This document shows, in pieces, positions 1 to 64,000 of a DNA stretch of 64,000 nt. Source of the stretch: Vicinamibacterales bacterium (GTDB taxonomy: Bacteria > Acidobacteriota > Vicinamibacteria > Vicinamibacterales > SCN-69-37). Both the position numbers and the translations under genes were made by a program. The stretch spans positions 494,368 through 558,367 of the forward strand of contig JAURFE010000001.1 in assembly GCA_030827135.1 (NCBI GenBank), given 5' to 3'. Within the stretch, counting starts at the first letter, position 1. Every line of letters starts with the position of its first letter. The notes beneath the pieces were generated by a model. That model did not search any database. It was not told the origin of the DNA and saw only the letters and a program-made list of their open reading frames with translations.

Positions 1-369
1 CCGCAGCGGCTCTTCCTTTGTGGCGAGAACACAGTGGCCCATCACCCCATCAAAGAGGTCGGCGGGCCGGGCGGCGTCAATCAACCGAGCATCAAAGTCT
101 TCGTCATCAAGCGACGTGAGCCAATCCGATCGGCCCCGGAGCCCAGGCATGACCAGAAGCGCATCAAACACCCGACGCCGCCACCCACCTGCAAACGGCA
201 GACTGATGCAGCGGCCCGACGAGGACTGCGCTGACCGCGCGTACACCACCGACTGCTCCCAGCACTCGAGCGCATGCACCATCGCGCGCAGGAATTCGCC
301 CTGGCCTCCCGCACCCAGCACCGCGTTGGCGCCAAACGCGATGCGCGGCACCGCTACCACTTCACCCAT
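1..369 (-). CDS. Glycosyltransferase, partial (N-terminus only)
   Basis: Reading leftward from an ATG at 369 gives about 123 residues (MGEVVAVPRIAFGANAVLGA...) with no stop before the window edge, so the gene is cut. The Gly-rich opening (GANAVLGAGGQGEFLRAMVHAL) resembles the N-terminal Rossmann half of GT-B glycosyltransferases, where an activated-sugar transferase begins with a glycine loop after the first strand. It overlaps the 3' end of the upstream flippase gene by 16 bases, which suggests an envelope or exopolysaccharide polysaccharide operon. The family call is tentative because no catalytic part is visible; another nucleotide-binding fold is possible. Confidence 0.5.
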   Translation of the reverse strand, partial: MGEVVAVPRIAFGANAVLGAGGQGEFLRAMVHALECWEQSVVYARSAQSSSGRCISLPFAGGWRRRVFDALLVMPGLRGRSDWLTSLDDEDFDARLIDAARPADLFDGVMGHCVLATKEEPLR

Positions 370-1658
370 CCCGGCCGCGTGAGCCCAAGGACGGCGATGG
401 CCGCCTGGACCGCCAGACCCACCGCCGCCGACCCCACGCCGAACCACAGGGCCCCTGCGGTGGTGCCCAGTGGCAGATTGGCCGCAAGCACGATCTGCGT
501 GGCGATCAACACCAGCAACCCGATCGGCTGCCACCGATTCCACGACCGGGCGCTATTGACCGCCACGAGGTACCCGCCGAGCAGACTCAGGCCCGACGCG
601 AGAATCATGAGGTGCAACTCGTGTGTCAGCCCTGAATACGTCGGCCCCAGAACAAAAAGAAACGCGCGTGGTGCGACCCAGGCTGCGGCCAGCAGTCCTG
701 CCGCAACCGCGGTCTGAATCAGGCCAAACTGCAGGAACCGTCTTGTGAAAAGCCGGTCAGTGGTTGTCGCGGCAAGGCGCGGTACGAACACGACGGACGT
801 CAGCGCCCCAAACGCCCCCACCACCAGACCCAACCGGCCAAGCGCGCCAATGTTTGCCACCGAGCTGGCGTCACCAGCGATGGCGGCGAACCACACCACG
901 AACTGCCCCTGCACGACGAAGTACACCGCGTTAGGCAGCGTTGGCAGCAGATACCTCACCACGGCGCGCGTGGCCGGCGCAGACACCGCGTCCAGGGACG
1001 TGGTCATCCCGGCGCCCCTGTTCGACGTCCACGCCGTCACAAGGGCCGCCGCAAGCGCGGTGGCAACGGCGGCCGTCGCATTGCGCCAGCCGAGGTAGAT
1101 GATGAGTCCGGCGAGCGCCAGACGCACCAGCGCACCGGCCATCTCGGCGCGGTAACTCTCCCCATACCGTCCGTGCAGGCGCAGGTCATACAACCTGGTC
1201 GTCCCCACGATTTGCCACCAGACGATCGCAAGCACCAGCGCTGAAAGTGCAGCCAGGTCCATCGCGGTCAGTGAGGCGCCGCCCCCCCATCGGACGATGA
1301 CCGCCACGACCACCGGGGCCAGCGCGGCGAACAGCCACCGGCGCACATTCAGGACGGCCGGAGCGATAGCAGCATAGGCCTCGGTCCCCTTCCCGCCCCG
1401 GTGGAAGAAATACGCAAGGACCGAGAAGCTGCCGAGATCGGTGACAAAGGAAAAGGTAACGAGGATTGAGGACACGATCGTGTAGATCGCGAATTGGTCA
1501 ACCGAGAGCGTATTGGTGAAGAGGAGGCCTGCGCCGATGGCCGTGGCCTGCAGGAGGAGCTGGACGGAAAAGAACTGCAGCGCCACACCGGCCCAGCGCT
1601 GCGCCCGCACGAGCACCGCGGCGGGCGTCGGCGCTGGCGCGGGCAGGTCGGGCAGCAC
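354..1658 (-). CDS. Polysaccharide flippase-like membrane protein (MATE/Wzx superfamily)
   Basis: A 434-residue integral membrane protein with about twelve hydrophobic segments spread along its length and few charged residues between them, the usual size and layout of oligosaccharide or lipid-linked-sugar flippases. The opening RWAGVALQFFSVQLLLQ segment followed by a polar, glycine-containing helix fits that superfamily. The start is GTG at 1658, immediately downstream of the etfA stop (1660-1662); no in-frame ATG lies nearby. It is followed, with a 16-base overlap, by a glycosyltransferase-like gene, so a role in moving a lipid-linked glycan across the inner membrane is likely. The substrate cannot be told from the sequence. 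Confidence 0.65.
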   Translation of the reverse strand: MLPDLPAPAPTPAAVLVRAQRWAGVALQFFSVQLLLQATAIGAGLLFTNTLSVDQFAIYTIVSSILVTFSFVTDLGSFSVLAYFFHRGGKGTEAYAAIAPAVLNVRRWLFAALAPVVVAVIVRWGGGASLTAMDLAALSALVLAIVWWQIVGTTRLYDLRLHGRYGESYRAEMAGALVRLALAGLIIYLGWRNATAAVATALAAALVTAWTSNRGAGMTTSLDAVSAPATRAVVRYLLPTLPNAVYFVVQGQFVVWFAAIAGDASSVANIGALGRLGLVVGAFGALTSVVFVPRLAATTTDRLFTRRFLQFGLIQTAVAAGLLAAAWVAPRAFLFVLGPTYSGLTHELHLMILASGLSLLGGYLVAVNSARSWNRWQPIGLLVLIATQIVLAANLPLGTTAGALWFGVGSAAVGLAVQAAIAVLGLTRPGWVKW

Positions 1659-1659
1659 G

Positions 1660-2619
1660 TTACGTCTTGAGGGCTGCGATCACCGCCGGCACGACGTCGA
1701 ACAGGTCACCGACAATGCCGTAGTCCGCAATTTCGAAGATCGGGGCCTCGGCGTCCTTGTTGATGGCCACGATCGTCCGGGTGCCCTTCATCCCGACCAC
1801 ATGCTGAATGGCGCCGGAGATGCCGAGCGCGAGATACAGCTTCGGCGCGACGGTCTGCCCTGAACTGCCGACCTGACGTTCCATCGGCAGCCAGCCGGCG
1901 TCACAGATGGGGCGCGAAGCGGCCAGCTCAGCCTGGAGCGCCTCGGCCAGCTGTTTCGCGAGTTCGATGTGCTCGGGGCCCTTGATGCCGCGACCGACCG
2001 ACACGATGCGCTCGGCCTGGGTGAGATCCACCGCCTGCTTCGCCTCACGGAACGGCGCCTCGGGTGTCTGACGGATGGCGGCGGGGTCCACGTGTGCGGC
2101 GACCTGCCGCACGGCGGCGGGCGCGCTGCCCTTCTTCACCGCATCCACACGGAACGCGCCAATCTGGAAGGTGACGACGTGGGGGCCGGGGCCGTCGATG
2201 ACGACGTCGGCGTTGACCTTGCCCTGGAACATCAATCGCACATACACGTGCGCACCGTCGTTCGACTTCAGACCGACACAGTCGGCCACCAGCGGCGCGT
2301 TCAGACGCGCGGCCAGCTTTGGCGCGAAGTCGCGCGTCTGGTAAGTGTGCGGCAACACCACATGCGACGGGGCTTCCGTCGCCACAAGCGCCGCCAGTGC
2401 CGCCACGAACCCATCCGGCGTGTAGGCGCCAAGCGCAGCGTGTTCGAGGGCGATCACACCGGCGACATCGGCCGCCGCCAGTTCCGTCGCCGGTCCGTTG
2501 ACCGATGCGCCCGGCACCACGATGGTGATCGGTTCGCCCATTTGCTGCGCGGCCGCGACCGCCTCCCATGACGCCCGGTTGAGCGTGCCGTCCTTCTGCT
2601 CCGCGATGACGAGAATCAT
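1660..2619 (-). CDS. etfA: Electron transfer flavoprotein subunit alpha
   Basis: A 319-residue protein beginning MILVIAEQKDG. The C-terminal half carries the ETF-alpha FAD-binding region (SVGRGIKGPEHIELAKQLAE, then QVGSSGQTVAPKLYLALGIS and GISGAIQHVVGMKGTRTIVA), the hallmark of this family. With EtfB it takes electrons from acyl-CoA dehydrogenases and passes them to the quinone pool. The reading frame stays open upstream, but the ATG at 2619 lies 2 bp after the etfB stop and matches the family N-terminus, so longer starts are rejected. It is co-transcribed with etfB. An acyl-CoA dehydrogenase and enoyl-CoA hydratase elsewhere in the window are plausible electron donors and partners. Confidence 0.95.
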   Translation of the reverse strand: MILVIAEQKDGTLNRASWEAVAAAQQMGEPITIVVPGASVNGPATELAAADVAGVIALEHAALGAYTPDGFVAALAALVATEAPSHVVLPHTYQTRDFAPKLAARLNAPLVADCVGLKSNDGAHVYVRLMFQGKVNADVVIDGPGPHVVTFQIGAFRVDAVKKGSAPAAVRQVAAHVDPAAIRQTPEAPFREAKQAVDLTQAERIVSVGRGIKGPEHIELAKQLAEALQAELAASRPICDAGWLPMERQVGSSGQTVAPKLYLALGISGAIQHVVGMKGTRTIVAINKDAEAPIFEIADYGIVGDLFDVVPAVIAALKT

Positions 2620-2621
2620 GA

Positions 2622-3383
2622 CTAAAACACCCTCGCTTCGTCGCGCAGGACACGGACGAGTTCGGCTGCCGCTTCGGCCGGCGTTCCACCGATGAGGCGC
2701 GTGGCCTTCGTCTTTTCCGGCACGTAAATGGACACGATGCGCTGACGCGCGGCGGCTGCGGCCGGCGCGGCCACCGCCTTGATCTCCTTCTTCTTGGCCG
2801 CCATGATGCCCTTGAGCGTGGCGTACCGCAGCTGATTGATGCCGCTCTGAATGGTGAGCACGGCCGGCAGCGGCATGCTGATCCACTGGAACCAGCCGCC
2901 TTCGAGCTCGCGCTTCACCTTCAGCGTCGAGCCGTCCACCTGCACTTCCATGATGATCGTCGAATGCGCCATCCCGAGGCGTTCGGCCAGGATGACGCCG
3001 ACCTGCGCGAAGCCCTGGTCGTCGGACTGCAGCCCGGTCAGAACGAGGTCACACGCTTCGTCCTTGATCGCGGCCGCAAGCGCATCGGCGGCGGTGAACG
3101 CGTCAGCCGTCGCGAGGTGATCACCATCAACGTGAATCGCGCGATCGGCGCCACGCGCCAGGGCCTCACGAATCACCTGCGTCACCCGCGCGGGCCCGGC
3201 AGACACCACAATCACTTCGCCGCCGTGTTTTTCCTTCAGCCGCAGCGCTTCTTCAAGCGCGTAGGCATCCGGCTCGTTCAGCTCCCAGGCGGCATCCTGA
3301 TCGCGGACCCACGTCTTGTCATCATTCACGCGCACTTGCCACTCGCGTGAAACGACCTGCTTGATACAGACGGCGATTTTCAT
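2622..3383 (-). CDS. etfB: Electron transfer flavoprotein subunit beta
   Basis: 253 residues, MKIAVCIKQVVSREWQVRV at the start and NEPDAYALEEALRLKEKHGGEV shortly after, both typical of ETF-beta. The AMP-binding segment around residues 120-150 (DLVLTGLQSDDQGFAQVGVILAE) is intact. The size equals the usual 250-260 residues. It forms a pair with etfA (2-bp gap) and starts 38 bp after fabF; a hairpin lies in that gap. The heterodimer with EtfA is a soluble cytoplasmic electron carrier. Confidence 0.95.
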   Translation of the reverse strand: MKIAVCIKQVVSREWQVRVNDDKTWVRDQDAAWELNEPDAYALEEALRLKEKHGGEVIVVSAGPARVTQVIREALARGADRAIHVDGDHLATADAFTAADALAAAIKDEACDLVLTGLQSDDQGFAQVGVILAERLGMAHSTIIMEVQVDGSTLKVKRELEGGWFQWISMPLPAVLTIQSGINQLRYATLKGIMAAKKKEIKAVAAPAAAAARQRIVSIYVPEKTKATRLIGGTPAEAAAELVRVLRDEARVF

Positions 3384-3399
3384 GAGTCTTCTCTATCTT

Positions 3400-3417
3400 C
3401 GGAGCCGCCGGGCTCCG
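3400..3417 (-). other. Hairpin between fabF and etfB
   Basis: A perfect 7-bp inverted repeat (CGGAGCC and GGCTCCG, 4-nt loop) fills the gap between the fabF stop and the etfB start. There is no following T-tract on the minus strand, so it is not a classical intrinsic terminator. It may attenuate transcription or stabilise mRNA ends. Confidence 0.35.
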
Positions 3418-3421
3418 CTTC

Positions 3422-4663
3422 TTACGCGTCGTATCGCTTCACCAGCAGTGTGCCGTTGGTGCCGCCGAATCCGAACGAATTCGACAACGCGTAATTGATG
3501 GTCATCGGCCGCGCCGTGTGCGGCGCGTAGTCGAGATCACACGCCGGGTCCGGGTTGTCGAGATTGGCCGTCGGCGGAGCAATCTGATGACGCACCGCGA
3601 GGGCCGTGATGCCCGCTTCAAGCCCGCCCGCCGCGCCCAGCAGGTGTCCGGTCATCGACTTGGTCGAGGACATGACCAGTTTGTGCGCGTGCTCACCGAA
3701 CGTCCGCTTGACCGCCAACGTCTCCGTGGGGTCGTTGATGGGCGTGGACGTGCCGTGGGCGTTGATGTAGTCGACCTTGTCGGGCGTGATGCCGGCCTTG
3801 CGAAGCGCCATCTGCATCGACCGCACGGCGCCATCCGCGTCAGGTGGCTGGCCGGTCAGGTGGTACGCATCAGACGACAACCCGTAGCCGACGACTTCGC
3901 AATAAATCTGCGCGCCGCGCGCCTTCGCCGTCTCGAGCTCCTCAAGGATGACAATGCCCGCGCCTTCGCCAATGACGAAGCCGTCGCGGTCCTTGTCGAA
4001 CGGACGACTCGCCCGCGTGGGCTCGTCGTTGCGCGTGGACAACGCGCGCATCGCGGCAAACCCGCCCACACCCATCGGCGTGATTGCCATCTCCGACCCG
4101 CCCGCAATCATCGTATCCGCGTCGCCGCGGCGGATGATCTCGAACGACTCGCCGATGGCGTGCGCCGATGCCGTGCACGCGGTGCACGTCGCCAGGTTCG
4201 GCCCCTTCGCGCCGAAACGAATCGACACGTGCCCCGCGGCCAGATTGATGATCGACGCCGGAATAAAGAACGGGGAGATCCGGCGCGGACCGCCGTTCAG
4301 CAGTTCCTTGTGCTCGTTTTCGATCGTCAGGAACCCGCCTATACCCGACGCGATGAACACGCCGGTCCGGTCCGCATTCTCCGGCGTCACCGCCAGCTTC
4401 GCATCGTCCACCGCAAACTGCGAGGCGGCGATGGCGAACTGGATGAAGAGGTCGATCTTTTTGACCTCTTTTTTCTCCACGAAGTTCAGGGGGTCGAACC
4501 CCTTGACCTCGCCGGCGATCCGCGACGCATGCTGCGAGGCGTCAAACCGCGTGATGGGGCCGATGCCGCTCGTGCCGGCACACACCCCCGCCCACGTCGC
4601 GTCCGTCCCCAGACCGACGGACGAGATCAGCCCGACCCCGGTGATGACGACGCGCCTGCTCAC
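3422..4663 (-). CDS. fabF: Beta-ketoacyl-ACP synthase II
   Basis: A 413-residue KAS II, the expected length. The nucleophile lies in TACTAS, and the two catalytic histidines lie in [14 protein letters not shown] and in [13 protein letters not shown], giving the Cys-His-His triad. It condenses malonyl-ACP with acyl-ACP in fatty-acid elongation. Translation begins at GTG 4663; this GTG overlaps the acpP stop as GTGA, so the two are translationally coupled. The neighbours acpP, fabG and plsX make a standard fatty-acid synthesis operon. Confidence 0.96.
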
Positions 4664-4899
4664 TTCTTCTTCGCGTGCTTTTCGATGTACTCGACGGCGT
4701 CCTTGACGCGCGTGATCTTCTCCGCGTCTTCGTCGGGAATTTCGATGCTGAACTCTTCTTCGAAGGCCATGACGAGTTCCACCGTGTCGAGCGAGTCGGC
4801 ACCGAGGTCATCCACAAACGACGCGTCCTGCGTCACTTCGTCCTCGTCCACGCCCAGTTGTTCCACGATGATTTTCTTAACCTGATCTGCGACGGCCAT
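4660..4899 (-). CDS. acpP: Acyl carrier protein
   Basis: A 79-residue acidic protein beginning [17 protein letters not shown]. Ser36 in [11 protein letters not shown] is the phosphopantetheine attachment site. An open frame extends upstream, but the ATG at 4899 is preceded by a good ribosome-binding site (GGGAGG, positions 4905-4910) and matches the family start. It carries growing acyl chains for FabF, FabG, FabZ and PlsX, all encoded in this window. Confidence 0.97.
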
Positions 4900-4910
4900 T
4901 CGATCCTCCC

Positions 4911-5651
4911 TTAAGTGTGCATCCCGCCATTGACGGAAAGCACGTGTCCCGTAATATACGCTGCCTCGTCCGAGGCCAGAAACCTGACTGCTGCGGCAAT
5001 GTCCTCGGGCGTCCCGAGCCGCTGCAGCGGAATCTTCTTCGCCCACTCCTCGTGGGCCCCGGCGGAAATCGCCTTCGTCATGTCCGTATCAATGAGCCCG
5101 GGGGCCACGGCATTTACCGTAATCCCTCGGGACGCGATTTCCAGCGCCAGCGCCTTGGTGAACCCAATCAGGCCCGCCTTGGACGCCGCGTAGTTGGCCT
5201 GACCGGCGTTGCCGGCCTCACCCACCACGGACGTAATGCTGATGATACGACCCTGACGGGCTCTCACCATCGACTTCAACACCGCCTGCACACAGGTATA
5301 CGCCCCGGTCAGGTTGGCCGCGATGACGGCGTCCCAGTCGTCGCGCTTCATCCGCAACATCAGCTGGTCCCGGGTGACGCCCGCGTTATTGACCAGGATG
5401 TCGATCTTCTTCTGGCGCTCGAGCACGCCCGAGACCACCGTCTCGACCGATGCCGGGTCGGTCACGTCAAGGCTGGCCATCTCTGCGCTGCCGCCCGCCG
5501 CCCGAATCACATCCACCGTGCCGGCCGCATTGTCGCCGCGCGCCGCGGCCACCACATGGGCGCCGCCCGAGGCGAGTGCCAGGGCAATCGCTCGACCAAT
5601 CCCGCGTGACGCGCCGGTGACCAGGGCCACACGGCCCGTCAACATGAACAT
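4911..5651 (-). CDS. fabG: 3-oxoacyl-ACP reductase
   Basis: 246 residues, short-chain dehydrogenase fold. The NADP-binding motif [10 protein letters not shown] is at the N-terminus, NNAG follows in the middle, and the catalytic Ser (ITSVVG) and YAASK are in place. The C-terminus ends SVNGGMHT, typical for FabG. It reduces beta-ketoacyl-ACP in fatty-acid elongation. Two in-frame ATGs (MFMLTGR) are possible starts; the first is given, and the second at residue 3 is equally plausible. It lies 11 bp upstream of acpP. Confidence 0.95.
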
Positions 5652-5683
5652 GACAGTCTTTCTACTTCAGCACAGACAGACAA

Positions 5684-5857
5684 ATTGGGCAATGAGGCGG
5701 TGGGGCAATGAGGCAATGAGGCAATGGAATTCGGCACTGGCTCAATGGGCCCATGCAATTACCGCAATTCTGGGAATTCCATTGCGCCATTGTGGAATTG
5801 TCGAATTGTGGAATTCCATTGCCCCATTGCCCCATTGCCTCATTGCCTCATTCTCAG
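5684..5857. repeat. Inverted pair of degenerate octamer arrays (word GGCAATGA/G)
   Basis: The left arm, 5684-5730, is a run of 8-bp words of the type GGCAATGA or GGCAATGG ending in GGAATTC. The right arm, 5812-5857, is the reverse complement of such a run starting at GAATTCC. Over the 31 bp closest to the centre the two arms match with about three differences. The centre (5731-5811) is itself rich in AATTC and CAATG words. The array fills the fabG-plsX gap and runs into plsX: the last codons and the TGA stop of plsX (5840-5842) are repeat sequence. It could fold into a long hairpin. I do not recognise a named element. Confidence 0.85.
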
Positions 5858-6856
5858 GGCGTCTCTCAGCCTTCCCACGAGCCCCTCATTGACAAGTTGC
5901 GCGGCGGTGGCGATGCCGTTACGCACGGCGCGGGCTTCCGAGCGGCCGTGGCCGACGATGGCCAGGCCGTTGACGCCCAGCAGCGGTGCACCGCCGCGCT
6001 CGCCGGCATCCATGCGTGCCTTGAGGCGCTTGAAGCCGCGGCCGACCAGCCAGTTCGCGATTCGCGAGGCCGTCGACTGCCCCACTTCCCGCCTCAGCAT
6101 GCGTTCAAGGGTGTCCACCAGCCCCTCGCCGACCTTGAGGGCAACGTTGCCAGTAAAACCGTCCGTCACGATGACGTCCACGTGGCCGCTGAACATGTCG
6201 CGGGCATCGAGATTTCCGGCAAACGTGAGACCGGGGACCGCCGACAGAAGCGCGTGGGCTTCACGAATCAGGTCGTTCCCCTTGCCCGGCTCCTCGCCAA
6301 TCGAGAGCAGACCCACCCGCGGAGCGTCCAGCTTCAAGAGGAGGCGGGCGTACGCGGCCCCCATCATGGCAAACGCCCGGAGGTGCTCCGGCCGGCAGTC
6401 GAGCGTGGCACCGGTGTCGAGTAACACCGCCTGACCGGTCAGCGTGGGCATCAGGACCGCCAGGGCGGGACGTTCGGCGCCATCCACGAGCCCGAACGCG
6501 GCGTGGGCCGAGAGCAGCGTGGCGCCGGTGTGGCCGGCGCTGTAACAGGCATCCGCATCGCCGCGCGCGACACAGTCCACTGCGACCTTGATGGACGCAC
6601 CGGGCTTGCGGCGCAGCGCCGCGAGCGGCGCTTCGTCCATCCCGATCACGTCGGGCGCGTCAACTTGTGTAATGCGGGATCGCCAGTCGGACGCCGGAGC
6701 GTCCACAACACGCGCCAGTTCGTCCGCCACGAGGGCCGTGGGGCCCACCAACCGGATGGCGACGTCGAGCTCGCGCGCCGCCGCGACCGCGCCGGCGACG
6801 ACCACAGTGGGGGCGTGATCGCCCCCCATGGCATCGACCGCGATGGTCGGGCGCAA
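5840..6856 (-). CDS. plsX: Phosphate acyltransferase PlsX
   Basis: A 338-residue protein with the PlsX signature AVDAMGGDHAP at residues 6-16 and conserved blocks ATLDCRPEHL and VDVIVTDGFTGNVALK. It makes acyl-phosphate from acyl-ACP for phospholipid synthesis. Translation must begin at TTG 6856, because the only ATG nearby is inside the conserved AVDAMGG motif and an in-frame stop (the rpmF stop) lies just upstream. The order rpmF-plsX-fab genes is the common bacterial arrangement. The final residues (MRQ) and stop codon are supplied by a tandem array, so the C-terminus is probably variable between relatives. Confidence 0.93.
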   Translation of the reverse strand: MRPTIAVDAMGGDHAPTVVVAGAVAAARELDVAIRLVGPTALVADELARVVDAPASDWRSRITQVDAPDVIGMDEAPLAALRRKPGASIKVAVDCVARGDADACYSAGHTGATLLSAHAAFGLVDGAERPALAVLMPTLTGQAVLLDTGATLDCRPEHLRAFAMMGAAYARLLLKLDAPRVGLLSIGEEPGKGNDLIREAHALLSAVPGLTFAGNLDARDMFSGHVDVIVTDGFTGNVALKVGEGLVDTLERMLRREVGQSTASRIANWLVGRGFKRLKARMDAGERGGAPLLGVNGLAIVGHGRSEARAVRNGIATAAQLVNEGLVGRLRDALRMRQ

Positions 6857-6862
6857 CAGAGG

Positions 6863-7045
6863 CTAGTCTTCCTTGACCGCGCGGACCTGGCGGCCGTTGT
6901 AGAAGCCGCAGTTGACGCACACCTGGTGCGGCAACTTGGGCTCCTGACACTGCGGGCAGTTCATCGAGTTGACCTTGGTCAACGAATCATGCGTCCGGCG
7001 CTTGGACGTGCGCTGTTTGGAATGGCGTCGTTTTGGATTTGGCAT
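6863..7045 (-). CDS. rpmF: 50S ribosomal protein L32
   Basis: 60 residues. The basic N-terminus (MPNPKRRHSKQRTSKRRT) is followed by a zinc-ribbon with CPQC and CVNC pairs, as in zinc-type L32. It lies between yceD and plsX, the classical gene order. The stop is 6 bp before the TTG start of plsX. Confidence 0.96.
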   Translation of the reverse strand: MPNPKRRHSKQRTSKRRTHDSLTKVNSMNCPQCQEPKLPHQVCVNCGFYNGRQVRAVKED

Positions 7046-7060
7046 CGTTCGTATCCCTGC

Positions 7061-7621
7061 TTACTGCTTCTTCAAATCAGCGAGTGCGGCCAGCCGTGGA
7101 TCGATCCACTCCTGTTTGCACTCGCACGTCTCACGGTTGCGGTTCGCCCCGCACACCGAGCATAACCCCCGGCACTCGTCCTGACACAACGGCTTCATCG
7201 GCAGTGCCAGCACAAACTGCTCAAGCACAACATGCCCGAGGTCGATGCTTTCGTCCCGGTACTCAGCCAACCCGAGTATCTGGTCTTCCACATCGTCCTC
7301 AATCTCGCCCGACTTGACCGTCTCGGCGGTGACCTTTGCGAGGTCGCCGGCCGGCACGAACCGGGTCTCCACGTGCGCGTTGACGGGCACCGTAAACGGC
7401 TCCAGACAGCGGCTGCACGGCATTTCCAGCGTGGACGTCACTGTGGCATCCAACACCACCGTGGTGCCCTGGTCACGACGCACGGTGCCTTTCACCGTCG
7501 TCACCCCCTTGACCGTGTACTCGTCATGCCGATCCGAGGTCTGCACCGCGAACACCTCGGGATCAATCTGCCGATTGACTTCCTCGGCACCCCGGCGTAA
7601 GCGACTGATATCGAGCAGCAT
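7061..7621 (-). CDS. yceD: YceD/DUF177 family protein
   Basis: 186 residues from ATG 7621, which has an AGAGGGG ribosome-binding site; an upstream in-frame extension is rejected for that reason. DUF177 members contain a CSRCL-type motif (here PCSRCLEPF) and a C-terminal cysteine cluster (CQDECRGLCSVCG, then CECK). The gene is nearly always next to rpmF, as here. Its relatives in plants and bacteria have been linked to 23S rRNA accumulation; the exact role in this organism is not shown by the sequence. Confidence 0.85.
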   Translation of the reverse strand: MLLDISRLRRGAEEVNRQIDPEVFAVQTSDRHDEYTVKGVTTVKGTVRRDQGTTVVLDATVTSTLEMPCSRCLEPFTVPVNAHVETRFVPAGDLAKVTAETVKSGEIEDDVEDQILGLAEYRDESIDLGHVVLEQFVLALPMKPLCQDECRGLCSVCGANRNRETCECKQEWIDPRLAALADLKKQ

Positions 7622-7670
7622 GGTCCCCTCTACCGGCCGAGGCCGATAGCGCAAACGGAGAGTTTATCAC

Positions 7671-7713
7671 GGGGTCCAGAAGTCCAGGGGTCCAGGGGTC
7701 CTAGACACTCCAG
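7671..7713. repeat. Octamer array (word TCCAGGGG) at the dgt 3' end
   Basis: Four successive 8-bp words of the type TCCAGAAG/TCCAGGGG fill the yceD-dgt gap and abut the dgt stop codon (7701-7703). The same word recurs at 51836-51905 and 63069-63120. Confidence 0.8.
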
Positions 7714-8735
7714 GAACGGGGGACGAAGAGGTCCTCGAACAGGGCCACGGCGTAGCGGTCGGTCATTCCGGCCAGAAAGTCCCGGGCGGCAGCGTCCAGG
7801 CCCTCGGATTCGACGGTCACCGGGTCCAGGAACTGCTCGGGCCGGGCCCGGAGCTTGTCCCACAGGCCCCCCAGAATTCCGGCTGCTTTTTCAAATTCCG
7901 CCGTTGCCCGGGGGTTTTCGTAGACGGCCTGGAACAGGAACGTCCGCATATCCAACGTCGCCTGGAGCACCTCGTCGCTCATCCGAATCTCGGAGAGGCC
8001 ACCCTTGAGGGTCTCGGTCACCACATCGGTCACCATGGTGTTGATGCGCAGGGAGGACGTCGTCCCGAGCCGCGTCGTGGCGCTGGACGGCAGGTCGGCT
8101 GGGTCAAGCACCCCGGCCCGGACAGCATCGTCAATGTCGTGATTCACGTAGGCGATGATGTCGGCCACCCGGGCGATCTGCCCTTCTATCGTGGACGCGC
8201 GGTGTTCCGGCGGCGCCCCAACGGGGAGGCCATGTTTGCCTTTGGAATGCCGGGCGATGCCGTCACGCACTTCCCACGAGAGGTTCAGCCCCTGCCGGTT
8301 GTTCTCAAGGACATCGACGATGCGCAGGCTCTGTTCGTGATGACTGAACCCGCCAGGCACGAGTTTGTCGATGACGCGTTCGCCCGCATGCCCAAACGGC
8401 GGATGCCCGAGGTCATGCCCGAGCGCGATGGCTTCCGTGAGTTCTTCGTGCAGGCGCAGGACCTTGGCGATGCTGCGTGCAATCTGCGAGACCTCCAGGG
8501 TGTGTGTCAACCGCGTGCGGTAGTGATCGCCGGCCGGCGCAAAAAACACCTGTGTCTTGTGCTTCAGACGCCGGAACGACTTCGAATGAATGACGCGGTC
8601 GCGGTCGCGTTGAAAGATCGGCCGAATTGGATCCGGAGGTTCCGCCTGCATCCGCCCCCTGCTTGTGCGGCTGCGTGACGCCTGCGGCGCCAGCGTCTCG
8701 TCTTCCCTCGCTTCCAGTTGCTCTCGAATCGACAT
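7701..8735 (-). CDS. dgt: Deoxyguanosinetriphosphate triphosphohydrolase-like protein
   Basis: 344 residues with an HD-superfamily metal site: the histidine of TRLTHTLEV, then ALGHDLGHPPFGHAGE, and the later aspartate of YVNHDIDDA. The N-terminal RDRDRVIHSKSFRRLKHKTQVF block is typical of dGTPases. Such enzymes cleave dNTPs to nucleoside and triphosphate and adjust nucleotide pools. The length fits the shorter, dGTPase type 2 proteins rather than E. coli Dgt. Start ATG 8735. It is 12 bp downstream of deoB, another nucleotide gene. Confidence 0.88.
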   Translation of the reverse strand: MSIREQLEAREDETLAPQASRSRTSRGRMQAEPPDPIRPIFQRDRDRVIHSKSFRRLKHKTQVFFAPAGDHYRTRLTHTLEVSQIARSIAKVLRLHEELTEAIALGHDLGHPPFGHAGERVIDKLVPGGFSHHEQSLRIVDVLENNRQGLNLSWEVRDGIARHSKGKHGLPVGAPPEHRASTIEGQIARVADIIAYVNHDIDDAVRAGVLDPADLPSSATTRLGTTSSLRINTMVTDVVTETLKGGLSEIRMSDEVLQATLDMRTFLFQAVYENPRATAEFEKAAGILGGLWDKLRARPEQFLDPVTVESEGLDAAARDFLAGMTDRYAVALFEDLFVPRSWSV

Positions 8736-8747
8736 GATGCGGACAGT

Positions 8748-9932
8748 CTACCGTGCCGGGAAGAACGTCGTCCCCTGCCCCATGGGTGCGAGGTCAAAAA
8801 TCGTGGCGACGGTCTGCCCCAGGTCGGCAAATGTCGACCGTGTGCCCAGGTCGTGCCCTGGCGTCGCGCCGGCACCGCACAACAACACGGGCACGTGTTC
8901 GCGCGAGTGATCGGTGGAGGGCGTGGCGGGATCGTTCCCGTGATCCGCGGTCACGATCAGGAGGTCGGCAGCCTTGAGCGCCGGCAGGACCTGCGCCAGA
9001 CGCCCATCAAAGCGCTCAAGGTTTGCCGCATACCCGGCGACGTCATTGCGATGGCCGTACTTCGTGTCGAAGTCCACGAGGTTCACGAAGATCAGTCCGC
9101 GATCGGTCGCCTGCATCTCCTGCAGCAGCACATCCATGCCGTGATCATCAGACGTGGTGTGAATCGCCTTTGTGAGGCCGCGCGCGGCGAACAGGTCTTC
9201 GATCTTGCCGATGCCGACGACGGGGTGACCGGCGGCTTTGAGGCGATCGAGCACGGTGTCACCGAAGGGATCGAGCGCGTAGTCGTGGCGATTGGACGTG
9301 CGCGAGAAGTGGCCGGGCCCGCCGACAAACGGGCGCGCGATCACGCGGCCCACACCGAGTCCCCGGCCGACAAGGTCAAAGGCCACTTCGCAGTAGCGGT
9401 ACAACTCGGAGATCGGGACGATGCCCTCGTGCGCCGCGATCTGGAACACACTGTCGGCTGACGTGTAGACGATCGGCGCCCCGCTGCGCATGTGTTCAGG
9501 TCCGAGTGCGTCGATGATCTCGGTGCCGGACGCGACGACATTGCCGATGGACCTGCGACCGATCCGGCGCTCGAACTCCGCCATGATCTCCGCTGAAAAC
9601 CCATGAGGGAACGTCGGGAACGGTTTGTCGAGCACGATGCCCATCAGTTCCCAATGGCCGGTGACGGAGTCCTTGCCGGGGGAGGCTTCCGCCATGCGCC
9701 CGAACGCGCCGCGCGGGGTTCCACCATGACGCGGCACCGCGGCACTGGCGCCATCATTGATGCGCGCCACCCGATCCAGCCCGAGCGATCGCAACGTCGG
9801 CACGCGGAGCGGCACCTCGTCTGCAATGTGCCCGAGCGTATCCGAGCCCTCGTCGCCATACACCGCCGCATCGGGCAGTTCCCCACACCCGACCGAGTCC
9901 ATGACGATGACGATGACGCGTGTGATGGGCAC
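8748..9932 (-). CDS. deoB: Phosphopentomutase
   Basis: 394 residues in the alkaline-phosphatase superfamily. The N-terminal metal-binding motif VMDSVGCGELPDA and the C-terminal VTADHGNDP with TDHSREHVP are characteristic. It interconverts ribose-1- and ribose-5-phosphate (and the deoxy forms) in nucleoside salvage. The start is GTG at 9932, which gives MPITRVIVIVMDSVG, the family N-terminus; the open frame upstream is the end of miaA in another frame. It starts 5 bp after the miaA stop. Confidence 0.94.
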   Translation of the reverse strand: MPITRVIVIVMDSVGCGELPDAAVYGDEGSDTLGHIADEVPLRVPTLRSLGLDRVARINDGASAAVPRHGGTPRGAFGRMAEASPGKDSVTGHWELMGIVLDKPFPTFPHGFSAEIMAEFERRIGRRSIGNVVASGTEIIDALGPEHMRSGAPIVYTSADSVFQIAAHEGIVPISELYRYCEVAFDLVGRGLGVGRVIARPFVGGPGHFSRTSNRHDYALDPFGDTVLDRLKAAGHPVVGIGKIEDLFAARGLTKAIHTTSDDHGMDVLLQEMQATDRGLIFVNLVDFDTKYGHRNDVAGYAANLERFDGRLAQVLPALKAADLLIVTADHGNDPATPSTDHSREHVPVLLCGAGATPGHDLGTRSTFADLGQTVATIFDLAPMGQGTTFFPAR

Positions 9933-9937
9933 GAATC

Positions 9938-10912
9938 TTATTGTTGATCGACCATGTGTCTTTTCACCATGAAGGGCCATGAGGGACCGTGAGGGTGAAG
10001 AGAACGCACCATCGCCAAAGCCTCGGCCTGAATCGCGGGATCAGTGCCGGGGCCGGTGAGCCAGCGCACGTCGGGTTCCTTCCGGAACCACATGACCTGC
10101 CGGCGGGCGTAGCGCATGTTTTCACGCACGATCAGGGCGCGGGTCGCAGCCTCGTCACGCACGCCCTGCCGCATCTCGATGATCTGGCGATACACAAGCC
10201 CGCTGAACGCGTGCGCCGTCTCTGGCACACCAGAGGCAATCAGCGCCTCGACTTCAGCCACGACACCCCGAGCGAACTGGGCATCCACGCGTTTGGCCAC
10301 CCGCTGCTCAAGGTCGGGGCGCGGGTCGATCAGGCCGAGGGTGATGAACCGCCATCCGGCAAGTGGCGAGACGGTGTTTTCAAAGTGGGTCGTCAACGGC
10401 TGTCCGGTGACGAGGTACACCTCAAGCGCGCGCTCGATCCGTTTCAGGTCGCGCGGCAGAATCCGCAGCGCAGACTCGGGATCCACACGCGCGAGCCACC
10501 GATGCAGCGGCTCCACACCACGGCGGCTGGCGATGCGCTCGAGGCGTGCGCGGATCTCGTCGTGGCGCGCGGGCCCAGGAAACAGTCCGCGCACAAGCGC
10601 GCGGTAATAGAATCCCGTGCCGCCCACAAGAATCGGCAGCCTGCCGCGCGCGCGAATGCCGCGCGCGATGGCGGCCGCGTCCTGCGCGAAGCGCGCCGCC
10701 GAATACGTCTCCGTCGCATCCACGACGTCAATGAGATGGTGCGGAATCCCCTGCCGCTCCTCGATCGTCGGCTTGTCGGTGCCGATGTCGATGCCGCGGT
10801 AGACAGCGGTGGAGTCACACGAAATGATCTCTCCGTTCAGCGCGGTGGCCAACGCGACCCCGAGCGCAGTTTTGCCCGTGGCGGTGGGCCCGACCACAGA
10901 GACGAGACTCAC
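9938..10912 (-). CDS. miaA: tRNA dimethylallyltransferase
   Basis: 324 residues. The P-loop VGPTATGKTAL is at the N-terminus, followed by SCDSTAVYRGIDIGTDKP and GGTGFYYRAL, all conserved in MiaA. It adds a dimethylallyl group to A37 of tRNAs reading U-initial codons. The start is GTG 10912, overlapping the tonB-like gene's stop as GTGA. The last 20 or so residues (from SLHPHG on) are encoded by a short 10-bp-word array and are unlikely to be conserved. Confidence 0.94.
   Translation of the reverse strand: MSLVSVVGPTATGKTALGVALATALNGEIISCDSTAVYRGIDIGTDKPTIEERQGIPHHLIDVVDATETYSAARFAQDAAAIARGIRARGRLPILVGGTGFYYRALVRGLFPGPARHDEIRARLERIASRRGVEPLHRWLARVDPESALRILPRDLKRIERALEVYLVTGQPLTTHFENTVSPLAGWRFITLGLIDPRPDLEQRVAKRVDAQFARGVVAEVEALIASGVPETAHAFSGLVYRQIIEMRQGVRDEAATRALIVRENMRYARRQVMWFRKEPDVRWLTGPGTDPAIQAEALAMVRSLHPHGPSWPFMVKRHMVDQQ
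9967..9996. repeat. Three 10-bp words at the miaA 3' end
   Basis: CCATGAAGGG, CCATGAGGGA and CCGTGAGGGT follow one another exactly. They lie inside the last codons of miaA, about 26 bp before its stop. Short and degenerate, but in the same position as the other word arrays in the window. Confidence 0.5.
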
Positions 10913-11793
10913 CGGAGGATGTTGTAGAGGAAGGTCACCGTGAAGAAGGCCTTGTCGTCCGGATATTCGGCCGGCAGGGGCACGGTGGGGCTCGACGACC
11001 GCAGCGCATTGATCGCCGCCTGATCCAGCGCGCGATGACCGGACGTCTTCAGCAACTCCACATCGGTGATGAACCCGTTGCGGTGCACATTGAACGTGAT
11101 AACGACGCGGCCGGGCGTAATCTGCGCGATGGCCGGGATATACCAGTTGCTCTTGACCTGCGCCACGAAGCGCCGCAGCCACCAGCCGAAGTCCACGCCC
11201 TTTGAATCAAACGAAATCTGGGCGTCCTGCTCGGCCTGGCCGCCGCGATCGTTCGCGTAGTTGTCCTGCTTCAGGTACTGCTGAAGGTTCTGAAGGGACC
11301 GCGCGAGGCCTTCGCCGGCGGCGCGCGTGGGGGTGGCCTCCTGCTGGAGAATGGCATTCGCGTCCGACGCAGGCGGTGTCCGATCCGGGGTCGCGGGGCC
11401 GTTTCCGCGATCACCGCCGGGTGGCTCCACGGGCGGCGCCCCCACGACCTTGTCAGGCGTGTTGCCGCGGGAAAACGGGGTCGCGTTCTCCGGGTTGGGA
11501 GGGCGCTCAATCGTCGTCGCACGCCGGTCCAGGTCCGAGGCTTCGGCCTGCGGCGGAGGGGGCACCGAGCGCTCCATGAGCGGTTCCATCATCACAAACT
11601 GCACGTTGTCCTGCCGGGCCGGCACGGGCGTGACCGGCACCACCTCATTCTCGAGGAACCCTTTCGGGGTCACGAGGTACCCGATCGTCAGCAGGAGATG
11701 GAGGACCAGCGACAACAGGACGCCTTCCCGCCGCGAAATGACGGGCGGGACGCTGGGCGTCTCAGGACGATGGTCTTCAAAATCCAGATACAT
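10909..11793 (-). CDS. TonB-family energy transducer protein
   Basis: 294 residues with one N-terminal membrane anchor (about residues 23-45, REGVLLSLVLHLLLTIGYLV), a long proline-rich periplasmic linker (about 75-145), and a C-terminal TonB/TolA-type domain (QVKSNWYIPAIAQITPGRVV...VELLKTSGHRALDQAAINALRSS). Such proteins couple the inner-membrane proton gradient to outer-membrane receptors. No exbB or exbD is in the window, so the motor partner must be elsewhere. It lies between ubiE and miaA, with a GTGA overlap to miaA. It could serve a TolA-like role instead. Confidence 0.8.
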   Translation of the reverse strand: MYLDFEDHRPETPSVPPVISRREGVLLSLVLHLLLTIGYLVTPKGFLENEVVPVTPVPARQDNVQFVMMEPLMERSVPPPPQAEASDLDRRATTIERPPNPENATPFSRGNTPDKVVGAPPVEPPGGDRGNGPATPDRTPPASDANAILQQEATPTRAAGEGLARSLQNLQQYLKQDNYANDRGGQAEQDAQISFDSKGVDFGWWLRRFVAQVKSNWYIPAIAQITPGRVVITFNVHRNGFITDVELLKTSGHRALDQAAINALRSSSPTVPLPAEYPDDKAFFTVTFLYNILR

Positions 11794-11807
11794 GGAGCAC
11801 TTCGAGT

Positions 11808-12524
11808 CTACCCGCGGGTGGCGACATACAGGTAGACGGTGCCGAAGGTCAAAGGGACTGTGCGAACGGTGGCAAATCCGTGAACTTGCAGCATGCCCGC
11901 GAAGGCTTCCGGCTCAGGAAACTGATCGACGGACGCCGGCAGATAGCTGTAGGCCTCATTGTGCTTCGACCCCATGCGGCCGATGATCGGCAGCAGGTAC
12001 TTGAAGTACCAGCGGTAACACTGCTTGATGCCGGGAATCTCGGGGCGCCCGAACTCGAGCACGGCGAGGCGGCCACCCGGCTTCAGCACCCGGGCAAACT
12101 CCTGAATCGCGGTTTCGTAGTTGTGGACGTTGCGGATGCCGAACGCGACCATCGCGGCGTCAAACGAGGCATCCGGGAGCGGGACGTTGGTGGCGTCCCC
12201 GCGCACCAGGTGGACGCGAGCGCCCAGGCCGGCCTTGCGCACCTTGTCGAGGCCGAGACGCAACATCTCGCCGGCGAAGTCCACACCGACCACACGCGCG
12301 GCCTGGCCCCCTGTCGTGGTCACGGCCTTGATCGCAAGATCCGCGGTGCCGGTGCACATGTCGAGCACCTGTTCCGTGCCGGTGAGGGCCAGTTCCCGAA
12401 TCCCGCGCGCGCGCCAGCGCTGATCGAGCCCGACGCTGAGCACACGGTTCATCCGGTCGTAGCGATAGGCGATGCGATCGAACATGCCGGAGATACGCGC
12501 CGGCTCACGTGACGTGGAAACCAC
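11808..12524 (-). CDS. menG: Demethylmenaquinone methyltransferase
   Basis: 238 residues, class I SAM methyltransferase. VLDMCTGTADLAIKA is motif I, and FGIRNVHNYETAIQEFARVLKPGGRL is the UbiE/MenG signature. It methylates the ring of demethylmenaquinone, the last step of menaquinone synthesis. The GTG start at 12524 overlaps the ubiX stop by one base (TAGTG) and has an AGGGGAG ribosome-binding site; a further upstream GTG in the same frame is less likely. The adjacent futalosine-pathway genes favour menaquinone rather than ubiquinone. The name ubiE is equally used. Confidence 0.9.
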   Translation of the reverse strand: MVSTSREPARISGMFDRIAYRYDRMNRVLSVGLDQRWRARGIRELALTGTEQVLDMCTGTADLAIKAVTTTGGQAARVVGVDFAGEMLRLGLDKVRKAGLGARVHLVRGDATNVPLPDASFDAAMVAFGIRNVHNYETAIQEFARVLKPGGRLAVLEFGRPEIPGIKQCYRWYFKYLLPIIGRMGSKHNEAYSYLPASVDQFPEPEAFAGMLQVHGFATVRTVPLTFGTVYLYVATRG

Positions 12525-13129
12525 TACTCCCCTTTCCACGGCGCGAACAGGTGTTGTTCGAACCCGAGGGCGTTGAGGATCTTGCCGGCGATGAAATCCG
12601 CCAGATCGTCGATCGTTTTTGGCTGCTGGTAAAACGCCGGCATCGCCGGCAGAATCATCGCGCCGGCTTCGGCGGCGGCCACCTGATGCCGCAACGCCGG
12701 CAGGCTCATCGGGGTTTCACGCGGCACGATCACGAGACGGCGGTGTTCCTTCAGCATGACGTCGGCGGCACGTTCGATGAGACTGCGCGACAACCCCAGC
12801 GATACCCCCGCGAGCGTCTTCATTGAGCACGGCACAATCACCATGCCCGAGCACCGATGACTGCCGCTGGCCAGCGACGCGCCAAGGTCCTTGTTGCTGT
12901 GGACCACGAACGTGCCGTGACGCACGGCCGCGCCATAGCGGGCCTCCAGCAAATCCTGCAGGCGGTCCACCTTGGCATCCGAGCCCAGTTCGTCCATCAA
13001 CAGACGTTTGCCGTAGTCGGAGAACACGATCTCCAGATGGCACCCAATCTCCATCAATGCCGCGATCGTGCGCACCGCATAGATCGCACCCGAGGCTCCC
13101 GTCACACCAACTGCGATTGAGGGCTTCAT
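12524..13129 (-). CDS. ubiX: UbiX-like flavin prenyltransferase (MqnM-type)
   Basis: 201 residues. The N-terminal VGVTGASGAIYA flavin/prenyl-binding loop and the C-terminal PRETPMSLPALRH, PAMPAFYQQPKTIDDL blocks identify UbiX/Pad1 proteins, which make prenylated FMN for UbiD-type decarboxylases. In futalosine-pathway organisms a UbiX-like protein is paired with a UbiD-like one for decarboxylating the naphthoate intermediate. No UbiD homologue is in this window. The start is ATG 13129, overlapping the prenyltransferase stop as ATGA; a GTG two codons upstream is possible. Confidence 0.92.
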   Translation of the reverse strand: MKPSIAVGVTGASGAIYAVRTIAALMEIGCHLEIVFSDYGKRLLMDELGSDAKVDRLQDLLEARYGAAVRHGTFVVHSNKDLGASLASGSHRCSGMVIVPCSMKTLAGVSLGLSRSLIERAADVMLKEHRRLVIVPRETPMSLPALRHQVAAAEAGAMILPAMPAFYQQPKTIDDLADFIAGKILNALGFEQHLFAPWKGE

Positions 13130-13980
13130 ATCCACAACACATCCGCCGCCGTCGTGGCGAGATACAGCAGGCCGACCCAGCCGTTCAGGTCAAAGGCAAA
13201 CTTGACCTGCGAGAGATCATCGGCCCGCACGAGTGACTGTTCGTAGACCAGGAGCAGCGCCACCCCGGCGACACCCCCTGCGTAGATGGCCCCGAGGTCG
13301 GCCACGACACCGAGCACCGCCAGACACACGACCGTGACGACGTGCATGCCGCGCGAGATGCGCAGCGACCGGGGCACGCCGAACTTCACGGGCATCGACC
13401 GCAGGCCTTCGCGACGATCGACGTCGATGTCCTGACAGGCGTAGAGCACGTCGAAGCCGCCGACCCATGTGCCGATCGCCAGCCCCAGCAACCAGGGCTC
13501 CCAGCCGCCGCGTCCACCGGCAGCCAGCCACCCGCCGACCGGCGCCACGGCCATGGCGAGACCAAGAAACAACTGGGTGTACGACGTGAAACGCTTCGCC
13601 AGTGAGTACCAGAACACGATCGCGAGCGCGACCGGCGACAACGCAAAGCAGACCATGCCGAGCGGATACGTCGACGCGATAAACGCAAGCGACGACACGA
13701 CTACGAACGTGACCGCTTCGGTTCTCGACATCCGCCCTTGTGGAAGTTCCCGCATCGCGGTGCGTGGGTTGCGGGCATCAAAGGCCGCATCCGACAGGCG
13801 GTTGAATCCCATCGCGGCACTCCGGGCGGTCACCATGCAGGCGATGATCCAGAGCAGACGCGTCCAGTCCCACGGCACCACCTGCGCCGCCAGCAACGCG
13901 CCCACCAGCGCAAACGGCAATGCAAACACCGAATGACTGAAGCGGACAAACGACGCGTAGGTGCGAAGGCGGGCCATCAT
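13126..13980 (-). CDS. mqnP: UbiA-family prenyltransferase (MqnP-type)
   Basis: 284 residues with about eight hydrophobic segments. Two Asp-rich motifs, NRLSDAAFDARNPRT and YACQDIDVDRREGL, bind the Mg-diphosphate of the prenyl donor in UbiA enzymes. Within a cluster of mqn genes the acceptor is probably dihydroxy-naphthoate, as for MqnP, rather than 4-hydroxybenzoate. It is coupled at both ends by ATGA overlaps, to mqnX upstream and ubiX downstream. The specific acceptor is an inference from context. Confidence 0.88.
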   Translation of the reverse strand: MMARLRTYASFVRFSHSVFALPFALVGALLAAQVVPWDWTRLLWIIACMVTARSAAMGFNRLSDAAFDARNPRTAMRELPQGRMSRTEAVTFVVVSSLAFIASTYPLGMVCFALSPVALAIVFWYSLAKRFTSYTQLFLGLAMAVAPVGGWLAAGGRGGWEPWLLGLAIGTWVGGFDVLYACQDIDVDRREGLRSMPVKFGVPRSLRISRGMHVVTVVCLAVLGVVADLGAIYAGGVAGVALLLVYEQSLVRADDLSQVKFAFDLNGWVGLLYLATTAADVLWI

Positions 13981-15191
13981 GGGGCGGTGAGGTTCACGAG
14001 CGACACCGCCGAGGCCGGCACACCGCTCACCAGGTATTCTTCCACATCCCTCGCACGCGTCAGGCCGGCGGGCACCTGCACCGCGACAAACGTCGCCAGT
14101 TTTCCTGTGGAGATAGCGCCGTAGTCCCGCGTGTACCCCAGCGCAGCGGCGCCCACGCGTGTGGCGCTCTCAAGCAACCTGGCCGCATCGACCTCCGGCG
14201 CCAACCGGCGCATCGCCGCAAGTTCGTCGAACAGACTCAGGGAGTCGACGGACGTGAGGCTGTCCGTGCCAATGGCCACATCCACGCCTGACGCATAAAA
14301 CCGCGCGAGGGGTGGCACGCCGCCGCCCACCCACACGTTGCTGCGCGGACACGTGACCACGACCGCACCGGCGGCCCGCACGTCCTCAAGGTCATCCGTC
14401 GTGAGGTGCACCCCGTGTACAAGCAACGTGCCCGGCTGCAGATACCCGAGGTCCCGCAGATAACGCACCGGATGACTGCCCGGTGGCGTCCACGACCCCG
14501 TCCACACCCCGAGCGACTCGAGCATCTCGCGGATGGGCCCCTCCCCGGTGCGCAGAAATTCCATCTCTTCGTTCGACTCGGCCAGATGCACCGCCAGCGG
14601 AGCCGGCCCCTCATGGCGCGCCGCGATCTCGCGGAACAAGGCGGGCGACGTGGAATACGGGGCGTGGGCGACGACCGAACACGGGACATGACGCCGGGAG
14701 GCATCTCCCACTCGCGCGTGCGCGTCTCGCACCAGCGCAGCAGGGTCGAGCGGGTTGAATCCCAGAATTTCGTGGAACACGGTCGCGTCCAGACCGGCCG
14801 CGGCCAGTGCGGGCACAGATGCCAGGGAATTGGAGACGTCGCCGACGAGTACGGTGCCGGTCGATATCAGGCTCGCCACGGCGTCCTGGATCGCCGCGGT
14901 GATCTCGGCGTCGCCGCCGGCGGGCCCCGCGCGGCGGATGCCCATCATGGTCCGAATCCAGGCGTCCATTGACGGCTGCGGCGGCACACGCCCCGCCATC
15001 CAGCTCAATTCAAGATGGGTGTGAGCGTTGACCAGTCCCGGAAGAAGCACCACATCGCCGAGATCGCGTGTCTCGGCCGGGGCGGGCCCGCGGCCGACTG
15101 TGGCGACCCGGCCGTGGGCGGCCGACACCCACCCACCGGCGACCGGAGCGCTGCTGACCGGCAGCACCCAGCGCGCCGCAACTGCTGTCAT
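13977..15191 (-). CDS. mqnX: Amidohydrolase, probable aminodeoxyfutalosine deaminase
   Basis: About 404 residues. The metal-binding HTHLE motif is at residues 57-61, a second histidine region is VVAHAPYSTSPALF, then AVHLAESNEE, and the metal Asp lies in IGTDSLTSVDSL. This is the amidohydrolase superfamily that includes chlorohydrolases and the aminodeoxyfutalosine deaminase MqnX. Its place between mqnC and the prenyltransferase strongly suggests that it converts aminodeoxyfutalosine to futalosine. ATG 15191 is preferred; a TTG at 15200 that overlaps the mqnC stop would add three residues. Confidence 0.75.
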   Translation of the reverse strand: MTAVAARWVLPVSSAPVAGGWVSAAHGRVATVGRGPAPAETRDLGDVVLLPGLVNAHTHLELSWMAGRVPPQPSMDAWIRTMMGIRRAGPAGGDAEITAAIQDAVASLISTGTVLVGDVSNSLASVPALAAAGLDATVFHEILGFNPLDPAALVRDAHARVGDASRRHVPCSVVAHAPYSTSPALFREIAARHEGPAPLAVHLAESNEEMEFLRTGEGPIREMLESLGVWTGSWTPPGSHPVRYLRDLGYLQPGTLLVHGVHLTTDDLEDVRAAGAVVVTCPRSNVWVGGGVPPLARFYASGVDVAIGTDSLTSVDSLSLFDELAAMRRLAPEVDAARLLESATRVGAAALGYTRDYGAISTGKLATFVAVQVPAGLTRARDVEEYLVSGVPASAVSLVNLTAP

Positions 15192-15196
15192 CGGGG

Positions 15197-16396
15197 TCAA
15201 AGCCTCAGCCGTTTCGCGGCCGCCGACCGGGCCTCGTATGCACGGAGGTCCTCGGCCTCACCGGTCCGACCATCGTGACGCGCCACGGCCAGTTCCAGCA
15301 TGCGCGGCACCTCGCGCGCGCGGAACACCGGATCCCCAAGCACCTCGTAGTGCATGTTGCGGCGCTTCGCCACAAACCCGGCATTCTCGATGTTCCGCAC
15401 GACCTCGAACTCGTCCATGCAATATTCGGCGCCGGCGGCGCGCACGACGTTTTCCTCGATCATCACGGAGCCCATGTCGTTCGCCCCGTACGCCAGGCTC
15501 AGCTGTCCGACCTTGCCGCCCTGCGTCACCCACGACGCCTGCAGATTGTCGAAGTTGTCGAGGACGAGGCGCGAGAGCGCGAGCGTGCGGAGATACTCGA
15601 TGCCCGTCGCCTCCGTGCCGCCCAGTTCGGTGTGCTCCGGCTGGTAACTCCACGCAATGAACGCGGTAAACCCGCCGGTCTCATCCTGCTGCTCGCGCAG
15701 CCGGAAGAGATGTTCAAGCCGCTCGTCCACCGTTTCCACCGTGCCGTACATCATCGTCGCCGTCGTGCGCAGCCCGGCGCGATGGGCTTCACCCATCACA
15801 CGGAGCCACTCGTCGGACGTCGCCTTGTTGTAACAGTGGAGTTCCTGGCGCACACGATCCACAAGGATCTCCGCGCCGCCTCCGGGCACGCTGTCCAGAC
15901 CGGCGGCGATCAACCGATCGATCACCTCAGGGGTTGGCAGGCCGGACAACCGGGAGATGTGAATCACTTCCGGCGGCGACAACGCGTGCAGCCGGAACTC
16001 GGGATAGCGGCTCTTCACCTGCCGGAAGAGGTCTTCGTACCACGCCAGCGGCACGTCGGGATTGTGTCCGCCCTGCAGCAGCAGCTGCCCGCCACCCAGC
16101 GCGATCGTCTCCTCGATCTTCGTGAAGATCTCGTCGAAGCCCAGCGTGTAACCTTCGCCGGATCCCACGGGTCGATAAAACGCGCAGAATTTGCACCGCG
16201 CCACACACACGTTGGTGTAGTTCACGTTGCGGTCGATGATGTAGGTGACCACGCCCTCCGGATGCCGGAGCCGGCGCGCACGATCGGCAAGCCGGCCGAG
16301 CAACGAGGTCGGCGCCTCCAGGTAAAACTCCTTGGCTTCCGCGCGGGTCAGTCGCCCGCCGGCCACCAGCTTGTCTGCAATCGCCTGCACACTCAT
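15197..16396 (-). CDS. mqnC: Cyclic dehypoxanthinyl futalosine synthase (radical SAM)
   Basis: 399 residues. The radical-SAM cluster CVARCKFC (Cys64, Cys68, Cys71) sits in NVNYTNVCVARCKFCAFYR, as in MqnC. Further conserved blocks are GGGQLLLQGGHNPD, GLDSVPGGGAEIL and FTAFIAWSYQPEHT. It cyclises dehypoxanthine futalosine in the futalosine route. The start ATG 16396 overlaps the MFS stop as ATGA, so a longer open frame upstream is rejected. Confidence 0.94.
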   Translation of the reverse strand: MSVQAIADKLVAGGRLTRAEAKEFYLEAPTSLLGRLADRARRLRHPEGVVTYIIDRNVNYTNVCVARCKFCAFYRPVGSGEGYTLGFDEIFTKIEETIALGGGQLLLQGGHNPDVPLAWYEDLFRQVKSRYPEFRLHALSPPEVIHISRLSGLPTPEVIDRLIAAGLDSVPGGGAEILVDRVRQELHCYNKATSDEWLRVMGEAHRAGLRTTATMMYGTVETVDERLEHLFRLREQQDETGGFTAFIAWSYQPEHTELGGTEATGIEYLRTLALSRLVLDNFDNLQASWVTQGGKVGQLSLAYGANDMGSVMIEENVVRAAGAEYCMDEFEVVRNIENAGFVAKRRNMHYEVLGDPVFRAREVPRMLELAVARHDGRTGEAEDLRAYEARSAAAKRLRL

Positions 16397-17607
16397 GACG
16401 TCGGTTCCATGGTAACCCGCCACGCGATGCCCCACGCCACCGTGAGCAGCACGGCGGCCAGCAGGAACGGCGCACCCGGCAGGTGGCGGCCGGCGTGGGG
16501 CCCGATGAACGACGCGAAGGTCCACGTGAACAGGCCAGGTCCCACGATGCCTGTCAGCCCCATGAAACTGGCGTTGATGCCCTGCAACTGTCCCTGGTCA
16601 GACATCGCCACCCGGCGGGTCATGAGGCCCTGCAACGACGGATTAAACAGCCCCATCAGCCCGAAGACCGGCAGTGCCATCCAGAGACCAGCGCCGGTGT
16701 CGGCCAGGCCAAAGAGCGCGTACCCGGCGATGCCCCCAGCCAGGCCGGTCAGCAACGTCCGCCGCTCCCCAAATCGCGCCACCAGGGGCCGCACGAGGCC
16801 GCCCTGCACGATGATGCTGATGACGCCGACCGCGGCCAGGGACAATCCCGTCTCGCGGGCATTCCAACCGTAGCGATAGCCGACGTACAGCACGAACACA
16901 CTCGCCAGCACGTGATGCGCCAGGTGATACAACACGCCGATACTTGCCAAACCGGTCAGGCCTCGATGACGCCGCAATAACTGCATGGAGCCCAGGGGAT
17001 TGGCGCGCAGCCACGAAAACGGCTTCCGGCGATCCGCCGGCAGCGACTCCGGCAGCACGAAATACCCATACGCGGCATTCACCAGAGACAGGCTGCCTGC
17101 AACCCAGAACGGCAGACGAGGGTCGACCGTCCCGAGTACGCCGCCGATGGCCGGTCCAAGCACAAACCCCACACCAAACGCCGCGCCGATCATGCCGAAT
17201 CCGGCCGCACGCTTCTCTACCGGCGTCACGTCCGCGATGTAGGCGCCGGCTGTGGAAAAGCTCGCGGCCGTGATGCCCGACAGAATTCGTCCGAGGAACA
17301 ACCACGCGAGCGTCGGCGCCAGCGCCATGAGGATGTAGTCCAGCCCAAGACCCAGGCAGGACGTCAGAATCACCGGGCGGCGGCCGAACCGATCGGACAA
17401 CGAGCCAAGAATCGGCGCAAACACAAACTGCATCAGCGCCCACACCGTGCCGAACAACCCGAACATCGTGGCTGCACGCGCAGTGTCGCCGCCCATGAAC
17501 TCCTCGACCAGCGCCGGCAGCACCGGAATGATGATCCCGAGCGCGAGGATGTCGAGGACAACGGTGATGAAGATGAACACCACCGCGGCGCGGCGGGGTG
17601 CGGTCAC
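16393..17607 (-). CDS. MFS transporter, TetA-like (12-TM)
   Basis: 404 residues, twelve hydrophobic segments, with the inter-helix 2-3 motif GSLSDRFGRRPVIL typical of drug:proton antiporters and a second, weaker copy (RPLVARFGERRTLL) between helices 8 and 9. The opening VVFIFITVVLDILALGIIIPVLP resembles the tetracycline/multidrug DHA1 exporters. It lies inside the menaquinone operon, coupled to mqnA by GTGA and to mqnC by ATGA. It may export a pathway intermediate or simply be carried along; the substrate is unknown. Confidence 0.85.
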   Translation of the reverse strand: MTAPRRAAVVFIFITVVLDILALGIIIPVLPALVEEFMGGDTARAATMFGLFGTVWALMQFVFAPILGSLSDRFGRRPVILTSCLGLGLDYILMALAPTLAWLFLGRILSGITAASFSTAGAYIADVTPVEKRAAGFGMIGAAFGVGFVLGPAIGGVLGTVDPRLPFWVAGSLSLVNAAYGYFVLPESLPADRRKPFSWLRANPLGSMQLLRRHRGLTGLASIGVLYHLAHHVLASVFVLYVGYRYGWNARETGLSLAAVGVISIIVQGGLVRPLVARFGERRTLLTGLAGGIAGYALFGLADTGAGLWMALPVFGLMGLFNPSLQGLMTRRVAMSDQGQLQGINASFMGLTGIVGPGLFTWTFASFIGPHAGRHLPGAPFLLAAVLLTVAWGIAWRVTMEPTS

Positions 17608-18440
17608 GATCGCGGCTCCGCCGCGAAGAAGGCCGGTGTCGCCGGCGCGCTCACGACGCCGACCGCGGCGGCCTCCTGGAAGTACGCGGCCAGGCCCTCG
17701 AGCATCCGGGGCGTCAGGCCGAACTGGATGTTCTCCCGCAGATACCTGCGGGCGAGCGGCATCCACGCCGGGGTGTGCGCCACATAGGCATCGGCGTGTG
17801 CGTCAGAGGCCACGACGCCCGCATCCCGCGTCGCCTGCAGGCGGAGCACGGTCTCGGGTGTGGCGGCGCCGGGCCGCCCGGCCCAGAACGCCCAGACAAA
17901 CGGCAGTCCGGTCATCTCGGTCCACAGGGCGCCGAGATCAATCTTCTCAACCGGCGCCCCCAGGGCGGCCTCAACGGCCGGACGGTCGGCAAACAACGCC
18001 GGATCCCCGATGACCAGTGCGGCATCATGCGCCCGCAGCATCGCCGACAGATCCGGCGCGTGTCGGGCAAACGTCGGCGTAATGCCGAAGCGGCGCCGGC
18101 ACATGATGCGCGTCAGCGCCACTGACGTCCGCGAGCTGGTGTCGAGCGCGATTGACCGCACCTCACGCATCGGACGCTTCGTGAAGATGGCCACCGAGGC
18201 GACCGGCCCCTCGGACGCGATGGACACGCCGGGGACGACCAGATCGGTCGGGCGATCGTGGTACGCGATGGTGGGAATGAGCCCGAGATCGATCTCGCCG
18301 GCGTCAAGCAACGTCGCACAGTGCGCAGGCGGATCAAAGCGCACGGAGAAGTACGCGTCCGCCGCGCCACCCAGCCCGGCGATCAGCGGCCGGGCATTGA
18401 GGTAATTCACCGACCCGAGTCTGACGCGCCGGCTCGTCAC
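17604..18440 (-). CDS. mqnA: Chorismate dehydratase
   Basis: 278 residues. RLGSVNYLNARPLIAGL at the N-terminus, GEIDLGLIPTIAYHD and VIGDPAL are the MqnA family blocks. The fold is that of a periplasmic-binding protein, but no signal peptide is present, so it is cytoplasmic. It removes water from chorismate to give 3-enolpyruvyl-benzoate, the first futalosine-pathway step. The start is GTG 18440, overlapping the MqnE-like gene's stop as GTGA. Confidence 0.93.
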   Translation of the reverse strand: MTSRRVRLGSVNYLNARPLIAGLGGAADAYFSVRFDPPAHCATLLDAGEIDLGLIPTIAYHDRPTDLVVPGVSIASEGPVASVAIFTKRPMREVRSIALDTSSRTSVALTRIMCRRRFGITPTFARHAPDLSAMLRAHDAALVIGDPALFADRPAVEAALGAPVEKIDLGALWTEMTGLPFVWAFWAGRPGAATPETVLRLQATRDAGVVASDAHADAYVAHTPAWMPLARRYLRENIQFGLTPRMLEGLAAYFQEAAAVGVVSAPATPAFFAAEPRS

Positions 18441-19315
18441 CGCACCAGCTCGAACCGGGCATCCCGCGCAACCGGGACCGCAAACGCCGCAGCAATCTGG
18501 CGCTCAATGTCCTGACGCGGACTCCGCCGGACGCCCAGCGCCAGCGTGTCGATCGCCGGCACGTTGTCGAGGTCATCGACGCCATACGCTATCGCGACCT
18601 GTGCGAGCTTCGGACCGTACACCGCCCAATCGACCTGGATGGACGGCACGTTCACACAGACCAGCCGCGCCACCGCCATCGTCCGCACATCGTCATACCC
18701 CGTGGACGGCGTGTCGGCCTGATCGATGATCGGCAGCGGCGCAAAGGTCTTGAGCGTGCCGACCTCCTGCTGGAGGGCGGCCACACGCTCGATCAGCGCC
18801 AGCCGCGTCTCCACCGCCGGCGCCTGCTCGATGACGACGCGCCAGACGGGCAGGCCGCCGTGTGCAATCGCCCGGACGAGTTCGGCGGGGTCTTCAACGC
18901 GATCGATGGGAAGCGAAGCGACCGCCGTCAGACCTGCCGCCTGCAACAACGCTGCGCCTTCCGCGAGCGCCAGATGGTCCCCGCCGGCCAGATCGAGAAG
19001 ATCGGCGATCGAAAATCCCGTCACCGGGACGTGGCCGGCTGCAGCCACCACCGCCCGCGTCCAGGCCGCGGCGGCTTCGAACGATGCCGGCCGGCCTTCG
19101 AGGCGCACTTCGCGGGCGGCCCCGAGTGTCGCCGGGACGCCTTCGGTCACCGTGAGCACCTGGCCGTAGGTCACGCGCTCGCCGTGATGGGCCTTCCTCG
19201 CCGTCTCGGCCAGCGTGCCGACACTGACAAGATCCGTGCAACCGAGCACGCGCAGGGCTTCGGCGTGCGTCAGGGCTTCACGGGCGGTGACTTTGGGTTC
19301 GAGGTCGGTCAACAT
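18437..19315 (-). CDS. MqnE-like protein lacking the radical-SAM cysteine motif
   Basis: 292 residues. The N-terminus (LRVLGCTDLVSVGTLAETARKAHHGERVTY) and the C-terminal half (EVGTLKTFAPLP, then YDDVRTMAVARLVCVNVPS and GPKLAQVAIAYGVDDLDNV) align by eye with aminodeoxyfutalosine synthase MqnE. The stretch that should carry the CxxxCxxC cluster after HGERVTY (about residues 50-75) has no cysteine at all, and the protein has only two cysteines in total. It is about 80 residues shorter than MqnE. It cannot bind a canonical 4Fe-4S cluster, yet its frame is intact and coupled to mqnA. A true mqnE is not in the window. Possible roles: scaffold, regulator or partner of MqnC/MqnE, or a decaying copy. 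Confidence 0.75.
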   Translation of the reverse strand: MLTDLEPKVTAREALTHAEALRVLGCTDLVSVGTLAETARKAHHGERVTYGQVLTVTEGVPATLGAAREVRLEGRPASFEAAAAWTRAVVAAAGHVPVTGFSIADLLDLAGGDHLALAEGAALLQAAGLTAVASLPIDRVEDPAELVRAIAHGGLPVWRVVIEQAPAVETRLALIERVAALQQEVGTLKTFAPLPIIDQADTPSTGYDDVRTMAVARLVCVNVPSIQVDWAVYGPKLAQVAIAYGVDDLDNVPAIDTLALGVRRSPRQDIERQIAAAFAVPVARDARFELVR

Positions 19316-19318
19316 TTC

Positions 19319-20266
19319 TTATCGCGCTCCATTTTCGTTCTCTTCAATCGCTTCAGCGACGCGCGTCGCAAGCTGCAGCGCGCGATAGCCGTCGCGGCCG
19401 GTGACGCGCGGGGCCCGGCCCGTGCGAACGGCATCAACAAAATCCTGCAACTCGCGGCCCAGGGGTTCGCCCTTTTCGACAGGCACCGGGCCGCCTTCAA
19501 TCTTCGGACGTCCTTCTGGCTGCGGCTCAACCCGCCACACGTCGAGTTCCTGATCTCCGTAATCCACAGACACGTACATGTGCGGCTGGAAGAACCGGAC
19601 CTTCCGCACCTTGTCGCGGCTGATCCGGCTCGCCGTCAGGTTGACCGTGCAGCCGGACGCCAGCTTCAGGCGCGCGTTCGCGATATCCACCTTCGGCGAC
19701 AACACCGGCACACCAACAGCCTCCACGCTCACGACCTCCGACGGGTCGATCGCCAGAATGATGTCGAGGTCGTGAATCATCACATCGAAGACGACATCGA
19801 TATCGAGGCTGCGCTCAGGGAAGCCACTCAGCCGATGGACTTCGATAAAGCGTGGATGTGTGACAAGCGGAATGGCGGCGGACACGGCCGGATTAAACCG
19901 CTCGGTGTGGCCGACCGCCAGCACGCGGCCCGCGCGCTCGGCCAGCGCGATCAAAGCCTCCGCCTCCGCCAGCGTCGTCGTCATCGGCTTCTCGACCAGG
20001 ACGTGGACGCCGGCCTCGAGGAACTCGCGGGCCACGGTCACGTGATCAACTGTCGGCACGGCGATGCTCACCGCGTCGACCTGTCCGATCAGCGCCCGGT
20101 AGTCGGTGAAGACCGTCGCGCCGGTCGTCGACGCTGCGGCCTGCGCGCGCTCCTCCGACAGGTCCGAAACGGCCACCAGGCGAGCGCCGGAAGCGCCGGC
20201 CAGCAGACGTGCATGATGCCGGCCAAGATGTCCAACACCCACCACGCCCACCCGAACGTCACTCAT
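19319..20266 (-). CDS. Gfo/Idh/MocA-family oxidoreductase
   Basis: 315 residues. N-terminal Rossmann fold [17 protein letters not shown], then the family motif [14 protein letters not shown] (residues about 92-105) and a C-terminal sugar-binding domain. It sits 3 bp after lpxI's stop region with an ATGA overlap, inside a lipid A gene block. In some bacteria a Gfo/Idh enzyme next to lpxA (GnnA) oxidises UDP-GlcNAc at C3 on the way to an amide-linked lipid A. The partner aminotransferase GnnB is not visible here, so that role is only a possibility. Confidence 0.8.
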
Positions 20267-21081
20267 CGCACTCTCCCCACGACGACGATGCCCGCCGCAT
20301 TGGCGGCATCGATCACCGCCGGTCCATCAATCATCAACGTCTTGCCGGCGTCCACCGACAGCGCGTCAGCCCCCGCGGCCACCATCTGCTCGATCGTCGC
20401 CACGCCGACGACGGGCACGTCGAAGCGCATGTCCTGCGACGGCTTCGCCACTTTCACCACCCGCGAGCCCCGGCCGGCCAGGGTGCCGGCCCGTGCGATC
20501 GTGACGTCCGTCCCCTCCATCGCCTCGACCGCGACGACGGCCCTGTCCTTGACGACGATGGTCTGGCCGATGTCGAGTCCGGCGACGACGTCGGCGACCT
20601 GATAGCCGAAGGCGAAGTCGGCCACCATCTCCGGCGTGGGAGTCGCGGTGGTCAGCACGCCCGGCCTCGCCAGCAGGTCTGCCAGCAGTTCGGTGGAATC
20701 CATCAACGTGATGCCGTGGTCCTGCAGCACGCCGGCGACGGCCGCAATGAGCGCATCGGTGTTTTTCGCCTTGAGCCTGGTGAGCACGGACAACAGCGTC
20801 AGGTCCGGGATCACGCCGCCGAACACCTTCACGTGTTTGACCTGCCCGGCCATGATGGCGCGCGACACGCCGGCGCCCTTGAGGATCTTGATGCACTTGC
20901 CCAGTTGACCGAGGGGGTTCCAGGTGAAGGACGGATGACCCAGTTCCCGTGCGAGCGTCTCGAGCTCCGGAAAGGCCTCGCCTTCAATGGCGACCACGGC
21001 GACATCGTGGCCCAGCTGACGGGCCGCGCGCAGAATCAGGAACGGGAAGGTGCCGTTGCCGGCGATCAGACCCAGCGGCAT
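20263..21081 (-). CDS. lpxI: UDP-2,3-diacylglucosamine pyrophosphatase LpxI
   Basis: 272 residues with LpxI (DUF1009) blocks: [13 protein letters not shown] at the N-terminus, [20 protein letters not shown] in the middle, and [21 protein letters not shown] near the C-terminus, where the conserved Asp needed for catalysis lies. It releases UMP from UDP-2,3-diacylglucosamine to give lipid X. It directly follows lpxA, as in other LpxI-using bacteria, and replaces LpxH. Confidence 0.92.
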
Positions 21082-21090
21082 CGGGGGATC

Positions 21091-22347
21091 TTACTCCCCG
21101 TCCGCCTCATCGCCCGGCCGGCGGGACGGTCGTCGCAGGATGACGCCGCGTGCGCCGGCGCTGTGGATGAAGTCGACGAGATACGCGACTTCCGGCACCG
21201 CCAGCGTGGGATCGGCCTCAATGAGGGCGATCGCATGGCTGGTGTTGTGGTGAATGAGGTGTCGATACGCCTTGCGGAGCTTGCCGATCAACTCGCGCGA
21301 GAAGCCGCGGCGCTCCAGACCGATGCTGTTGAGCCCGTAGATGCGCGCGCGGTTGCCGACCGTCTTGGCGTACGGCAACGCGTTTCGGGTGACCACGGTA
21401 TAGCCGCCGATGAAGGCGTACTTCCCGAGCCGGCAGAACTGGTGAACGCCCGAAAACGCAGAGACGGTGACCCAGTCGTCCACGGTCACGTGTCCGCCCA
21501 GCGTGGCCCCATTGCCAAAAATGGTGTTGTTGCCGACGTGACAATCGTGCGCCACGTGGGCGTAGGCCATGAACAGGTTGTGGTCGCCGATGGTGGTGAC
21601 CCCGCCGCCGCCCTGTGTGCCGCGGTGAATGGTTACAAACTCGCGGAAGACGTTGTTGCGGCCGATGACCAGCCGGGTGGGTTCGCCCTTGAACTTCAGA
21701 TCCTGGGGGGCCAATCCGATGGAGGCAAACGGATAAATCTCGGTCTCGTCGCCAATCTCCGTGCACCCGTCGATGACCGACGACGCGCCGATCTTGCAGT
21801 TGCGGCCGATGGCGACACGCGCGCCGATAGTCACATACGGCCCGATGACGGTGCCCGGGCCAACGACGGCGCCCGGATGCACGACGGCGGTCGGGTGAAT
21901 GGTGGGCTCCTCGGGCCTGACGCCCGTCTGCACCACGAGCACCAGATCGGCTTCTGCGACAACCTGGCCTTCGGTGGAGGCGACGGCCGTGACGCGGGCG
22001 ACGGGGCCACGGCGGGCCGCCAGCCGCACGTCCAGCTCGAGACGGTCGCCCGGCACCACCTGCCGGCGGAACTTGGCCTCGTCCACACCGCGGAGCACGA
22101 TGCGGGCATCGTCGGGTGTGCCGTCGGTACCGAGCAAGAGCAATGTCGCGACCTGGGCGAGCGCCTCAATCATCAGGACACCGGGCATCAGCGGCGCGCC
22201 GGGAAAGTGTCCCTGAAAAAATTCTTCGTTGACGGTGACGTTCTTGACCGCGACGACACGCGTGCCCCGATCGTGGCTGATCACGCCATCCACGAGGAGG
22301 GAGGGGTACCGCTGGGACAGGCGGTCGAGCTGGGCGGCTACGTTCAT
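21091..22347 (-). CDS. FabZ-LpxA fusion: hydroxyacyl-ACP dehydratase plus UDP-GlcNAc acyltransferase
   Basis: 418 residues from ATG 22347. Residues about 1-146 are FabZ: FFQGHFPGAPLMPGVLMIEALAQVA with catalytic His47 and Glu61. Residues about 147-418 are LpxA: hexapeptide repeats of the left-handed beta-helix (IHPTAVVHPGAVVGPGTVIG), AYAHVAHDC with the catalytic His267, and the C-terminal helical domain (YGLNSIGLERRGFS onward). Both parts look complete. Separate fabZ and lpxA genes are normally adjacent; here they are one frame with no stop or start between. The fusion would channel 3-hydroxyacyl-ACP between lipid A synthesis and fatty-acid elongation. It lies between ompH and lpxI. Confidence 0.93.
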   Translation of the reverse strand: MNVAAQLDRLSQRYPSLLVDGVISHDRGTRVVAVKNVTVNEEFFQGHFPGAPLMPGVLMIEALAQVATLLLLGTDGTPDDARIVLRGVDEAKFRRQVVPGDRLELDVRLAARRGPVARVTAVASTEGQVVAEADLVLVVQTGVRPEEPTIHPTAVVHPGAVVGPGTVIGPYVTIGARVAIGRNCKIGASSVIDGCTEIGDETEIYPFASIGLAPQDLKFKGEPTRLVIGRNNVFREFVTIHRGTQGGGGVTTIGDHNLFMAYAHVAHDCHVGNNTIFGNGATLGGHVTVDDWVTVSAFSGVHQFCRLGKYAFIGGYTVVTRNALPYAKTVGNRARIYGLNSIGLERRGFSRELIGKLRKAYRHLIHHNTSHAIALIEADPTLAVPEVAYLVDFIHSAGARGVILRRPSRRPGDEADGE

Positions 22348-22410
22348 GAACGAGGGTGCCGGGAGGGGAATTGCGTGGGGAGCGCGCCGGTGCGCACTCC
22401 CCACCAAGAG

Positions 22411-23010
22411 TTACTTCTTTTCGGGGAACTGCGCGTCGACGCGCTTGACCAGTTCCGGCGACAGGTTCAGGCCGGGGTTGAAGTAGACCGCCCCGCTGTC
22501 AGCCACGTTGAACAGCGCGTAGAGGCCTTTTTCCTTGGCCATTGCCTCCATGATCGGCACAACTTTTTTCTCGAAGTCGCTCAGCAGGTCGGCCTGCATC
22601 GCCTGGATCTCCGACTGGGCTTCCTGCTGCTTGAACGTGAGCTCGCGGGTGAGGCGGTCGATGTCCTTCGCAAGCTGTGCGGCGGCCACTTCGCTGAGCA
22701 GCTGCGACTGCGACTGCTGCTTGCTCTGGGCATCCTTCAGTTTGGTCTGGAGCGCGACCAGTTCGCCTTCAAGACGCTTCGAGAGCGCCTCGAGCTGTGA
22801 GGAGCCGGCGCGACCGAGGGCGGAAGCGGAGACCACGGTCTGCAGGTCCACGAACGCGATTTTGGAGTCGGCCGGGAACGGCACCTGGGGCGCGGGTGCG
22901 GCGGGCGTCGGCGCGGCGGGTTTCTGGGTGGTCGGCGGCGTGGCCTGCGCAAGCGCATTTCCGGCTACGAGGACGGCCGCCAGGGCCATAAGGATCGTCT
23001 GTCTATGCAT
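22411..23010 (-). CDS. OmpH/Skp-family periplasmic chaperone
   Basis: 199 residues from ATG 23010. The signal peptide (MHRQTILMALAAVLVAGNALAQA) is followed by a Pro/Ala linker, then KIAFVDLQTVVSASALG, the OmpH start. A long charged coiled coil (about residues 70-150) and a C-terminal KGLYALFNVADSGAVYFNP block complete the family plan. Skp holds unfolded outer-membrane proteins on their way to BamA. It heads the lipid A block. Confidence 0.88.
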   Translation of the reverse strand: MHRQTILMALAAVLVAGNALAQATPPTTQKPAAPTPAAPAPQVPFPADSKIAFVDLQTVVSASALGRAGSSQLEALSKRLEGELVALQTKLKDAQSKQQSQSQLLSEVAAAQLAKDIDRLTRELTFKQQEAQSEIQAMQADLLSDFEKKVVPIMEAMAKEKGLYALFNVADSGAVYFNPGLNLSPELVKRVDAQFPEKK

Positions 23011-23089
23011 GAGTGGACTGTACCTCAACCTTTCAACAAGCAACGATAACGTAGAACCCCTTGCGGAGGCTAGGCTACACTTGGGGGGC

Positions 23090-23536
23090 ATGCGTCTTTG
23101 TCAAACTTTACCGCGAGCCCGAGTATTGCTTCGTACGGCCGTTGCCGTGACCCTGGCGGCCGGCGCCGTGGCGTGTGACGACCCGGGGCCGACGGCCCCG
23201 GTGGTCGAGACCCCGGTGGTCGAAAACGTCACCGAGACATTCTCCGGCAACCTCGGCAGAAACGGCGCGGTTACCTTCCCATTTGCGGTCAGTGCCGCCG
23301 GGTCGGCCACCGCCCAGATCACCGCGATCGGCCCCGTCAACACGGTGGCGGTCGGCCTGACCATGGGCACCTGGAACGGCGTGCAGTGCGCCGCCGTGAT
23401 CTCCAACGACGACGCCCGGGAATTCTCCAGCATGACGGGGTCGGCAGGCGGCGCGGGCACCCTCTGTCTCCGTATCCACGACGTGGGCCGACTCTCCTCG
23501 ACCATCACGTTCACCCTGACAGTCACACACCCGTAA
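23090..23536 (+). CDS. Putative lipoprotein, unknown function
   Basis: 148 residues from ATG 23090. An N-terminal hydrophobic segment ends at AAGAVACDDPG, which reads as a lipobox with the modified Cys at about residue 29. The rest is small and polar with beta-rich stretches (AVTFPFAVSAAGSATAQITAIG, STITFTLTVTHP), resembling pre-peptidase C-terminal or jelly-roll-like domains. It is divergent from ompH (80 bp between starts) and convergent with bamA. No close family is recognised. Confidence 0.7.
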   Translation: MRLCQTLPRARVLLRTAVAVTLAAGAVACDDPGPTAPVVETPVVENVTETFSGNLGRNGAVTFPFAVSAAGSATAQITAIGPVNTVAVGLTMGTWNGVQCAAVISNDDAREFSSMTGSAGGAGTLCLRIHDVGRLSSTITFTLTVTHP

Positions 23537-23552
23537 CGGTTCCTGGTGCACC

Positions 23553-23578
23553 TAGGGCGCGCTGGGGTTGAGCGCGCC
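23553..23578. repeat. 26-bp hairpin element, copy 1
   Basis: TAGGGCGCGCT, a short loop, then TTGAGCGCGCC. The stem GGCGCGCT/AGCGCGCC is perfect over 8 bp. A second pairing, CGCGCTGGG with CCCAGCGCG at 23579-23587, is also perfect, so two folds compete. It lies between convergent 3' ends. Further copies are at 41072 and 50553. Confidence 0.85.
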
Positions 23579-23597
23579 ACCCAGCGCGGTCCAGGGC

Positions 23598-26297
23598 TCA
23601 GAACGTCGTGCCGACGGCGAAGCGGAACGTGAACTTCGGCTGCCGCTGGAGCTGGTTGTTGAACACGCCTGACCGCTGCGGGTTGTAGGCGAAGATCAGC
23701 CGGAACGGCACGTTCAGCACCGGCATGAAGAACCGCAGTTCCCCACCCATCGACGTCTTGAAGGCGTAGGACGTGCCGATTGGTTCGAGCGTGGAGGTCG
23801 GCGGCGTCTGCCCTTCGGGCGTGAGTACGACGAACTGCGTCGGATCCGAGAGCAGCGGCGGTGTCGGCGCCACGCGCTGAAACACGGTCTCCTTCCACAG
23901 GAACCGCTCGCCGATGTCGCGCACCTGTCCGGCGTCATAGAAGAACACCAGCCGCACCGGTCCGCCCACATTGATCATGTACTCCGCGTTAAACAGCAGC
24001 GTCTTGTTGCCGCCCAACACGAGACCGGATCGCTCATCTCGCGTGCCGACGCTGCGGAGGTCGAAGCCGCGGATCGTGTACTCCCCGCCAAGGACAAGCT
24101 TTTCGAAGATCGGGAGCGTGGTGGTCTCGCCATACGGCCGCACGTATTCACCCTGCGCCCGGACGCCGACCGACATCCGCGTCGTCAGCCGGCGATAAAA
24201 GATGCCTTCGAGGCGTCCGCGCAGGAACTCGGTGTCGCCGCCAAGCCCCGCGACGTCAAGCGCGGCGGTCAGGCGCGTGCCGTCCGTCGGGAAGATGGGT
24301 TCATTGACCGTGTTGTAGCTGATGCTCGGCGAGACCTTGCTGACCGTGCGCTTGCCACCGGTATTAAGCAGCAGCGACTCCTGCAGCAGCGGGTTGCCTT
24401 CGAGCACCCCTGGCTGCCGGTACACCTCATTGACGTCGCGGACCTCGATCTGCTCGAAGCTGTAGCCGATGAAAAACCGCGACCAGCTGCCGGCCGGGAA
24501 TCCGAACAGCAGATTGCCGCCGGTGGACTGCTGCGTGAACTGGAACGGATAGATGAACTGCCGTGAATAGACGTCGATGCCGGCGGTGATCGGGCGGTCA
24601 AAGAGGAACGGCTCACTGAAGGCGAGCTGGTAGTTACGGGCGCGGGACCCCTTCTGGGCCGAGACAGACAGCGTCTCGCCGCGGCCCATGAAGTTGGACG
24701 TCTGGAAGCCGAGCTGGCCAAAGAACCCTTCGAACTGGGACACACCGGCGCCGAAGCTGAGCTGGTTCCGGTTCTGCTCCTCGAAGCGGAGCTGCACGTC
24801 GACTTTGCCTTCCGCATTCGGCGTCTTCTCGATCTTGACCGAGTCATCGCTCTCGAGCGGCTTGAAGTAGCCCAGCTGATTCAACCGGCGCACGCTGAAC
24901 TTGAGCGACTCCATGTTGAAGACGCCGCCTTCGACCAGGCGCATTTCACGGCGGATGACCGAGTCCCGGGTCGTCGTGTTGCCGAGGAACGTCAGCCGGT
25001 TCAGCACGAAGGCGACGCCTTCAGTGATCCGGACGGTGACTTCGACTTCCGGGGTGCCTGTGAAGTCCGCCACCGGCTCACCCGTGTCCGGATTGATGTT
25101 GTTGGGCTTGAGGTCGGGATACATCTCGAAGTCCATGAACCCGAAGGACCCGTAGAGCTCCGACAGCTTTTCGCGCGCCTTGCCGATCGGCGTGAAGTCG
25201 AAGTAGTCGCCGACCTTCACCTTGTTGAAAAAGGGCGTCAACGCCTCCGTGCGAATCGTTTCATTGCCGGCGATCGTGAACTTGCTCACACGATACCGGT
25301 CACGTTCATCCACGGGGATGCGAATCCGCACCCACCGCGTTTTGCCGTCGTCGGAATCTCCGACCACTTCGAGCTGCGGCTGGCCGACCACGGCGTACAC
25401 GTAGCCCTTGTCACGCAGATACGCCGTCAGCGCCTGGGCGTCCTCGGCATACTTGCCCTCCTGGTACGTGCCCCCGCCGCCAATAAACGCCAGGAAACCG
25501 CGCGGCTTGTTGATTTTGAGCTGCGCGCGCAGGTCGCCATCACTGACGTTGCTGTTGCCGTCGAACTGCACGTCGCGAATCTTGACCTTCGGGCCCTGGA
25601 CGATATTGAACGTCAGGTGCACCAGTTTGGGCCCGCCGGGTGCGGCCTTCTGCGTCGGCGTCACCGTCGCAAACTGGTAGCCCTTCTCCGCGTACAACTC
25701 CTTGACCACGCCCGCGACGCGGCGAATCACGCTGTCGTCGACCGGCGAATCGAGCCGCACTTCGATGTTCTCTTCCTTCAGCTTCGTCTCGATATCGGCG
25801 GTCGCCACTTCGCGCGATCCCTGATAGTCGACGATCTTGATGCGCTTCCGCTCTTCGATGAAGAAGATGACGTGTTTGCCCATCACCCCATTCGGGTACG
25901 GGCTGTCGAGCACTTCGAGTCTCAGATCATCCACAAATGGCGTGGCAATCAGGCGGTCGAAGTCCGCCAGCAGCGAACGCTCGGTCGCCTCATCAAACGC
26001 CACCCACGTGCCGCGCGTGAGCGGCTGCGAGGCCTGGGTACGGATGTAGTACTGATAGGTCTCAAACGGGACGACGGTGAACACGTTGTCCGGGACCACC
26101 CGCAGTTCCAGGGCGCGCAGCACCGGGCCGATGTCGGTCGGGGGCAGCGGCGGCTGGGGCGGGGCGGCCGCCTGCGGTTGGGCCTGGGGCGGGGGCACCT
26201 GGGCCAGCCCCGCGGCCGGGGCCAGACACACGAGGGCCGCAACGGCCAGAACGACAAGACGACGCGGTTTCGTAATCACACAGTCACCAGTTTTCAA
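23598..26297 (-). CDS. bamA: Outer membrane protein assembly factor BamA
   Basis: 899 residues, somewhat longer than E. coli BamA. A signal peptide (KPRRLVVLAVAALVCLAPAAGLAQ) and a Pro/Gln-rich stretch are followed by POTRA repeats, for example VKIRDVQFDGNSNVSDGDLRAQL and YRVSKFTIAGNETIRTEAL, then the 16-strand barrel with FPTDGTRL and GGEYTIRGFDLRSVG, ending in a terminal Phe (RFAVGTTF). It inserts beta-barrel proteins into the outer membrane. The given start is TTG 26297, 2 bp after the clpC stop; GTG at 26279 is an alternative and gives a cleaner signal peptide. Confidence 0.95.
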   Translation of the reverse strand: MKTGDCVITKPRRLVVLAVAALVCLAPAAGLAQVPPPQAQPQAAAPPQPPLPPTDIGPVLRALELRVVPDNVFTVVPFETYQYYIRTQASQPLTRGTWVAFDEATERSLLADFDRLIATPFVDDLRLEVLDSPYPNGVMGKHVIFFIEERKRIKIVDYQGSREVATADIETKLKEENIEVRLDSPVDDSVIRRVAGVVKELYAEKGYQFATVTPTQKAAPGGPKLVHLTFNIVQGPKVKIRDVQFDGNSNVSDGDLRAQLKINKPRGFLAFIGGGGTYQEGKYAEDAQALTAYLRDKGYVYAVVGQPQLEVVGDSDDGKTRWVRIRIPVDERDRYRVSKFTIAGNETIRTEALTPFFNKVKVGDYFDFTPIGKAREKLSELYGSFGFMDFEMYPDLKPNNINPDTGEPVADFTGTPEVEVTVRITEGVAFVLNRLTFLGNTTTRDSVIRREMRLVEGGVFNMESLKFSVRRLNQLGYFKPLESDDSVKIEKTPNAEGKVDVQLRFEEQNRNQLSFGAGVSQFEGFFGQLGFQTSNFMGRGETLSVSAQKGSRARNYQLAFSEPFLFDRPITAGIDVYSRQFIYPFQFTQQSTGGNLLFGFPAGSWSRFFIGYSFEQIEVRDVNEVYRQPGVLEGNPLLQESLLLNTGGKRTVSKVSPSISYNTVNEPIFPTDGTRLTAALDVAGLGGDTEFLRGRLEGIFYRRLTTRMSVGVRAQGEYVRPYGETTTLPIFEKLVLGGEYTIRGFDLRSVGTRDERSGLVLGGNKTLLFNAEYMINVGGPVRLVFFYDAGQVRDIGERFLWKETVFQRVAPTPPLLSDPTQFVVLTPEGQTPPTSTLEPIGTSYAFKTSMGGELRFFMPVLNVPFRLIFAYNPQRSGVFNNQLQRQPKFTFRFAVGTTF

Positions 26298-26299
26298 GC

Positions 26300-28711
<2,412 letters not shown>

Positions 28712-28714
28712 GAA

Positions 28715-29398
28715 TTATACGAGATCGGCCGGCACCAGCCGGCCCCCTTCCAGGTGCAGCACCCGGTCACACGCCGCCGCCAGGGTGGGGTTGTGCGTCA
28801 CGATCACCGAGGTCAAACCGTGTTCGGCATGCATGTCGCGGAGCAGCCGGTGGAGATCGGCCGCCGTATCTTCGTCGAGGTTGCCGGTCGGCTCATCTGC
28901 GAGCAGGACGGTGGGGCGGGCCACCAGGGCCCGGGCAATCGCCACACGCTGCTGCTCGCCGCCGGACAGCGCCGACGGGCGGTGCGTCGCACGGCCGGAC
29001 AGGCCGACTCGCGCCAGCAGCGCCTCCGCGCGCGACCGGCGCTCTGCGGCGGGCGTCCCGGCGATCCAGAGGGGCATCTCCACGTTTTCCAGGGCGGTGA
29101 ACTCGGGCAGCAGATGATGAAACTGAAACACAAAGCCGACGTGCTGATTCCGGAAGCACACGCGCACCTCATCGGTCATCGCGTGCAGCGCCGCCCCCCC
29201 AACGGTCACCGTGCCGGCGTCAAAGGCGTCGAGTCCGCCGAGCACATGCAGCAGTGAGCTCTTGCCGACGCCGGACGCGCCGATCACCGCGACCATCTCG
29301 CCCTGCGCCACCTCAAGGTCAACGCCCCTGAGGACCTCGATCCGCCCCGTGGCCGTGGGATAGGCCTTCACGATGCCGTGTGCGCTGAGACAGATCAT
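28715..29398 (-). CDS. lolD: Lipoprotein-releasing ABC transporter ATP-binding protein
   Basis: 227 residues from ATG 29398, overlapping the permease stop as ATGA. Walker A IGASGVGKSSLLHVLGGLD, Q-loop FQFHHLLPEFTALENV, signature LSGGEQQRVAIARAL, Walker B VLLADEPTGNLD and the H-loop VTHN are all intact. The FQFHHLLPEF string is typical of LolD. With the adjacent permease it extracts lipoproteins from the inner membrane for LolA. Confidence 0.93.
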   Translation of the reverse strand: MICLSAHGIVKAYPTATGRIEVLRGVDLEVAQGEMVAVIGASGVGKSSLLHVLGGLDAFDAGTVTVGGAALHAMTDEVRVCFRNQHVGFVFQFHHLLPEFTALENVEMPLWIAGTPAAERRSRAEALLARVGLSGRATHRPSALSGGEQQRVAIARALVARPTVLLADEPTGNLDEDTAADLHRLLRDMHAEHGLTSVIVTHNPTLAAACDRVLHLEGGRLVPADLV

Positions 29399-30636
29399 TG
29401 ATACCGCAGCGCCTCCGCCGGATCGACCGCGCTCGCGCGGCGCGCCGGATAAATGGTCGCGACCAGACACACCAGCAACGCGGCCAGGACGATGGTCGCG
29501 ACGTCGACAGGATCGACGCGGAATCGAAGATGGGTGATCTGATAGACGTCACCCGGCAGCGAAAACAACTCATAACGGTCACACACCCACGAGACGATGA
29601 CCCCGAGGGTGGCTCCGACCACCGTGCCGATGGCCCCGATGGTGATCCCCTGGAGAATAAAAATGCGCTGAATGGCCGACGCCGGCGCGCCCATCGTGCG
29701 CAGAATGCCGATGTCACGGGTCTTCTCCATGACCAGCAACACCAGGGACGCGACGATGTTGAGCGCGGCGACCATCACGATGAGTCCGATGGTAAAGCCG
29801 ATGGCGAGTCGTTCGAGCCGCAACGCCTCATACAGCGGCGCGTTCATGACCGTCCAGTCGGTGGCCACGTAGTCGCCGCCCAGCGACTCCTGCAGCTGCG
29901 CGGCGATGACCGGCGCCCCATCCAGATCGGCGACCCGCAGTTGCAGCGCGTCCGGTGTCGCCTGATTCAACAGCTGCTTCGCCACGTCGATCGACACCAG
30001 GGCGTAGTTGGCATCGAACTCGTAGAACCCGAGCTTGAAGATCCCGGCCACCTCGAACACGCGCAGTCGCGGGACCACCCCCATCGGCGTCAGGATGCCC
30101 TCGGCCACCAGCAACTGCACCGCATCACCAACCTGCACGTTCAGCGACGCCGCCAAATCGGCCCCGAGCAGCACACGATCGAGCGGACGGTCGTCGTCAG
30201 GCCCGATCGTCTCAGGCACCTGCAGGGCCTCGACGGAGCCGGACACCATCGACACCCCGAGGTCCGTCACCTGCACTTCGCGCGCCGGGTCGATGCCTTT
30301 GATCTCGACACCGGCCTGACGGTCGCCGGTAGCCAGCATGCCCCGGCCCATGACGACCGGCGCGGCCGCCACCACCCCCGGCAGCATGACCTTGCGCAGC
30401 TCCGCATCCACGTCAAGGATGCCCGTTCCAAACTTGTAGACATTGATGTGCGCGGTCGAACCGACGATACGGTCCCGCATCTCTTCCTGGACGCCGGTCA
30501 TCAGGGCGTTCGCAATGACCAGCGCCATCACGCCCACGCCCACACCGAGAATCGACACGAGGGAGATGAGCGAGATGAACGCCTGCCTCCGCCGGGCGGT
30601 CAGATAGCGAAGCGCAATGAACCACGAGAAGCTCAC
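29395..30636 (-). CDS. Lipoprotein-releasing ABC transporter permease (LolC/LolE type)
   Basis: 413 residues, four membrane segments: one near the N-terminus (FISLISLVSILGVGVGVMALVI) and three in the C-terminal half (about residues 270-400), with a large periplasmic domain between. The opening FIALRYLTARRRQAFISLISL and the MEKTRDIGILRTMGA coupling helix are LolC/E hallmarks. A single permease gene is present, so it may act as a homodimer (LolF-like). The start is GTG 30636, overlapping the lysS stop by one base (TAGTG) with a GGGAGGA ribosome-binding site. Confidence 0.92.
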   Translation of the reverse strand: MSFSWFIALRYLTARRRQAFISLISLVSILGVGVGVMALVIANALMTGVQEEMRDRIVGSTAHINVYKFGTGILDVDAELRKVMLPGVVAAAPVVMGRGMLATGDRQAGVEIKGIDPAREVQVTDLGVSMVSGSVEALQVPETIGPDDDRPLDRVLLGADLAASLNVQVGDAVQLLVAEGILTPMGVVPRLRVFEVAGIFKLGFYEFDANYALVSIDVAKQLLNQATPDALQLRVADLDGAPVIAAQLQESLGGDYVATDWTVMNAPLYEALRLERLAIGFTIGLIVMVAALNIVASLVLLVMEKTRDIGILRTMGAPASAIQRIFILQGITIGAIGTVVGATLGVIVSWVCDRYELFSLPGDVYQITHLRFRVDPVDVATIVLAALLVCLVATIYPARRASAVDPAEALRYQ

Positions 30637-32138
30637 TAATCCTCCCGCGGTCGCATCAGGGGGAACAGAATGACGTCACGAATGGAGGGGCTTCCCGTGA
30701 GCAACATCACGAGACGATCGATGCCAATCCCTTCCCCGCCGGTCGGGGGCAACCCGTACTCAAGCGCGCGCACGTAGTCCTCGTCCATCTGGTGCGCTTC
30801 GGCGTCTCCGGCCGCGCGGTCCTTCAGCTGGTCCTCAAACCGGCGCCGCTGTTCGACGGGGTCATTCAGTTCGCTGAAGCCATTCGCGACCTCGAAGCCC
30901 CCCGCATACATCTCGAACCGCTCGACCGTGTCGGGATCATCCGGCTTCTGTTTCGAAAGCGGCGACACTTCGGTCGGAAAGTCGTAGACAAATGTCGGCT
31001 GAATCAGCTGGTCTTCCCACAGGCCTTCGAAGATCGTGGTCGCGATCTTGCCGGCGCCGTGAGACGGTTGCACCTCGAAGTGCAGGGCGCGGGCCACCTC
31101 AGCCGCCTTCTCGCGATTGCGCAGGTCCGCCTCCGACACGGGACGCCCGAGCCGCTCGCTCGCCGCCTCCGCTGCGGCATGCCGCAACGACAGCCGGCGG
31201 AACGGTGCCGCAAAGCTGATTTGATGGCCGTTGAATGTCGTTTCGGCACCGCCGGTCACCGACCGCGCCACATCGACCAGCATCTCCTCCGTCATCGTCA
31301 TCAGATGCTGATAGTCCACGTAGGCTTCGTAGAACTCCAGCATCGTGAATTCGGGATTGTGCTGCGTGGAGATGCCTTCGTTCCGGAAGTTCCGGTTGAT
31401 CTCGTACACCTTCTCGAATCCACCCACCGTCAACCGCTTCAGGTAGAGCTCCGGCGCGATCCGCAGGTACAGCGGGAGGTCGAGTGCGTTGTGATGCGTG
31501 GTAAACGGCCGCGCGAGAGCGCCGCCCGCGATGGGCTGCATCATCGGCGTCTCAACTTCGAGAAAGCCACGCGCGTTGAGGAACTGCCGGATGCCCGCCA
31601 CGATCTTCGCGCGCGCTTCAAACACGCGCCGGGAGTCCGGATTCACAATCAGGTCGAGATACCGCTGACGATAGCGCGTCTCGATGTCGGTCAGACCGTG
31701 CCACTTCTCCGGCAGGGGCAGCAGGCACTTGGCCAGAAACTCGATACCCGACGCAAAAATGGTGAGTTCGTTGGTCTTGGTTCGGAACATCCGGCCGGAC
31801 ACGCCGATGGTGTCCCCGAGGTCGAGCCGCTTGAAGATCTCGAAATCGCGCTCCGGCATCGAGTCCGCGCGCACGTACACCTGCAGGCGCGTGAGACCGT
31901 CCGAGAGTGCCAGGAAGTTCGCCTTGCCGAACGTGCGCATCGAGAGGATGCGCCCGGCCGCTCGGGTCTCGGGCCGCGCCGCTTCGAGGTCGGGGCCCGA
32001 CGTCTCGCCATACCGCGCCACCAGCGCCGACACGGTGTCGGTGCGATCAAACCGCACGGGATACGGCGACACGCCGAGCGCGATCAACTCATCCAGCTTC
32101 GCGCGCCGTTGTTCCGACTGGACTGCTTCACTCGCCAT
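30636..32138 (-). CDS. lysS: Lysyl-tRNA synthetase, class II
   Basis: 500 residues. An N-terminal OB-fold anticodon domain (AAGRILSMRTFGKANFLALSD) is followed by the class II core: motif 1 FLEVETPMMQPIAGGA, motif 2 FRNEGISTQHNPEFTMLE, motif 3 GEGIGIDRLVMLLTG. The usual length is about 490-505. It overlaps the end of nusB by 11 bases and precedes the lol genes. Confidence 0.97.
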   Translation of the reverse strand: MASEAVQSEQRRAKLDELIALGVSPYPVRFDRTDTVSALVARYGETSGPDLEAARPETRAAGRILSMRTFGKANFLALSDGLTRLQVYVRADSMPERDFEIFKRLDLGDTIGVSGRMFRTKTNELTIFASGIEFLAKCLLPLPEKWHGLTDIETRYRQRYLDLIVNPDSRRVFEARAKIVAGIRQFLNARGFLEVETPMMQPIAGGALARPFTTHHNALDLPLYLRIAPELYLKRLTVGGFEKVYEINRNFRNEGISTQHNPEFTMLEFYEAYVDYQHLMTMTEEMLVDVARSVTGGAETTFNGHQISFAAPFRRLSLRHAAAEAASERLGRPVSEADLRNREKAAEVARALHFEVQPSHGAGKIATTIFEGLWEDQLIQPTFVYDFPTEVSPLSKQKPDDPDTVERFEMYAGGFEVANGFSELNDPVEQRRRFEDQLKDRAAGDAEAHQMDEDYVRALEYGLPPTGGEGIGIDRLVMLLTGSPSIRDVILFPLMRPRED

Positions 32139-32553
32139 GCGTCAGGGCCTTTCGAATGCCGTCGAGGACGCCATTCACGAACTTGATCGATTCATCGGCG
32201 CTGAACGTGCGCGCCAGTTCCAGAGCTTCGTTCACCACCACGGCCGGCGGCGTCTCCGGCTGATACCGCAGCTCCCAGGTCGCCAACCGGAGAATAAGCC
32301 TGTCGATTACCGCCAGACGCTCGATTCGCCAGTTGTCGATATGACGGCCGATGATGAGATCCAGCTCTTCGTGTGTGACCACGGTGCCGCGCAAGAGTTC
32401 GAGGGCGAACACACGCACCGACTCTGCCGCTTCGGGCGCCTGTTCCGCCACCACGTGCTCAAGCGCCTCATCCGGCGTGGCATGCCCCACTTCCCAGAAA
32501 TACAGCGCCTGCAACGCCAGCTCCCGCGACTGATGCCGAAGGGTCAAGCTCAT
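32128..32553 (-). CDS. nusB: Transcription antitermination protein NusB
   Basis: 141 residues, all-helical. The N-terminal RHQSRELALQALYFWEVG and the C-terminal VVVNEALELARTFSADESIKFVNGVLDGI are the NusB signature regions. It binds boxA RNA with NusE in rRNA antitermination. The start ATG 32553 overlaps the ribH stop as ATGA; ribH-nusB is a common bacterial pair. Confidence 0.95.
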   Translation of the reverse strand: MSLTLRHQSRELALQALYFWEVGHATPDEALEHVVAEQAPEAAESVRVFALELLRGTVVTHEELDLIIGRHIDNWRIERLAVIDRLILRLATWELRYQPETPPAVVVNEALELARTFSADESIKFVNGVLDGIRKALTHGE

Positions 32554-32975
32554 AACGTCCCGTACATCGTCGCCATCTCAAAGGCCGCGATCGCGGCCTC
32601 ACGGCCCTTGTTCGCGGTACCGTCGACCGCCCGCGCCATCGCCTCTTCCGCCGTGTTGGTCGTCAACACCCCGAACGTGATTGGCGTGGCCGTCGCCTGC
32701 GCCGCGCGCATGATGCCCTCCGCCGCCGCCGACGCGATGACATCGAAGTGAATCGTCTCTCCGCGAATCAGACACCCGAGGCACACCACGGCGTCGAACA
32801 CGGACTCCTCCGCCACACGCTGCGCCGCCTGGGCCAGTTCGTACGCCCCGGGGACGGAAAACGTCACGATGTCGGCCGTGGCGATACCGCGCTCCAGCAG
32901 CGCCTGGCGCGCGCCTGACTCGAGACGGTCGGTGATGAAATCGTGGTACCTGGCAACGATGAGCGCAACCCGCAT
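32550..32975 (-). CDS. ribH: 6,7-dimethyl-8-ribityllumazine synthase
   Basis: 141 residues. SVPGAYELAQAA and CLGCLIRGETIHFDVIASA, with the catalytic His, and GVLTTNTAEEAMARA mark the family. It makes the lumazine precursor of riboflavin. It is a little shorter than usual (about 155); the start lacks the few residues before the first strand, but no better upstream start is evident. No other rib gene is in the window. Confidence 0.95.
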   Translation of the reverse strand: MRVALIVARYHDFITDRLESGARQALLERGIATADIVTFSVPGAYELAQAAQRVAEESVFDAVVCLGCLIRGETIHFDVIASAAAEGIMRAAQATATPITFGVLTTNTAEEAMARAVDGTANKGREAAIAAFEMATMYGTL

Positions 32976-32983
32976 TCCCTGAC

Positions 32984-33766
32984 CTACTTGCCTGTAAACG
33001 CGGGCTTGCGCTTCTCAAGAAACGCGCGGGTACCTTCACGCATGTCGTCGGTGGACGACACCAGGCCGAACAACGTCGCCTCGTGATCCTGCGCGTCGGC
33101 AAACGCCATATCGGCGCCGTTGGCGACCGCCTCGAGGATGTAGCGCACGGCCACCGGCGCCTTTTGCGCGAGTGTGTGGGCCAGCTTCTTCACCTCGGCC
33201 ATAAGTTCCGCGGCGGGCACCACACGATTCACGAGACCGATGCGGAACGCCTCGTCGGCCCCGATCATGTCACCCGTGAGCAGCAGTTCCTGCGCGCGAC
33301 CACGGCCGACCAGGCGCGGCAGCCGCTGCGAGCCGGCGTAGCCGGGAATGAGGCCGAGATTGATTTCAGGCTGACCAAATCGCGCCGTCTCCGACGCGAT
33401 GCGCATGGTGCAGGCCATGGCCAGTTCACACCCACCGCCCAGCGCGAATCCATTGACGGCCGCAATGACGGGTTTTCCAAGCCGTTCGATGCGATCAAAG
33501 AGGTCCTGTCCCTTACGCGCGTGTTCGCGCCCGATGACCGGCGTCTGCACGGCCAGTTCGTTGATGTCGGCTCCGGCGACAAACGACTTGTCGCCCGCGC
33601 CGGTCACCACGACGACGCGCACGGCGTCGTCCCGCCTGGCGTCGTCAAACACCTGCCCCAGCTCTGCCAGCGTCTGGAAATTGAGAGCGTTCAGGACTTT
33701 CGGCCGGTTCAGAGTGACCAGGAGGACAGCGCCGTCGCGCTCCAGCAGCAGGTTTTCAAAGGACAT
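32984..33766 (-). CDS. Enoyl-CoA hydratase/isomerase family protein
   Basis: 260 residues from ATG 33766. The crotonase-fold oxyanion-hole sequences AGADINELA and NGFALGGGCELAMACTMRIA are present, and PEINLGLIPGYAGSQRLPRLVG contains the catalytic glutamate region of enoyl-CoA hydratase. It hydrates trans-2-enoyl-CoA in beta-oxidation or a related CoA pathway. Other acyl-CoA genes are nearby (acyl-CoA dehydrogenase, methylmalonyl-CoA genes at 37.9-40.4 kb). Exact substrate unknown. Confidence 0.9.
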   Translation of the reverse strand: MSFENLLLERDGAVLLVTLNRPKVLNALNFQTLAELGQVFDDARRDDAVRVVVVTGAGDKSFVAGADINELAVQTPVIGREHARKGQDLFDRIERLGKPVIAAVNGFALGGGCELAMACTMRIASETARFGQPEINLGLIPGYAGSQRLPRLVGRGRAQELLLTGDMIGADEAFRIGLVNRVVPAAELMAEVKKLAHTLAQKAPVAVRYILEAVANGADMAFADAQDHEATLFGLVSSTDDMREGTRAFLEKRKPAFTGK

Positions 33767-33803
33767 GACGCTCCCAATTATAAGTGGGCGGAGGGGCGGG
33801 TGG

Positions 33804-34190
33804 TCAGGTGCGCCTTCGCAACCAGGCCCCCAGCGCGGCGCCGGCGACGGCACCGGTGAGCGCCCCCACAGTGTCGGCGATGACGTCGCTGACCGAAGGG
33901 TGCCGGCCGGGGATGAATGACTGGTGGAATTCGTCCGAGATGCCGTAGAGGCTGCCGGTCACGGTCGCCAGGAGCACCAGGCTCCAGGTCATGGCCCGCA
34001 GGTGCCCCCCGGCGAGCGCCCGCATCAGCAGGAACCCCAGCACGGTGTACGACGTCCCGTGCGCGTAGTAGTCGGGCGCCTCAAACGGGATGGACACCGA
34101 TGACTGGTGGGAGACCACGAAGATCGCAGCCATGAAGACCACGGCGGGCGCCCATGCCCAGAACAGGGCCCGGCGCGGGGGCTCAGCCAA
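33804..34190 (-). CDS. VanZ-family membrane protein
   Basis: 128 residues, four hydrophobic segments, with the VanZ hallmark SDEFHQSFIPGRHPSVSDVIADTVGA near the C-terminus and an earlier PDYYAHGTSYTVLGFLL. VanZ relatives confer low teicoplanin resistance in some firmicutes, but most members have no known function. The start is TTG 34190, whose first bases overlap the stop of the upstream 57-residue gene; no ATG fits. Confidence 0.85.
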   Translation of the reverse strand: MAEPPRRALFWAWAPAVVFMAAIFVVSHQSSVSIPFEAPDYYAHGTSYTVLGFLLMRALAGGHLRAMTWSLVLLATVTGSLYGISDEFHQSFIPGRHPSVSDVIADTVGALTGAVAGAALGAWLRRRT

Positions 34191-34356
34191 AGATGAGATA
34201 CAGCACCCAGCTCAGGACAAACGCGCCGCCGATGAGCGCGGCAAACAGTTTGAGCGCAAACGCGCGCCCGGATGGCAGGTCGTCACGATGCAGTGCGGCA
34301 AACACCGGCGACACCAGTGCCGCAAACAGCAGCATCATCCCGAGATGACTGGTCAT
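34183..34356 (-). CDS. Small two-helix membrane protein (57 aa)
   Basis: 57 residues: MTSHLGMMLLFAALVSPVFAA, a charged loop (LHRDDLPSGRAF), then ALKLFAALIGGAFVLSWVLYLIFG. Both halves are hydrophobic enough to span the membrane. The start ATG 34356 overlaps the upstream gene's stop as ATGA and the end overlaps the VanZ start, so it is probably translated by coupling. No family is recognised. It may be a partner of its small membrane-protein neighbours. Confidence 0.7.
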   Translation of the reverse strand: MTSHLGMMLLFAALVSPVFAALHRDDLPSGRAFALKLFAALIGGAFVLSWVLYLIFG

Positions 34357-34766
34357 GCCGGTTTCCTTCCGCGCGCGATATCAGAGGCATCGAGCACGAC
34401 CAGCCCGTTCAACAGCCCTGAGACAATGAGAAAGGTGTTGCCGTACTCGTAGGCGACGGCGACCACATCACCAGTGCCCGCGCCGGCAAGCGCCGCGAGC
34501 AGGCGAGGCGCCCCCATCATCCACTGCGCGACCCCCGCGAGCAGCACGAGCGGCTCACCGCCTTCAAACGGAAACAACCGGCCGCCAAACCAGAGCCCAA
34601 GGGCGTACATCGGCAACAGGGTCACGGCAAACACCAGCGCCTTGCCGCTTTGTCCCTGCAACACGTGGCCGGCGCCCGGCACCAGCCACGCGAGGCCACA
34701 GGTGACCGCCACGCTCGGCCGCTCTGGTGCGGGCATCGATGACTTGCTGATGGGAGGACGGGCCAT
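34353..34766 (-). CDS. DUF6677-like membrane protein
   Basis: 137 residues. LAWLVPGAGHVLQGQSGKALVFAV at residues about 25-48 is a TM2-like/DUF6677 opening (PGxGH..QG...KA), followed by two or three further hydrophobic segments. This domain appears often in Acidobacteriota. The function is unknown. The gene is coupled to the 57-residue gene and lies 10 bp after a DUF2085 gene. The family name is by resemblance only. Confidence 0.65.
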   Translation of the reverse strand: MARPPISKSSMPAPERPSVAVTCGLAWLVPGAGHVLQGQSGKALVFAVTLLPMYALGLWFGGRLFPFEGGEPLVLLAGVAQWMMGAPRLLAALAGAGTGDVVAVAYEYGNTFLIVSGLLNGLVVLDASDIARGRKPA

Positions 34767-34776
34767 GTGAACCGAT

Positions 34777-35232
34777 TCAGTCTACCTGATGGGTGACCGT
34801 GAGCAGCATCCAGGCCACCACCGCTCCCAGGGGAAGCGCGCTTGTCGCGCGCACAAGATTGGGCGGAGTGCCCATCCCCCCCCACTCCCACGCCAGCGTG
34901 AGTGCCGTGGGGATGGCGGCGACGAGGAACACGTGCGACGGCTGCAACCGGCGCATGCCGGCGCGCAGCGGCCGGCGCCGCAGCAGGAACCCCGCGATGC
35001 CAAACGGCGCAGCGAGATACAGGCCCGCGCACCGGGCACAGACCGGCCACTGCGCCCCCTCGGTGTGGAACGACCGTTCGGATTGTTGATGACACACCCG
35101 AGACGCCGCAAGATACACAACCGTGGCCCAGGCACTGGGCGCCGCAGGATGTTGTGCGCGATCCCACAGTGCCGCACCGAGCATCGTCGGCCACGCCAGC
35201 GCGCCCACGACGAGCAGGCGGGCAATGAGCAT
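34777..35232 (-). CDS. DUF2085 membrane protein
   Basis: 151 residues from ATG 35232. The DUF2085 core SRVCHQQSERSFHTEGAQWPVCARCAGLYLAA is clear, with CHQ and CARC as probable metal ligands, followed by several membrane segments. Function unknown. It starts 2 bp from the stop of the kinase upstream. Confidence 0.85.
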   Translation of the reverse strand: MLIARLLVVGALAWPTMLGAALWDRAQHPAAPSAWATVVYLAASRVCHQQSERSFHTEGAQWPVCARCAGLYLAAPFGIAGFLLRRRPLRAGMRRLQPSHVFLVAAIPTALTLAWEWGGMGTPPNLVRATSALPLGAVVAWMLLTVTHQVD

Positions 35233-35234
35233 CG

Positions 35235-36176
35235 TTACGACAGCACCGTCAGCGGACCGAAGTGCGCCTCGTAGCGCGCCTTGAACTCCGCCACGGAGTA
35301 CGCGTGACTGGTGCCGCCGAGGTGCTCCAGTGCAAAGGTCGCTGCGACGCTGCCCATCTGCGCACACACGTCGTAGCCCGCCTTCAGGGCCAGGCCCTTC
35401 ATGAAGCCGCCGCGATACGCGTCGCCCACACCCGTGGGATCGGCAATCCGGGTTGGCGTCACGGCGGGGACATCCACCTGGGATCCCGGCTGCAGCACCG
35501 ACGAGCCGTGCTCGCCCTTGGTCACGATCAGGACTCCGGCCAGCGCCAGCACATCGGCCTCGCTGAGCCCGGTCTTCTGGCGAATCAGCTCGAACTCGTA
35601 GTCGTTGCAGATCACAAACGACGCTCCCACGATCCCCTCGCGGAGTTCGTCGCCCGTCATGCGTGCACACTGCTGACCAGGGTCGAACATGTACTTGATG
35701 CCGAGGGTCCGGCACTCGTCCGCGTACTGCACCATGGCTGCTGGATCGTTCGGCGAAATGATGACCAGGTCCGGCCGGTCCACCGTGCGGAACGACAACT
35801 CGGCCGCATGCGCCATGGCGCCGGTGTAGAACGAGGCGATCTGGTTGTTCGCCTCGTCGGTATTGCAGAAGAAGCTGGCGGTGAACTTCCCATCCACTTC
35901 TTTCACCAGCGACGTGTCGATGCCGGCGGCGTCCAGCCAGCGGCGGTAATCACTGAAGTCCTGACCGGCGGTGGCCATCAACTTCGGACGCTCACCGAGC
36001 AGCGCCAGCGTGTAGGCGATGTTCGGCGCGCAGCCGCCGCGTCGCTTGTCCATCGAGTCCACCAGAAAACTCAGGCTCACCCGCGAGAAGTGCTCGGGGA
36101 GCAGATGTTCCGTGAACTTGCCGGGAAACGACATCAGATAGTCGAACGCGATGGAGCCGGTGACGATGAGATTCAT
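35235..36176 (-). CDS. PfkB-family carbohydrate/nucleoside kinase (probable adenosine kinase)
   Basis: 313 residues from ATG 36176. A ribokinase-fold N-terminus (MNLIVTGSIAFDYLM...) with GGCAPNIAYTLALLG, and the C-terminal anion-hole/catalytic sequence DPTGVGDAYRGGFMKGL, which places the catalytic Asp in GVGD. Its ATGA overlap with mtnP, which releases adenine from methylthioadenosine, suggests a nucleoside substrate. A sugar kinase is also possible. Confidence 0.82.
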   Translation of the reverse strand: MNLIVTGSIAFDYLMSFPGKFTEHLLPEHFSRVSLSFLVDSMDKRRGGCAPNIAYTLALLGERPKLMATAGQDFSDYRRWLDAAGIDTSLVKEVDGKFTASFFCNTDEANNQIASFYTGAMAHAAELSFRTVDRPDLVIISPNDPAAMVQYADECRTLGIKYMFDPGQQCARMTGDELREGIVGASFVICNDYEFELIRQKTGLSEADVLALAGVLIVTKGEHGSSVLQPGSQVDVPAVTPTRIADPTGVGDAYRGGFMKGLALKAGYDVCAQMGSVAATFALEHLGGTSHAYSVAEFKARYEAHFGPLTVLS

Positions 36177-37036
36177 ACGAGGTATTTTCCAATCAGGGGA
36201 GCAAGTAACGCCTTTCGACCGTCGGGCATCGCAGACGGCCGGGTGATGATCGCAGTGGCGAGCGCGCGCGCACACTCACACGATCGGTCGATGGGCAGTT
36301 GTTCGACGGCGTTGGCAATGACCTGCTGGGCCGTCCGGGCATTCTGCATGAGCGTCGCGACCACCATGTCGACCGTGACCGCGTCGTGGTCGGGATGCCA
36401 GCAATCGTAGTCGGTCACCAGCGCCAGCGTCGAGTAGCAGATCTCGGCCTCGCGGGCGAGCTTGGCCTCCTGCAGGTTCGTCATACCAACAATGTCGAAC
36501 CCCTGGGCGCGGTAGAAGCTGGACTCGGCCTTCGTCGAGAACTGGGGGCCTTCCATGCAGACGTAGGTGCCGCCCTCGTGGACCGTCGCGCCCGCAGACC
36601 GGGCAGCCGACGTCATGATTCGGCTCAGCGGCCCACAGAAGGGGTGCGCAAATCCGACGTGCGCCACAATGCCGTCGCCGAAAAACGTGCTGACGCGCCC
36701 GCTCGTGCGATCGAAGAACTGGTCCGGCACCAGCATGTCCAGCGGCTTCACGTCTTCGCGGAGGCTGCCGACCGCGCTCGCCGACAGAATCCACTCGACG
36801 CCCAGCATCTTGAATCCGAAGATATTCGCGCGGAAATTCAGCTCGGACGGCGCATACCGATGTCCTTCACCGTGCCGCGCCAGAAAGGCCACGCGACGGC
36901 CGCGCAACGTTGCGAGCACGTACGGCCCGGACGGGGCCCCGAACGGCGTCTTGACCACCCGCTCTTCGCGGTCGGTCAGTTCAGCCATGTCGTACAGACC
37001 GGATCCGCCGATGATGCCGATGCGTGGCTGGGTCAC
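36173..37036 (-). CDS. mtnP: S-methyl-5'-thioadenosine phosphorylase
   Basis: 287 residues. RIGIIGGSGLYDMAEL at the start, LARHGEGHRYAPSELNFRANI, and MEGPQFSTKAES with GMTNLQEAKLAREAEICY, all signatures of the MTAP/PNP class. It phosphorolyses 5'-methylthioadenosine. Start GTG 37036, overlapping the metallo-hydrolase stop as GTGA. Confidence 0.93.
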   Translation of the reverse strand: MTQPRIGIIGGSGLYDMAELTDREERVVKTPFGAPSGPYVLATLRGRRVAFLARHGEGHRYAPSELNFRANIFGFKMLGVEWILSASAVGSLREDVKPLDMLVPDQFFDRTSGRVSTFFGDGIVAHVGFAHPFCGPLSRIMTSAARSAGATVHEGGTYVCMEGPQFSTKAESSFYRAQGFDIVGMTNLQEAKLAREAEICYSTLALVTDYDCWHPDHDAVTVDMVVATLMQNARTAQQVIANAVEQLPIDRSCECARALATAIITRPSAMPDGRKALLAPLIGKYLV

Positions 37037-37872
37037 ACGGCCACCGGCTCAATGACGCGCTTGCCGTCCTGTTCGCGGATGATGCCGGCCGGGATTCGCG
37101 GATCGTGCTCGAAGAACACGATGTATTCGCCGGCGATGGCCTCGGGGATGAAACGCTGTTTGTACATCAGCGTCTCCATCGGAAACAGGTCGTAGCCCAT
37201 GATCCACGGCTCGTCGAGGTGGGCGGTGGTGGGAATCAGGTCCGCGACGAAGGCTGCGACACGGCCCTCGGACTCGACCTTGATCCACTGGTGGTTCCTC
37301 GCATGGCCGCCGGTGCGCCACACGCTGATGCCGGGCAGCACTTCTCCGTCACACTCGACAAAGTCGATGACGCCGGCATCGGCCAGCGGCAGGAAGTTCT
37401 CCGGAAGGTAACTCGCACGGTTTCGATCGTGGGGATGCGTCGCATCCTCCCACTCGCCGCGCCGTATCAGATAGCGCGCGTTCCTGAACCGCGGCACCAG
37501 GCGGTCTCCGTCTCGCGCCGTTGATCCCCCGAAGTGATCAAAATGCAGATGGGTGGCGACCACAACGTCGATGTCATCGGCGGTCAGACCAATGTCCGCC
37601 AGCGAGTGATCCAGATGCCGGGTGCGGTCGAGGGCGTAGATGTCGGCGAGCTTCGGCGACATCTTGTCGCCCGCGCCACAGTCGATCAGGATCGTGCGGC
37701 CACTGGCTCGGACCAGCAGCGGCCGCATCGCCAGCGGAATCCGGTTCCTGTCGTCGGGCGTCGTGCGCTTTGACCACAACGTCTTCGGCACGACGCCGAA
37801 CATCGCACCACCGTCGAGTCCGAAGATACCGTCCGACAACGAGTGCAGTTCGAACGCCCCGAGACGCAGCAC
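37033..37872 (-). CDS. MBL-fold metallo-hydrolase
   Basis: 279 residues. The zinc site THLHFDHFGG is followed by further ligands (GGHARNHQ, VADLIPT). The start GTG 37872 overlaps the upstream gene's stop by one base (TAGTG); longer frames are rejected. It sits between the methylmalonyl-CoA fusion and mtnP. The substrate cannot be predicted; lactonase or thioesterase-like activities occur in this group. Confidence 0.82.
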   Translation of the reverse strand: MLRLGAFELHSLSDGIFGLDGGAMFGVVPKTLWSKRTTPDDRNRIPLAMRPLLVRASGRTILIDCGAGDKMSPKLADIYALDRTRHLDHSLADIGLTADDIDVVVATHLHFDHFGGSTARDGDRLVPRFRNARYLIRRGEWEDATHPHDRNRASYLPENFLPLADAGVIDFVECDGEVLPGISVWRTGGHARNHQWIKVESEGRVAAFVADLIPTTAHLDEPWIMGYDLFPMETLMYKQRFIPEAIAGEYIVFFEHDPRIPAGIIREQDGKRVIEPVAV

Positions 37873-39281
37873 TAGTGCGACTCCCCGGGCGCCGCCGGCT
37901 GTTTCAGTTCCACCAGCACGCCGTGCGTGTCGGCCGGATGCACGAAGGCGATGAGCGACCCGTGCGCGCCGCGGCGTGGTTCCTTGTCGATCATCCGGAT
38001 GCCGGCCCCGACGACGTGGACAATGGCGGCGTGAATATCGCGCACCCGCAGCGCCACGTGGTGCAGGCCGGGGCCGCGTTTGTCGAGATACGTCGCGATC
38101 GGCGACCCGGGCGCGATCGACTCGACCAACTCCAGCTTCGCATCGCCCGTGTCCACAAACCGCACACGGGTGTTCTGCCCCTTCACGTCCTGCGGGGTGT
38201 CCGATGACAGCCCCAACACGCCGGTGAAGAACTTCAGCGACGCCTCCGGGTCGGCGACGGCGATGCCGACGTGGTCGATGCCGATGACCCCGGAAAAGCC
38301 TCCCGACGTCTTTTCCGGAGACGTGGGTAACGCGTGACCCACCGCCTGCGCCATCACGGTCGCGGCGGCACCGTAGGGATCCACCTCGCGCGCCGCAATG
38401 CGATCGAGCCACTGGCCGAATTCACCGGGCTGCAGCACGTTGGCTTCCAGATGCTGCATGAAACGGCGGCCGAGAATCTCGCGCAGCCGCCATTCCGCAC
38501 GCGCGCGGCGACGGGCGCCAAGCGTGTCCGACGACTGCTCGCGGAACCGGTCGATCGTGTCGATGAGTTCGCCGATGCCGCGACTGGCGGTCGCTTCCGT
38601 GCGCAGGACGGGCGGCCGCCACCCCTCGCTCATCGCATCGTCAAGCGACAGCATCATCTCGATGGAGGCGGCGGTGCGGTCGGCGCCTTCGCGGTCGGCC
38701 TTGTTGACGACGAAGATGTCGGCGATCTCCATGATGCCGGCCTTGAGCGCCTGCACTTCATCGCCGGTGCCGGGCACCAGCGTGACGACCGAGACGTCGG
38801 CGGTGCGCACGATGTCGACTTCGTCCTGGCCGACGCCAACGGTTTCGATGATCACCACGTCGTAGCCGGCGGCGTCGAGCACGATCGCCGCTTCGGCAGT
38901 GGTTCGCGCGAGGCCGCCCAGATGCCCGCGCGTGGCCATGCTCCGGATGAACACGCCCTCGTCTTCCGCGTGCGCCTGCATGCGCACGCGATCGCCCAGA
39001 ATCGCGCCGCCGCTGAACGGGCTGGTCGGATCCACGGCGAGGATGCTCACCTTCTTGCCGCGCTTGCGGAGTTCTGCAGTGATCTTGTCCACAAGCGTGC
39101 TTTTGCCGGCGCCCGGCGGTCCGGTGATTCCGATGAGATAGGCGCGTCCGGTCTTCGCGAAGATGCGGCCGATCAGCGCGGCGCCATCAGGCGACTCATT
39201 TTCGATCAGCGAAATGGCCCGGGCGATGGCGCGCGGGTCGCCTGCCAGCAGGCGGTCGGTCAGAGGCAGGGGCTCGGTCAC
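37872..39281 (-). CDS. MeaB GTPase fused to methylmalonyl-CoA epimerase
   Basis: 469 residues. Residues 1 to about 330 are MeaB: Walker A ITGPPGAGKST (Lys60), SILAVDPTSPFSGGAILGDRVRM, DVVIIETVGVGQDEVDI and NKADREGA. Residues 331-469 are an epimerase (glyoxalase fold): IDHVGIAVADPEASLKFF, LHHVALRVRDI and VELKQP with the metal ligands. The frame is continuous; the domain boundary is near 38291. MeaB protects B12-dependent methylmalonyl-CoA mutase, and the epimerase makes its substrate, so a fusion is sensible. No mutase is in the window. Start GTG 39281 has AGGACGAG upstream. Confidence 0.9.
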   Translation of the reverse strand: MTEPLPLTDRLLAGDPRAIARAISLIENESPDGAALIGRIFAKTGRAYLIGITGPPGAGKSTLVDKITAELRKRGKKVSILAVDPTSPFSGGAILGDRVRMQAHAEDEGVFIRSMATRGHLGGLARTTAEAAIVLDAAGYDVVIIETVGVGQDEVDIVRTADVSVVTLVPGTGDEVQALKAGIMEIADIFVVNKADREGADRTAASIEMMLSLDDAMSEGWRPPVLRTEATASRGIGELIDTIDRFREQSSDTLGARRRARAEWRLREILGRRFMQHLEANVLQPGEFGQWLDRIAAREVDPYGAAATVMAQAVGHALPTSPEKTSGGFSGVIGIDHVGIAVADPEASLKFFTGVLGLSSDTPQDVKGQNTRVRFVDTGDAKLELVESIAPGSPIATYLDKRGPGLHHVALRVRDIHAAIVHVVGAGIRMIDKEPRRGAHGSLIAFVHPADTHGVLVELKQPAAPGESH

Positions 39282-39289
39282 GGCTCGTC

Positions 39290-40435
39290 CTATTGTCCCA
39301 GCAACTGTCGCGCGATGACGAGGCGCTGAATCTCGCTGGTGCCTTCGCCGATCGTGCAGAGTTTGACGTCGCGGAAAAACTTCTCGGCCGGATAGTCCTT
39401 GATGAATCCGTAGCCGCCGTGAATCTGGACGGATTCCTCTGCCGCGCGCACCGCGATTTCGCTCGAGTACAACTTCGCCATCGACGACTCGCGGCCCGTG
39501 CGCACAACGCCCTGATCCTTCATCCAGGCCGCGCGATACGTGAGCAGGCGGGCCGCTTCGATCCGTGTGGCCATGTCCGCCAGCTTCCACTGAATCGCCT
39601 GGAAGCTCGCGATCGGCTGGCCAAACTGCCGTCGGTCCTTGGCGTATCGAAGCGCCGCTTCATACGCGCCCTGCGCCAGCCCGACCGCCAGTGCCGCAAT
39701 GCCGATGCGACCGGCATCCAGTACCTGCAGCGTGTTGATGAATCCCTGGCCTTCCTCCCCCACCATCGCATCGGCCGGCACACGGCAATCTTCAAAAATC
39801 ACTTCGCTCGTGTCGCTCGCACGCATCCCGAGCTTGTGTTCCTTTTTCCCCGCGCGCATCCCCTTGGTCCCCTTCGGGACGACAAATGCGGTGATCCCCC
39901 GATGCGCCTTCGCCCGATCGGTGACGGTCATGACGACGATGGCGCCGCCGACAGAGCCGTGAGTGATGAACTGCTTGGCGCCGTTGATGACCCAGTCGCT
40001 GCCGTCACGTCGCGCGGTGGTGCGCATGGCCGCCGCATCGCTGCCGGCGCCCGGCTCGGTCAATCCCCACGCGCCGAGGTACTCCCCCTTGATGAGGGGC
40101 ACGACGTACTGCTGTTTCTGCGCCTCCGTGCCGAACATGCACAAGTGCGCCGTGCACAGACCGTTGTGCGCGGCGACCGACAACGAGACGGACGGACACA
40201 CCCTGGCCAGTTCCTCAATGCAGATGCAGTACTCGACGGCTGACATGCCGGAGCCGCCGTACTCGTCAGGAAACTGGATGCCCATCAGGCCGAGCCCGGC
40301 CATCTTGGTGACCAGACTGTGAGGAAAGGCTTCGGCGTCGTCCCATTCCATCACGAACGGGCCGATCTCGGCTTCCGCGAACTCGCGGACGGTCCGTCGG
40401 AGCAGTGTCTGCTGACTGGTAGGGCGCAAGTCCAT
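39290..40435 (-). CDS. Acyl-CoA dehydrogenase
   Basis: 381 residues from ATG 40435. The FAD/substrate signature [61 protein letters not shown] and the C-terminal ARQLLGQ follow the family plan; the catalytic Glu is expected in the EGTSEIQ stretch, as in short-chain enzymes. Electrons would go to EtfAB. It heads a run of minus-strand CoA genes. Confidence 0.92.
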
Positions 40436-40493
40436 CCTGAGAAAAATATCACGGAGGCTGGCGAACCCCCGGGATTCCGCCGATAGCCCGACC

Positions 40494-40988
40494 ATGCAAA
40501 TGCTGAGAAAGACTATTGGTGTGGGTCTCCTGTCTCTGGCGGGGCTGGTCGCGGTGCCCGCTACGGCCCATGCCGACATCACGGCCTTCTTCGGAGTGGG
40601 TCAGGGCCCGGAGACGCGCACGGCCAAGGGCCTGTCGTTTGGCGTGAGCCTGATCGTCGTCGGATTCGAGGTCGAGTACTCCGACATCTCAGCGAAAACC
40701 GATGTGGGAGCCGTCGCACCGCGCCTGCGCACCGGGATGGTCAACGCCGTGGTGCAGACCCCGACATCAAGCGTCCAGCTCTACGCGACTGCGGGCGTGG
40801 GCGGCTACCGGGAAAACAGCGTGGGCGACACCGAGACCAGCACCGCCATCAATCTCGGAGGCGGCGTGAAGATGAGCCTGATGGGGCCCCTCAGGCTCCG
40901 CCTGGACTATCGGTTGTTCACGTTGCGCGGCAACCCCGCCGCCAAGACCGTGCACCGGCTGTACGCTGGGGTCAATACCAGTTTCTGA
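40494..40988 (+). CDS. Small outer-membrane beta-barrel-like protein
   Basis: 164 residues. Signal peptide [25 protein letters not shown], then alternating hydrophobic/polar strands ([59 protein letters not shown]) and a C-terminal Phe (AGVNTSF), as in OmpA/OmpW-like 8-strand barrels. The stop TGA merges with the first bases of the following word array. No function is assigned. It is divergent from the acyl-CoA dehydrogenase gene. Confidence 0.75.
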
Positions 40989-41152
40989 ACCCTGGACCTC
41001 TGGACCGTGGTTCATAGTTCATCGGTTCATGGTTCATGGTGCCGTTCATGGTTCGGGGCTCCTGGTTCGAGTAGGGCGCGCTGGGTTTGAGCGCACCGGA
41101 CACGGTTCAGGGTTCCGCACCGATGAACCATGAACCGATGAACCATGAACCC
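40986..41152. repeat. Inverted pair of GGTTCAT word arrays around a 26-bp hairpin
   Basis: The left arm 41009-41042 is built from GGTTCAT(A/G/CG) words; the right arm 41119-41152 is its reverse complement (ATGAACC words). Over about 34 bp they differ by one mismatch and one indel. The loop holds a further GGTTCATGG/GGTTCGGGG region and hairpin copy 2 (41072-41097). The element lies between convergent genes, where it could end both transcripts. Confidence 0.85.
41072..41097. repeat. 26-bp hairpin element, copy 2
   Basis: TAGGGCGCGCT, loop, then TTGAGCGCACC. It equals copy 1 except for the loop and one stem base (AGCGCACC instead of AGCGCGCC). It sits in the loop of the inverted word arrays. 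Confidence 0.8.
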
Positions 41153-41164
41153 GAAGCGAGCGCT

Positions 41165-41671
41165 TTATCTCACCTTCGTCAGCCCCATGCGCTCTATGCG
41201 CAGCACGGCAGCCTTCATCCGTTCGTAGAGCGGCTGCGCTTCGGCGGGCAGAGCTTCAGCCAGCACCAGCAGCGGGTCGTAGCTGGCTTTCGGCACCGCG
41301 GGGTCAAACAGGAACAGGTACGCGACCGAGTCACCCGGCTTCTCCGCCGACTTGTAGATGATCCAGTTGGCCGCCTGGAGTTTGCGCGTGGAGGCGTCGG
41401 CCTTGACCAGCGCCTCCTTCAGCCGCACAAGCACCGCGTCAAAATCCGCGACCTTGGCCGTCGCCACGTGAAAGATCAGGAGTCCCGCTCCAGACGGAAA
41501 CTCATAGGTCACCGGAGGACCGGTCGGGGCGGCGGGCGTCGCAGCAGGGGTCGCCGGTTTTTGCGTGACCGTCGGCACCGGCACCGGTGGGGGGACGGTC
41601 TGGGCAACGGCCTGCCCGGCGGTCACAAGCGCCATCAGTCCAAGGCAGAGGGTCACGGGTCGACGGGCCAT
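41165..41671 (-). CDS. Secreted protein, paralogue A
   Basis: 168 residues: signal peptide (MARRPVTLCLGLMALVTAGQAVAQ), a Pro/Ala/Thr linker (about residues 25-55), then a globular domain ending RIERMGLTKVR. It resembles the neighbour at 41763-42260: both have a hydrophobic strand after the linker (GLLIFHV / VMLMITV), a mid-region LFLFDP / VVFLDPP, and a helical tail. The two thus look like a tandem duplication. No known family. Confidence 0.65.
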   Translation of the reverse strand: MARRPVTLCLGLMALVTAGQAVAQTVPPPVPVPTVTQKPATPAATPAAPTGPPVTYEFPSGAGLLIFHVATAKVADFDAVLVRLKEALVKADASTRKLQAANWIIYKSAEKPGDSVAYLFLFDPAVPKASYDPLLVLAEALPAEAQPLYERMKAAVLRIERMGLTKVR

Positions 41672-41700
41672 CAGTTGTCCATTGTGCAGGAAGTCACGCG

Positions 41701-41741
41701 GAAAAAAGAAAAGGACGTCACCGCCGAAGCAGTGACGTCCT
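41701..41741 (-). terminator. Rho-independent terminator
   Basis: A perfect 10-bp inverted repeat, AGGACGTCAC (41712-41721) and GTGACGTCCT (41732-41741), followed on the minus strand by a T-rich run (complement of 41701-41712). It ends transcription of the gene at 41763-42260 before the paralogue. Confidence 0.9.
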
Positions 41742-41762
41742 GGGAAAGTCGAACGGGAATCC

Positions 41763-42260
41763 TTACTTGCGGGCCAGCGGCCAGATGCCCTGGGATTCGA
41801 CCGACGCCTTCAGCTTTTCGAAGACGGCGTCGATCTGCTTGCGGATTTCCACGTCATCCGCTTTCCAGGCCCCTGAGTAGTAGAGCAACTGCGTGAACTC
41901 GTAGCTCTGATTGGCCACGGGCGGATCGAGGAACACCACATATGGCCGAGCCTGACCAGGGGGCAGTTCGGCCGTCAGACGCAGAAGCTGCATCGACTTG
42001 GCCTGTGCCTGAAGCTCGGGCTTGTCGCTGGCGCTGAGGGCGGCGCGAATCGCCCCATAGGCATCCTCAAACACGGCCTCCTGACCACCTTTCACCGTGA
42101 TCATCAGCATGACGGGGCTGGTCCCATCAAACTTGAATGGGTCCGCCGCCGCGGGATCCTGCGCCTGCGCGGTCGCCGCCACCGTGAACAACATTCCGGC
42201 CACGCTCAACGCGACCACCACGCGCCGGCTCACGACCGGCAAGAAACCGAACAACCGCAT
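41763..42260 (-). CDS. Secreted protein, paralogue B
   Basis: 165 residues from ATG 42260, which has a strong GAGGAGG ribosome-binding site. Signal peptide about residues 1-34 (VVVALSVAGMLFTVAATAQAQ), then a 130-residue domain similar to paralogue A. A run of hydrophobic beta (SPVMLMITVKGG) and the PYVVFLDPPVANQSYE segment are recognisable in both. Unknown function; probably periplasmic. A strong terminator follows. Confidence 0.68.
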   Translation of the reverse strand: MRLFGFLPVVSRRVVVALSVAGMLFTVAATAQAQDPAAADPFKFDGTSPVMLMITVKGGQEAVFEDAYGAIRAALSASDKPELQAQAKSMQLLRLTAELPPGQARPYVVFLDPPVANQSYEFTQLLYYSGAWKADDVEIRKQIDAVFEKLKASVESQGIWPLARK

Positions 42261-42346
42261 GCACATCCTCCTCGCCACTGGGGGCGTTGGTCCAAAAAAG
42301 GAAAGCCTACTCTACCGTACTGAACCGGGGTGTGACGAGACTCGAC

Positions 42347-43465
42347 TTAGACGAATACCTGGAAAATTTCGTTCGCCACCAGCATCCCCTCCCGGGTCAG
42401 CCCGAAACGCCCGTTTTTGTGCCACACCTGATGACTCTGCACGAATGGATCCAGGTCCGCGCCATAACGTTCCCAGGGATCTATCCCAAACCGGGCCTGA
42501 AACCGGGCACTCTCAATGCCCTCAGTCAGGCGAAGCCCGGTAAAAAGGGCTTCTTCCACCCGCGCCCGTGTAGACAAGGACTCCACATCGCCGGCCACGG
42601 ACTGCCCGCCTCCAATTCGATCCACGTAGTCGGCGGTCGACGCGAGGTTCTTCCATCGCCGGCCGTTCACGGTCGAATGCGCGCCACACCCGAATCCGAA
42701 CCAGTCACCCGCCTGCCAGTACTTCAAATTGTGGCGGGACTGGTGTCCCGGCCTGGCCGCATTGGAGATCTCGTATTGTTCCAGTCCGGCCGCCCCGAGG
42801 CGGTTCAGTCCCTCGAGATACATGTCCGCCGCATCGTCATCAGGCGCCATCGACCATCCGGCGCGCGCCATGTCTTCCTTCAGCGGCGCGTTCGGATACA
42901 ACTCCAGCAAGTACAGGGACAGGTGGTCCGGCGCGAGGGCGAGGGCGCGGTCGATTGTGCGCAGCCACGACGCCGGCGACTGCGCGGGCAGCCACAACAT
43001 CAGGTCAAACGACACCGACTTGAACCCGGTGCGCATTGCGGCTTCTATCGCCTCGACGGCCCGCGCCGATGAATGGATGCGCCCCAGCCGGCGCAACTCG
43101 TCGTCGTCGAACGACTGCACGCCAAAACTCAGGCGATTGATGCCTGCGTCGCGGAAGGCGGCCAGGCGTGCGGGCGTGGCCGTTTCGGGATTGGTCTCGA
43201 GCGTAATCTCGGCATCAGCCGTCACCTCGAACGTCTCACGACACGCGGCAATCAGGCGCGCAATCTCGGCGGGGTCGAGGAGCGAGGGGGTGCCGCCGCC
43301 GAAGAAGATCGTGTCAGCCCCCCCACCGGGTGCGCGGCGGATCTCCTGCTCCAGCGCAGCGACGTACCGGACCTTCAGCGCGTCATCGAGCAAGCCGCGA
43401 TTGAAGTTGCAGTAGGAACAGATCGCCTGGCAGAAAGGGATGTGCAGGTATAAACCGAGGTTCAT
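42347..43465 (-). CDS. hemW: Radical SAM HemW-like protein
   Basis: 372 residues. The radical-SAM motif CQAICSYCNF (CxxxCxxC) follows GLYLHIPF at the N-terminus; TIFFGGGTPSLL, LETNPET and GVQSFDDDELRRLGR are HemW/HemN-type blocks. HemW is now seen as a heme chaperone and not as a coproporphyrinogen oxidase. The ATG at 43465 lies in the sequence of the GATGAACC word; an in-frame ATG five codons upstream (43480) is in the array too, so the true N-terminus is set by the repeat. Confidence 0.88.
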   Translation of the reverse strand: MNLGLYLHIPFCQAICSYCNFNRGLLDDALKVRYVAALEQEIRRAPGGGADTIFFGGGTPSLLDPAEIARLIAACRETFEVTADAEITLETNPETATPARLAAFRDAGINRLSFGVQSFDDDELRRLGRIHSSARAVEAIEAAMRTGFKSVSFDLMLWLPAQSPASWLRTIDRALALAPDHLSLYLLELYPNAPLKEDMARAGWSMAPDDDAADMYLEGLNRLGAAGLEQYEISNAARPGHQSRHNLKYWQAGDWFGFGCGAHSTVNGRRWKNLASTADYVDRIGGGQSVAGDVESLSTRARVEEALFTGLRLTEGIESARFQARFGIDPWERYGADLDPFVQSHQVWHKNGRFGLTREGMLVANEIFQVFV

Positions 43466-43527
43466 CGGTTCATGGTTCATGGTTCAGTGGTGCTGTTCAG
43501 GGTGCGGGGTTCCGGGTGCGGGGTTCA
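43459..43527. repeat. Word array at the hemW start / DnaC-like stop
   Basis: GGTTCAT(CGG/GG) words (43459-43487) run into TTCAGGGTGCGGGG and TTCCGGGTGCGGGG (14-bp words), ending at TTCA. The minus-strand TGA stop of the DnaC-like gene (43525-43527) and the ATG of hemW both come from the words. It uses the same word as the 41009-41152 arrays but shows only one arm. Confidence 0.78.
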
Positions 43528-44400
43528 GCCGCGCCCGGCTTTGCCGCCTGGCCACTGCAACTCACGCGCTTCGCGCGGGTTCTTCAGGGACCGGAGCGGG
43601 TCGTTGTCCTTGAGCTGGGCGCGGGCCGGGCCACGGGCGCGCGCGGGAAGCACGCGGCGTCCCTTGTTGGTCTGCCACAGGATGGTCAAATCGTTGGGAC
43701 CGCCGTTGGGCGGCAACATCCGGTAGTCGCCACCGTCGTATTCGAGGAACTCGCACATCTCGTGGAGACGCGAGTGCATCCGGTAGCCGACACGCGCCTT
43801 GAGCGAATCCAGGTCCGATTCGTCCGGCGTGTCTTCGTAGTTGGTCGTAAAGATGGTCGGCCGCCGTTCGTTGTAGCGGGTGTTCACGATGAGGTTCATC
43901 GTTTCCTCCACCCACTCCGACGGCTTCTCGGACCCGAGGTCGTCAAGCACCAGCAACTCGGCGTCCATGACCGGCCGGATGATGTCCATCTCGGCCGTCC
44001 GCACCACCGGGTTGTAGGTGGACCGAATGACCTTCAGCAGTTCACGCACGTCGTAAAACAACGCCCGCGCGCCTTTTTCAAGCACCACCTGGCGCAGGAC
44101 GGCCACGGCTATGTGTGTCTTGCCAATGCCGGGAGGCCCGATCAGACACAAGCCCTTGGTCACGGCCGGAAACTGATCCGCAAAACGGCGCGCATACGTG
44201 ACGGCCGACTGAAGCTTTTCGTTCGGGTATATCAGGAAATTCTTCAGATCGCACTTGGCGTAGCGCGGCGGAATTCGCGCATCCCGCAGCAACCGGTCCG
44301 ACGCCTGCACCCGCCAGCATGCACAGCGCTCGACGCGGCGCACACCCTCGGCCGTCGCGGCTTTCCATCCAGTTCCGTTGCAATGCGGGCAGTCAGACAC
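43525..44400 (-). CDS. DnaC/IstB-like ATP-binding protein
   Basis: 291 residues. An N-terminal zinc-ribbon-like CPHCNGTG...CAC motif precedes an AAA+ core: Walker A IGPPGIGKTHIAVA, Walker B LLVLDDLGSEKPSEWV, sensor FTTNYED. This matches replicative helicase loaders (DnaC/DnaI) and IstB. No transposase is near, so helicase loading or primosome work is more likely. The start is GTG 44400. The last residues (PGGKAGRG) precede the array that supplies the stop. Confidence 0.82.
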   Translation of the reverse strand: MSDCPHCNGTGWKAATAEGVRRVERCACWRVQASDRLLRDARIPPRYAKCDLKNFLIYPNEKLQSAVTYARRFADQFPAVTKGLCLIGPPGIGKTHIAVAVLRQVVLEKGARALFYDVRELLKVIRSTYNPVVRTAEMDIIRPVMDAELLVLDDLGSEKPSEWVEETMNLIVNTRYNERRPTIFTTNYEDTPDESDLDSLKARVGYRMHSRLHEMCEFLEYDGGDYRMLPPNGGPNDLTILWQTNKGRRVLPARARGPARAQLKDNDPLRSLKNPREARELQWPGGKAGRG

Positions 44401-44452
44401 GACGCCGTGAGGATATCAGATGCGCCCAGATGCAGGCGAGTCGAGCGCCGGA

Positions 44453-46840
44453 TTACTCGCTACGCATGGTGGTGTGGGGTGTGACCCGTGACGCCTTGAG
44501 CGCCGGCCCCCAGCTGGCCGCCACTGTCACGCCGAGCTGAAGCAGGAACGCGAGCAAGTACAACCGCGGGTCAAGGGGCGAGAGGCCGGTGAGCGCCGCC
44601 CGCGCGAGCGATCCTGCCCCACCCGCCACAAGGAGTCCGGCGATCAGGGCCGGCACGACCAGCTGGATCGATTCGCCCAGGATGAGACGCCGCAGATCGG
44701 CGCCCGTCGCCCCGAGGGCCATCCGGATACCGAACTCCCGCGTGCGTTGATTGACGAGTTGACGGGTGACCCCGTACAACCCGACCGAGACCAGCAGTAC
44801 CGCCACCAGTCCACAGGTCGCGAAGAACACGGCGGCCACGCGGCCGGGCCACAGCGGCAACGCCAGTCGTTCCTCCATGGTCATCACGAGCGAAGGCGCC
44901 TGGCGGGGGTTCAGGTGCCGCCACTCCTCGCGCAGGCTCTTGGCCGCCACATCGGCTCCCGTCCGCCCACGCGTGATCACGGCCAGGGACGCCCCGTACA
45001 GGTCGTCGGTAAAGGGTCGATACAGTGACGGACGCGGAGCTTCGCCCATCCGGGTCGTGACCACCGTGCCCACCACGCCGACGACCTGGCGTGGCCGCCC
45101 GTCTGCGGTGTCGGTCAGCCACTGCCCCACGGCGGTGGTCCCCGGCCACAGCGCCTGCGCCAGGACCTCATTGACGATCACCACGTCACGGTCGCTCCCC
45201 AACGGCGTGGCAAACGTACGGCCGGCGCGCACGGGTATCTCCAGCGCGTCGAAGAAGGAGGCGGACACCGCCGCCGCGCTGACCGCCAGGCACCCCCCGA
45301 GCGTGCAATCACGCGCATCGGACGCGACGATGCTCGACGCCGGCGCCCCGATCTGAAACGACACACGGTCGGCCACGGCCACAGCGGCGAGATCGGTCCG
45401 GGCACTCAGGCGCGCCACCAGATCCGCCACGGGCAGCGCCGGGCCGTCGGCGGCGGGCTGCACCTGCATCACGGCCGTGTGCGAGGTGTTGAACCCCGGG
45501 TTGCTCGTCGTCGACGCCACATGGCTCGCGCCAAACATCAGCGCCAGCGTCAGGAATGTCGTCGAGCCGACGACCTGCAGGCGCACGAACACCCTGCGGA
45601 TACCGGCCGGTGCCAGCCCGCCGTCACTGCCGGCACCTTTGAGCCACCGAATCGGACCGAGTCGGCTGATCCGCCACGCCGGCGTCACGGTGGGCACGGC
45701 GGCTGCGACCGCCACCATGGCGGCGGTAAAGATCAGCATGCGCCAGTCGACCGAGAAGTGGAGACGTTGCGGAATGGGTGCCGGCAGACTCAGGCTGCCG
45801 AGCAGCGACTCACTGAGTGATGCCAGCAGGAGGGCCGCGCTGCCGGCAAGAACCGCCAGGATGAGCCCCTCGGCAAACAGCAGCCGGGTCAGGCGTCCGC
45901 GCCCCGCGCCCAGTGCCGCCCGGACGCCGAGTTCACGCTGCCGTTCTACGGAGCGGGCCAGGATGAGACCGGCGACATTCAGGCAGGCGATCAGCAACAC
46001 GAGGCCCACCGCCGCCATGCCGAGCAGGGCGACCCGTCCCAGCAGCCGGGCCTCGGGATGTCCGTCGTGCAGCGGCACATACTGCGCGCGCACCGCGTCC
46101 ACCTCCCCGGCAACGCGGCCACGGGCCACCGCCAGCAGTTCGGCATCAATCACGCCGCGCGGCGTCCCGCCTTTCGGGCGGCCGATCAGCGTCAGCCACG
46201 CTGCGTCCCGATCGCGCACGGCGCCTGCCCCGAGTGCGGGCACGGCTTCCAACGGAAGCCACACCTGTGGCTCGAAGAGGCCACCCGGCCCCTGATAGTC
46301 GTCGCGCACAACGCCGAGCACGGCCGTCAATTGCCCGTTCAGAACGGGGCCCTGCCCAAGCACGTTGGTCGACCGATCGAAGCGTGCCGCCCAATACCGC
46401 TCGCTGATTAGAATCGGAACGACGCCATCCGTCACGTCGGACGGTGATAACGGACGGCCCAGCCGCATCGGCGGCGTCACCACCGAGAAATACTCCGCCG
46501 ACACCGCCAACGCCCACACGTGTTCCGGACCACCGGGCGACTCTCCCGTCAGCGCGAGGCGGCCTTCGGCCGCGATCGTCTCAAACGACCGGGCGCCCTC
46601 CTGCAGGGCCTCAAACGCATCCTGACTGGTGTCCGCAATCGGGTCGCGTGTGGTCCCGACAAAGATCCAGCCGAACGATTCGCCACCGGGAACCGCAAAA
46701 GGCCGGAATACAAGCGCATTGACGCTCGAGAAGGCGACGGTATTGATGCCCAACCCGAGTGCCAGGGTGAAGATCACCAGCACCGCGTGGGCGGGTCGAC
46801 GGGCAATCCCCCGGACGGCATAACGAAAGTCGTCGAGCAT
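44453..46840 (-). CDS. ADOP-type ABC transporter permease (MacB-like)
   Basis: 795 residues. An N-terminal MLDDFRYAVRGIARRPAHAVLVIFTLALGLGINTVAFS segment, a MacB-like periplasmic domain, four internal segments (AALGAGRGRLTRLLFAEGLIL), a second periplasmic domain, then FtsX-type membrane helices (RTREFGIRMALGATGADLRRLILGES). This duplicated FtsX plan without an ATPase is the acidobacterial duplicated orphan permease. No ABC ATPase gene is adjacent. Such proteins are common and often multi-copy in Acidobacteriota; their function is not established. Confidence 0.88.
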   Translation of the reverse strand: MLDDFRYAVRGIARRPAHAVLVIFTLALGLGINTVAFSSVNALVFRPFAVPGGESFGWIFVGTTRDPIADTSQDAFEALQEGARSFETIAAEGRLALTGESPGGPEHVWALAVSAEYFSVVTPPMRLGRPLSPSDVTDGVVPILISERYWAARFDRSTNVLGQGPVLNGQLTAVLGVVRDDYQGPGGLFEPQVWLPLEAVPALGAGAVRDRDAAWLTLIGRPKGGTPRGVIDAELLAVARGRVAGEVDAVRAQYVPLHDGHPEARLLGRVALLGMAAVGLVLLIACLNVAGLILARSVERQRELGVRAALGAGRGRLTRLLFAEGLILAVLAGSAALLLASLSESLLGSLSLPAPIPQRLHFSVDWRMLIFTAAMVAVAAAVPTVTPAWRISRLGPIRWLKGAGSDGGLAPAGIRRVFVRLQVVGSTTFLTLALMFGASHVASTTSNPGFNTSHTAVMQVQPAADGPALPVADLVARLSARTDLAAVAVADRVSFQIGAPASSIVASDARDCTLGGCLAVSAAAVSASFFDALEIPVRAGRTFATPLGSDRDVVIVNEVLAQALWPGTTAVGQWLTDTADGRPRQVVGVVGTVVTTRMGEAPRPSLYRPFTDDLYGASLAVITRGRTGADVAAKSLREEWRHLNPRQAPSLVMTMEERLALPLWPGRVAAVFFATCGLVAVLLVSVGLYGVTRQLVNQRTREFGIRMALGATGADLRRLILGESIQLVVPALIAGLLVAGGAGSLARAALTGLSPLDPRLYLLAFLLQLGVTVAASWGPALKASRVTPHTTMRSE

Positions 46841-47058
46841 ACGGCGGTAGAGACGAAAAATCCCGCCGTCCGGGTCCGTGTCCCTGTCGCGGCTGGTTTG
46901 GCGGCCGGTTCGGATGCCGTGGGTGTTTCCCGGGATCGGGTACTGCAGCGCTCGACATCGTCGTCCGCGCAGGCTGCAATGCCCCGGCTGTGACGGTCAC
47001 CTAGTGGTGGGAGAGGCCGGTGGTCAAGGGGAGCGCCCGGCCATGGTGGCTCATCTCC
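46841..47058. other. Non-coding gap between the ADOP and hspR genes
   Basis: 218 bp. It should carry the promoter of the ADOP gene. No clear -35/-10 pair, RNA gene or repeat was seen, apart from the word array overlapping its right end. Confidence 0.6.
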
Positions 47059-47080
47059 TCAGTTCCCCATCTCCTCATCC
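47051..47080. repeat. Octamer array at the hspR 3' end
   Basis: TCATCTCC, TCAGTTCC, CCATCTCC and TCATCC follow with 8-bp period. The hspR stop (47059-47061) lies inside. Confidence 0.65.
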
Positions 47081-47451
47081 GATGTCGTGCGCGTGGTGAC
47101 CAGCGACGTGTTCAAACGCTGTTCCCAATCGTCGAGGCCGCGGGCGAGCTCTTTTTTGACATACGCCATGAATTCGTTGACTTCGCTCTGCATGCTTTCC
47201 ATCTTTTGGCGCATGTTGAGGATGATTTCGACGCCGGCGAGATTGACGCCGAGATCGCGCGTCAGCGTGAGAATCGTCTCCAGCCGCTGCAGGTCGTCGT
47301 CGGAATACAACCGGGTGTTGCCGTCGGTTCTGGACGGCGCGAGCAGGCCTTCCCGTTCGTAGAGACGCAGGGTTTGCGGGTGGACGTTGTACTTCGACGC
47401 CACCGCGCTGATCATGTAGTAGCCCTTGCCGGTTCCTGATTTTCTGGTCAT
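47059..47451 (-). CDS. hspR: Heat-shock repressor HspR (MerR family)
   Basis: 130 residues. MISAVASKYNVHPQTLRLYEREGLLAPSR is the winged helix-turn-helix of MerR/HspR, followed by TRLYSDDDLQRL and a coiled-coil (residues about 75-105). Its start ATG 47451 overlaps the dnaJ stop as ATGA, so it is co-expressed with dnaK-dnaJ and can repress its own operon, as in actinobacteria and epsilon-proteobacteria. The last residues (DEEMGN) and stop come from an octamer array. Confidence 0.9.
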   Translation of the reverse strand: MTRKSGTGKGYYMISAVASKYNVHPQTLRLYEREGLLAPSRTDGNTRLYSDDDLQRLETILTLTRDLGVNLAGVEIILNMRQKMESMQSEVNEFMAYVKKELARGLDDWEQRLNTSLVTTRTTSDEEMGN

Positions 47452-48554
47452 GACTGGGCTCCAAATAAGTGCGCGCGCACGTCCACGGGGTTGAGCGCGC
47501 CGAATTCTCGCAGCAACTCTTTTGACCGCTCGTCGCGCACGGGCGGCAACACGATCTGGACCTCGGCGATGAGGTCCCCCGCCAGGGCGGGGTCGTCGGA
47601 ATGCGCGGACGGGATGCCCTGGCCGCGCACCCGCAACTTCGTGCCGGACCCGGTGCCCGGCGGAACCTTCACCTTGACCGGCCCGGCCAGGGTCGGCACA
47701 TCGACCTTCGCGCCCAGAGCCGCTTCGTGCACCGCCACCGGCAGCACCATCCGCAGGTCGCGGCCGTCGCGCGAAAACACCGCATGCGGCGCGACCTCGA
47801 TGGTGACGTACAGGTCCCCCATCAGTCCGCCGCGCGCACCTGCATGCCCCCGCCCCGGCACTGACATGCGCGCCCCGTCATCGATCCCCGGCGGAATGAC
47901 CAGGGTCACCACCTCGCTGCGTGCCTGCAAGCCGCTGCCGGCACACACTCGACACACATGGAACGTCAATTGCCCTGTGGAACCACAAGGCTCACATGGT
48001 TTCGTAAACACCATGTGCCCGCGCGCCCACCGCGTCGACCCTGCGCCCCGGCACGCCGGGCACACCATCGGGGCCACTGCCACGCGGCCCGCACCTGCGC
48101 AGCCCGGACATCGTTCCTGCCGCACAACCGACACCGGGAAGTGCCCACCGCGCATCGCGTCCTCAAACGACAGCGGCATGGTCAGCTCAAGCGCGCTGCC
48201 CCGTTCGGGCGACGTGACACGCCGCGCGGCGTCCTGAAAGACATCAGAAAACATCTCCGAGAACGTGGCCGCATCGTGGCCTTGCGCGAGTGCCGAAAAG
48301 TCGAAGCCCTCAAACGCAATGGTGGCTTCAACCGTGGTCGGATGCTCGAACGTGCGGGAGCGGTCGTATTCGCGCCGCCGGTCCGCGTTGCCGAGCACCT
48401 CGTAGGCCTGCGACACCTGCCGGAACCGTGCTTCGGCCAGGCGGTCACCCGGATTGATCCGCGGGTGATACCGCCGCGCCAGACGCAGGTAGGCGCGCTC
48501 GATATCGGCCGCCGTCGCGGAGGCGTCAAGGTCGAGCGCGCCGTACAGGTCCAC
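47448..48554 (-). CDS. dnaJ: DnaJ-family co-chaperone with altered HPD motif
   Basis: 368 residues. J-domain (1-70), four CxxCxGxG-type zinc modules (CPGCAGAG, CPACRGAG, CEPCGSTG, CRVCAGSG), C-terminal substrate domain. The J-domain loop reads HPR (residues 30-32) instead of the near-invariant HPD; the codon is CGG, with no sign of a frame error. A Gly/Phe-rich linker is only weakly visible. Start GTG 48554 abuts the dnaK stop. Loss of the Asp normally abolishes stimulation of DnaK, so this protein may act mainly as a holdase or on another partner. Confidence 0.85.
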   Translation of the reverse strand: MDLYGALDLDASATAADIERAYLRLARRYHPRINPGDRLAEARFRQVSQAYEVLGNADRRREYDRSRTFEHPTTVEATIAFEGFDFSALAQGHDAATFSEMFSDVFQDAARRVTSPERGSALELTMPLSFEDAMRGGHFPVSVVRQERCPGCAGAGRVAVAPMVCPACRGAGSTRWARGHMVFTKPCEPCGSTGQLTFHVCRVCAGSGLQARSEVVTLVIPPGIDDGARMSVPGRGHAGARGGLMGDLYVTIEVAPHAVFSRDGRDLRMVLPVAVHEAALGAKVDVPTLAGPVKVKVPPGTGSGTKLRVRGQGIPSAHSDDPALAGDLIAEVQIVLPPVRDERSKELLREFGALNPVDVRAHLFGAQS

Positions 48555-50462
48555 TTATTTCTTCTCTTCGATGACTTCCGCGTCGATGACGTCGCCCGAC
48601 GCAGTGCCATCGCTGGACGCCCCGGCCGGCGGCGCGTCAGTGCCCGGCGCTCCCGCTGCGCCCGTCTGCTGGTAGAGCTTGGTCGCGGCCGTGGTCTGCG
48701 CATCCATCAGCGCATCAAGCTTCTTCGTGATGGACGTCGGATCCCCGGACTCAAGCGCCTGCTTCACGTCGGTAATCGCGGACTCGATCGCCAGGCGATC
48801 CTCCGCCTGCACCTTGTCGCCCGACTCCTTCATGAACTGCTCCGCGGCATGGACGGCCTGATCCGCACGGTTGCGGGTATCGACCTCTTCCTTCCGCTTC
48901 TTGTCCTCTTCGGCGTGCGCCTCGGCGTCCCTGACCATGCGATCGACTTCGTCCTTCGACAGCCCGCTGGTCGCCGTGATCGTGATCTTCTGTTCCTTGC
49001 CCGTGCCCTTGTCCCTGGCGGACACGTTCACGATGCCGTTCGCGTCGATGTCAAACGTGACTTCGATTTGCGGCACCCCGCGCGGCGCCGGCGGAATGCC
49101 GTCCAGGTGGAACTTGCCCAGCGTCCGGTTGTCGCGCGCCATCGGCCGTTCACCCTGCATCACGTGCACCTCGACGCTCGGCTGACTGTCGGCCGCCGTC
49201 GAGAACGTCTCCGACTTGCGGGTCGGAATCGTCGTGTTCCGCGTGATGAGTGTGGTCATGACGCCACCGAGCGTTTCAATGCCGAGTGAGAGCGGCGTGA
49301 CATCAAGCAGCAGCAGGTCCTTCACATCACCGGCAAGCACACCGGCCTGAAGCGCGGCGCCGATGGCCACAACTTCGTCCGGGTTCACCCCCTTGTGGGG
49401 CTCCTTGCCGAACTGCTCCTTCACAAGCTGCTGCACCTTCGGAATTCGCGTGGACCCACCAACGAGGACCACCTCGTCGATGTCCTTCGCCGTGAGTCCG
49501 GCATCCTGCATCGCCTGGCGGCACGGCCCCATCGTCTTCTGCAGCAGATCGTCCACGAGCGACTCGAACTTCGCGCGCGTGAGCTTCATCGCCAGGTGCT
49601 TCGGCCCGGTCGCGTCCGCCGAGATGAACGGCAGATTCACTTCCGTCTCGACGACCGTCGAGAGTTCCATCTTGGCTTTCTCCGCCGCCTCCTTGAGGCG
49701 CTGGAGGGCCATGCGGTCCTTGGAGAGATCGATGCCTTCCTGCTTCCTGAACTCCGCAACGATCCAGTCCATCACCCGCTGGTCGAGGTTGTCGCCACCG
49801 AGGTGCGTGTCGCCATTGGTGGCCTTGACCTCCACGACGCCCTCGCCCACTTCCAGCACCGACACGTCAAAGGTGCCGCCGCCGAAGTCATACACCACGA
49901 TCGTTTCGTTCTTCTTCTTGTCGAGACCATACGCCAGCGCCGCCGCCGTCGGCTCGTTGACAATGCGCATCACCTCAAGACCGGCAATCGTGCCGGCGTC
50001 CTTGGTCGCCTGGCGCTGCGCGTCGTTGAAGTATGCCGGCACCGTGATGACGGCCTTGCTGACCGGCTGGCCGAGGTAATCCTCTGCGGCCTGCTTCAGC
50101 TTGCCCAGCACCATCGCAGAAATTTGCGGCGGCGTGAACGGCTTGTCCTGCCCGTCCACCTTGACGGCCACGTGACCACCCTCGGCCACCACGCGATACG
50201 GGACGAGCTTCAACTCCTCACCCACTTCGTCGTGCCGGCGGCCCATGAACCGCTTGATCGAGTACACGGTGTTCTCAGGGTTCGTGACGGCCTGGCGCTT
50301 CGCGACCTGACCGACCAACCGCTCACCCGACTTTGAAAATCCCACCACCGACGGCGTGATACGCCCGCCTTCCGAATTGGTGATAACGACGGCTTCGCCG
50401 CCTTCCATGACGGCCACCACCGAGTTCGTGGTGCCCAGGTCGATGCCGATGATCTTGCTCAT
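48555..50462 (-). CDS. dnaK: Chaperone protein DnaK
   Basis: 635 residues from ATG 50462. [62 protein letters not shown] and the substrate-binding domain ([18 protein letters not shown]-like [18 protein letters not shown]) are canonical Hsp70. An earlier in-frame ATG at 50504 is rejected on the family start and the GAGGAG ribosome-binding site. It heads dnaK-dnaJ-hspR; no grpE is present here. Confidence 0.97.
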
Positions 50463-50502
50463 TGTGTGACGCTCCTCTGCGCTCAGGCCCTTGAAATTGG
50501 CC

Positions 50503-50536
50503 AAACCTTAGTCTTGCGCATTATAGAAACCTTAGT
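50503..50536 (-). promoter_or_regulatory. Direct repeat in the dnaK leader, candidate HspR operator
   Basis: ACTAAGGTTT occurs twice in the same orientation (50503-50512 and 50527-50536 on the minus strand), 24 bp apart and straddling the -10 box. A known HspR site (HAIR) is CTTGAGT-N7-ACTCAAG; the repeat matches only partly, so HspR binding is a guess from context. Confidence 0.4.
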
Positions 50537-50549
50537 GAATACATGTCAA
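50520..50549 (-). promoter_or_regulatory. Sigma-70 promoter of dnaK-dnaJ-hspR
   Basis: TTGACA (50544-50549) and TATAAT (50520-50525) on the minus strand, both exact consensus, with an 18-bp spacer. It fires toward dnaK about 58 bp upstream of its start codon. Confidence 0.8.
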
Positions 50550-50552
50550 CTG

Positions 50553-50578
50553 TAGGGCGCGCTGAACTTGAGCGCGCC
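50553..50578. repeat. 26-bp hairpin element, copy 3
   Basis: TAGGGCGCGCT, loop GAAC, TTGAGCGCGCC. It has the full 8-bp stem and lies just upstream of the dnaK promoter, between divergent genes. Confidence 0.85.
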
Positions 50579-50581
50579 AAC

Positions 50582-50683
50582 AATTGGGTTGGGTTGAGTC
50601 AGCTTGGGGCGGAGGACAGCGTGCCCCCTGGGGAGAACACCGACCCAACCTCACTCAGCCCTATCCAACCTTACCCACCCTTA
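50582..50683. repeat. Degenerate inverted TTGGG/CCAAC word region
   Basis: GGGTTGGGTTGAG words (50582-50603) are followed about 40 bp later by ACCCAACCTCACTCAGCCC and related words (50642-50683), their rough complement. It is looser than the arrays at 5.7 and 41 kb. Together with hairpin copy 3 and the dnaK promoter it fills much of the 310-bp dnaK-FecR gap. Confidence 0.55.
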
Positions 50684-50690
50684 ATGGCCC

Positions 50691-50725
50691 GCAAATCTCG
50701 CTGTGGTTTTCGGCCCGAGATTTGC
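50691..50725 (+). promoter_or_regulatory. Leader hairpin upstream of the FecR-domain gene
   Basis: GCAAATCTCG (50691-50700) and CGAGATTTGC (50716-50725) form a perfect 10-bp stem with a 15-nt loop, 47 bp before the ATG at 50773. Each arm sits next to GGCCCG. It may be an operator or a leader RNA element. It is not a recognised riboswitch. Confidence 0.5.
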
Positions 50726-50772
50726 TCTCACTGTTTGCGCCAGCTTTTCTGCTTGAACGGAGTGAGGCGCGT

Positions 50773-52212
50773 ATGTCCCGGTATTTCACACATCTGGCCA
50801 TAGCGACGGTGGCCCTTGGAACGATCTCGTTGGGGGCGCAGGCCCGGTACACGCCGCAGGACCGCTACAACCAGGACCGCTATGAACAAGACCGCTCTGA
50901 CTTCGAGCGCCGCGACACGTTCGGCGAGGAACTTCCCGCCTTTGTGTCGGTGATGGATGGCTACGCGGAGCTTGACCGCGGCGGGCAGTCGTCACGTGAC
51001 ATCGAAAACGTCCCCCTGGAAGCGGGCGACAGGCTCCGCACCACCCGCGGACGCGTGGAAGTGCTGTTTGAGGATGGGAGTGTGATCGCGCTGGATGAAC
51101 ACACGGCCATCGCGTTTGTCACCGACGGCGCCGTGGACCTGCATCAGGGCCGCCTGCGCGCGCAGTGGCGCGACCGCGGATCACGCGACGGACTGACGAT
51201 TCGCACGATGGCCGGCGATGCGCTCATCCGCACCCAGGGCGACTATCGCATCACGCTGGGGGCGTCCCGGCGTGGGGAACCGGAGATCGAAGTGGCCGTG
51301 GCTCGTGGCTCTGCGGAACTGGCGAACGACCTGGGACGAACACTCGTGCGCGAGGGCACGCGGGCCCTGACGACGGCCGCGTATGCGCCATCGGTGCCGT
51401 ATGACTTCTCCGCGCCGCGCGATGAATTCGAGCGCTGGACGGACAGCCTCGACGACGACCGCTACGGCATCGAATCGGCGCGTTATCTGCCGACCGAACT
51501 CCGATATTACGGCGGGGTCTTTGACCGGTACGGTGCGTGGCACCACCACGCCTCGTATGGATGGGTCTGGTATCCGCGCGTCAGCTTCGACTGGCGTCCG
51601 TACTCCGGCGGACGCTGGAGCTTTGTGGTCGGCTTCGGCTATTCGTGGGTGGGCGGGTCGCGCTGGTCCTGGCCCACGCATCACTACGGCCGCTGGGATC
51701 GGCTCGACTCGAACTGGTTCTGGATTCCCGCGCGGCCGACGCAGCATCGTTTTGTTGGTTACGCGGCGCCGCGGCCGAGCTCCACGTCCACCGTCTCGTA
51801 TTACCAACGGACCCGGACGGTCCAGGGACCGACGTTCAGGGTCCAGGAGCCCAGGAGTCCAGGGGTCCGGGGGTCCGGGGGGCCGGGGGTCCCAGGGTTC
51901 GAGCCGCGCGCGGTACCGCGTAATCAAGCACCGCGCACAGACGCGCCGCGGCCGCAGGCTGATCGGCCGCAGGTCGACCGGCCGGGGCGGTCGGAGCAGC
52001 CGCAACGTGCGGCACCGCCACGGCGGTCCGCACCGCCGGACCGATCGTCGCAACCACAGCGCGCCGCTCCCACGCCGCGATCGGAGGCGCCGCGGGCGTC
52101 ATCGCCACCCCCGTCGGGGTCGCGCACGCCCTCGCGCTCGGCGAATCCGTCGGGCAGCGACAACCGGCAGCGATCGGGAACGGCCGTCAGGCGCGGTGGC
52201 GGAGGCGTGTAG
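50773..52212 (+). CDS. FecR-domain protein with DUF6600-like Trp-rich region
   Basis: 479 residues from ATG 50773 (GAGG 6 nt upstream). Signal peptide MSRYFTHLAIATVALGTISLGAQA; a FecR domain (about residues 45-190: NVPLEAGDRLRTTRGRVEVLFEDGSVIALDEHTAI); a Trp/Tyr-rich block like DUF6600 (YGAWHHHASYGWVWYPRVSFDWRPYSGGRW) at about 255-320; and a low-complexity Pro/Arg/Ser/Gln C-terminus. In that tail, residues around VQEPRSPGVRGSGGPG are encoded by an in-frame octamer array. Probably a periplasmic or cell-surface protein; FecR domains often act in signalling, but no partner sigma factor is next to it. Confidence 0.82.
   Translation: MSRYFTHLAIATVALGTISLGAQARYTPQDRYNQDRYEQDRSDFERRDTFGEELPAFVSVMDGYAELDRGGQSSRDIENVPLEAGDRLRTTRGRVEVLFEDGSVIALDEHTAIAFVTDGAVDLHQGRLRAQWRDRGSRDGLTIRTMAGDALIRTQGDYRITLGASRRGEPEIEVAVARGSAELANDLGRTLVREGTRALTTAAYAPSVPYDFSAPRDEFERWTDSLDDDRYGIESARYLPTELRYYGGVFDRYGAWHHHASYGWVWYPRVSFDWRPYSGGRWSFVVGFGYSWVGGSRWSWPTHHYGRWDRLDSNWFWIPARPTQHRFVGYAAPRPSSTSTVSYYQRTRTVQGPTFRVQEPRSPGVRGSGGPGVPGFEPRAVPRNQAPRTDAPRPQADRPQVDRPGRSEQPQRAAPPRRSAPPDRSSQPQRAAPTPRSEAPRASSPPPSGSRTPSRSANPSGSDNRQRSGTAVRRGGGGV
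51836..51905. repeat. In-frame octamer array (word TCCAGGGG) in the FecR-domain gene
   Basis: Eight consecutive words of the type TCCAGGAG, TCCAGGGG, TCCGGGGG with 8-bp period. As 8 is not a multiple of 3, each three words shift through all frames and yield a 8-codon peptide period. It lies in the low-complexity tail. The same word is at 7671 and 63069. Confidence 0.8.
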
Positions 52213-52259
52213 CGCGGAGCGTCAACCCGGGCGGCAACGGCACCTGATATCGTTGCGGC

Positions 52260-54515
52260 ATGTCCGTCATCACGATTCGGCTGGTGCGGGGCGTCGGCCT
52301 GGTCGCGCTGTTCGTGGCTGCGGCCTTGTTCGGCATCGCCAGCGGTGTCGTGCTCGCATTTGTCGATGACCTGCCGCAAATCAGCGCGCTCGATCAGTAT
52401 TCGCCCAGCACGATCACCCGTGTGCTTGGGCGTGACGGGTCGAGCATCGGCGAGTTTGCGACCGAACGGCGCGAGGTGGTCAAGCGCGACCAGATTCCCG
52501 AGGTGCTGCGCTCGGCCATCCTCGCCGCCGAAGATGGCAGCTTCGAAAGTCACATCGGGTTTCAGCCGGCGCGCATGGTCTGGGCCGCGTTCCGCGATCT
52601 CACCAGCGGCGGACGAACCCCGGGACGCTCCACGCTGACGCAGCAGATCGCGCGCAACCTCTTTCAGGACACCATCGGCTTCCGGCGAGACCCTGACGCC
52701 TGGATCGATCTCACCGGCTGGGAGCGGAAGATCAAGGAAGCCCTCGTGGCCGTCCAGATCGAACGGCGCTACACCAAAAACGAGATCTTCACGATGTACT
52801 GCAACCAGATCTACTGGGGGCACGGCGCCTATGGCGTCCAGGCCGCGTCGCGGCTGTATTTCGACAAGTCGGTCTCCGATCTGTCGCTCGACGAAGCCGC
52901 CACGCTTGCCGGTATCATCCAGAGTCCCGAACGGCAGAGTCCATACGTAAATCCCACCGCGGCTGCCCGGCGGCGGAACTGGACGTTGTCGCGCATGGCC
53001 GCCGAAGGATTCATCACCAGAGATGAGGCGAACCAGGCGGAGGCCCGCCCCATCACCACGGGTGGCGCCCCGAGCACGCCCGCGCTGGCGCCACATTTTC
53101 TCGAGTCGATCCGGCAGCAGTTGCAGGCGCGCTATGGCGCGAAAGCCATCTACGAGGGCGGCCTCACCGTACGCACCGGCATTGACCCCGTCCTGCAACG
53201 TGCCGCGAACGACGCGCTCGATCGCGAATTGCGGCGTCTCGATCGCCTGGGGGGATTCCGCCGGCCCGCGCGAAACCTGGTCGCGGAAAAGCTCGACGTC
53301 GACACCTTCCGCCTGCAGCGATGGTCGCGCGCCCCAGGCGTGGGCGAGATCGTGCCGGCGATCGTGCTTGGGATCGACGGCACGACAATTCGTCTGCGCG
53401 CCGGCGCCTGGGAAGGCACGATCGACGCCACCGGATACAACTGGGCGCGCCGGCGCGTCGACGCGCTCGTGCGCCGCGGTGATTTGATCGAAACACGCGT
53501 GTTGTCCCGAGCGGACGACAGCCGCACGTTCACCGGATCACTCGAGCAGGCCCCCGCCATTGAAGGAGCCGTCGTCGCGATCGACAACCGCACCGGCCAG
53601 ATTCTCGCAATGGTGGGCGGGCACAGCTTCAGCCGCAGCGAATTCAACAGGGCCACGCAGGCGATGCGGCAGGTCGGGTCCACCTTCAAGCCGTTTGTCT
53701 ACGCGGCAGCCATTGACCGCGGATACACGGCGACGTCGATCCTGCTTGATGCCCCGGTCAGCTACAACCCCGGTCCGGGGCAGCCGCCCTGGGAGCCACA
53801 AAACTACGACCGTGAGTATCGCGGCGAAATGACGCTGCGGGCGGCGCTCGCCGGGTCGAGAAACATCCCGACCATCCGGCTGATGGATGCCCTCGGGCCC
53901 GCGCAGGTCGTCGCCTACGCCAGGCGCATGGGCATCAGCGCCCCGTTACCGGCGTATCTGCCAGTGGCCATCGGTGCCGCCGAGGCGACGCTGCTCGAAA
54001 TGACGTCGGCCTACTCGGCGTTCGCCAATCAGGGCGTCCGTGTCACGCCGTTGCCCATCCTCCAGGTCACCGACCGCGAGGGCAACGTGCTCGAAGAACA
54101 CCGGTCCGAGCCACACGAGGCGTTGCGGGCCGATACCGCGTTTGTCGTCGCGCACCTGCTGCAGAACGCGGTCACTTCGGGCACGGCGGCCAAGGCCAAC
54201 GTCCTGCAGTGGCCGGTTGGCGGCAAGACAGGCACCACGGATGACTACACCGACGCATGGTTCATCGGGTTTGATCCCGAGATCACCCTCGGTGTGTGGG
54301 TGGGCCGCGATGTCAAGAAACCCATTGGTCCCGGACAAAGCGGCACCGAAGCGGCCCTGCCCATGTGGATCGAGATCATGAAGCCCTGGGTGGAACGGCG
54401 ACGCGGGCAACTGGCGGAGTGGCCGGCGTTTGAAAAACCCGGGAACGTGGTCATGGTCATGACCGCCAACGGCCTGGAAGCGTTCATCGCGGGCACGGAG
54501 CCGGGGATCCGATGA
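52260..54515 (+). CDS. Penicillin-binding protein 1A (bifunctional)
   Basis: 751 residues. N-terminal membrane anchor, then a GT51 transglycosylase domain (AILAAEDGSFESHIGF; RSTLTQQIARNLFQ; the RRYTKNEIFTMYCNQIYWGHGAYGVQAAS block) and a transpeptidase domain with SxxK at GSTFKPFVYAAAID, SRN as the SxN motif, and KTGTT. It polymerises and crosslinks peptidoglycan. The ATG start at 52260 is 47 bp after the FecR gene. A lasso-B2-like gene is coupled to its end by ATGA. Confidence 0.95.
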   Translation: MSVITIRLVRGVGLVALFVAAALFGIASGVVLAFVDDLPQISALDQYSPSTITRVLGRDGSSIGEFATERREVVKRDQIPEVLRSAILAAEDGSFESHIGFQPARMVWAAFRDLTSGGRTPGRSTLTQQIARNLFQDTIGFRRDPDAWIDLTGWERKIKEALVAVQIERRYTKNEIFTMYCNQIYWGHGAYGVQAASRLYFDKSVSDLSLDEAATLAGIIQSPERQSPYVNPTAAARRRNWTLSRMAAEGFITRDEANQAEARPITTGGAPSTPALAPHFLESIRQQLQARYGAKAIYEGGLTVRTGIDPVLQRAANDALDRELRRLDRLGGFRRPARNLVAEKLDVDTFRLQRWSRAPGVGEIVPAIVLGIDGTTIRLRAGAWEGTIDATGYNWARRRVDALVRRGDLIETRVLSRADDSRTFTGSLEQAPAIEGAVVAIDNRTGQILAMVGGHSFSRSEFNRATQAMRQVGSTFKPFVYAAAIDRGYTATSILLDAPVSYNPGPGQPPWEPQNYDREYRGEMTLRAALAGSRNIPTIRLMDALGPAQVVAYARRMGISAPLPAYLPVAIGAAEATLLEMTSAYSAFANQGVRVTPLPILQVTDREGNVLEEHRSEPHEALRADTAFVVAHLLQNAVTSGTAAKANVLQWPVGGKTGTTDDYTDAWFIGFDPEITLGVWVGRDVKKPIGPGQSGTEAALPMWIEIMKPWVERRRGQLAEWPAFEKPGNVVMVMTANGLEAFIAGTEPGIR

Positions 54516-54940
54516 CCGTCGCGCAACGCCGGTGGCGCGACCTGCCTCGCGGCGACCGCCGCGCCGCGCTGGTCATGGCCGCGCTGGTGCCGCTCGTCCA
54601 CATCAGTGTGCGCGTGCTCGACTACCAGCGCACCCACCGATGGCTCGCGCGCCGGACGACTCCTCCTGAGACACGCCGGCTGCCGGCAGATGCACTGCGC
54701 CGATGGGTCACCGCGACCACCCGTGTGCAGGCGTACTCGCCATATCCGGGCAACTGTCTCTCGCGTTCGTTGGCGCTGTGGTGGCTGCTGCGGCGCTGCG
54801 GCGTGGACGCCACGCTGCAGCTCGGCGTCTCACTCGCCGGCCGGTTTGCCGCCCATGCGTGGGTGGAGGCGAACGGCCAGGTGCTGAATGACACGCCGGA
54901 CGTCGCGACCCGCTACACGCCGATGCACGCGTCCCGCTGA
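54512..54940 (+). CDS. Lasso-peptide B2-like transglutaminase-fold protein
   Basis: 142 residues. Cys82 in PGNCLSRSLALWWLLRRCG, His115 in AAHAWVEANG and Asp127 in LNDTPD give the Cys-His-Asp triad of the PF13471 family (leader peptidase of lasso peptides). A hydrophobic segment near residues 20-36 may anchor it. The start overlaps the PBP1A stop (ATGA). No lasso precursor, B1 recognition protein or cyclase is near. So it may be an orphan cysteine protease acting with the cell wall or a peptide encoded elsewhere. Confidence 0.8.
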   Translation: MTVAQRRWRDLPRGDRRAALVMAALVPLVHISVRVLDYQRTHRWLARRTTPPETRRLPADALRRWVTATTRVQAYSPYPGNCLSRSLALWWLLRRCGVDATLQLGVSLAGRFAAHAWVEANGQVLNDTPDVATRYTPMHASR

Positions 54941-54943
54941 CGG

Positions 54944-56087
54944 CTAGTCCTCGTCGTCGTCAGCCCCCGCCACGGTCAGCTTGCCGGCCGCCTTGTTGAG
55001 GAGGTAGGCGCGAATGAATTCGTCGAGATCGCCGTCGAGCACGCGATCGGGATCCCCCACCTGATACTTCGTGCGGTGGTCCTTGACCATCTGATACGGC
55101 GCCAGCACATAACTGCGTATCTGGCTGCCGAATGCGATCTCCTTCTTTTCGCCGCCGATTTGCGCGAGCTTCGCGTCCTGCTCCTTGCGCTTCAAATCGT
55201 AGAGTCGCGCCTTGAGCACCTTCATCGCGGACGCGCGGTTCTTATGCTGCGAGCGTTCGTTCTGACACGACACCACGATGCCGGTCGGCAAATGTGTGAG
55301 ACGCACGGCGGAGTCGGTCACGTTGATGTGCTGTCCCCCGGCCCCACTCGAGCGGAACGTATCGACGCGCAGGTCCTTGTCATCAATTTCGACATCGATG
55401 TCATCGGGCAGTTCCGGCCACACATACACCGAGGCAAACGACGTGTGCCGGCGCGCGGCCTGGTCAAACGGCGAGATCCGCACAAGACGATGGACGCCGG
55501 CTTCAGCGGCGAGCAGCCCGTACGCATATTCACCGAAGATCGTCAGCGTCGCACTCTTGATGCCGGCCTCTTCCCCGGGCTGCAGGTCCACGACCTCGCG
55601 CTTGAAACCGCGGCGCTCGGTCCAGCGCACAAACATGCGCATCAGCATCTCCGCCCAGTCCTGGGACTCGGTGCCGCCGGCGCCCGGATGAATGGTGATG
55701 ATGGCGTTGCGCGCGTCCATCTCGCCGGACAACATCGTTCTCACTTCGCCGGCTTCGATCAGAGCGGCATACGCCGTCAACCCCTTGGCAAGATCGGCGG
55801 TCACGTCTTCGCCCTGACGAGCCCACTCAATCAACACCGCCAGGTCGTCGGTCTGCGTGCGGACGTTGACCACCAGCGTCCGGTCGTCGTCGAGGCGACG
55901 ACGACGCTGGAGCGTGGCCTGGGCGCGGGCCTGATCGGCCCAGAAATCGGGATGGGACGCTTCGTTTTCGATTTCGCTCAGTTCGCGGTCGAGACGGGCT
56001 TCGTCAAAGCCCCCTCCGGAGATCGGTGGCCCGTTCGACGAGCTCGGCGTACCAGCGGGCGTATTCTTCGACGGTCTTCTCGGTCAT
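54944..56087 (-). CDS. prfB: Peptide chain release factor 2 with programmed +1 frameshift
   Basis: Frame 0 starts at ATG 56087 (MTEKTVEEYARWYAELVERATDLRRGL) and meets TGA at codon 28 (56004-56006). The sequence there is GGAGGGGGCTTTGAC: an internal Shine-Dalgarno-like run followed by CTT TGA C. Skipping the T leads to the second frame (DEARLDRELSEIENEAS...), which runs to 54944 and holds the SPF and GGQ motifs (ISPFDQAARRH; SSGAGGQHINVTDSAV). About 380 residues in total. This is the classic RF2 autoregulation, in which RF2 shortage favours shifting. The start overlaps the region of the lnt stop. Confidence 0.93.
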
Positions 56088-56094
56088 AACGTCC

Positions 56095-57621
56095 CTATCG
56101 TGCCCCAACACGGCGCGGCATAGCCAGCCACACGGCCACGAGCAGCCCGAGCCACGCGACGAGATCGCCGATATGGCTGTAGATCGTCCGCGACTGGATG
56201 AGGCGGACGTCGCCGGTGACGACGGCTTCCTCAAACAGCGCGGTCGTCAGGCGCGTGCGGCCGTAGGGGTCCACAATGCCCGAGATCCCCGTGTTGGCGG
56301 CGCGGATCAGAAAGCGTCCCTGCTCGACCGCGCGGACACTCGCCTGCGCGAAGTGCTGATAGGGCGCAGACGACCGGCCGAACCAGGCGTCGTTGGTGAT
56401 GGTGGTGAGCAGCTCGGCGCCGCCCGCAGCGAATGCGCGTGGAATCCAGGGGTACACCACTTCGTAGCAGATGGAGACGCCGGTTCTGATCCCTCCGGCG
56501 TCCAGCACGGTCGGATCGGTGCCGGGGGCGAAGTCCGAGACCTTCTCGACGAGCGGTCCCACAAAAAACAGCAGCGACTTCAGCGGCACGTATTCCCCGA
56601 AGGGGACGAGCTGCATCTTCCGGTAGCCCCCAACGGAGCGTCCGTCTTCGCCGATGGCCACGGCCGAGTTGTAGACGCGATCCCCGTCAGGCCTGCGGGC
56701 GAATTCGTCGGTGCCGATGATAAAGGCGGTGCGCGTGTCGCGGGCGAGCGCGCGGATCGGTTCGGCCGCTGCCGGCTCGGCCTCAAAAAAAAACGGTGTC
56801 GATGCCTCGGGCCACACAACCAGCCGGGCGCCCTGCGCAATGGCCTCGCGGCTGAGCGCGAGATACCGCTCGAGAATCACCTCGCGGAATCGGGGGTCCC
56901 ATTTCTGATCCTGTTCGACGTTCCCCTGAACGAGCCCAATCTTCACGACAGGTCCCTGGGTCACCAGGGCGGCTCCCGCGACACGCCACGTGCCGAACGC
57001 GGCGGCGACAGCGACCAGTCCGAGGGCGACGACCACCCCCACCATCGGCCCGCGATCCCGCGTCAGGGCAAAGGCGGCTGCAGCCGCCGAGACCACCGCC
57101 ACCAGAAACGAGACGCCGAACACGCCGAACACACTCGCCAGCTGAATGATCGGCGTCACGTCCGCCTGCGATGTTCCGAGCAGCGCCCAGGGGAATCCCC
57201 CGCCGACCCAGCCCCGCAGCCACTCGGTCGCCACCCACACAAGGGGCGCGACCCAGAGCCCGACGACACCAAAACGACGCACGGCGCGCGCGGTCAGCAC
57301 CGCGAACAACGCCGGATACAACGCCAGATAAGCTGCGAGCAGACACATGACCAGCCATGCGACCACCATCGGGAGTCCGCCGTGCAGGTGCATGACCTCG
57401 ACGACCCACGACACCGTCAGACTGAAGTGAACGAAGCCCGAGATCCAGCCCAGCAGGAAGACGCGTCCCCGCCGGGGCGCCTGCGCAGCCGTCCGCGTGA
57501 CCTCGATCGCGACGGCGATCAATAGCGGCGCGAGCGCGGTCCACGCAAACGCCGGATGACCATACCTGGGAAAACTGGCGGCGAGCAGCACGCCGGAAAG
57601 CAGCGCAAGCGCACGAGCCAT
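56095..57621 (-). CDS. lnt: Apolipoprotein N-acyltransferase
   Basis: 508 residues: about six membrane helices (residues 1-215), then a nitrilase domain with the Glu in VVWPEASTPFFF, Lys in GGYRKMQLVPFGEYVP and Cys in GVSICYEVVYP, followed by a last helix. It adds the third acyl chain to lipoproteins, which fits the nearby Lol transporter genes elsewhere in the window. It lies 6 bp after a SPOR gene. Confidence 0.94.
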   Translation of the reverse strand: MARALALLSGVLLAASFPRYGHPAFAWTALAPLLIAVAIEVTRTAAQAPRRGRVFLLGWISGFVHFSLTVSWVVEVMHLHGGLPMVVAWLVMCLLAAYLALYPALFAVLTARAVRRFGVVGLWVAPLVWVATEWLRGWVGGGFPWALLGTSQADVTPIIQLASVFGVFGVSFLVAVVSAAAAAFALTRDRGPMVGVVVALGLVAVAAAFGTWRVAGAALVTQGPVVKIGLVQGNVEQDQKWDPRFREVILERYLALSREAIAQGARLVVWPEASTPFFFEAEPAAAEPIRALARDTRTAFIIGTDEFARRPDGDRVYNSAVAIGEDGRSVGGYRKMQLVPFGEYVPLKSLLFFVGPLVEKVSDFAPGTDPTVLDAGGIRTGVSICYEVVYPWIPRAFAAGGAELLTTITNDAWFGRSSAPYQHFAQASVRAVEQGRFLIRAANTGISGIVDPYGRTRLTTALFEEAVVTGDVRLIQSRTIYSHIGDLVAWLGLLVAVWLAMPRRVGAR

Positions 57622-57627
57622 CAGCCG

Positions 57628-58218
57628 TTATCGCTGCTGTATACGCGCGGGCAGTCCCTCGCGCTCAAGACGGACACGGACCCGATCGGCGTCGGCCCGC
57701 GTGGCATACGGGCCCACGCGCACGCGGAAGAGCCGGTCCGGCGAGCCCGCCGTCGGTACGAGGACAAACGCCGGCACGTCGAGTTTCTTGAGTCTGGCCA
57801 TGACCCCATCGGCAGCCGGACGCGCGGAGTAGGCCCCAATCTGCAGGAACCAGTCCCCCGTCACCGCCGTCGGCGCGGGCGCCTGCACGGGCGGCGTGGC
57901 TGGTGGAGGCGGTTGTGTCTCCGCCGGTGGCGTCGGGGGTTCTCCGGTTGTGGGCGGCGGCGTCGGCGCCGGCGCACCCGATCCGGTCAGCAGGTCGTGG
58001 TAGGCAAGGTCCTGCACGGGCTGGGCCGCCGGGTCGACCGGCACGACCGTCTCTGTACCCTCCGTGCTGGCCGACTGCGTGTCAGCCGCACTCCGGACGT
58101 CGCGCCCCACCGCAACGCCCAGCAAAAAGATCACGACCGCGACCACCACAGCGGAGATAAACAGGAAGACCAGTTGCTTCCCACTCAACTGGATTTCGCG
58201 GAACTCGCGGTCAGTCAT
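57628..58218 (-). CDS. SPOR-domain membrane protein
   Basis: 196 residues: cytoplasmic tail, one membrane helix (about 15-37, LVFLFISAVVVAVVIFLLGVAVG), a Pro-rich linker (about 80-120) and a C-terminal SPOR domain (GDWFLQIGAYSARPAADGVMARLK...RVRVGPYATRADADRVRVRL). SPOR domains bind denuded septal peptidoglycan; this is the usual plan of division proteins such as FtsN or DedD. The start overlaps the TPR gene's stop by 8 bases. Confidence 0.9.
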   Translation of the reverse strand: MTDREFREIQLSGKQLVFLFISAVVVAVVIFLLGVAVGRDVRSAADTQSASTEGTETVVPVDPAAQPVQDLAYHDLLTGSGAPAPTPPPTTGEPPTPPAETQPPPPATPPVQAPAPTAVTGDWFLQIGAYSARPAADGVMARLKKLDVPAFVLVPTAGSPDRLFRVRVGPYATRADADRVRVRLEREGLPARIQQR

Positions 58219-59857
58219 GATACCCAGCCGATCTTACACCGTCATCGCCTCCGATGCGGGCCAGCAGGTCGCGCGCCTCCTGCGACTGTGGGTCCAGCGC
58301 CACCGCGCGACGGGCTTCCACCAGCGCGGCTGCCGATTCGCCACTGTCGGACAACGCTTCGGCAAGGTGGACCAGTCCCGCCACCGTCGCTCGCGACCAC
58401 ACCGCAATCCGGAAGGCGTCAATGGCCTCCCTCAGGCGGCCCGCGCGGCGGTAGATCTGCCCCAGCAGCAGGTGCGGCTCGTCATCGTACGGGCGCAGAT
58501 AGATCGCCCGCCGGAGTTCGTCGATCGCCCCGCGATCATCCTCCTGATCGAACAGGCGCCGCCCCCGCGCCAGGTGGAACGCGGCGAGTTCCTGCTGTTC
58601 CCGCTGCGCCGGGCTCGCCACAGCCGCGACGACGCGGTCGGTCGGGCGCGATTCCAGCCGGGGCGTGAGCCGTTCCAACCCCGCAGGCACCCGATCGCCC
58701 GTCCCGTCCACATCCACGCTGGTGCCCAGTTGTTTCGCGAGCGCCAGTTCACGCTCCCCTTCCACGCGCCTGCCGGCGGCCATCAGCATCTGGCTGAGCA
58801 CCAGGTGCGCATCCCCGTCGTACGGATCGAAGCGCACGACCTCCCGCAGCCAGAACAGGGCTGCGTCCGCATTCCGGCTTCTGGCATACGCGTATCCCAG
58901 GTTGAAGAGATACTCCGTGTTGTCCGGGGCGTCGTCCACGGCGCGTGTAAAGAAGTAGGTCGGCAATCCGGTCTGCGGCGTGCTGCCTCGCCGCACCTGA
59001 ATGACGCCAAGCGCATTGAGCAACACCGGGGACGGCGCCTCGCTGTGCAGCGTCTGCAGCAACGCGTAGGCTTCGTCGAACCCACGCAGTTCCATCAGGG
59101 ACAGCGCCGCGGCATACCGCGCCGCCCGGTCACCGCGGGCATCGCGCCGCACGGCACGCGCCGCCGCCAGGGCCTTGTCGTGGGCGCCCTGCGCCGAATG
59201 AAACTCCCATAAGGCGAGCAGGATGCGATCGTCGGCCGGAGCCTGCTGACGCGCCGCCTCGAGAAATCGCTCCTGCACGGCCGGCGTGGTCGCGACCAGC
59301 CCCTTGACGTACTGTTCAAAGGCGCCCAGGGGCAGCCGCGTATCGACATGCCGCGGGGCACCGGGCGTGCCCGGCAGCAACCGCGACACGACCTGCTCCA
59401 CGACATCGTAGATCCCGGTCCCGGCCCCCTCACCGGCGGCCTGCGCCAGTTCGCGGGCCGATTCGAGCGTGATCACACGCGCGGTGATCAACAGGCGGGC
59501 GCCGAGGCGCACGTCCCCGATGATCAACTCGCTGGCACCGAGCAGCTCGCCAACCCGAATCATCGTCGCCCGGGTCAACGGTGTGCTGCGCGGCAGTTGC
59601 AGGGACGCAAACGCCGCCACCCGCTCAGCGCGCGTCAACACGGCAATGCCGCGCGCATCGAGTTCCTCGGCCAACAGCAGGGCCGCGGCCTCCCCCAGCC
59701 AGAATCCCGCGCCCTCGCCTCCAGGCACGTCCCCGTCCACGACCACCGCAAACGGAAGCACCAGCGGACGATCAAAGGCCGGCGCCGGGGCCTGGGCCGA
59801 CGCGGGCACCGCCCACACAATCAGGGCGCCGACGAGAGCGCAAACGTACCGTCGCAT
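58211..59857 (-). CDS. Periplasmic TPR-repeat protein
   Basis: 548 residues from ATG 59857. Signal peptide MRRYVCALVGALIVWAVPASAQA; an N-terminal domain resembling TolB/FlgO-type modules (LVLPFAVVVDGD..., GASELIIGDVRLGARLLITARVI) and then several TPR motifs (for example AEYLFNLGYAYARSRNADAALFW-like; HLLLGQIYRRAGRLREAIDAF; LVHLAEALSDSGESAAALVEARRAV). It probably acts as a scaffold in the envelope. The start overlaps the upstream gene's 3' end by 37 bases. Its operon partners are SPOR and lnt. Confidence 0.82.
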   Translation of the reverse strand: MRRYVCALVGALIVWAVPASAQAPAPAFDRPLVLPFAVVVDGDVPGGEGAGFWLGEAAALLLAEELDARGIAVLTRAERVAAFASLQLPRSTPLTRATMIRVGELLGASELIIGDVRLGARLLITARVITLESARELAQAAGEGAGTGIYDVVEQVVSRLLPGTPGAPRHVDTRLPLGAFEQYVKGLVATTPAVQERFLEAARQQAPADDRILLALWEFHSAQGAHDKALAAARAVRRDARGDRAARYAAALSLMELRGFDEAYALLQTLHSEAPSPVLLNALGVIQVRRGSTPQTGLPTYFFTRAVDDAPDNTEYLFNLGYAYARSRNADAALFWLREVVRFDPYDGDAHLVLSQMLMAAGRRVEGERELALAKQLGTSVDVDGTGDRVPAGLERLTPRLESRPTDRVVAAVASPAQREQQELAAFHLARGRRLFDQEDDRGAIDELRRAIYLRPYDDEPHLLLGQIYRRAGRLREAIDAFRIAVWSRATVAGLVHLAEALSDSGESAAALVEARRAVALDPQSQEARDLLARIGGDDGVRSAGYHD

Positions 59858-60423
59858 GACCGTTCCCCTTCCGACCCCGGCGCCGCGCGAGGCTGCGCGC
59901 GACACGAGGCCATGTGCCCCGACACCACCAGATTCACCGACGCACACATCGCGACCACGAGTGCCGCATAAAAGCCGCACAACGGCGAGGCGGGCGTTTC
60001 CCGTGCCCCGCAGAACACCGACGCGCGCACCGCAATCGTCAACACGCCACGCGACACCGTCGTGCGCACGCAGGTCGCGGGACACGTCTCCGCGACGACC
60101 GCCGCCACGCGGCGGACCACGGCGCGCGCCCGCCACCACCGCGGGAGGCGGGGCACCCAGTACCTGGTCCAGCGGCTGGCATCGTTCCATGTCCACTGCG
60201 CGACCAGACGCCCCGCTGATTCGACGACGCGCTGGTAGCCGGCGCCCTCCGTGCGGAGAAAGCCGACCACGGCCATCATCGGCGCCAGGCCCATGGTGCC
60301 GTCGCGACGCCCGTCAGGCTTGAGCCAGTGGTCGTAAAACTCCGCGCGTGCGGGCAGCTCCTCCGCGATGGCTTGTTCGAGGGCGGCCACCAGCACCCGC
60401 CCCACTCGTACATCCCGTGTCAT
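59821..60423 (-). CDS. Hypothetical protein with C-terminal Cys motif
   Basis: 200 residues. The mid-region (TWNDASRWTRYWVPRLPRWWRARAVVRRV) is Trp-rich; later RASVFCGARETPASPLCGFYAALVVAMCASVNL carries closely spaced cysteines, reminiscent of V4R-type or small-ligand-binding domains, but this is weak. The start ATG 60423 is divergent from mobA by just 12 bp. The end overlaps the TPR gene. A real gene on its codon pattern and junctions; function unknown. Confidence 0.55.
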   Translation of the reverse strand: MTRDVRVGRVLVAALEQAIAEELPARAEFYDHWLKPDGRRDGTMGLAPMMAVVGFLRTEGAGYQRVVESAGRLVAQWTWNDASRWTRYWVPRLPRWWRARAVVRRVAAVVAETCPATCVRTTVSRGVLTIAVRASVFCGARETPASPLCGFYAALVVAMCASVNLVVSGHMASCRAQPRAAPGSEGERSCDGTFALSSAP

Positions 60424-60435
60424 GATGCTCCGCGC

Positions 60436-61053
60436 ATGTCAGACCAGACGATCGCCGGCGCCATCCTGGCCGGAGGTCAGGCCCGCCGGCTCGGCGGGCA
60501 GGACAAGAGCCGTCTCCTCACTCCTGATGGCCCCATCATCGTACGCCAGTGTGCGTTGCTGCAACGCATCGCCGCGCACGTCTTCATCGTGACCACCCGC
60601 GCGGACCGGGCGGCCCGGCCCCATCGATTTGACGATCTCGCGGTGCCCGTCGTCACCGACACGTTCGCCGACAGTGGCGCGCTGGCCGGCATCCACGCTG
60701 CGGTGAACCACGCCAGGGCCTGTGGACCGGCCGTGGATCGCGTCCTGGTGCTGGCCTGTGACCTGCCGTTCCTTGTCTCAGGCCTGCTTGACGCGTTGAC
60801 GGCGGCTGCGACCGAGGGCGACGGCGCGTGGGTGCGTACCGCGCGGGGGCCGGAGCCACTCATCGCGTGTTACCGCACGGCCAGCCTGGATCGGATCGCG
60901 GCGGCGCTGCAGGGAGGCGAGCGACGCGCGATGGCGCTGGGGACCCTGTTGCGCCTCCGGGAACTGGGCCCGGACGACCTGACGGCCTTCGGTGATCCCG
61001 ACGTGCTCACCACCAACGTGAACACGCCGGAGGATGCCCGCCGGATACAATAG
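60436..61053 (+). CDS. mobA: Molybdenum cofactor guanylyltransferase
   Basis: 205 residues from ATG 60436. The nucleotide-binding AGAILAGGQARRLGGQDKSRLL and the LACDLPFL, ARGPEPLIACYR blocks identify MobA. It attaches GMP to molybdopterin. No other moa/mob gene is near. An open frame upstream is rejected, as it antisenses the divergent gene. Confidence 0.9.
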   Translation: MSDQTIAGAILAGGQARRLGGQDKSRLLTPDGPIIVRQCALLQRIAAHVFIVTTRADRAARPHRFDDLAVPVVTDTFADSGALAGIHAAVNHARACGPAVDRVLVLACDLPFLVSGLLDALTAAATEGDGAWVRTARGPEPLIACYRTASLDRIAAALQGGERRAMALGTLLRLRELGPDDLTAFGDPDVLTTNVNTPEDARRIQ

Positions 61054-61060
61054 CGGGCTG

Positions 61061-63061
61061 ATGATTCTGCCAGTCCACGCGCACGTACGGCAGCGCCTCC
61101 AGGCGACGCTGCAGGCACAGTTTCACCTTGACCCGGCGGCGGTGCCGTCGATCGTGATCGAGACGCCGCCACGGCGCGCCCTTGGGGATCTGGCGGTGCC
61201 CGTCGCGTTCGAACTCGCCCGCACCTTGCGGAAAGCGCCGCGGGTCATCGCGCAGGAACTGGCCACGGCGCTCGGGCCGATTGACGGAATCAGCCGCGTC
61301 GAGGCCGCGCCCAACGGCTATCTCAACTTCTTCCTTGATCGCCGGAGTTTTGTGCTCGCGCGACTCAAGGACGACCCGACGCTGCCCCCGGCATCGTCGG
61401 GCGGCAAGGTCATCGTCGAACACACGGCGATCAATCCGAACAAGGCCGCGCACATCGGCCACCTCCGCAACTCGGCGCTCGGGGATACCCTCGTGCGGCT
61501 GCTCCGCTTTCAGGGTCGCCCGGTCGAAGTGCAGAACTACATCGACGACACCGGCGTGCAGGTGGCAGACGTGGTCGTTGGCTTCACGGTGATCGAAGGC
61601 AAAACGCTGGCGGATGTGGCGGCGCTCGCGGATGACCCGGCCGTGCGGTTCGACTACCTCTGCTGGGATCTGTATGCGCGCGTGACCGAGTGGTATGACG
61701 CGGACAAGACACGCCTGACGATCCGGGCCGACACGATGCACGCGATCGAAGAAGGCGGCAATCCGACGGCCGAGTTGGGGGCGCTCATCGCCGACCGCAT
61801 CGTGCGATGCCATCTGAGAACGATGGCGCGAATGAATGTCGATTACGACCTGCTCTCCTGGGAAGGCGACATTCTCCGGCTGCAGTTCTGGGCGAAGGCG
61901 TTCGAGGAACTCAAGGCGCTTGGCGCCGTGTATCTGCAGACCGACGGGCCGCTGGCGGGCTGCTGGGTGATGAAGATCGACGAGGCCACCCCGGCCACCG
62001 CTGATGGCGAGCCCGACCCCGAGGCCGAGCGGGAAAAAGTCATCGTGCGGTCGAACGGCACGGTGACCTACGTCGGCAAGGACATCGCCAACCAGTTCTG
62101 GAAGTTTGGACTGCTCGGCCGCGACTTCCACTACCGCGTGTTTGATGAACGTGGCGGCCGGCCGCTGTGGGCGACGACGTCGGTTCCCGGGCAGGACCGC
62201 GGCCTGGCGCCGCAGTTTGGCAGAGCGGACGCCGTCTACAACGTGATCGACTCGCGGCAGGCCTACCTCCAGCAGCTGCTCAAGCAGTCGCTCGCGGCGA
62301 TGGGCTTCCCCGCACAGGCCGCGAACTCGACCCACTTTGCGTACGAAATGGTCGCACTGTCCCACGCGACCGCCCGCGAGCTTGGCTATGCGGACACGGA
62401 GGACTCCGGAAAACCGTTTGTCGAAGTGTCGGGCCGGAAGGGCCTCGGTGTGAAGGCCGACGATCTGCTGGATCGCCTGATCGCCACCGCGTCCGAGGAA
62501 GTGCGGTCCCGGCAGCCGGAGTTGCCGGCCGATGTCATCCACGCGACAGCGAGCCGGATCGCCGTCGCCGCCGTGCGGTACTTTCTGGTGAAATTTTCCC
62601 GCGGAAAGGTGATCGCGTTCGACATCCGGGAAGCCCTGAGTTTTGAAGGCGAGACCGGACCGTATCTGCAGTACGCGATCGTCCGTGCGCGCAACATCCT
62701 CGCCAAACTGCAGGACCGCGATCAGGTCACCGCCGCGTCCCTCCCGTCGAGAGCGGAGACGCTGCCGTCCGCCCCGCTGGATGAGGGCGAGGACGGCGAC
62801 GAGTTGTGGGGCCTGGTGCTGGAAGCCGCGCGCCTCGACGAGATCGTGGAGTCTGCCGTGCGGTCGCTCGAGATCTCACACGTCGCGAAGTTTGCGTTTG
62901 GGCTGGCGCAGTCGTTCAACGCGTTTTATCACCGGCAGCCGATTCTCAAGGAGGAACGCGCGGATGTACGCCTGTGGCGCGCCACCGCCGTGTTCTATTG
63001 TGCGACACAACTCACCCGCACCCTCAATCTGATGGGGTGTGAGGTGCCCGAGAGAATGTGA
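61061..63061 (+). CDS. argS: Arginyl-tRNA synthetase
   Basis: 666 residues from ATG 61061. An N-terminal additional domain (about 1-110) leads to NPNKAAHIGHLRNSALGDTL, the HIGH motif of ArgRS. The KMSKS equivalent is SGRKGLGVKADDLL, as in many bacterial ArgRS lacking a strict KMSKS. The C-terminal DALR anticodon domain ends RTLNLMGCEVPERM. An upstream in-frame ATG (61034) lies inside mobA and lacks a spaced ribosome-binding site. Confidence 0.95.
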   Translation: MILPVHAHVRQRLQATLQAQFHLDPAAVPSIVIETPPRRALGDLAVPVAFELARTLRKAPRVIAQELATALGPIDGISRVEAAPNGYLNFFLDRRSFVLARLKDDPTLPPASSGGKVIVEHTAINPNKAAHIGHLRNSALGDTLVRLLRFQGRPVEVQNYIDDTGVQVADVVVGFTVIEGKTLADVAALADDPAVRFDYLCWDLYARVTEWYDADKTRLTIRADTMHAIEEGGNPTAELGALIADRIVRCHLRTMARMNVDYDLLSWEGDILRLQFWAKAFEELKALGAVYLQTDGPLAGCWVMKIDEATPATADGEPDPEAEREKVIVRSNGTVTYVGKDIANQFWKFGLLGRDFHYRVFDERGGRPLWATTSVPGQDRGLAPQFGRADAVYNVIDSRQAYLQQLLKQSLAAMGFPAQAANSTHFAYEMVALSHATARELGYADTEDSGKPFVEVSGRKGLGVKADDLLDRLIATASEEVRSRQPELPADVIHATASRIAVAAVRYFLVKFSRGKVIAFDIREALSFEGETGPYLQYAIVRARNILAKLQDRDQVTAASLPSRAETLPSAPLDEGEDGDELWGLVLEAARLDEIVESAVRSLEISHVAKFAFGLAQSFNAFYHRQPILKEERADVRLWRATAVFYCATQLTRTLNLMGCEVPERM

Positions 63062-63828
63062 TGGGCCAGGGTCCAGGAGTCCAGGAGTCCAGGGGGCCGG
63101 GGGTTCAGGGGGCCGACAGGCCTGTCATCGGCGTGGCGTTTCCGCGTGAGGACTATGTTGCGGCGCTGGAACTGGCGGGGGCGGCCGTGCGGGTGCTGCG
63201 GCCCGATGCCGATCCGCTGCCGCGGGTCCTGCACGAACTTGATGGCGTCCTGCTGACCGGGGGACCGGACGTGCGTCCCGACCGATACGGCGCCGCCACG
63301 ACCCATCCGACGGTTGAGGTGGACGAAGTGCGCGACGCGTACGAATTGCCGTTGGCGCAGGCCGCCCTCTCGTCCGGCACGCCGGTGCTCGCCATTTGTC
63401 GCGGTGTGCAGGTGCTGAATGTTGCCGCAGGCGGAACGCTGATTCAGGATCTGCCCTCACAGCGGCCCAGCGCCATCAACCACTCCATCACCGAGCCACG
63501 CACCACCATCGCGCACGCGGTCCGTCTCGCGCCGGGCACCCAACTCGCGGCCGTCATGGCCGGACAACTCAGCGCCGATGGCCGGCTCGACGTCAACAGC
63601 CGGCACCACCAGGCCATCGATCAGGTGGCGTCAGGATTCCGTGTCTCGGCCACCGCACCGGACGGGATCATTGAAGCCATCGAAGCGATCGACCAGGACA
63701 CCGCATTCTGCATCGGCGTGCAGTGGCACCCTGAGAACTTCTACCGCACAGGTGAATCCGCGTCGCTGTTCCAGGCGTTTGTGACGGCTGCCGGGACGCG
63801 TCCCGAGGCCTGCGGACCGCGGACCTAA
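63058..63828 (+). CDS. Class I glutamine amidotransferase, peptidase C26 family
   Basis: 256 residues. GVLLTGGPDVRPDRYG, AICRGVQVLNVAAGGTLIQDL with the nucleophile Cys, and VQWHPENF with His-Glu complete the triad. This is the gamma-glutamyl-GABA hydrolase (PuuD) type, acting on gamma-glutamyl compounds. Start GTG 63058 overlaps the argS stop as GTGA; ATG 63061 is also possible. The first 20 or so residues (QGPGVQESRGPGVQGAD) come from an octamer array and replace any normal N-terminus. Confidence 0.82.
   Translation: MMGQGPGVQESRGPGVQGADRPVIGVAFPREDYVAALELAGAAVRVLRPDADPLPRVLHELDGVLLTGGPDVRPDRYGAATTHPTVEVDEVRDAYELPLAQAALSSGTPVLAICRGVQVLNVAAGGTLIQDLPSQRPSAINHSITEPRTTIAHAVRLAPGTQLAAVMAGQLSADGRLDVNSRHHQAIDQVASGFRVSATAPDGIIEAIEAIDQDTAFCIGVQWHPENFYRTGESASLFQAFVTAAGTRPEACGPRT
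63069..63120. repeat. Octamer array (word TCCAGGAG/GG) at the start of the C26 gene
   Basis: Words TCCAGGAG (twice), TCCAGGGG, GCCGGGGG, TTCAGGGG, GCCGACAG with 8-bp period. It is translated in frame directly after the start codon of the amidotransferase. Confidence 0.8.
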
Positions 63829-64000
63829 GTCCGGTCAAACACGGCCACACACTCGACATGCGGCGTGTTCGGGAACATGTCGAGCGCTTCGAGCGACGAG
63901 AGTCGATATCCGTCGGCCAGCAGACGCTGCGCGTCGCGCGCCAGCGTCGGCACGTCACACGACACATACACGATGCGCGGGGCGCGCCACCGCAGCAGGC
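63825..64000 (-). CDS. RNA (uracil-5)-methyltransferase, C-terminal part (RlmD/TrmA family)
   Basis: The last 58 codons read ...PRIVYVSCDVPTLARDAQRLL...LEALDMFPNTPHVECVAVFDRT. SCD with the catalytic Cys and DMFPNTPHVE are the C-terminal signature of the RumA/TrmA family. The N-terminal part is outside the window. Its stop overlaps the stop of the convergent amidotransferase by 4 bases. Confidence 0.88.
   Translation of the reverse strand, partial: LLRWRAPRIVYVSCDVPTLARDAQRLLADGYRLSSLEALDMFPNTPHVECVAVFDRT

Follow-up and report, generated by a model that had tools for sequence, protein, structure and literature searches.

The window analysed here, a 64,000-nucleotide stretch of Vicinamibacterales DNA, carries in its menaquinone operon an intact gene for an MqnE-derived protein that has lost the iron-sulfur cluster motif. 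That this protein is a conserved pseudo-enzyme is well supported: its catalytic residues are lost, it is under selection, and an active relative is encoded in the same genome. We infer its partner and mechanism from evolutionary rates and gene coupling, and we give about even chances to the reading that the cluster-less MqnE is a retained non-catalytic subunit binding MqnA.

An MqnE-derived protein without a cluster

The gene occupies positions 18437..19315 on the minus strand and encodes a protein of 292 aa. Its 292-codon frame runs uninterrupted from an ATG start at 19315 to a TGA stop at 18439-18437, and a GGAG, probably its ribosome-binding site, can be read directly at 19327..19330 (minus strand), 11 nt ahead of the ATG. 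Its stop and the GTG start of mqnA (at 18440) overlap within the four bases GTGA (18437..18440, minus strand), which bears out the original prediction of an intact frame coupled to mqnA. The estimate that the protein is about 80 residues shorter than MqnE was also fair (292 aa vs 365-398 aa).

On the minus strand, the gene order is lpxA, lpxI, a Gfo/Idh oxidoreductase, the cluster-less gene, mqnA, an MFS transporter, mqnC and an amidohydrolase. The oxidoreductase (UDP-GlcNAc 3-dehydrogenase-like, 19319..20266), which is retained where mqn genes have been lost, lies immediately upstream, with its stop 3 nt ahead of the ATG of the cluster-less gene. mqnA (17604..18440) encodes chorismate dehydratase, as shown by its matches to PF02621 (155 bits) and to the S. 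coelicolor chorismate dehydratase 7ahr (E 2e-31). It is followed by the MFS transporter gene (16393-17766) and by mqnC (15197..16525, probable start 16396), which encodes cyclic dehypoxanthinyl futalosine synthase with the motif CVARCKFC present and scores 473 bits with TIGR03699, above the cut-off. The amidohydrolase (13977..15200) is a probable aminofutalosine deaminase of the MqnX type, for which the best NCBIfam model was NF006269 (aminofutalosine deaminase family; 143 bits, under the cut-off). The original prediction had placed the real mqnE elsewhere in the genome; indeed, a genome search found a complete MqnE with CVATCLFC (L035:5589-6785), ~760 kb from the window gene. The host genome also encodes MqnD and MqnB, the latter above its cut-off, along with MqnA, MqnC and the MqnX-like deaminase candidate, and none of the early futalosine steps is missing.

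Among family models, TIGR03700 (MqnE) ranked first for the window protein (80.9 bits, E 8e-23), ahead of TIGR03699 (MqnC; 58.5 bits), with both scores far below the respective cut-offs (434.55, curated, and 428.1). A profile built from 30 orthologues matched P. heparinus MqnE at residues 48-103 (c-Evalue 1e-6) and 261-395 (7e-17), and CxxxCxxC was absent in all 30 orthologues examined, in agreement with the original description of a protein that is MqnE-like at both ends and lacks the cluster cysteines. The alignment gap in the cluster-less family corresponds exactly to the cluster loop and next helix of MqnE; in the window protein, ~40 MqnE residues are cut to ~7 at this site (residues 60-66, 19118..19138, minus strand). 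The N-terminal part before it (residues 1-57, 19145..19315, minus strand), which matches MqnE 48-103, forms the N-terminal helices and first strand of an MqnE-like barrel in the model described below. The conserved C-terminal region (residues 189-292, 18440..18751, minus strand) is CofH_C-like and carries P-x-TGYDDV, IQVDW, YGPKLAQVA, GADDxD and GxRR; PF19288 (CofH_C) gave 24.4 bits for the window protein (cut-off 27) and matched all 30 orthologues, with E up to 0.01.

Motifs of the cluster-less family were compared with those of 28 MqnE and 27 MqnC sequences. This showed that 16 of the 59 positions common to MqnE and MqnC are retained, and that PGGGAE, the AG loop, GxHP after strand 2 and TMxYG are gapped or replaced. 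Residues that are diagnostic for MqnE versus MqnC were mildly informative (7 MqnE-like, 4 MqnC-like, 27 neither), and the cluster-less protein has a higher evolutionary rate than either enzyme. The family has also gained invariant polar residues (Y207, D209, D229, R263 and R264), as would be seen for a new active site, and in one reading the barrel would catalyse a new, non-radical reaction that belongs to menaquinone synthesis or lies close to it, using the conserved C-terminal residues. We consider this unlikely, however, given that known genes in the host genome already cover all early futalosine steps and that TGxDD was inherited from MqnE and is not new. Furthermore, the barrel-mouth motifs are gone and most of the conservation is concentrated in the C-terminal third, where W, Q, G, D and R landmarks are retained.

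The fold was modelled from an alignment that included MqnC rows (pLDDT 72.5, pTM 0.72), and the nearest structure to this model was MqnE 6xig (Z 19.7), followed by biotin synthase (Z 17.0). A control model without MqnC rows (two-row alignment) was poor (pLDDT 49), and its top match was still MqnE (E 0.016). An MqnE-like barrel is thus the likely fold, as judged from these models. Substrate could still fit such a cluster-less barrel, and the gene is translationally coupled, as might suit an operon sensor or regulator that takes up a pathway intermediate as its ligand and carries out no chemistry on it. Against this, domain searches revealed no added regulatory domain and there is no known partner, which makes a sensor decidedly unlikely.

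Since every family and fold search pointed to MqnE, MqnC or CofH, an unrelated family can be rejected, and by its sequence the protein is MqnE-derived. It resembles MqnE (TIGR03700; 6xi9, 6xig) in ancestry, N-terminal helices, C-terminal region, predicted barrel and the slot beside mqnA that MqnE occupies in class-mates. Unlike MqnE, it lacks CxxxCxxC, PGGGAE and other cofactor-site motifs, and it coexists with a complete MqnE. With MqnC and CofH, members of the same CofH family, it shares the CofH_C-like C-terminal region, but it scores lower with them than with MqnE and has no cluster motif. The cluster is what defines a radical-SAM enzyme. We infer that radical-SAM chemistry is beyond this protein, and aminofutalosine synthase activity would not be expected of a protein that has no cluster.

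Conservation together with the futalosine pathway

The survey comprised 193 genomes of the class, 162 from the host's order and 31 from class members outside it. An intact orthologue (E 2e-46 or better) was present in 137 of the 162 order genomes, spread over 14 families, and in none of the 31 others; a phylum-wide sample of Acidobacteriota likewise yielded no cluster-less orthologue outside the order. The occurrence survey covers Acidobacteriota, and a locus search with the single window protein returned one near relative. Such conservation, with an intact frame in 137 genomes, is far beyond chance. Between the window and an 89%-identical relative, dN/dS was 0.094 for the cluster-less gene, 0.090 for mqnA and 0.067 for mqnC, and none of the orthologues listed from the 14 families had an internal stop. 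On these results, we reject a pseudogene. The lost catalytic centre and an evolution faster than that of MqnE would fit a decaying remnant of the replaced mqnE, but the low dN/dS, the lack of internal stops and the strict co-retention with the pathway make this very improbable. The gene shows no decay, and conservation across relatives favours the structural or regulatory pseudo-enzyme that had originally been proposed.

The 25 order genomes without an orthologue comprise 10 without any MqnE or MqnC match and 15 with MqnE and/or MqnC only. In all four genomes that have MqnC but no orthologue (G049, G329, G361 and G424), the contig ends at or before the gene, so that none of the mqnC-bearing genomes shows a genuine absence; the G424 contig still carries the 3' end of the cluster-less gene. 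In two of the MqnE-only genomes (G340 and G372), the neighbouring Gfo is absent as well, and therefore the whole lpx-mqn locus is missing from their assemblies.

Because the gene sits between the Gfo/LpxI/LpxA block and mqnA, it might belong to the upstream lipid A operon and not to menaquinone synthesis. However, family f11 and genome G039 retain lpxA-lpxI-Gfo in order, but the cluster-less gene, mqnA and mqnC are all absent from this locus, and neither MqnE nor MqnC was found anywhere in these genomes, while G048 and G057, from the same genus as G039, carry the cluster-less gene. Two lineages have therefore lost the gene along with the futalosine genes. A function in the lipid A operon is largely refuted by these genomes, and we assign it next to no probability. 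MenB was found above its cut-off in two f11 genomes (G033 and G043; L192 and L194), and these probably now make menaquinone by the classical pathway.

mqnA follows the cluster-less gene in all but one of the loci read with enough downstream sequence. Most loci read show a 4-base overlap with mqnA, and most relatives retain GTGA or something close to it. In G054 (L030), the overlap of the cluster-less gene is with mqnC (ATGA) and not with mqnA. No fusion of the cluster-less gene to a neighbour was found among the retrieved loci. Separately, the single-contig genome G028 encodes MqnA and MqnC in one uninterrupted 907-codon frame (L055:4357-7077, minus strand), likely a natural MqnA-MqnC fusion.

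Probable loss of the cluster in place and a parallel in MqnC

The original prediction regarded the gene as an MqnE paralogue. Its derivation from MqnE stands, but hhalign scores, motifs and the slot in class-mates indicate that it is probably no duplicate of the working MqnE. The identical slot, immediately ahead of mqnA and mqnC, is occupied by a cysteine-bearing mqnE in f16, class-mates that lie outside the order. By hhalign, the cluster-less family scored 194 and 180 against the in-operon MqnE of class-mates and 163 against the MqnE of another family, compared with 130 against its own stand-alone MqnE and 123 against its own MqnC. Furthermore, TG[FY][DE]D and GP[KR]LAQV are common to the cluster-less family and f16 MqnE and are not found in the stand-alone MqnE of the order. 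Because the cluster-less family is more like the in-operon MqnE of class-mates than the MqnE of its own genome, the native in-operon mqnE probably lost its cluster in place, with a second, different mqnE taking catalysis over. The tree leaves the origin of the cluster-less clade open because the branch is long: in the AU test, neither placement was rejected (p 0.10 with stand-alone MqnE, 0.16 with class-mate MqnE). The stand-alone MqnE of the host's order (L035:5589-6785, relatives L103-L120) lacks the TGxDD and GP[KR]LAQV of other acidobacterial MqnE, and the absence of these motifs suggests that it may be an acquisition from another source.

A parallel was observed in family f23 of the same phylum, in which native MqnC lacks exactly the same loop in G105, G147, G156, G164, G188, G195, G202 and G209, and is cluster-less in G255 and G276 as well. 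These cluster-less genes lie at the native MqnC locus (L086:4719-5627 and L088:4360-5310; L086-L089 and L225-L232). Every cluster-less f23 genome checked has a second, cysteine-bearing MqnC elsewhere, and no second MqnC was found in G116, G180 and G238, three genomes with an intact native MqnC. In the tree, the cluster-less forms nest within the f23 MqnC clade, and close pairs gave dN/dS values of 0.08-0.10. The two cases thus have in common the precise loss of the loop from a native gene, a second complete enzyme elsewhere and purifying selection. In contrast to the window protein, the f23 forms are derived from MqnC, occur sporadically within one family and are not beside mqnA in annotated loci. 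Two independent in-place cluster losses in the same pathway, with the protein retained, are hard to explain by decay. The open PMC literature searched contained no description of such a protein, be it a cluster-less MqnE or MqnC.

That the protein has stayed in the menaquinone operon across an order in which its cluster was lost implies that these enzymes have a role independent of the cluster, with complex formation or channelling of 3-enolpyruvylbenzoate as candidates. As MqnC shows a parallel loss, the pattern is a repeated one and so directly testable. As a tentative possibility, the futalosine enzymes of Acidobacteriota may form a multi-enzyme complex in which the radical-SAM bodies are structurally needed apart from catalysis, and the cluster-free native subunit would be a scaffold. 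A second copy would take the chemistry and the native subunit would drop its cluster and have to stay, independently in one order (MqnE) and in another family (MqnC). For annotation, it follows that an MqnE-like gene beside mqnA is not necessarily the synthase.

Partner and role of the cluster-less protein

Strict conservation along with the pathway makes a non-catalytic job of the protein itself probable. With LpxA, LpxI and Gfo as controls, the evolutionary rate of the cluster-less gene covaried with that of MqnA (partial r 0.605, p 0.0005), whereas the same controls gave no clear signal for MqnC (0.14) or MqnE (0.17). The MqnA signal survived the addition of MqnC as a control and the removal of any one of five families (0.53-0.68), and its full range was a partial r of 0.46-0.68 (p <= 0.003). 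The adjacent control pair Gfo-LpxI also covaries (0.43), and in a 17-genome subset the cluster-less gene covaried with MqnE (0.30, p 0.024). Evolutionary rates thus weakly favour MqnA, not MqnC, as the partner, and the cluster-less gene is translationally coupled to mqnA in almost every locus, which points to MqnA as well.

In the favoured reading of a non-catalytic subunit, a second complete mqnE would have taken over aminofutalosine synthesis, and the native MqnE, still at its original position, would then have shed the [4Fe-4S] loop and the motifs for SAM binding and remained in the futalosine pathway. There it would bind a pathway protein, most likely MqnA, and activate or stabilise it. 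Alternatively, it may take the MqnA product 3-enolpyruvylbenzoate and pass it to the working MqnE.

Two papers describe trypanosome AdoMetDC and deoxyhypusine synthase as depending on catalytically dead paralogues (PMC5201418, PMC3663545), a precedent for a prozyme-like role in which a dead relative of an enzyme in the same cell, here the cluster-less protein, would form a heterodimer with the stand-alone MqnE (or MqnC) and activate or stabilise this radical-SAM enzyme. Retention of the cluster-less gene wherever MqnE and MqnC are retained is consistent with such a role. However, rate covariation with MqnE or MqnC was weak or absent in the larger sets, and the gene is coupled to mqnA with mqnE ~760 kb away, so that we consider heterodimer formation somewhat unlikely. 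As with the trypanosome prozymes, an inactive relative is conserved alongside an active enzyme from the same pathway. The folds, in contrast, are unrelated, the complex with the paralogue, shown there, is hypothetical here, and the likeliest partner of the cluster-less MqnE is MqnA, a different enzyme.

The gene block of the window recurs at 83-96% protein identity in L034 (VFZF01000008.1), which is labelled Acidimicrobiia, a label that looks wrong. The MFS gene between mqnA and mqnC is present in the window and in L034, and was not found there in the annotated loci of other families.

Follow-up and report, generated by a model that had tools for sequence, protein, structure and literature searches.

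What kind of element places two facing arrays of a short word between a pair of convergent genes? The question is raised by a GGTTCAT array in a 64-kb stretch of DNA (the window, meaning that whole stretch). A preliminary description had pointed to a first array in the same window with the same plan and another word, and had proposed a common generating process and not one repeat family. We conclude that the feature probably derives from an IVP element, as a MITE-like copy without the gene; by an IVP element we mean a small, selfish, hairpin-forming element in which an IVP/S23 gene lies between facing arrays of 7- to 8-nt words.

Facing word arrays at a convergent junction

The locus has the following features (window coordinates).
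40494 to 40988, plus strand: left neighbor gene, outer-membrane beta-barrel protein (Pfam, PF13505)
40986 to 41008, minus strand: short GGTCCAG-type words (minus-strand reading) adjoining the array, weakly similar to L119, an IVP element with GGTCCA words
41009 to 41042, plus strand: left arm, array GGTTCAT AGTTCAT C GGTTCAT GGTTCAT GGTGC (the sequence reads GGTTCATAGTTCATCGGTTCATGGTTCAT-GGTGC)
41043 to 41116, no strand: loop of degenerate GGTTC/GGTGC words plus a REP, without an IVP gene
41071 to 41097, plus strand: GTAG-REP (GTAGGGCGCGCTGGGTTTGAGCGCACC) inside the loop, a separate repeat family
41117 to 41151, minus strand: right arm, the facing array, reverse complement of GGTTCATGGTTCATCGGTTCATGGTTCATCGGTGC
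41165 to 41671, minus strand: right neighbor gene, unnamed protein without a Pfam match

The arms are, as first described, about 34 bp long and differ by one mismatch (A/G) and one indel (C), and the genes on either side, for the beta-barrel protein (+) and the unnamed protein (-), are convergent. A repeat search returned ungapped arms of 29 nt with 97% complementarity, 85 nt apart. Exact 14-nt inverted pairs less than 250 bp apart occur in the 64-kb window only at this site and at the first array (5704-5852), and none occurred in five dinucleotide-shuffled windows. The RNA folding energy calculated for the arrays was -87.5 kcal/mol, against -59.7 +/- 4.3 kcal/mol in 300 shuffles (6.5 standard deviations lower). 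By both measures the pairing of the arms is above chance.

The window copy thus carries terminal complementary repeats that form a long hairpin, and it sits between two protein genes, not in 16S or 23S rRNA. No ORF of the S23/IVP family is present in its loop. The loop had been said to contain a copy of the hairpin; what is there is mainly the GTAG-REP, which belongs to a separate family, along with more GGTTC/GGTGC words. The start of the array had been placed at 40986, which includes a short run of a third word (CTGGACC..CTGGACC, 40986-41006). Rfam gave no match above the gathering score in the window, and an Rfam RNA family was rejected on that basis. The protein encoded at 41763-42278 (minus strand) is similar in size and layout to the right neighbor, also lacks a Pfam match, and is a possible tandem paralogue.

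Copies and insertion history of the GGTTCAT arrays

We compared the genome of the window (G000) with six genus-mates (seven genus genomes in all) and searched 60 relatives. The genome-level view was built from pattern searches, individual loci, and a 240-kb sample. In G000, the pattern GGTTCATGGTTCAT had 59 matches at 31 loci. Twelve of these loci are two-stranded, with inward orientation in all 12, and about 10 have one arm only. A near-identical end, GGTTCATGGTTCATCGGTTCATGGTTCA[T/G].GGTGCnGTTC, is common to many of them, and near-identical ends of 45 to 60 bp recur at dozens of loci. Among the 60 relatives, the family was found only in the genus-mate G004 (69 matches); the five other genus-mates had 0 to 1 match each, and one more distant genome had a single match. 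For about 20 sampled array loci, G000 and G004 hold orthologous copies (flanks 81 to 89% identical), so most GGTTCAT insertions predate the split of the two. GGTTCAT is therefore a repeat family, with 31 loci and some 20 sampled ones common to G004, and the earlier denial of a single family does not hold for it.

The gene pair flanking the window array is kept in all seven genus genomes. The stop-to-stop gap is 183 bp in G000 and 88 bp in G004 (with a REPIN inside) and 3, 11, 17, 17, and 33 bp in the five other genus-mates. Judged from these distances, the window array is an insertion between a conserved gene pair. At another site, G004 has 9 bp (ATGAACCCG), a single-word scar, where G000 carries a 175-bp array. 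Upstream of a gene read as apt (L032), GGTTCAT arrays are present in both G000 and G004; the orthologous site carries a GGTCCGCA..TGCGGACC pair in G001 and a GGTCCAGA..TCTGGACC pair in G005. Position and plan are the same across species at this site, with different words. No clear target-site duplication was seen at L010, L018, or L032, with flanks too diverged at most sites, and no insertion event was observed among the compared genomes. The expectation that the arms of a locus co-vary was borne out only at the scale of whole words: between G000 and G004, the two arms of a locus were no more alike than the same arm across species.

REPINs in G004 lie exactly at two junctions where G000 has GGTTCAT arrays (L049, 4340-4430; L212, G004:C28:15474-15556). 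Different elements, a REPIN in one species and a GGTTCAT array in the other, thus use the same junctions. At two further loci (L009, 2806-3422, and L077), GGTTCAT arrays enclose a gene for a GntR-type regulator, not an IVP, in both species.

Gene-bearing copies and the IVP protein

The GGTTCAT arrays of one G000 locus (L025, C11:1370.8k) and of its G004 orthologue (L072) enclose a gene of family PF05635 (23S_rRNA_IVP/S23; E = 1.8e-21). The window element resembles the L025 IVP element at its left end (93% over 45 nt) and at its right end (97% over 35 nt), and a gene-less locus in G000 (L026) is orthologous to an IVP copy in G004 (L073). Because both ends match and L026 and L073 are the same locus, the window feature is best read as an IVP element minus its gene. 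As expected of a MITE-like copy, its ends are homologous to those of a gene-bearing parent in the same genome. We speak of a gene-less derivative and not of an intervening sequence (IVS), since the ORF is absent here and present in L025 and L072.

The AlphaFold model of the IVP (pLDDT 95.9) falls in a four-helix bundle family. It matches the S23/IVP homopentamer XCC0516 (2GSC; TM 0.82 to 0.89) and also S23-family BT_0352 (2RLD). We know of no catalytic residue in IVPs. The dN/dS ratio was about 0.06 between L112 and L113 and about 0.05 between L124 and L125, values that indicate purifying selection on the protein.

A fold class shared with Avd of diversity-generating retroelements, on a weak Foldseek match (4DWL/8UB7), suggested a reverse transcriptase acting in trans. 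RVT_1 was not found in the seven genus genomes (MAGs, in which absence is not proof); this sets the elements apart from the Avd systems, and an Avd-like partner reverse transcriptase in the genus is disfavored for that reason.

One gene family, many words

Nearly all of the 21 clearer IVP matches in the genus lie between facing word arrays, and the words differ (GGTTCAT, GGTCCA, GGTGCTG, GGATTG, GGCAATG, AATCGG, CGAAATG, and others). In the phylum, taken to be Acidobacteriota (Vicinamibacterales), PF05635 was present in 78 of 149 sampled genomes. From fragmented assemblies we took 84 non-redundant IVP loci, which are the best-scoring matches and not a random sample. The longest exact inverted match between their flanks had a median of 15.5 nt and reached at least 11 nt in 82% of the loci, compared with 6% for flanks of mismatched loci, 14% at positions drawn at random from the genomes, and 23% when the flanks were compared in direct orientation. 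The sum of 9-mers shared between flanks was not reached in any of 10,000 permutations. Array periods were 7 (47 loci), 8 (16 loci), and 9 (6 loci), with a median of 3.9 words per arm, and the G-rich arm was the 5' arm in 56 of 65 loci (P = 2e-9). Two genomes (G158 and G181) each hold many IVP elements, every one with its own word.

Beyond the phylum, inverted arrays were present at 12 of 13 IVPs, from cyanobacterial, Gemmatimonadota (Gemmatirosa), and Azospirillum replicons and a viral contig, compared with 5% of mismatched flanks. The Azospirillum copy lies within the LSU (23S) rRNA and has an 8-mer array as its stem; it is therefore a classical intervening sequence. The claim that one plan recurs with different words is borne out by facing 7- to 8-mer arrays on either side of IVP genes, both across the phylum sample and in other phyla, with arms that match within a locus and words that differ between loci even in a single genome. 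These comparisons support the idea of one plan with many words at large scale. Each element lineage has its own word.

The loci also have site preferences. Only 4 of 65 lie at divergent junctions, and of 42 IVPs in tandem gene pairs, 32 are co-oriented with the transcript (P = 0.0009). IVPs on cyanobacterial plasmids (L232, L235, and L237) occupy the nrdB/nrdA interval in Nostoc edaphicum and the cas6/cas4 interval in Anabaena sp. 90 and Pseudanabaena.

Words go with resident IVP elements

Every word array noted in the window matches an IVP element resident in the genome.
5683 to 5852: first array (GGCAATGA words), matching the arms of L130 (C61:59402) at 98 to 100% over 41 to 43 nt
41009 to 41151 and 43459 to 43528: GGTTCAT arrays, matching L112
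7671 to 7701, 51839 to 51897, and 63066 to 63093: arrays of GGTCCAG type with one arm each, which match the arms of L119, the IVP element with the word GGTCCA

The denial of a repeat family fails here as well: the GGTTCAT ends are homologous to an IVP-bearing element, and the GGCAATGA array likewise matches one. The half array at 43459-43528 overlaps the start of a hemN/hemW-like gene (42347-43480), the first codons of which (MNHEPMN) are built from GGTTCAT words.

Genomes with an IVP of a given word usually carry many gene-less copies with that word, in counts that are not phylogenetically independent, given that, of the genomes compared, G000 and G004 are most closely related to each other. 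The two genomes that hold a GGTTCAT IVP gave 59 and 69 GGTTCAT matches, the five others 0 to 1. The counts for GGATTGAG were 117 and 59 in two genomes with the cognate IVP versus 0 to 24 in the others, and those for GGCAATGA were 73 and 51 in two genomes with a GGCAATG IVP versus 1 to 24. GGTGCTG matched 123 times in G003, which has a GGTGCTG IVP, and was commonest in G005 (200 matches), where a GGTGCTG IVP was not found; the matching element was possibly lost there or left unassembled.

Word sharing between loci was seen in 33% of the pairs with IVPs more than 60% identical and in at most about 2% of other pairs. As words are shared mainly above this identity, the word likely turns over faster than the protein. 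The overall Mantel correlation between word and protein was weak (rho = 0.04; P = 0.10). With word similarity tracking the IVP only above about 60% identity and a weak Mantel correlation, we only infer that the IVP recognizes the word.

Relation to known repeats

The intervening sequences of 23S rRNA that carry an S23p/IVP ORF (Coxiella and Leptospira; PF05635) share the protein family with the elements described here, and their terminal complementary repeats form a hairpin. In Coxiella, the stem is reported to contain tandem GACAGAT heptamers with a strain-variable copy number, and rRNA intervening sequences are excised by RNase III (PMC4990558). The rRNA copy of Azospirillum follows the word-array plan. 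In contrast to the rRNA intervening sequences, copies here lie nearly all outside rRNA, their stems are element-specific word arrays, and gene-less copies, such as that of the window, multiply through the genome. MITEs are similar in that copies lacking the gene keep the inverted ends of a gene-bearing parent and outnumber it; they differ in that the ends here are tandem word arrays and that neither a transposase nor a clear target duplication was found. REP/REPIN elements with RAYT are likewise dispersed extragenic palindromes, and a REP sits in the window loop, but the arms here have no GTAG foot and no link to RAYT.

Paired, inward-facing heptamer arrays have been described in intergenic spacers of Xanthomonas (GGGAATC) and Nostoc [GGGGA(C/T)T] (Rehm et al. 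2015; PMC4692102). They too have a 7-nt period, mostly four units per array, and inward pairing and are scarce between divergent genes, but they have another word and were interpreted as G-quadruplex repeats (PMC4692102). The inward-facing pairs are thus already described, and the link to an IVP gene is absent there. We found no published link between IVPs and word arrays in the open-access literature. The TAACTGA repeats of Beggiatoaceae (PMC4679880) were set aside as a parallel, being mostly direct and without a tie to S23, and PMC5524665 proved to be a false lead.

Alternative explanations

A process of the host could also be at work, in which replication slippage and fold-back template switching at quasi-palindromes make word hairpins wherever a heptamer arises, with IVP genes as passengers or tolerated guests. 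Words that vary by locus and species, arms that match within a locus, and the single-word scar in G004 opposite a 175-bp array in G000 would all be accounted for. We nevertheless consider this explanation unlikely: it leaves unexplained why the arrays are tied to a single gene family in several phyla, why the IVP gene is strongly constrained, and why near-identical 45- to 60-bp ends occur at dozens of loci, and the word arrays of the window that lie away from IVPs largely match the ends of resident IVP elements. Selection for a bidirectional terminator or an mRNA-stability hairpin between convergent genes would suit the junction and the very stable fold. It is very unlikely, as five genus-mates lack the array, gene-bearing copies also lie between co-directional genes, and a T-run and a terminator-like site are lacking on both strands; an intrinsic terminator was rejected for this stem without a T-run.

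Mobilization of a REP/REPIN family by a resident RAYT transposase is suggested by the GTAG-REP in the loop, by the RAYT-type genes (PF01797) in the genome, and by the REPIN at the window junction in G004. The GTAG-REP family (window 41071-41097 and 50552) has 159 copies in G000, 117 in G004, and none in the five other genus-mates, and a RAYT-type gene is located about 230 bp from one of these copies (G000:C51:143181-143762). This family is separate and nested in the array, however, and the arms are built as tandem arrays without GTAG; the arrays of L010 and L032 are free of any GTAG-REP. RAYT as the cause of the arms is refuted by the lack of GTAG and fits only the inner 27 nt (41071-41097), which makes this account of the locus slightly less probable again than a terminator. 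Least probable is that the arrays are regulatory G-quadruplex heptamers of the kind proposed for GGGNATC in Xanthomonas and Nostoc. Heptamers with the G-rich strand inward, convergent pairs, and about four units (PMC4692102) are all in line with it, but most words lack GGG tracts (GGTTCAT, AGTCAGC, and TTAGCTT), many of the 84 phylum loci have words unable to form quadruplexes, and the IVP gene is left unexplained. Membership of the window array in the GGGNATC class was rejected because GGTTCAT does not provide four GGG tracts.

A proposed mechanism and its meaning

Some ring-shaped proteins bind words at regular spacing; TRAP does so on RNA. If the feature derives from an IVP element, the IVP ring (pentameric in the solved homologue) may bind its own word array, in the form of either DNA or RNA, perhaps with each subunit taking one word. 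Two inward arrays would then give a single long hairpin held by the IVP protein. The protein would act on any copy with its word, allowing gene-less copies to spread in trans. Elements would persist where an extra hairpin is harmless, such as spacers after stop codons, convergent junctions, and rRNA loops, and by analogy with known intervening sequences the hairpin in rRNA loops would be cut out by RNase III. We propose that the observed site preferences arise because inserted hairpins are tolerated at such places. Slippage and fold-back copying may maintain the similarity of the arms while allowing the word to drift.

Structures of S23/IVP proteins have been available since 2006, to our knowledge without an assigned function, and the origin of rRNA intervening sequences has lacked agreement since about 1990. 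A locus-specific word array tied to the IVP gene offers a testable substrate for the protein. It also suggests a mobile element without a recognized recombinase, in which the recognition word evolves faster than the protein. In a broader reading, to which we give even weight for and against, IVP/S23 genes would form a widespread class of mobile elements in several phyla, with lineage-specific inward word arrays read by a ring-shaped IVP; rRNA intervening sequences would be one niche, and many unexplained intergenic heptamer repeats (in Xanthomonas, cyanobacteria, and Acidobacteriota) would be gene-less offspring. A single cause is thereby offered for several separately described classes of short intergenic repeats, and IVP elements with words of their own could account for many of the puzzling short repeats in bacterial genomes.
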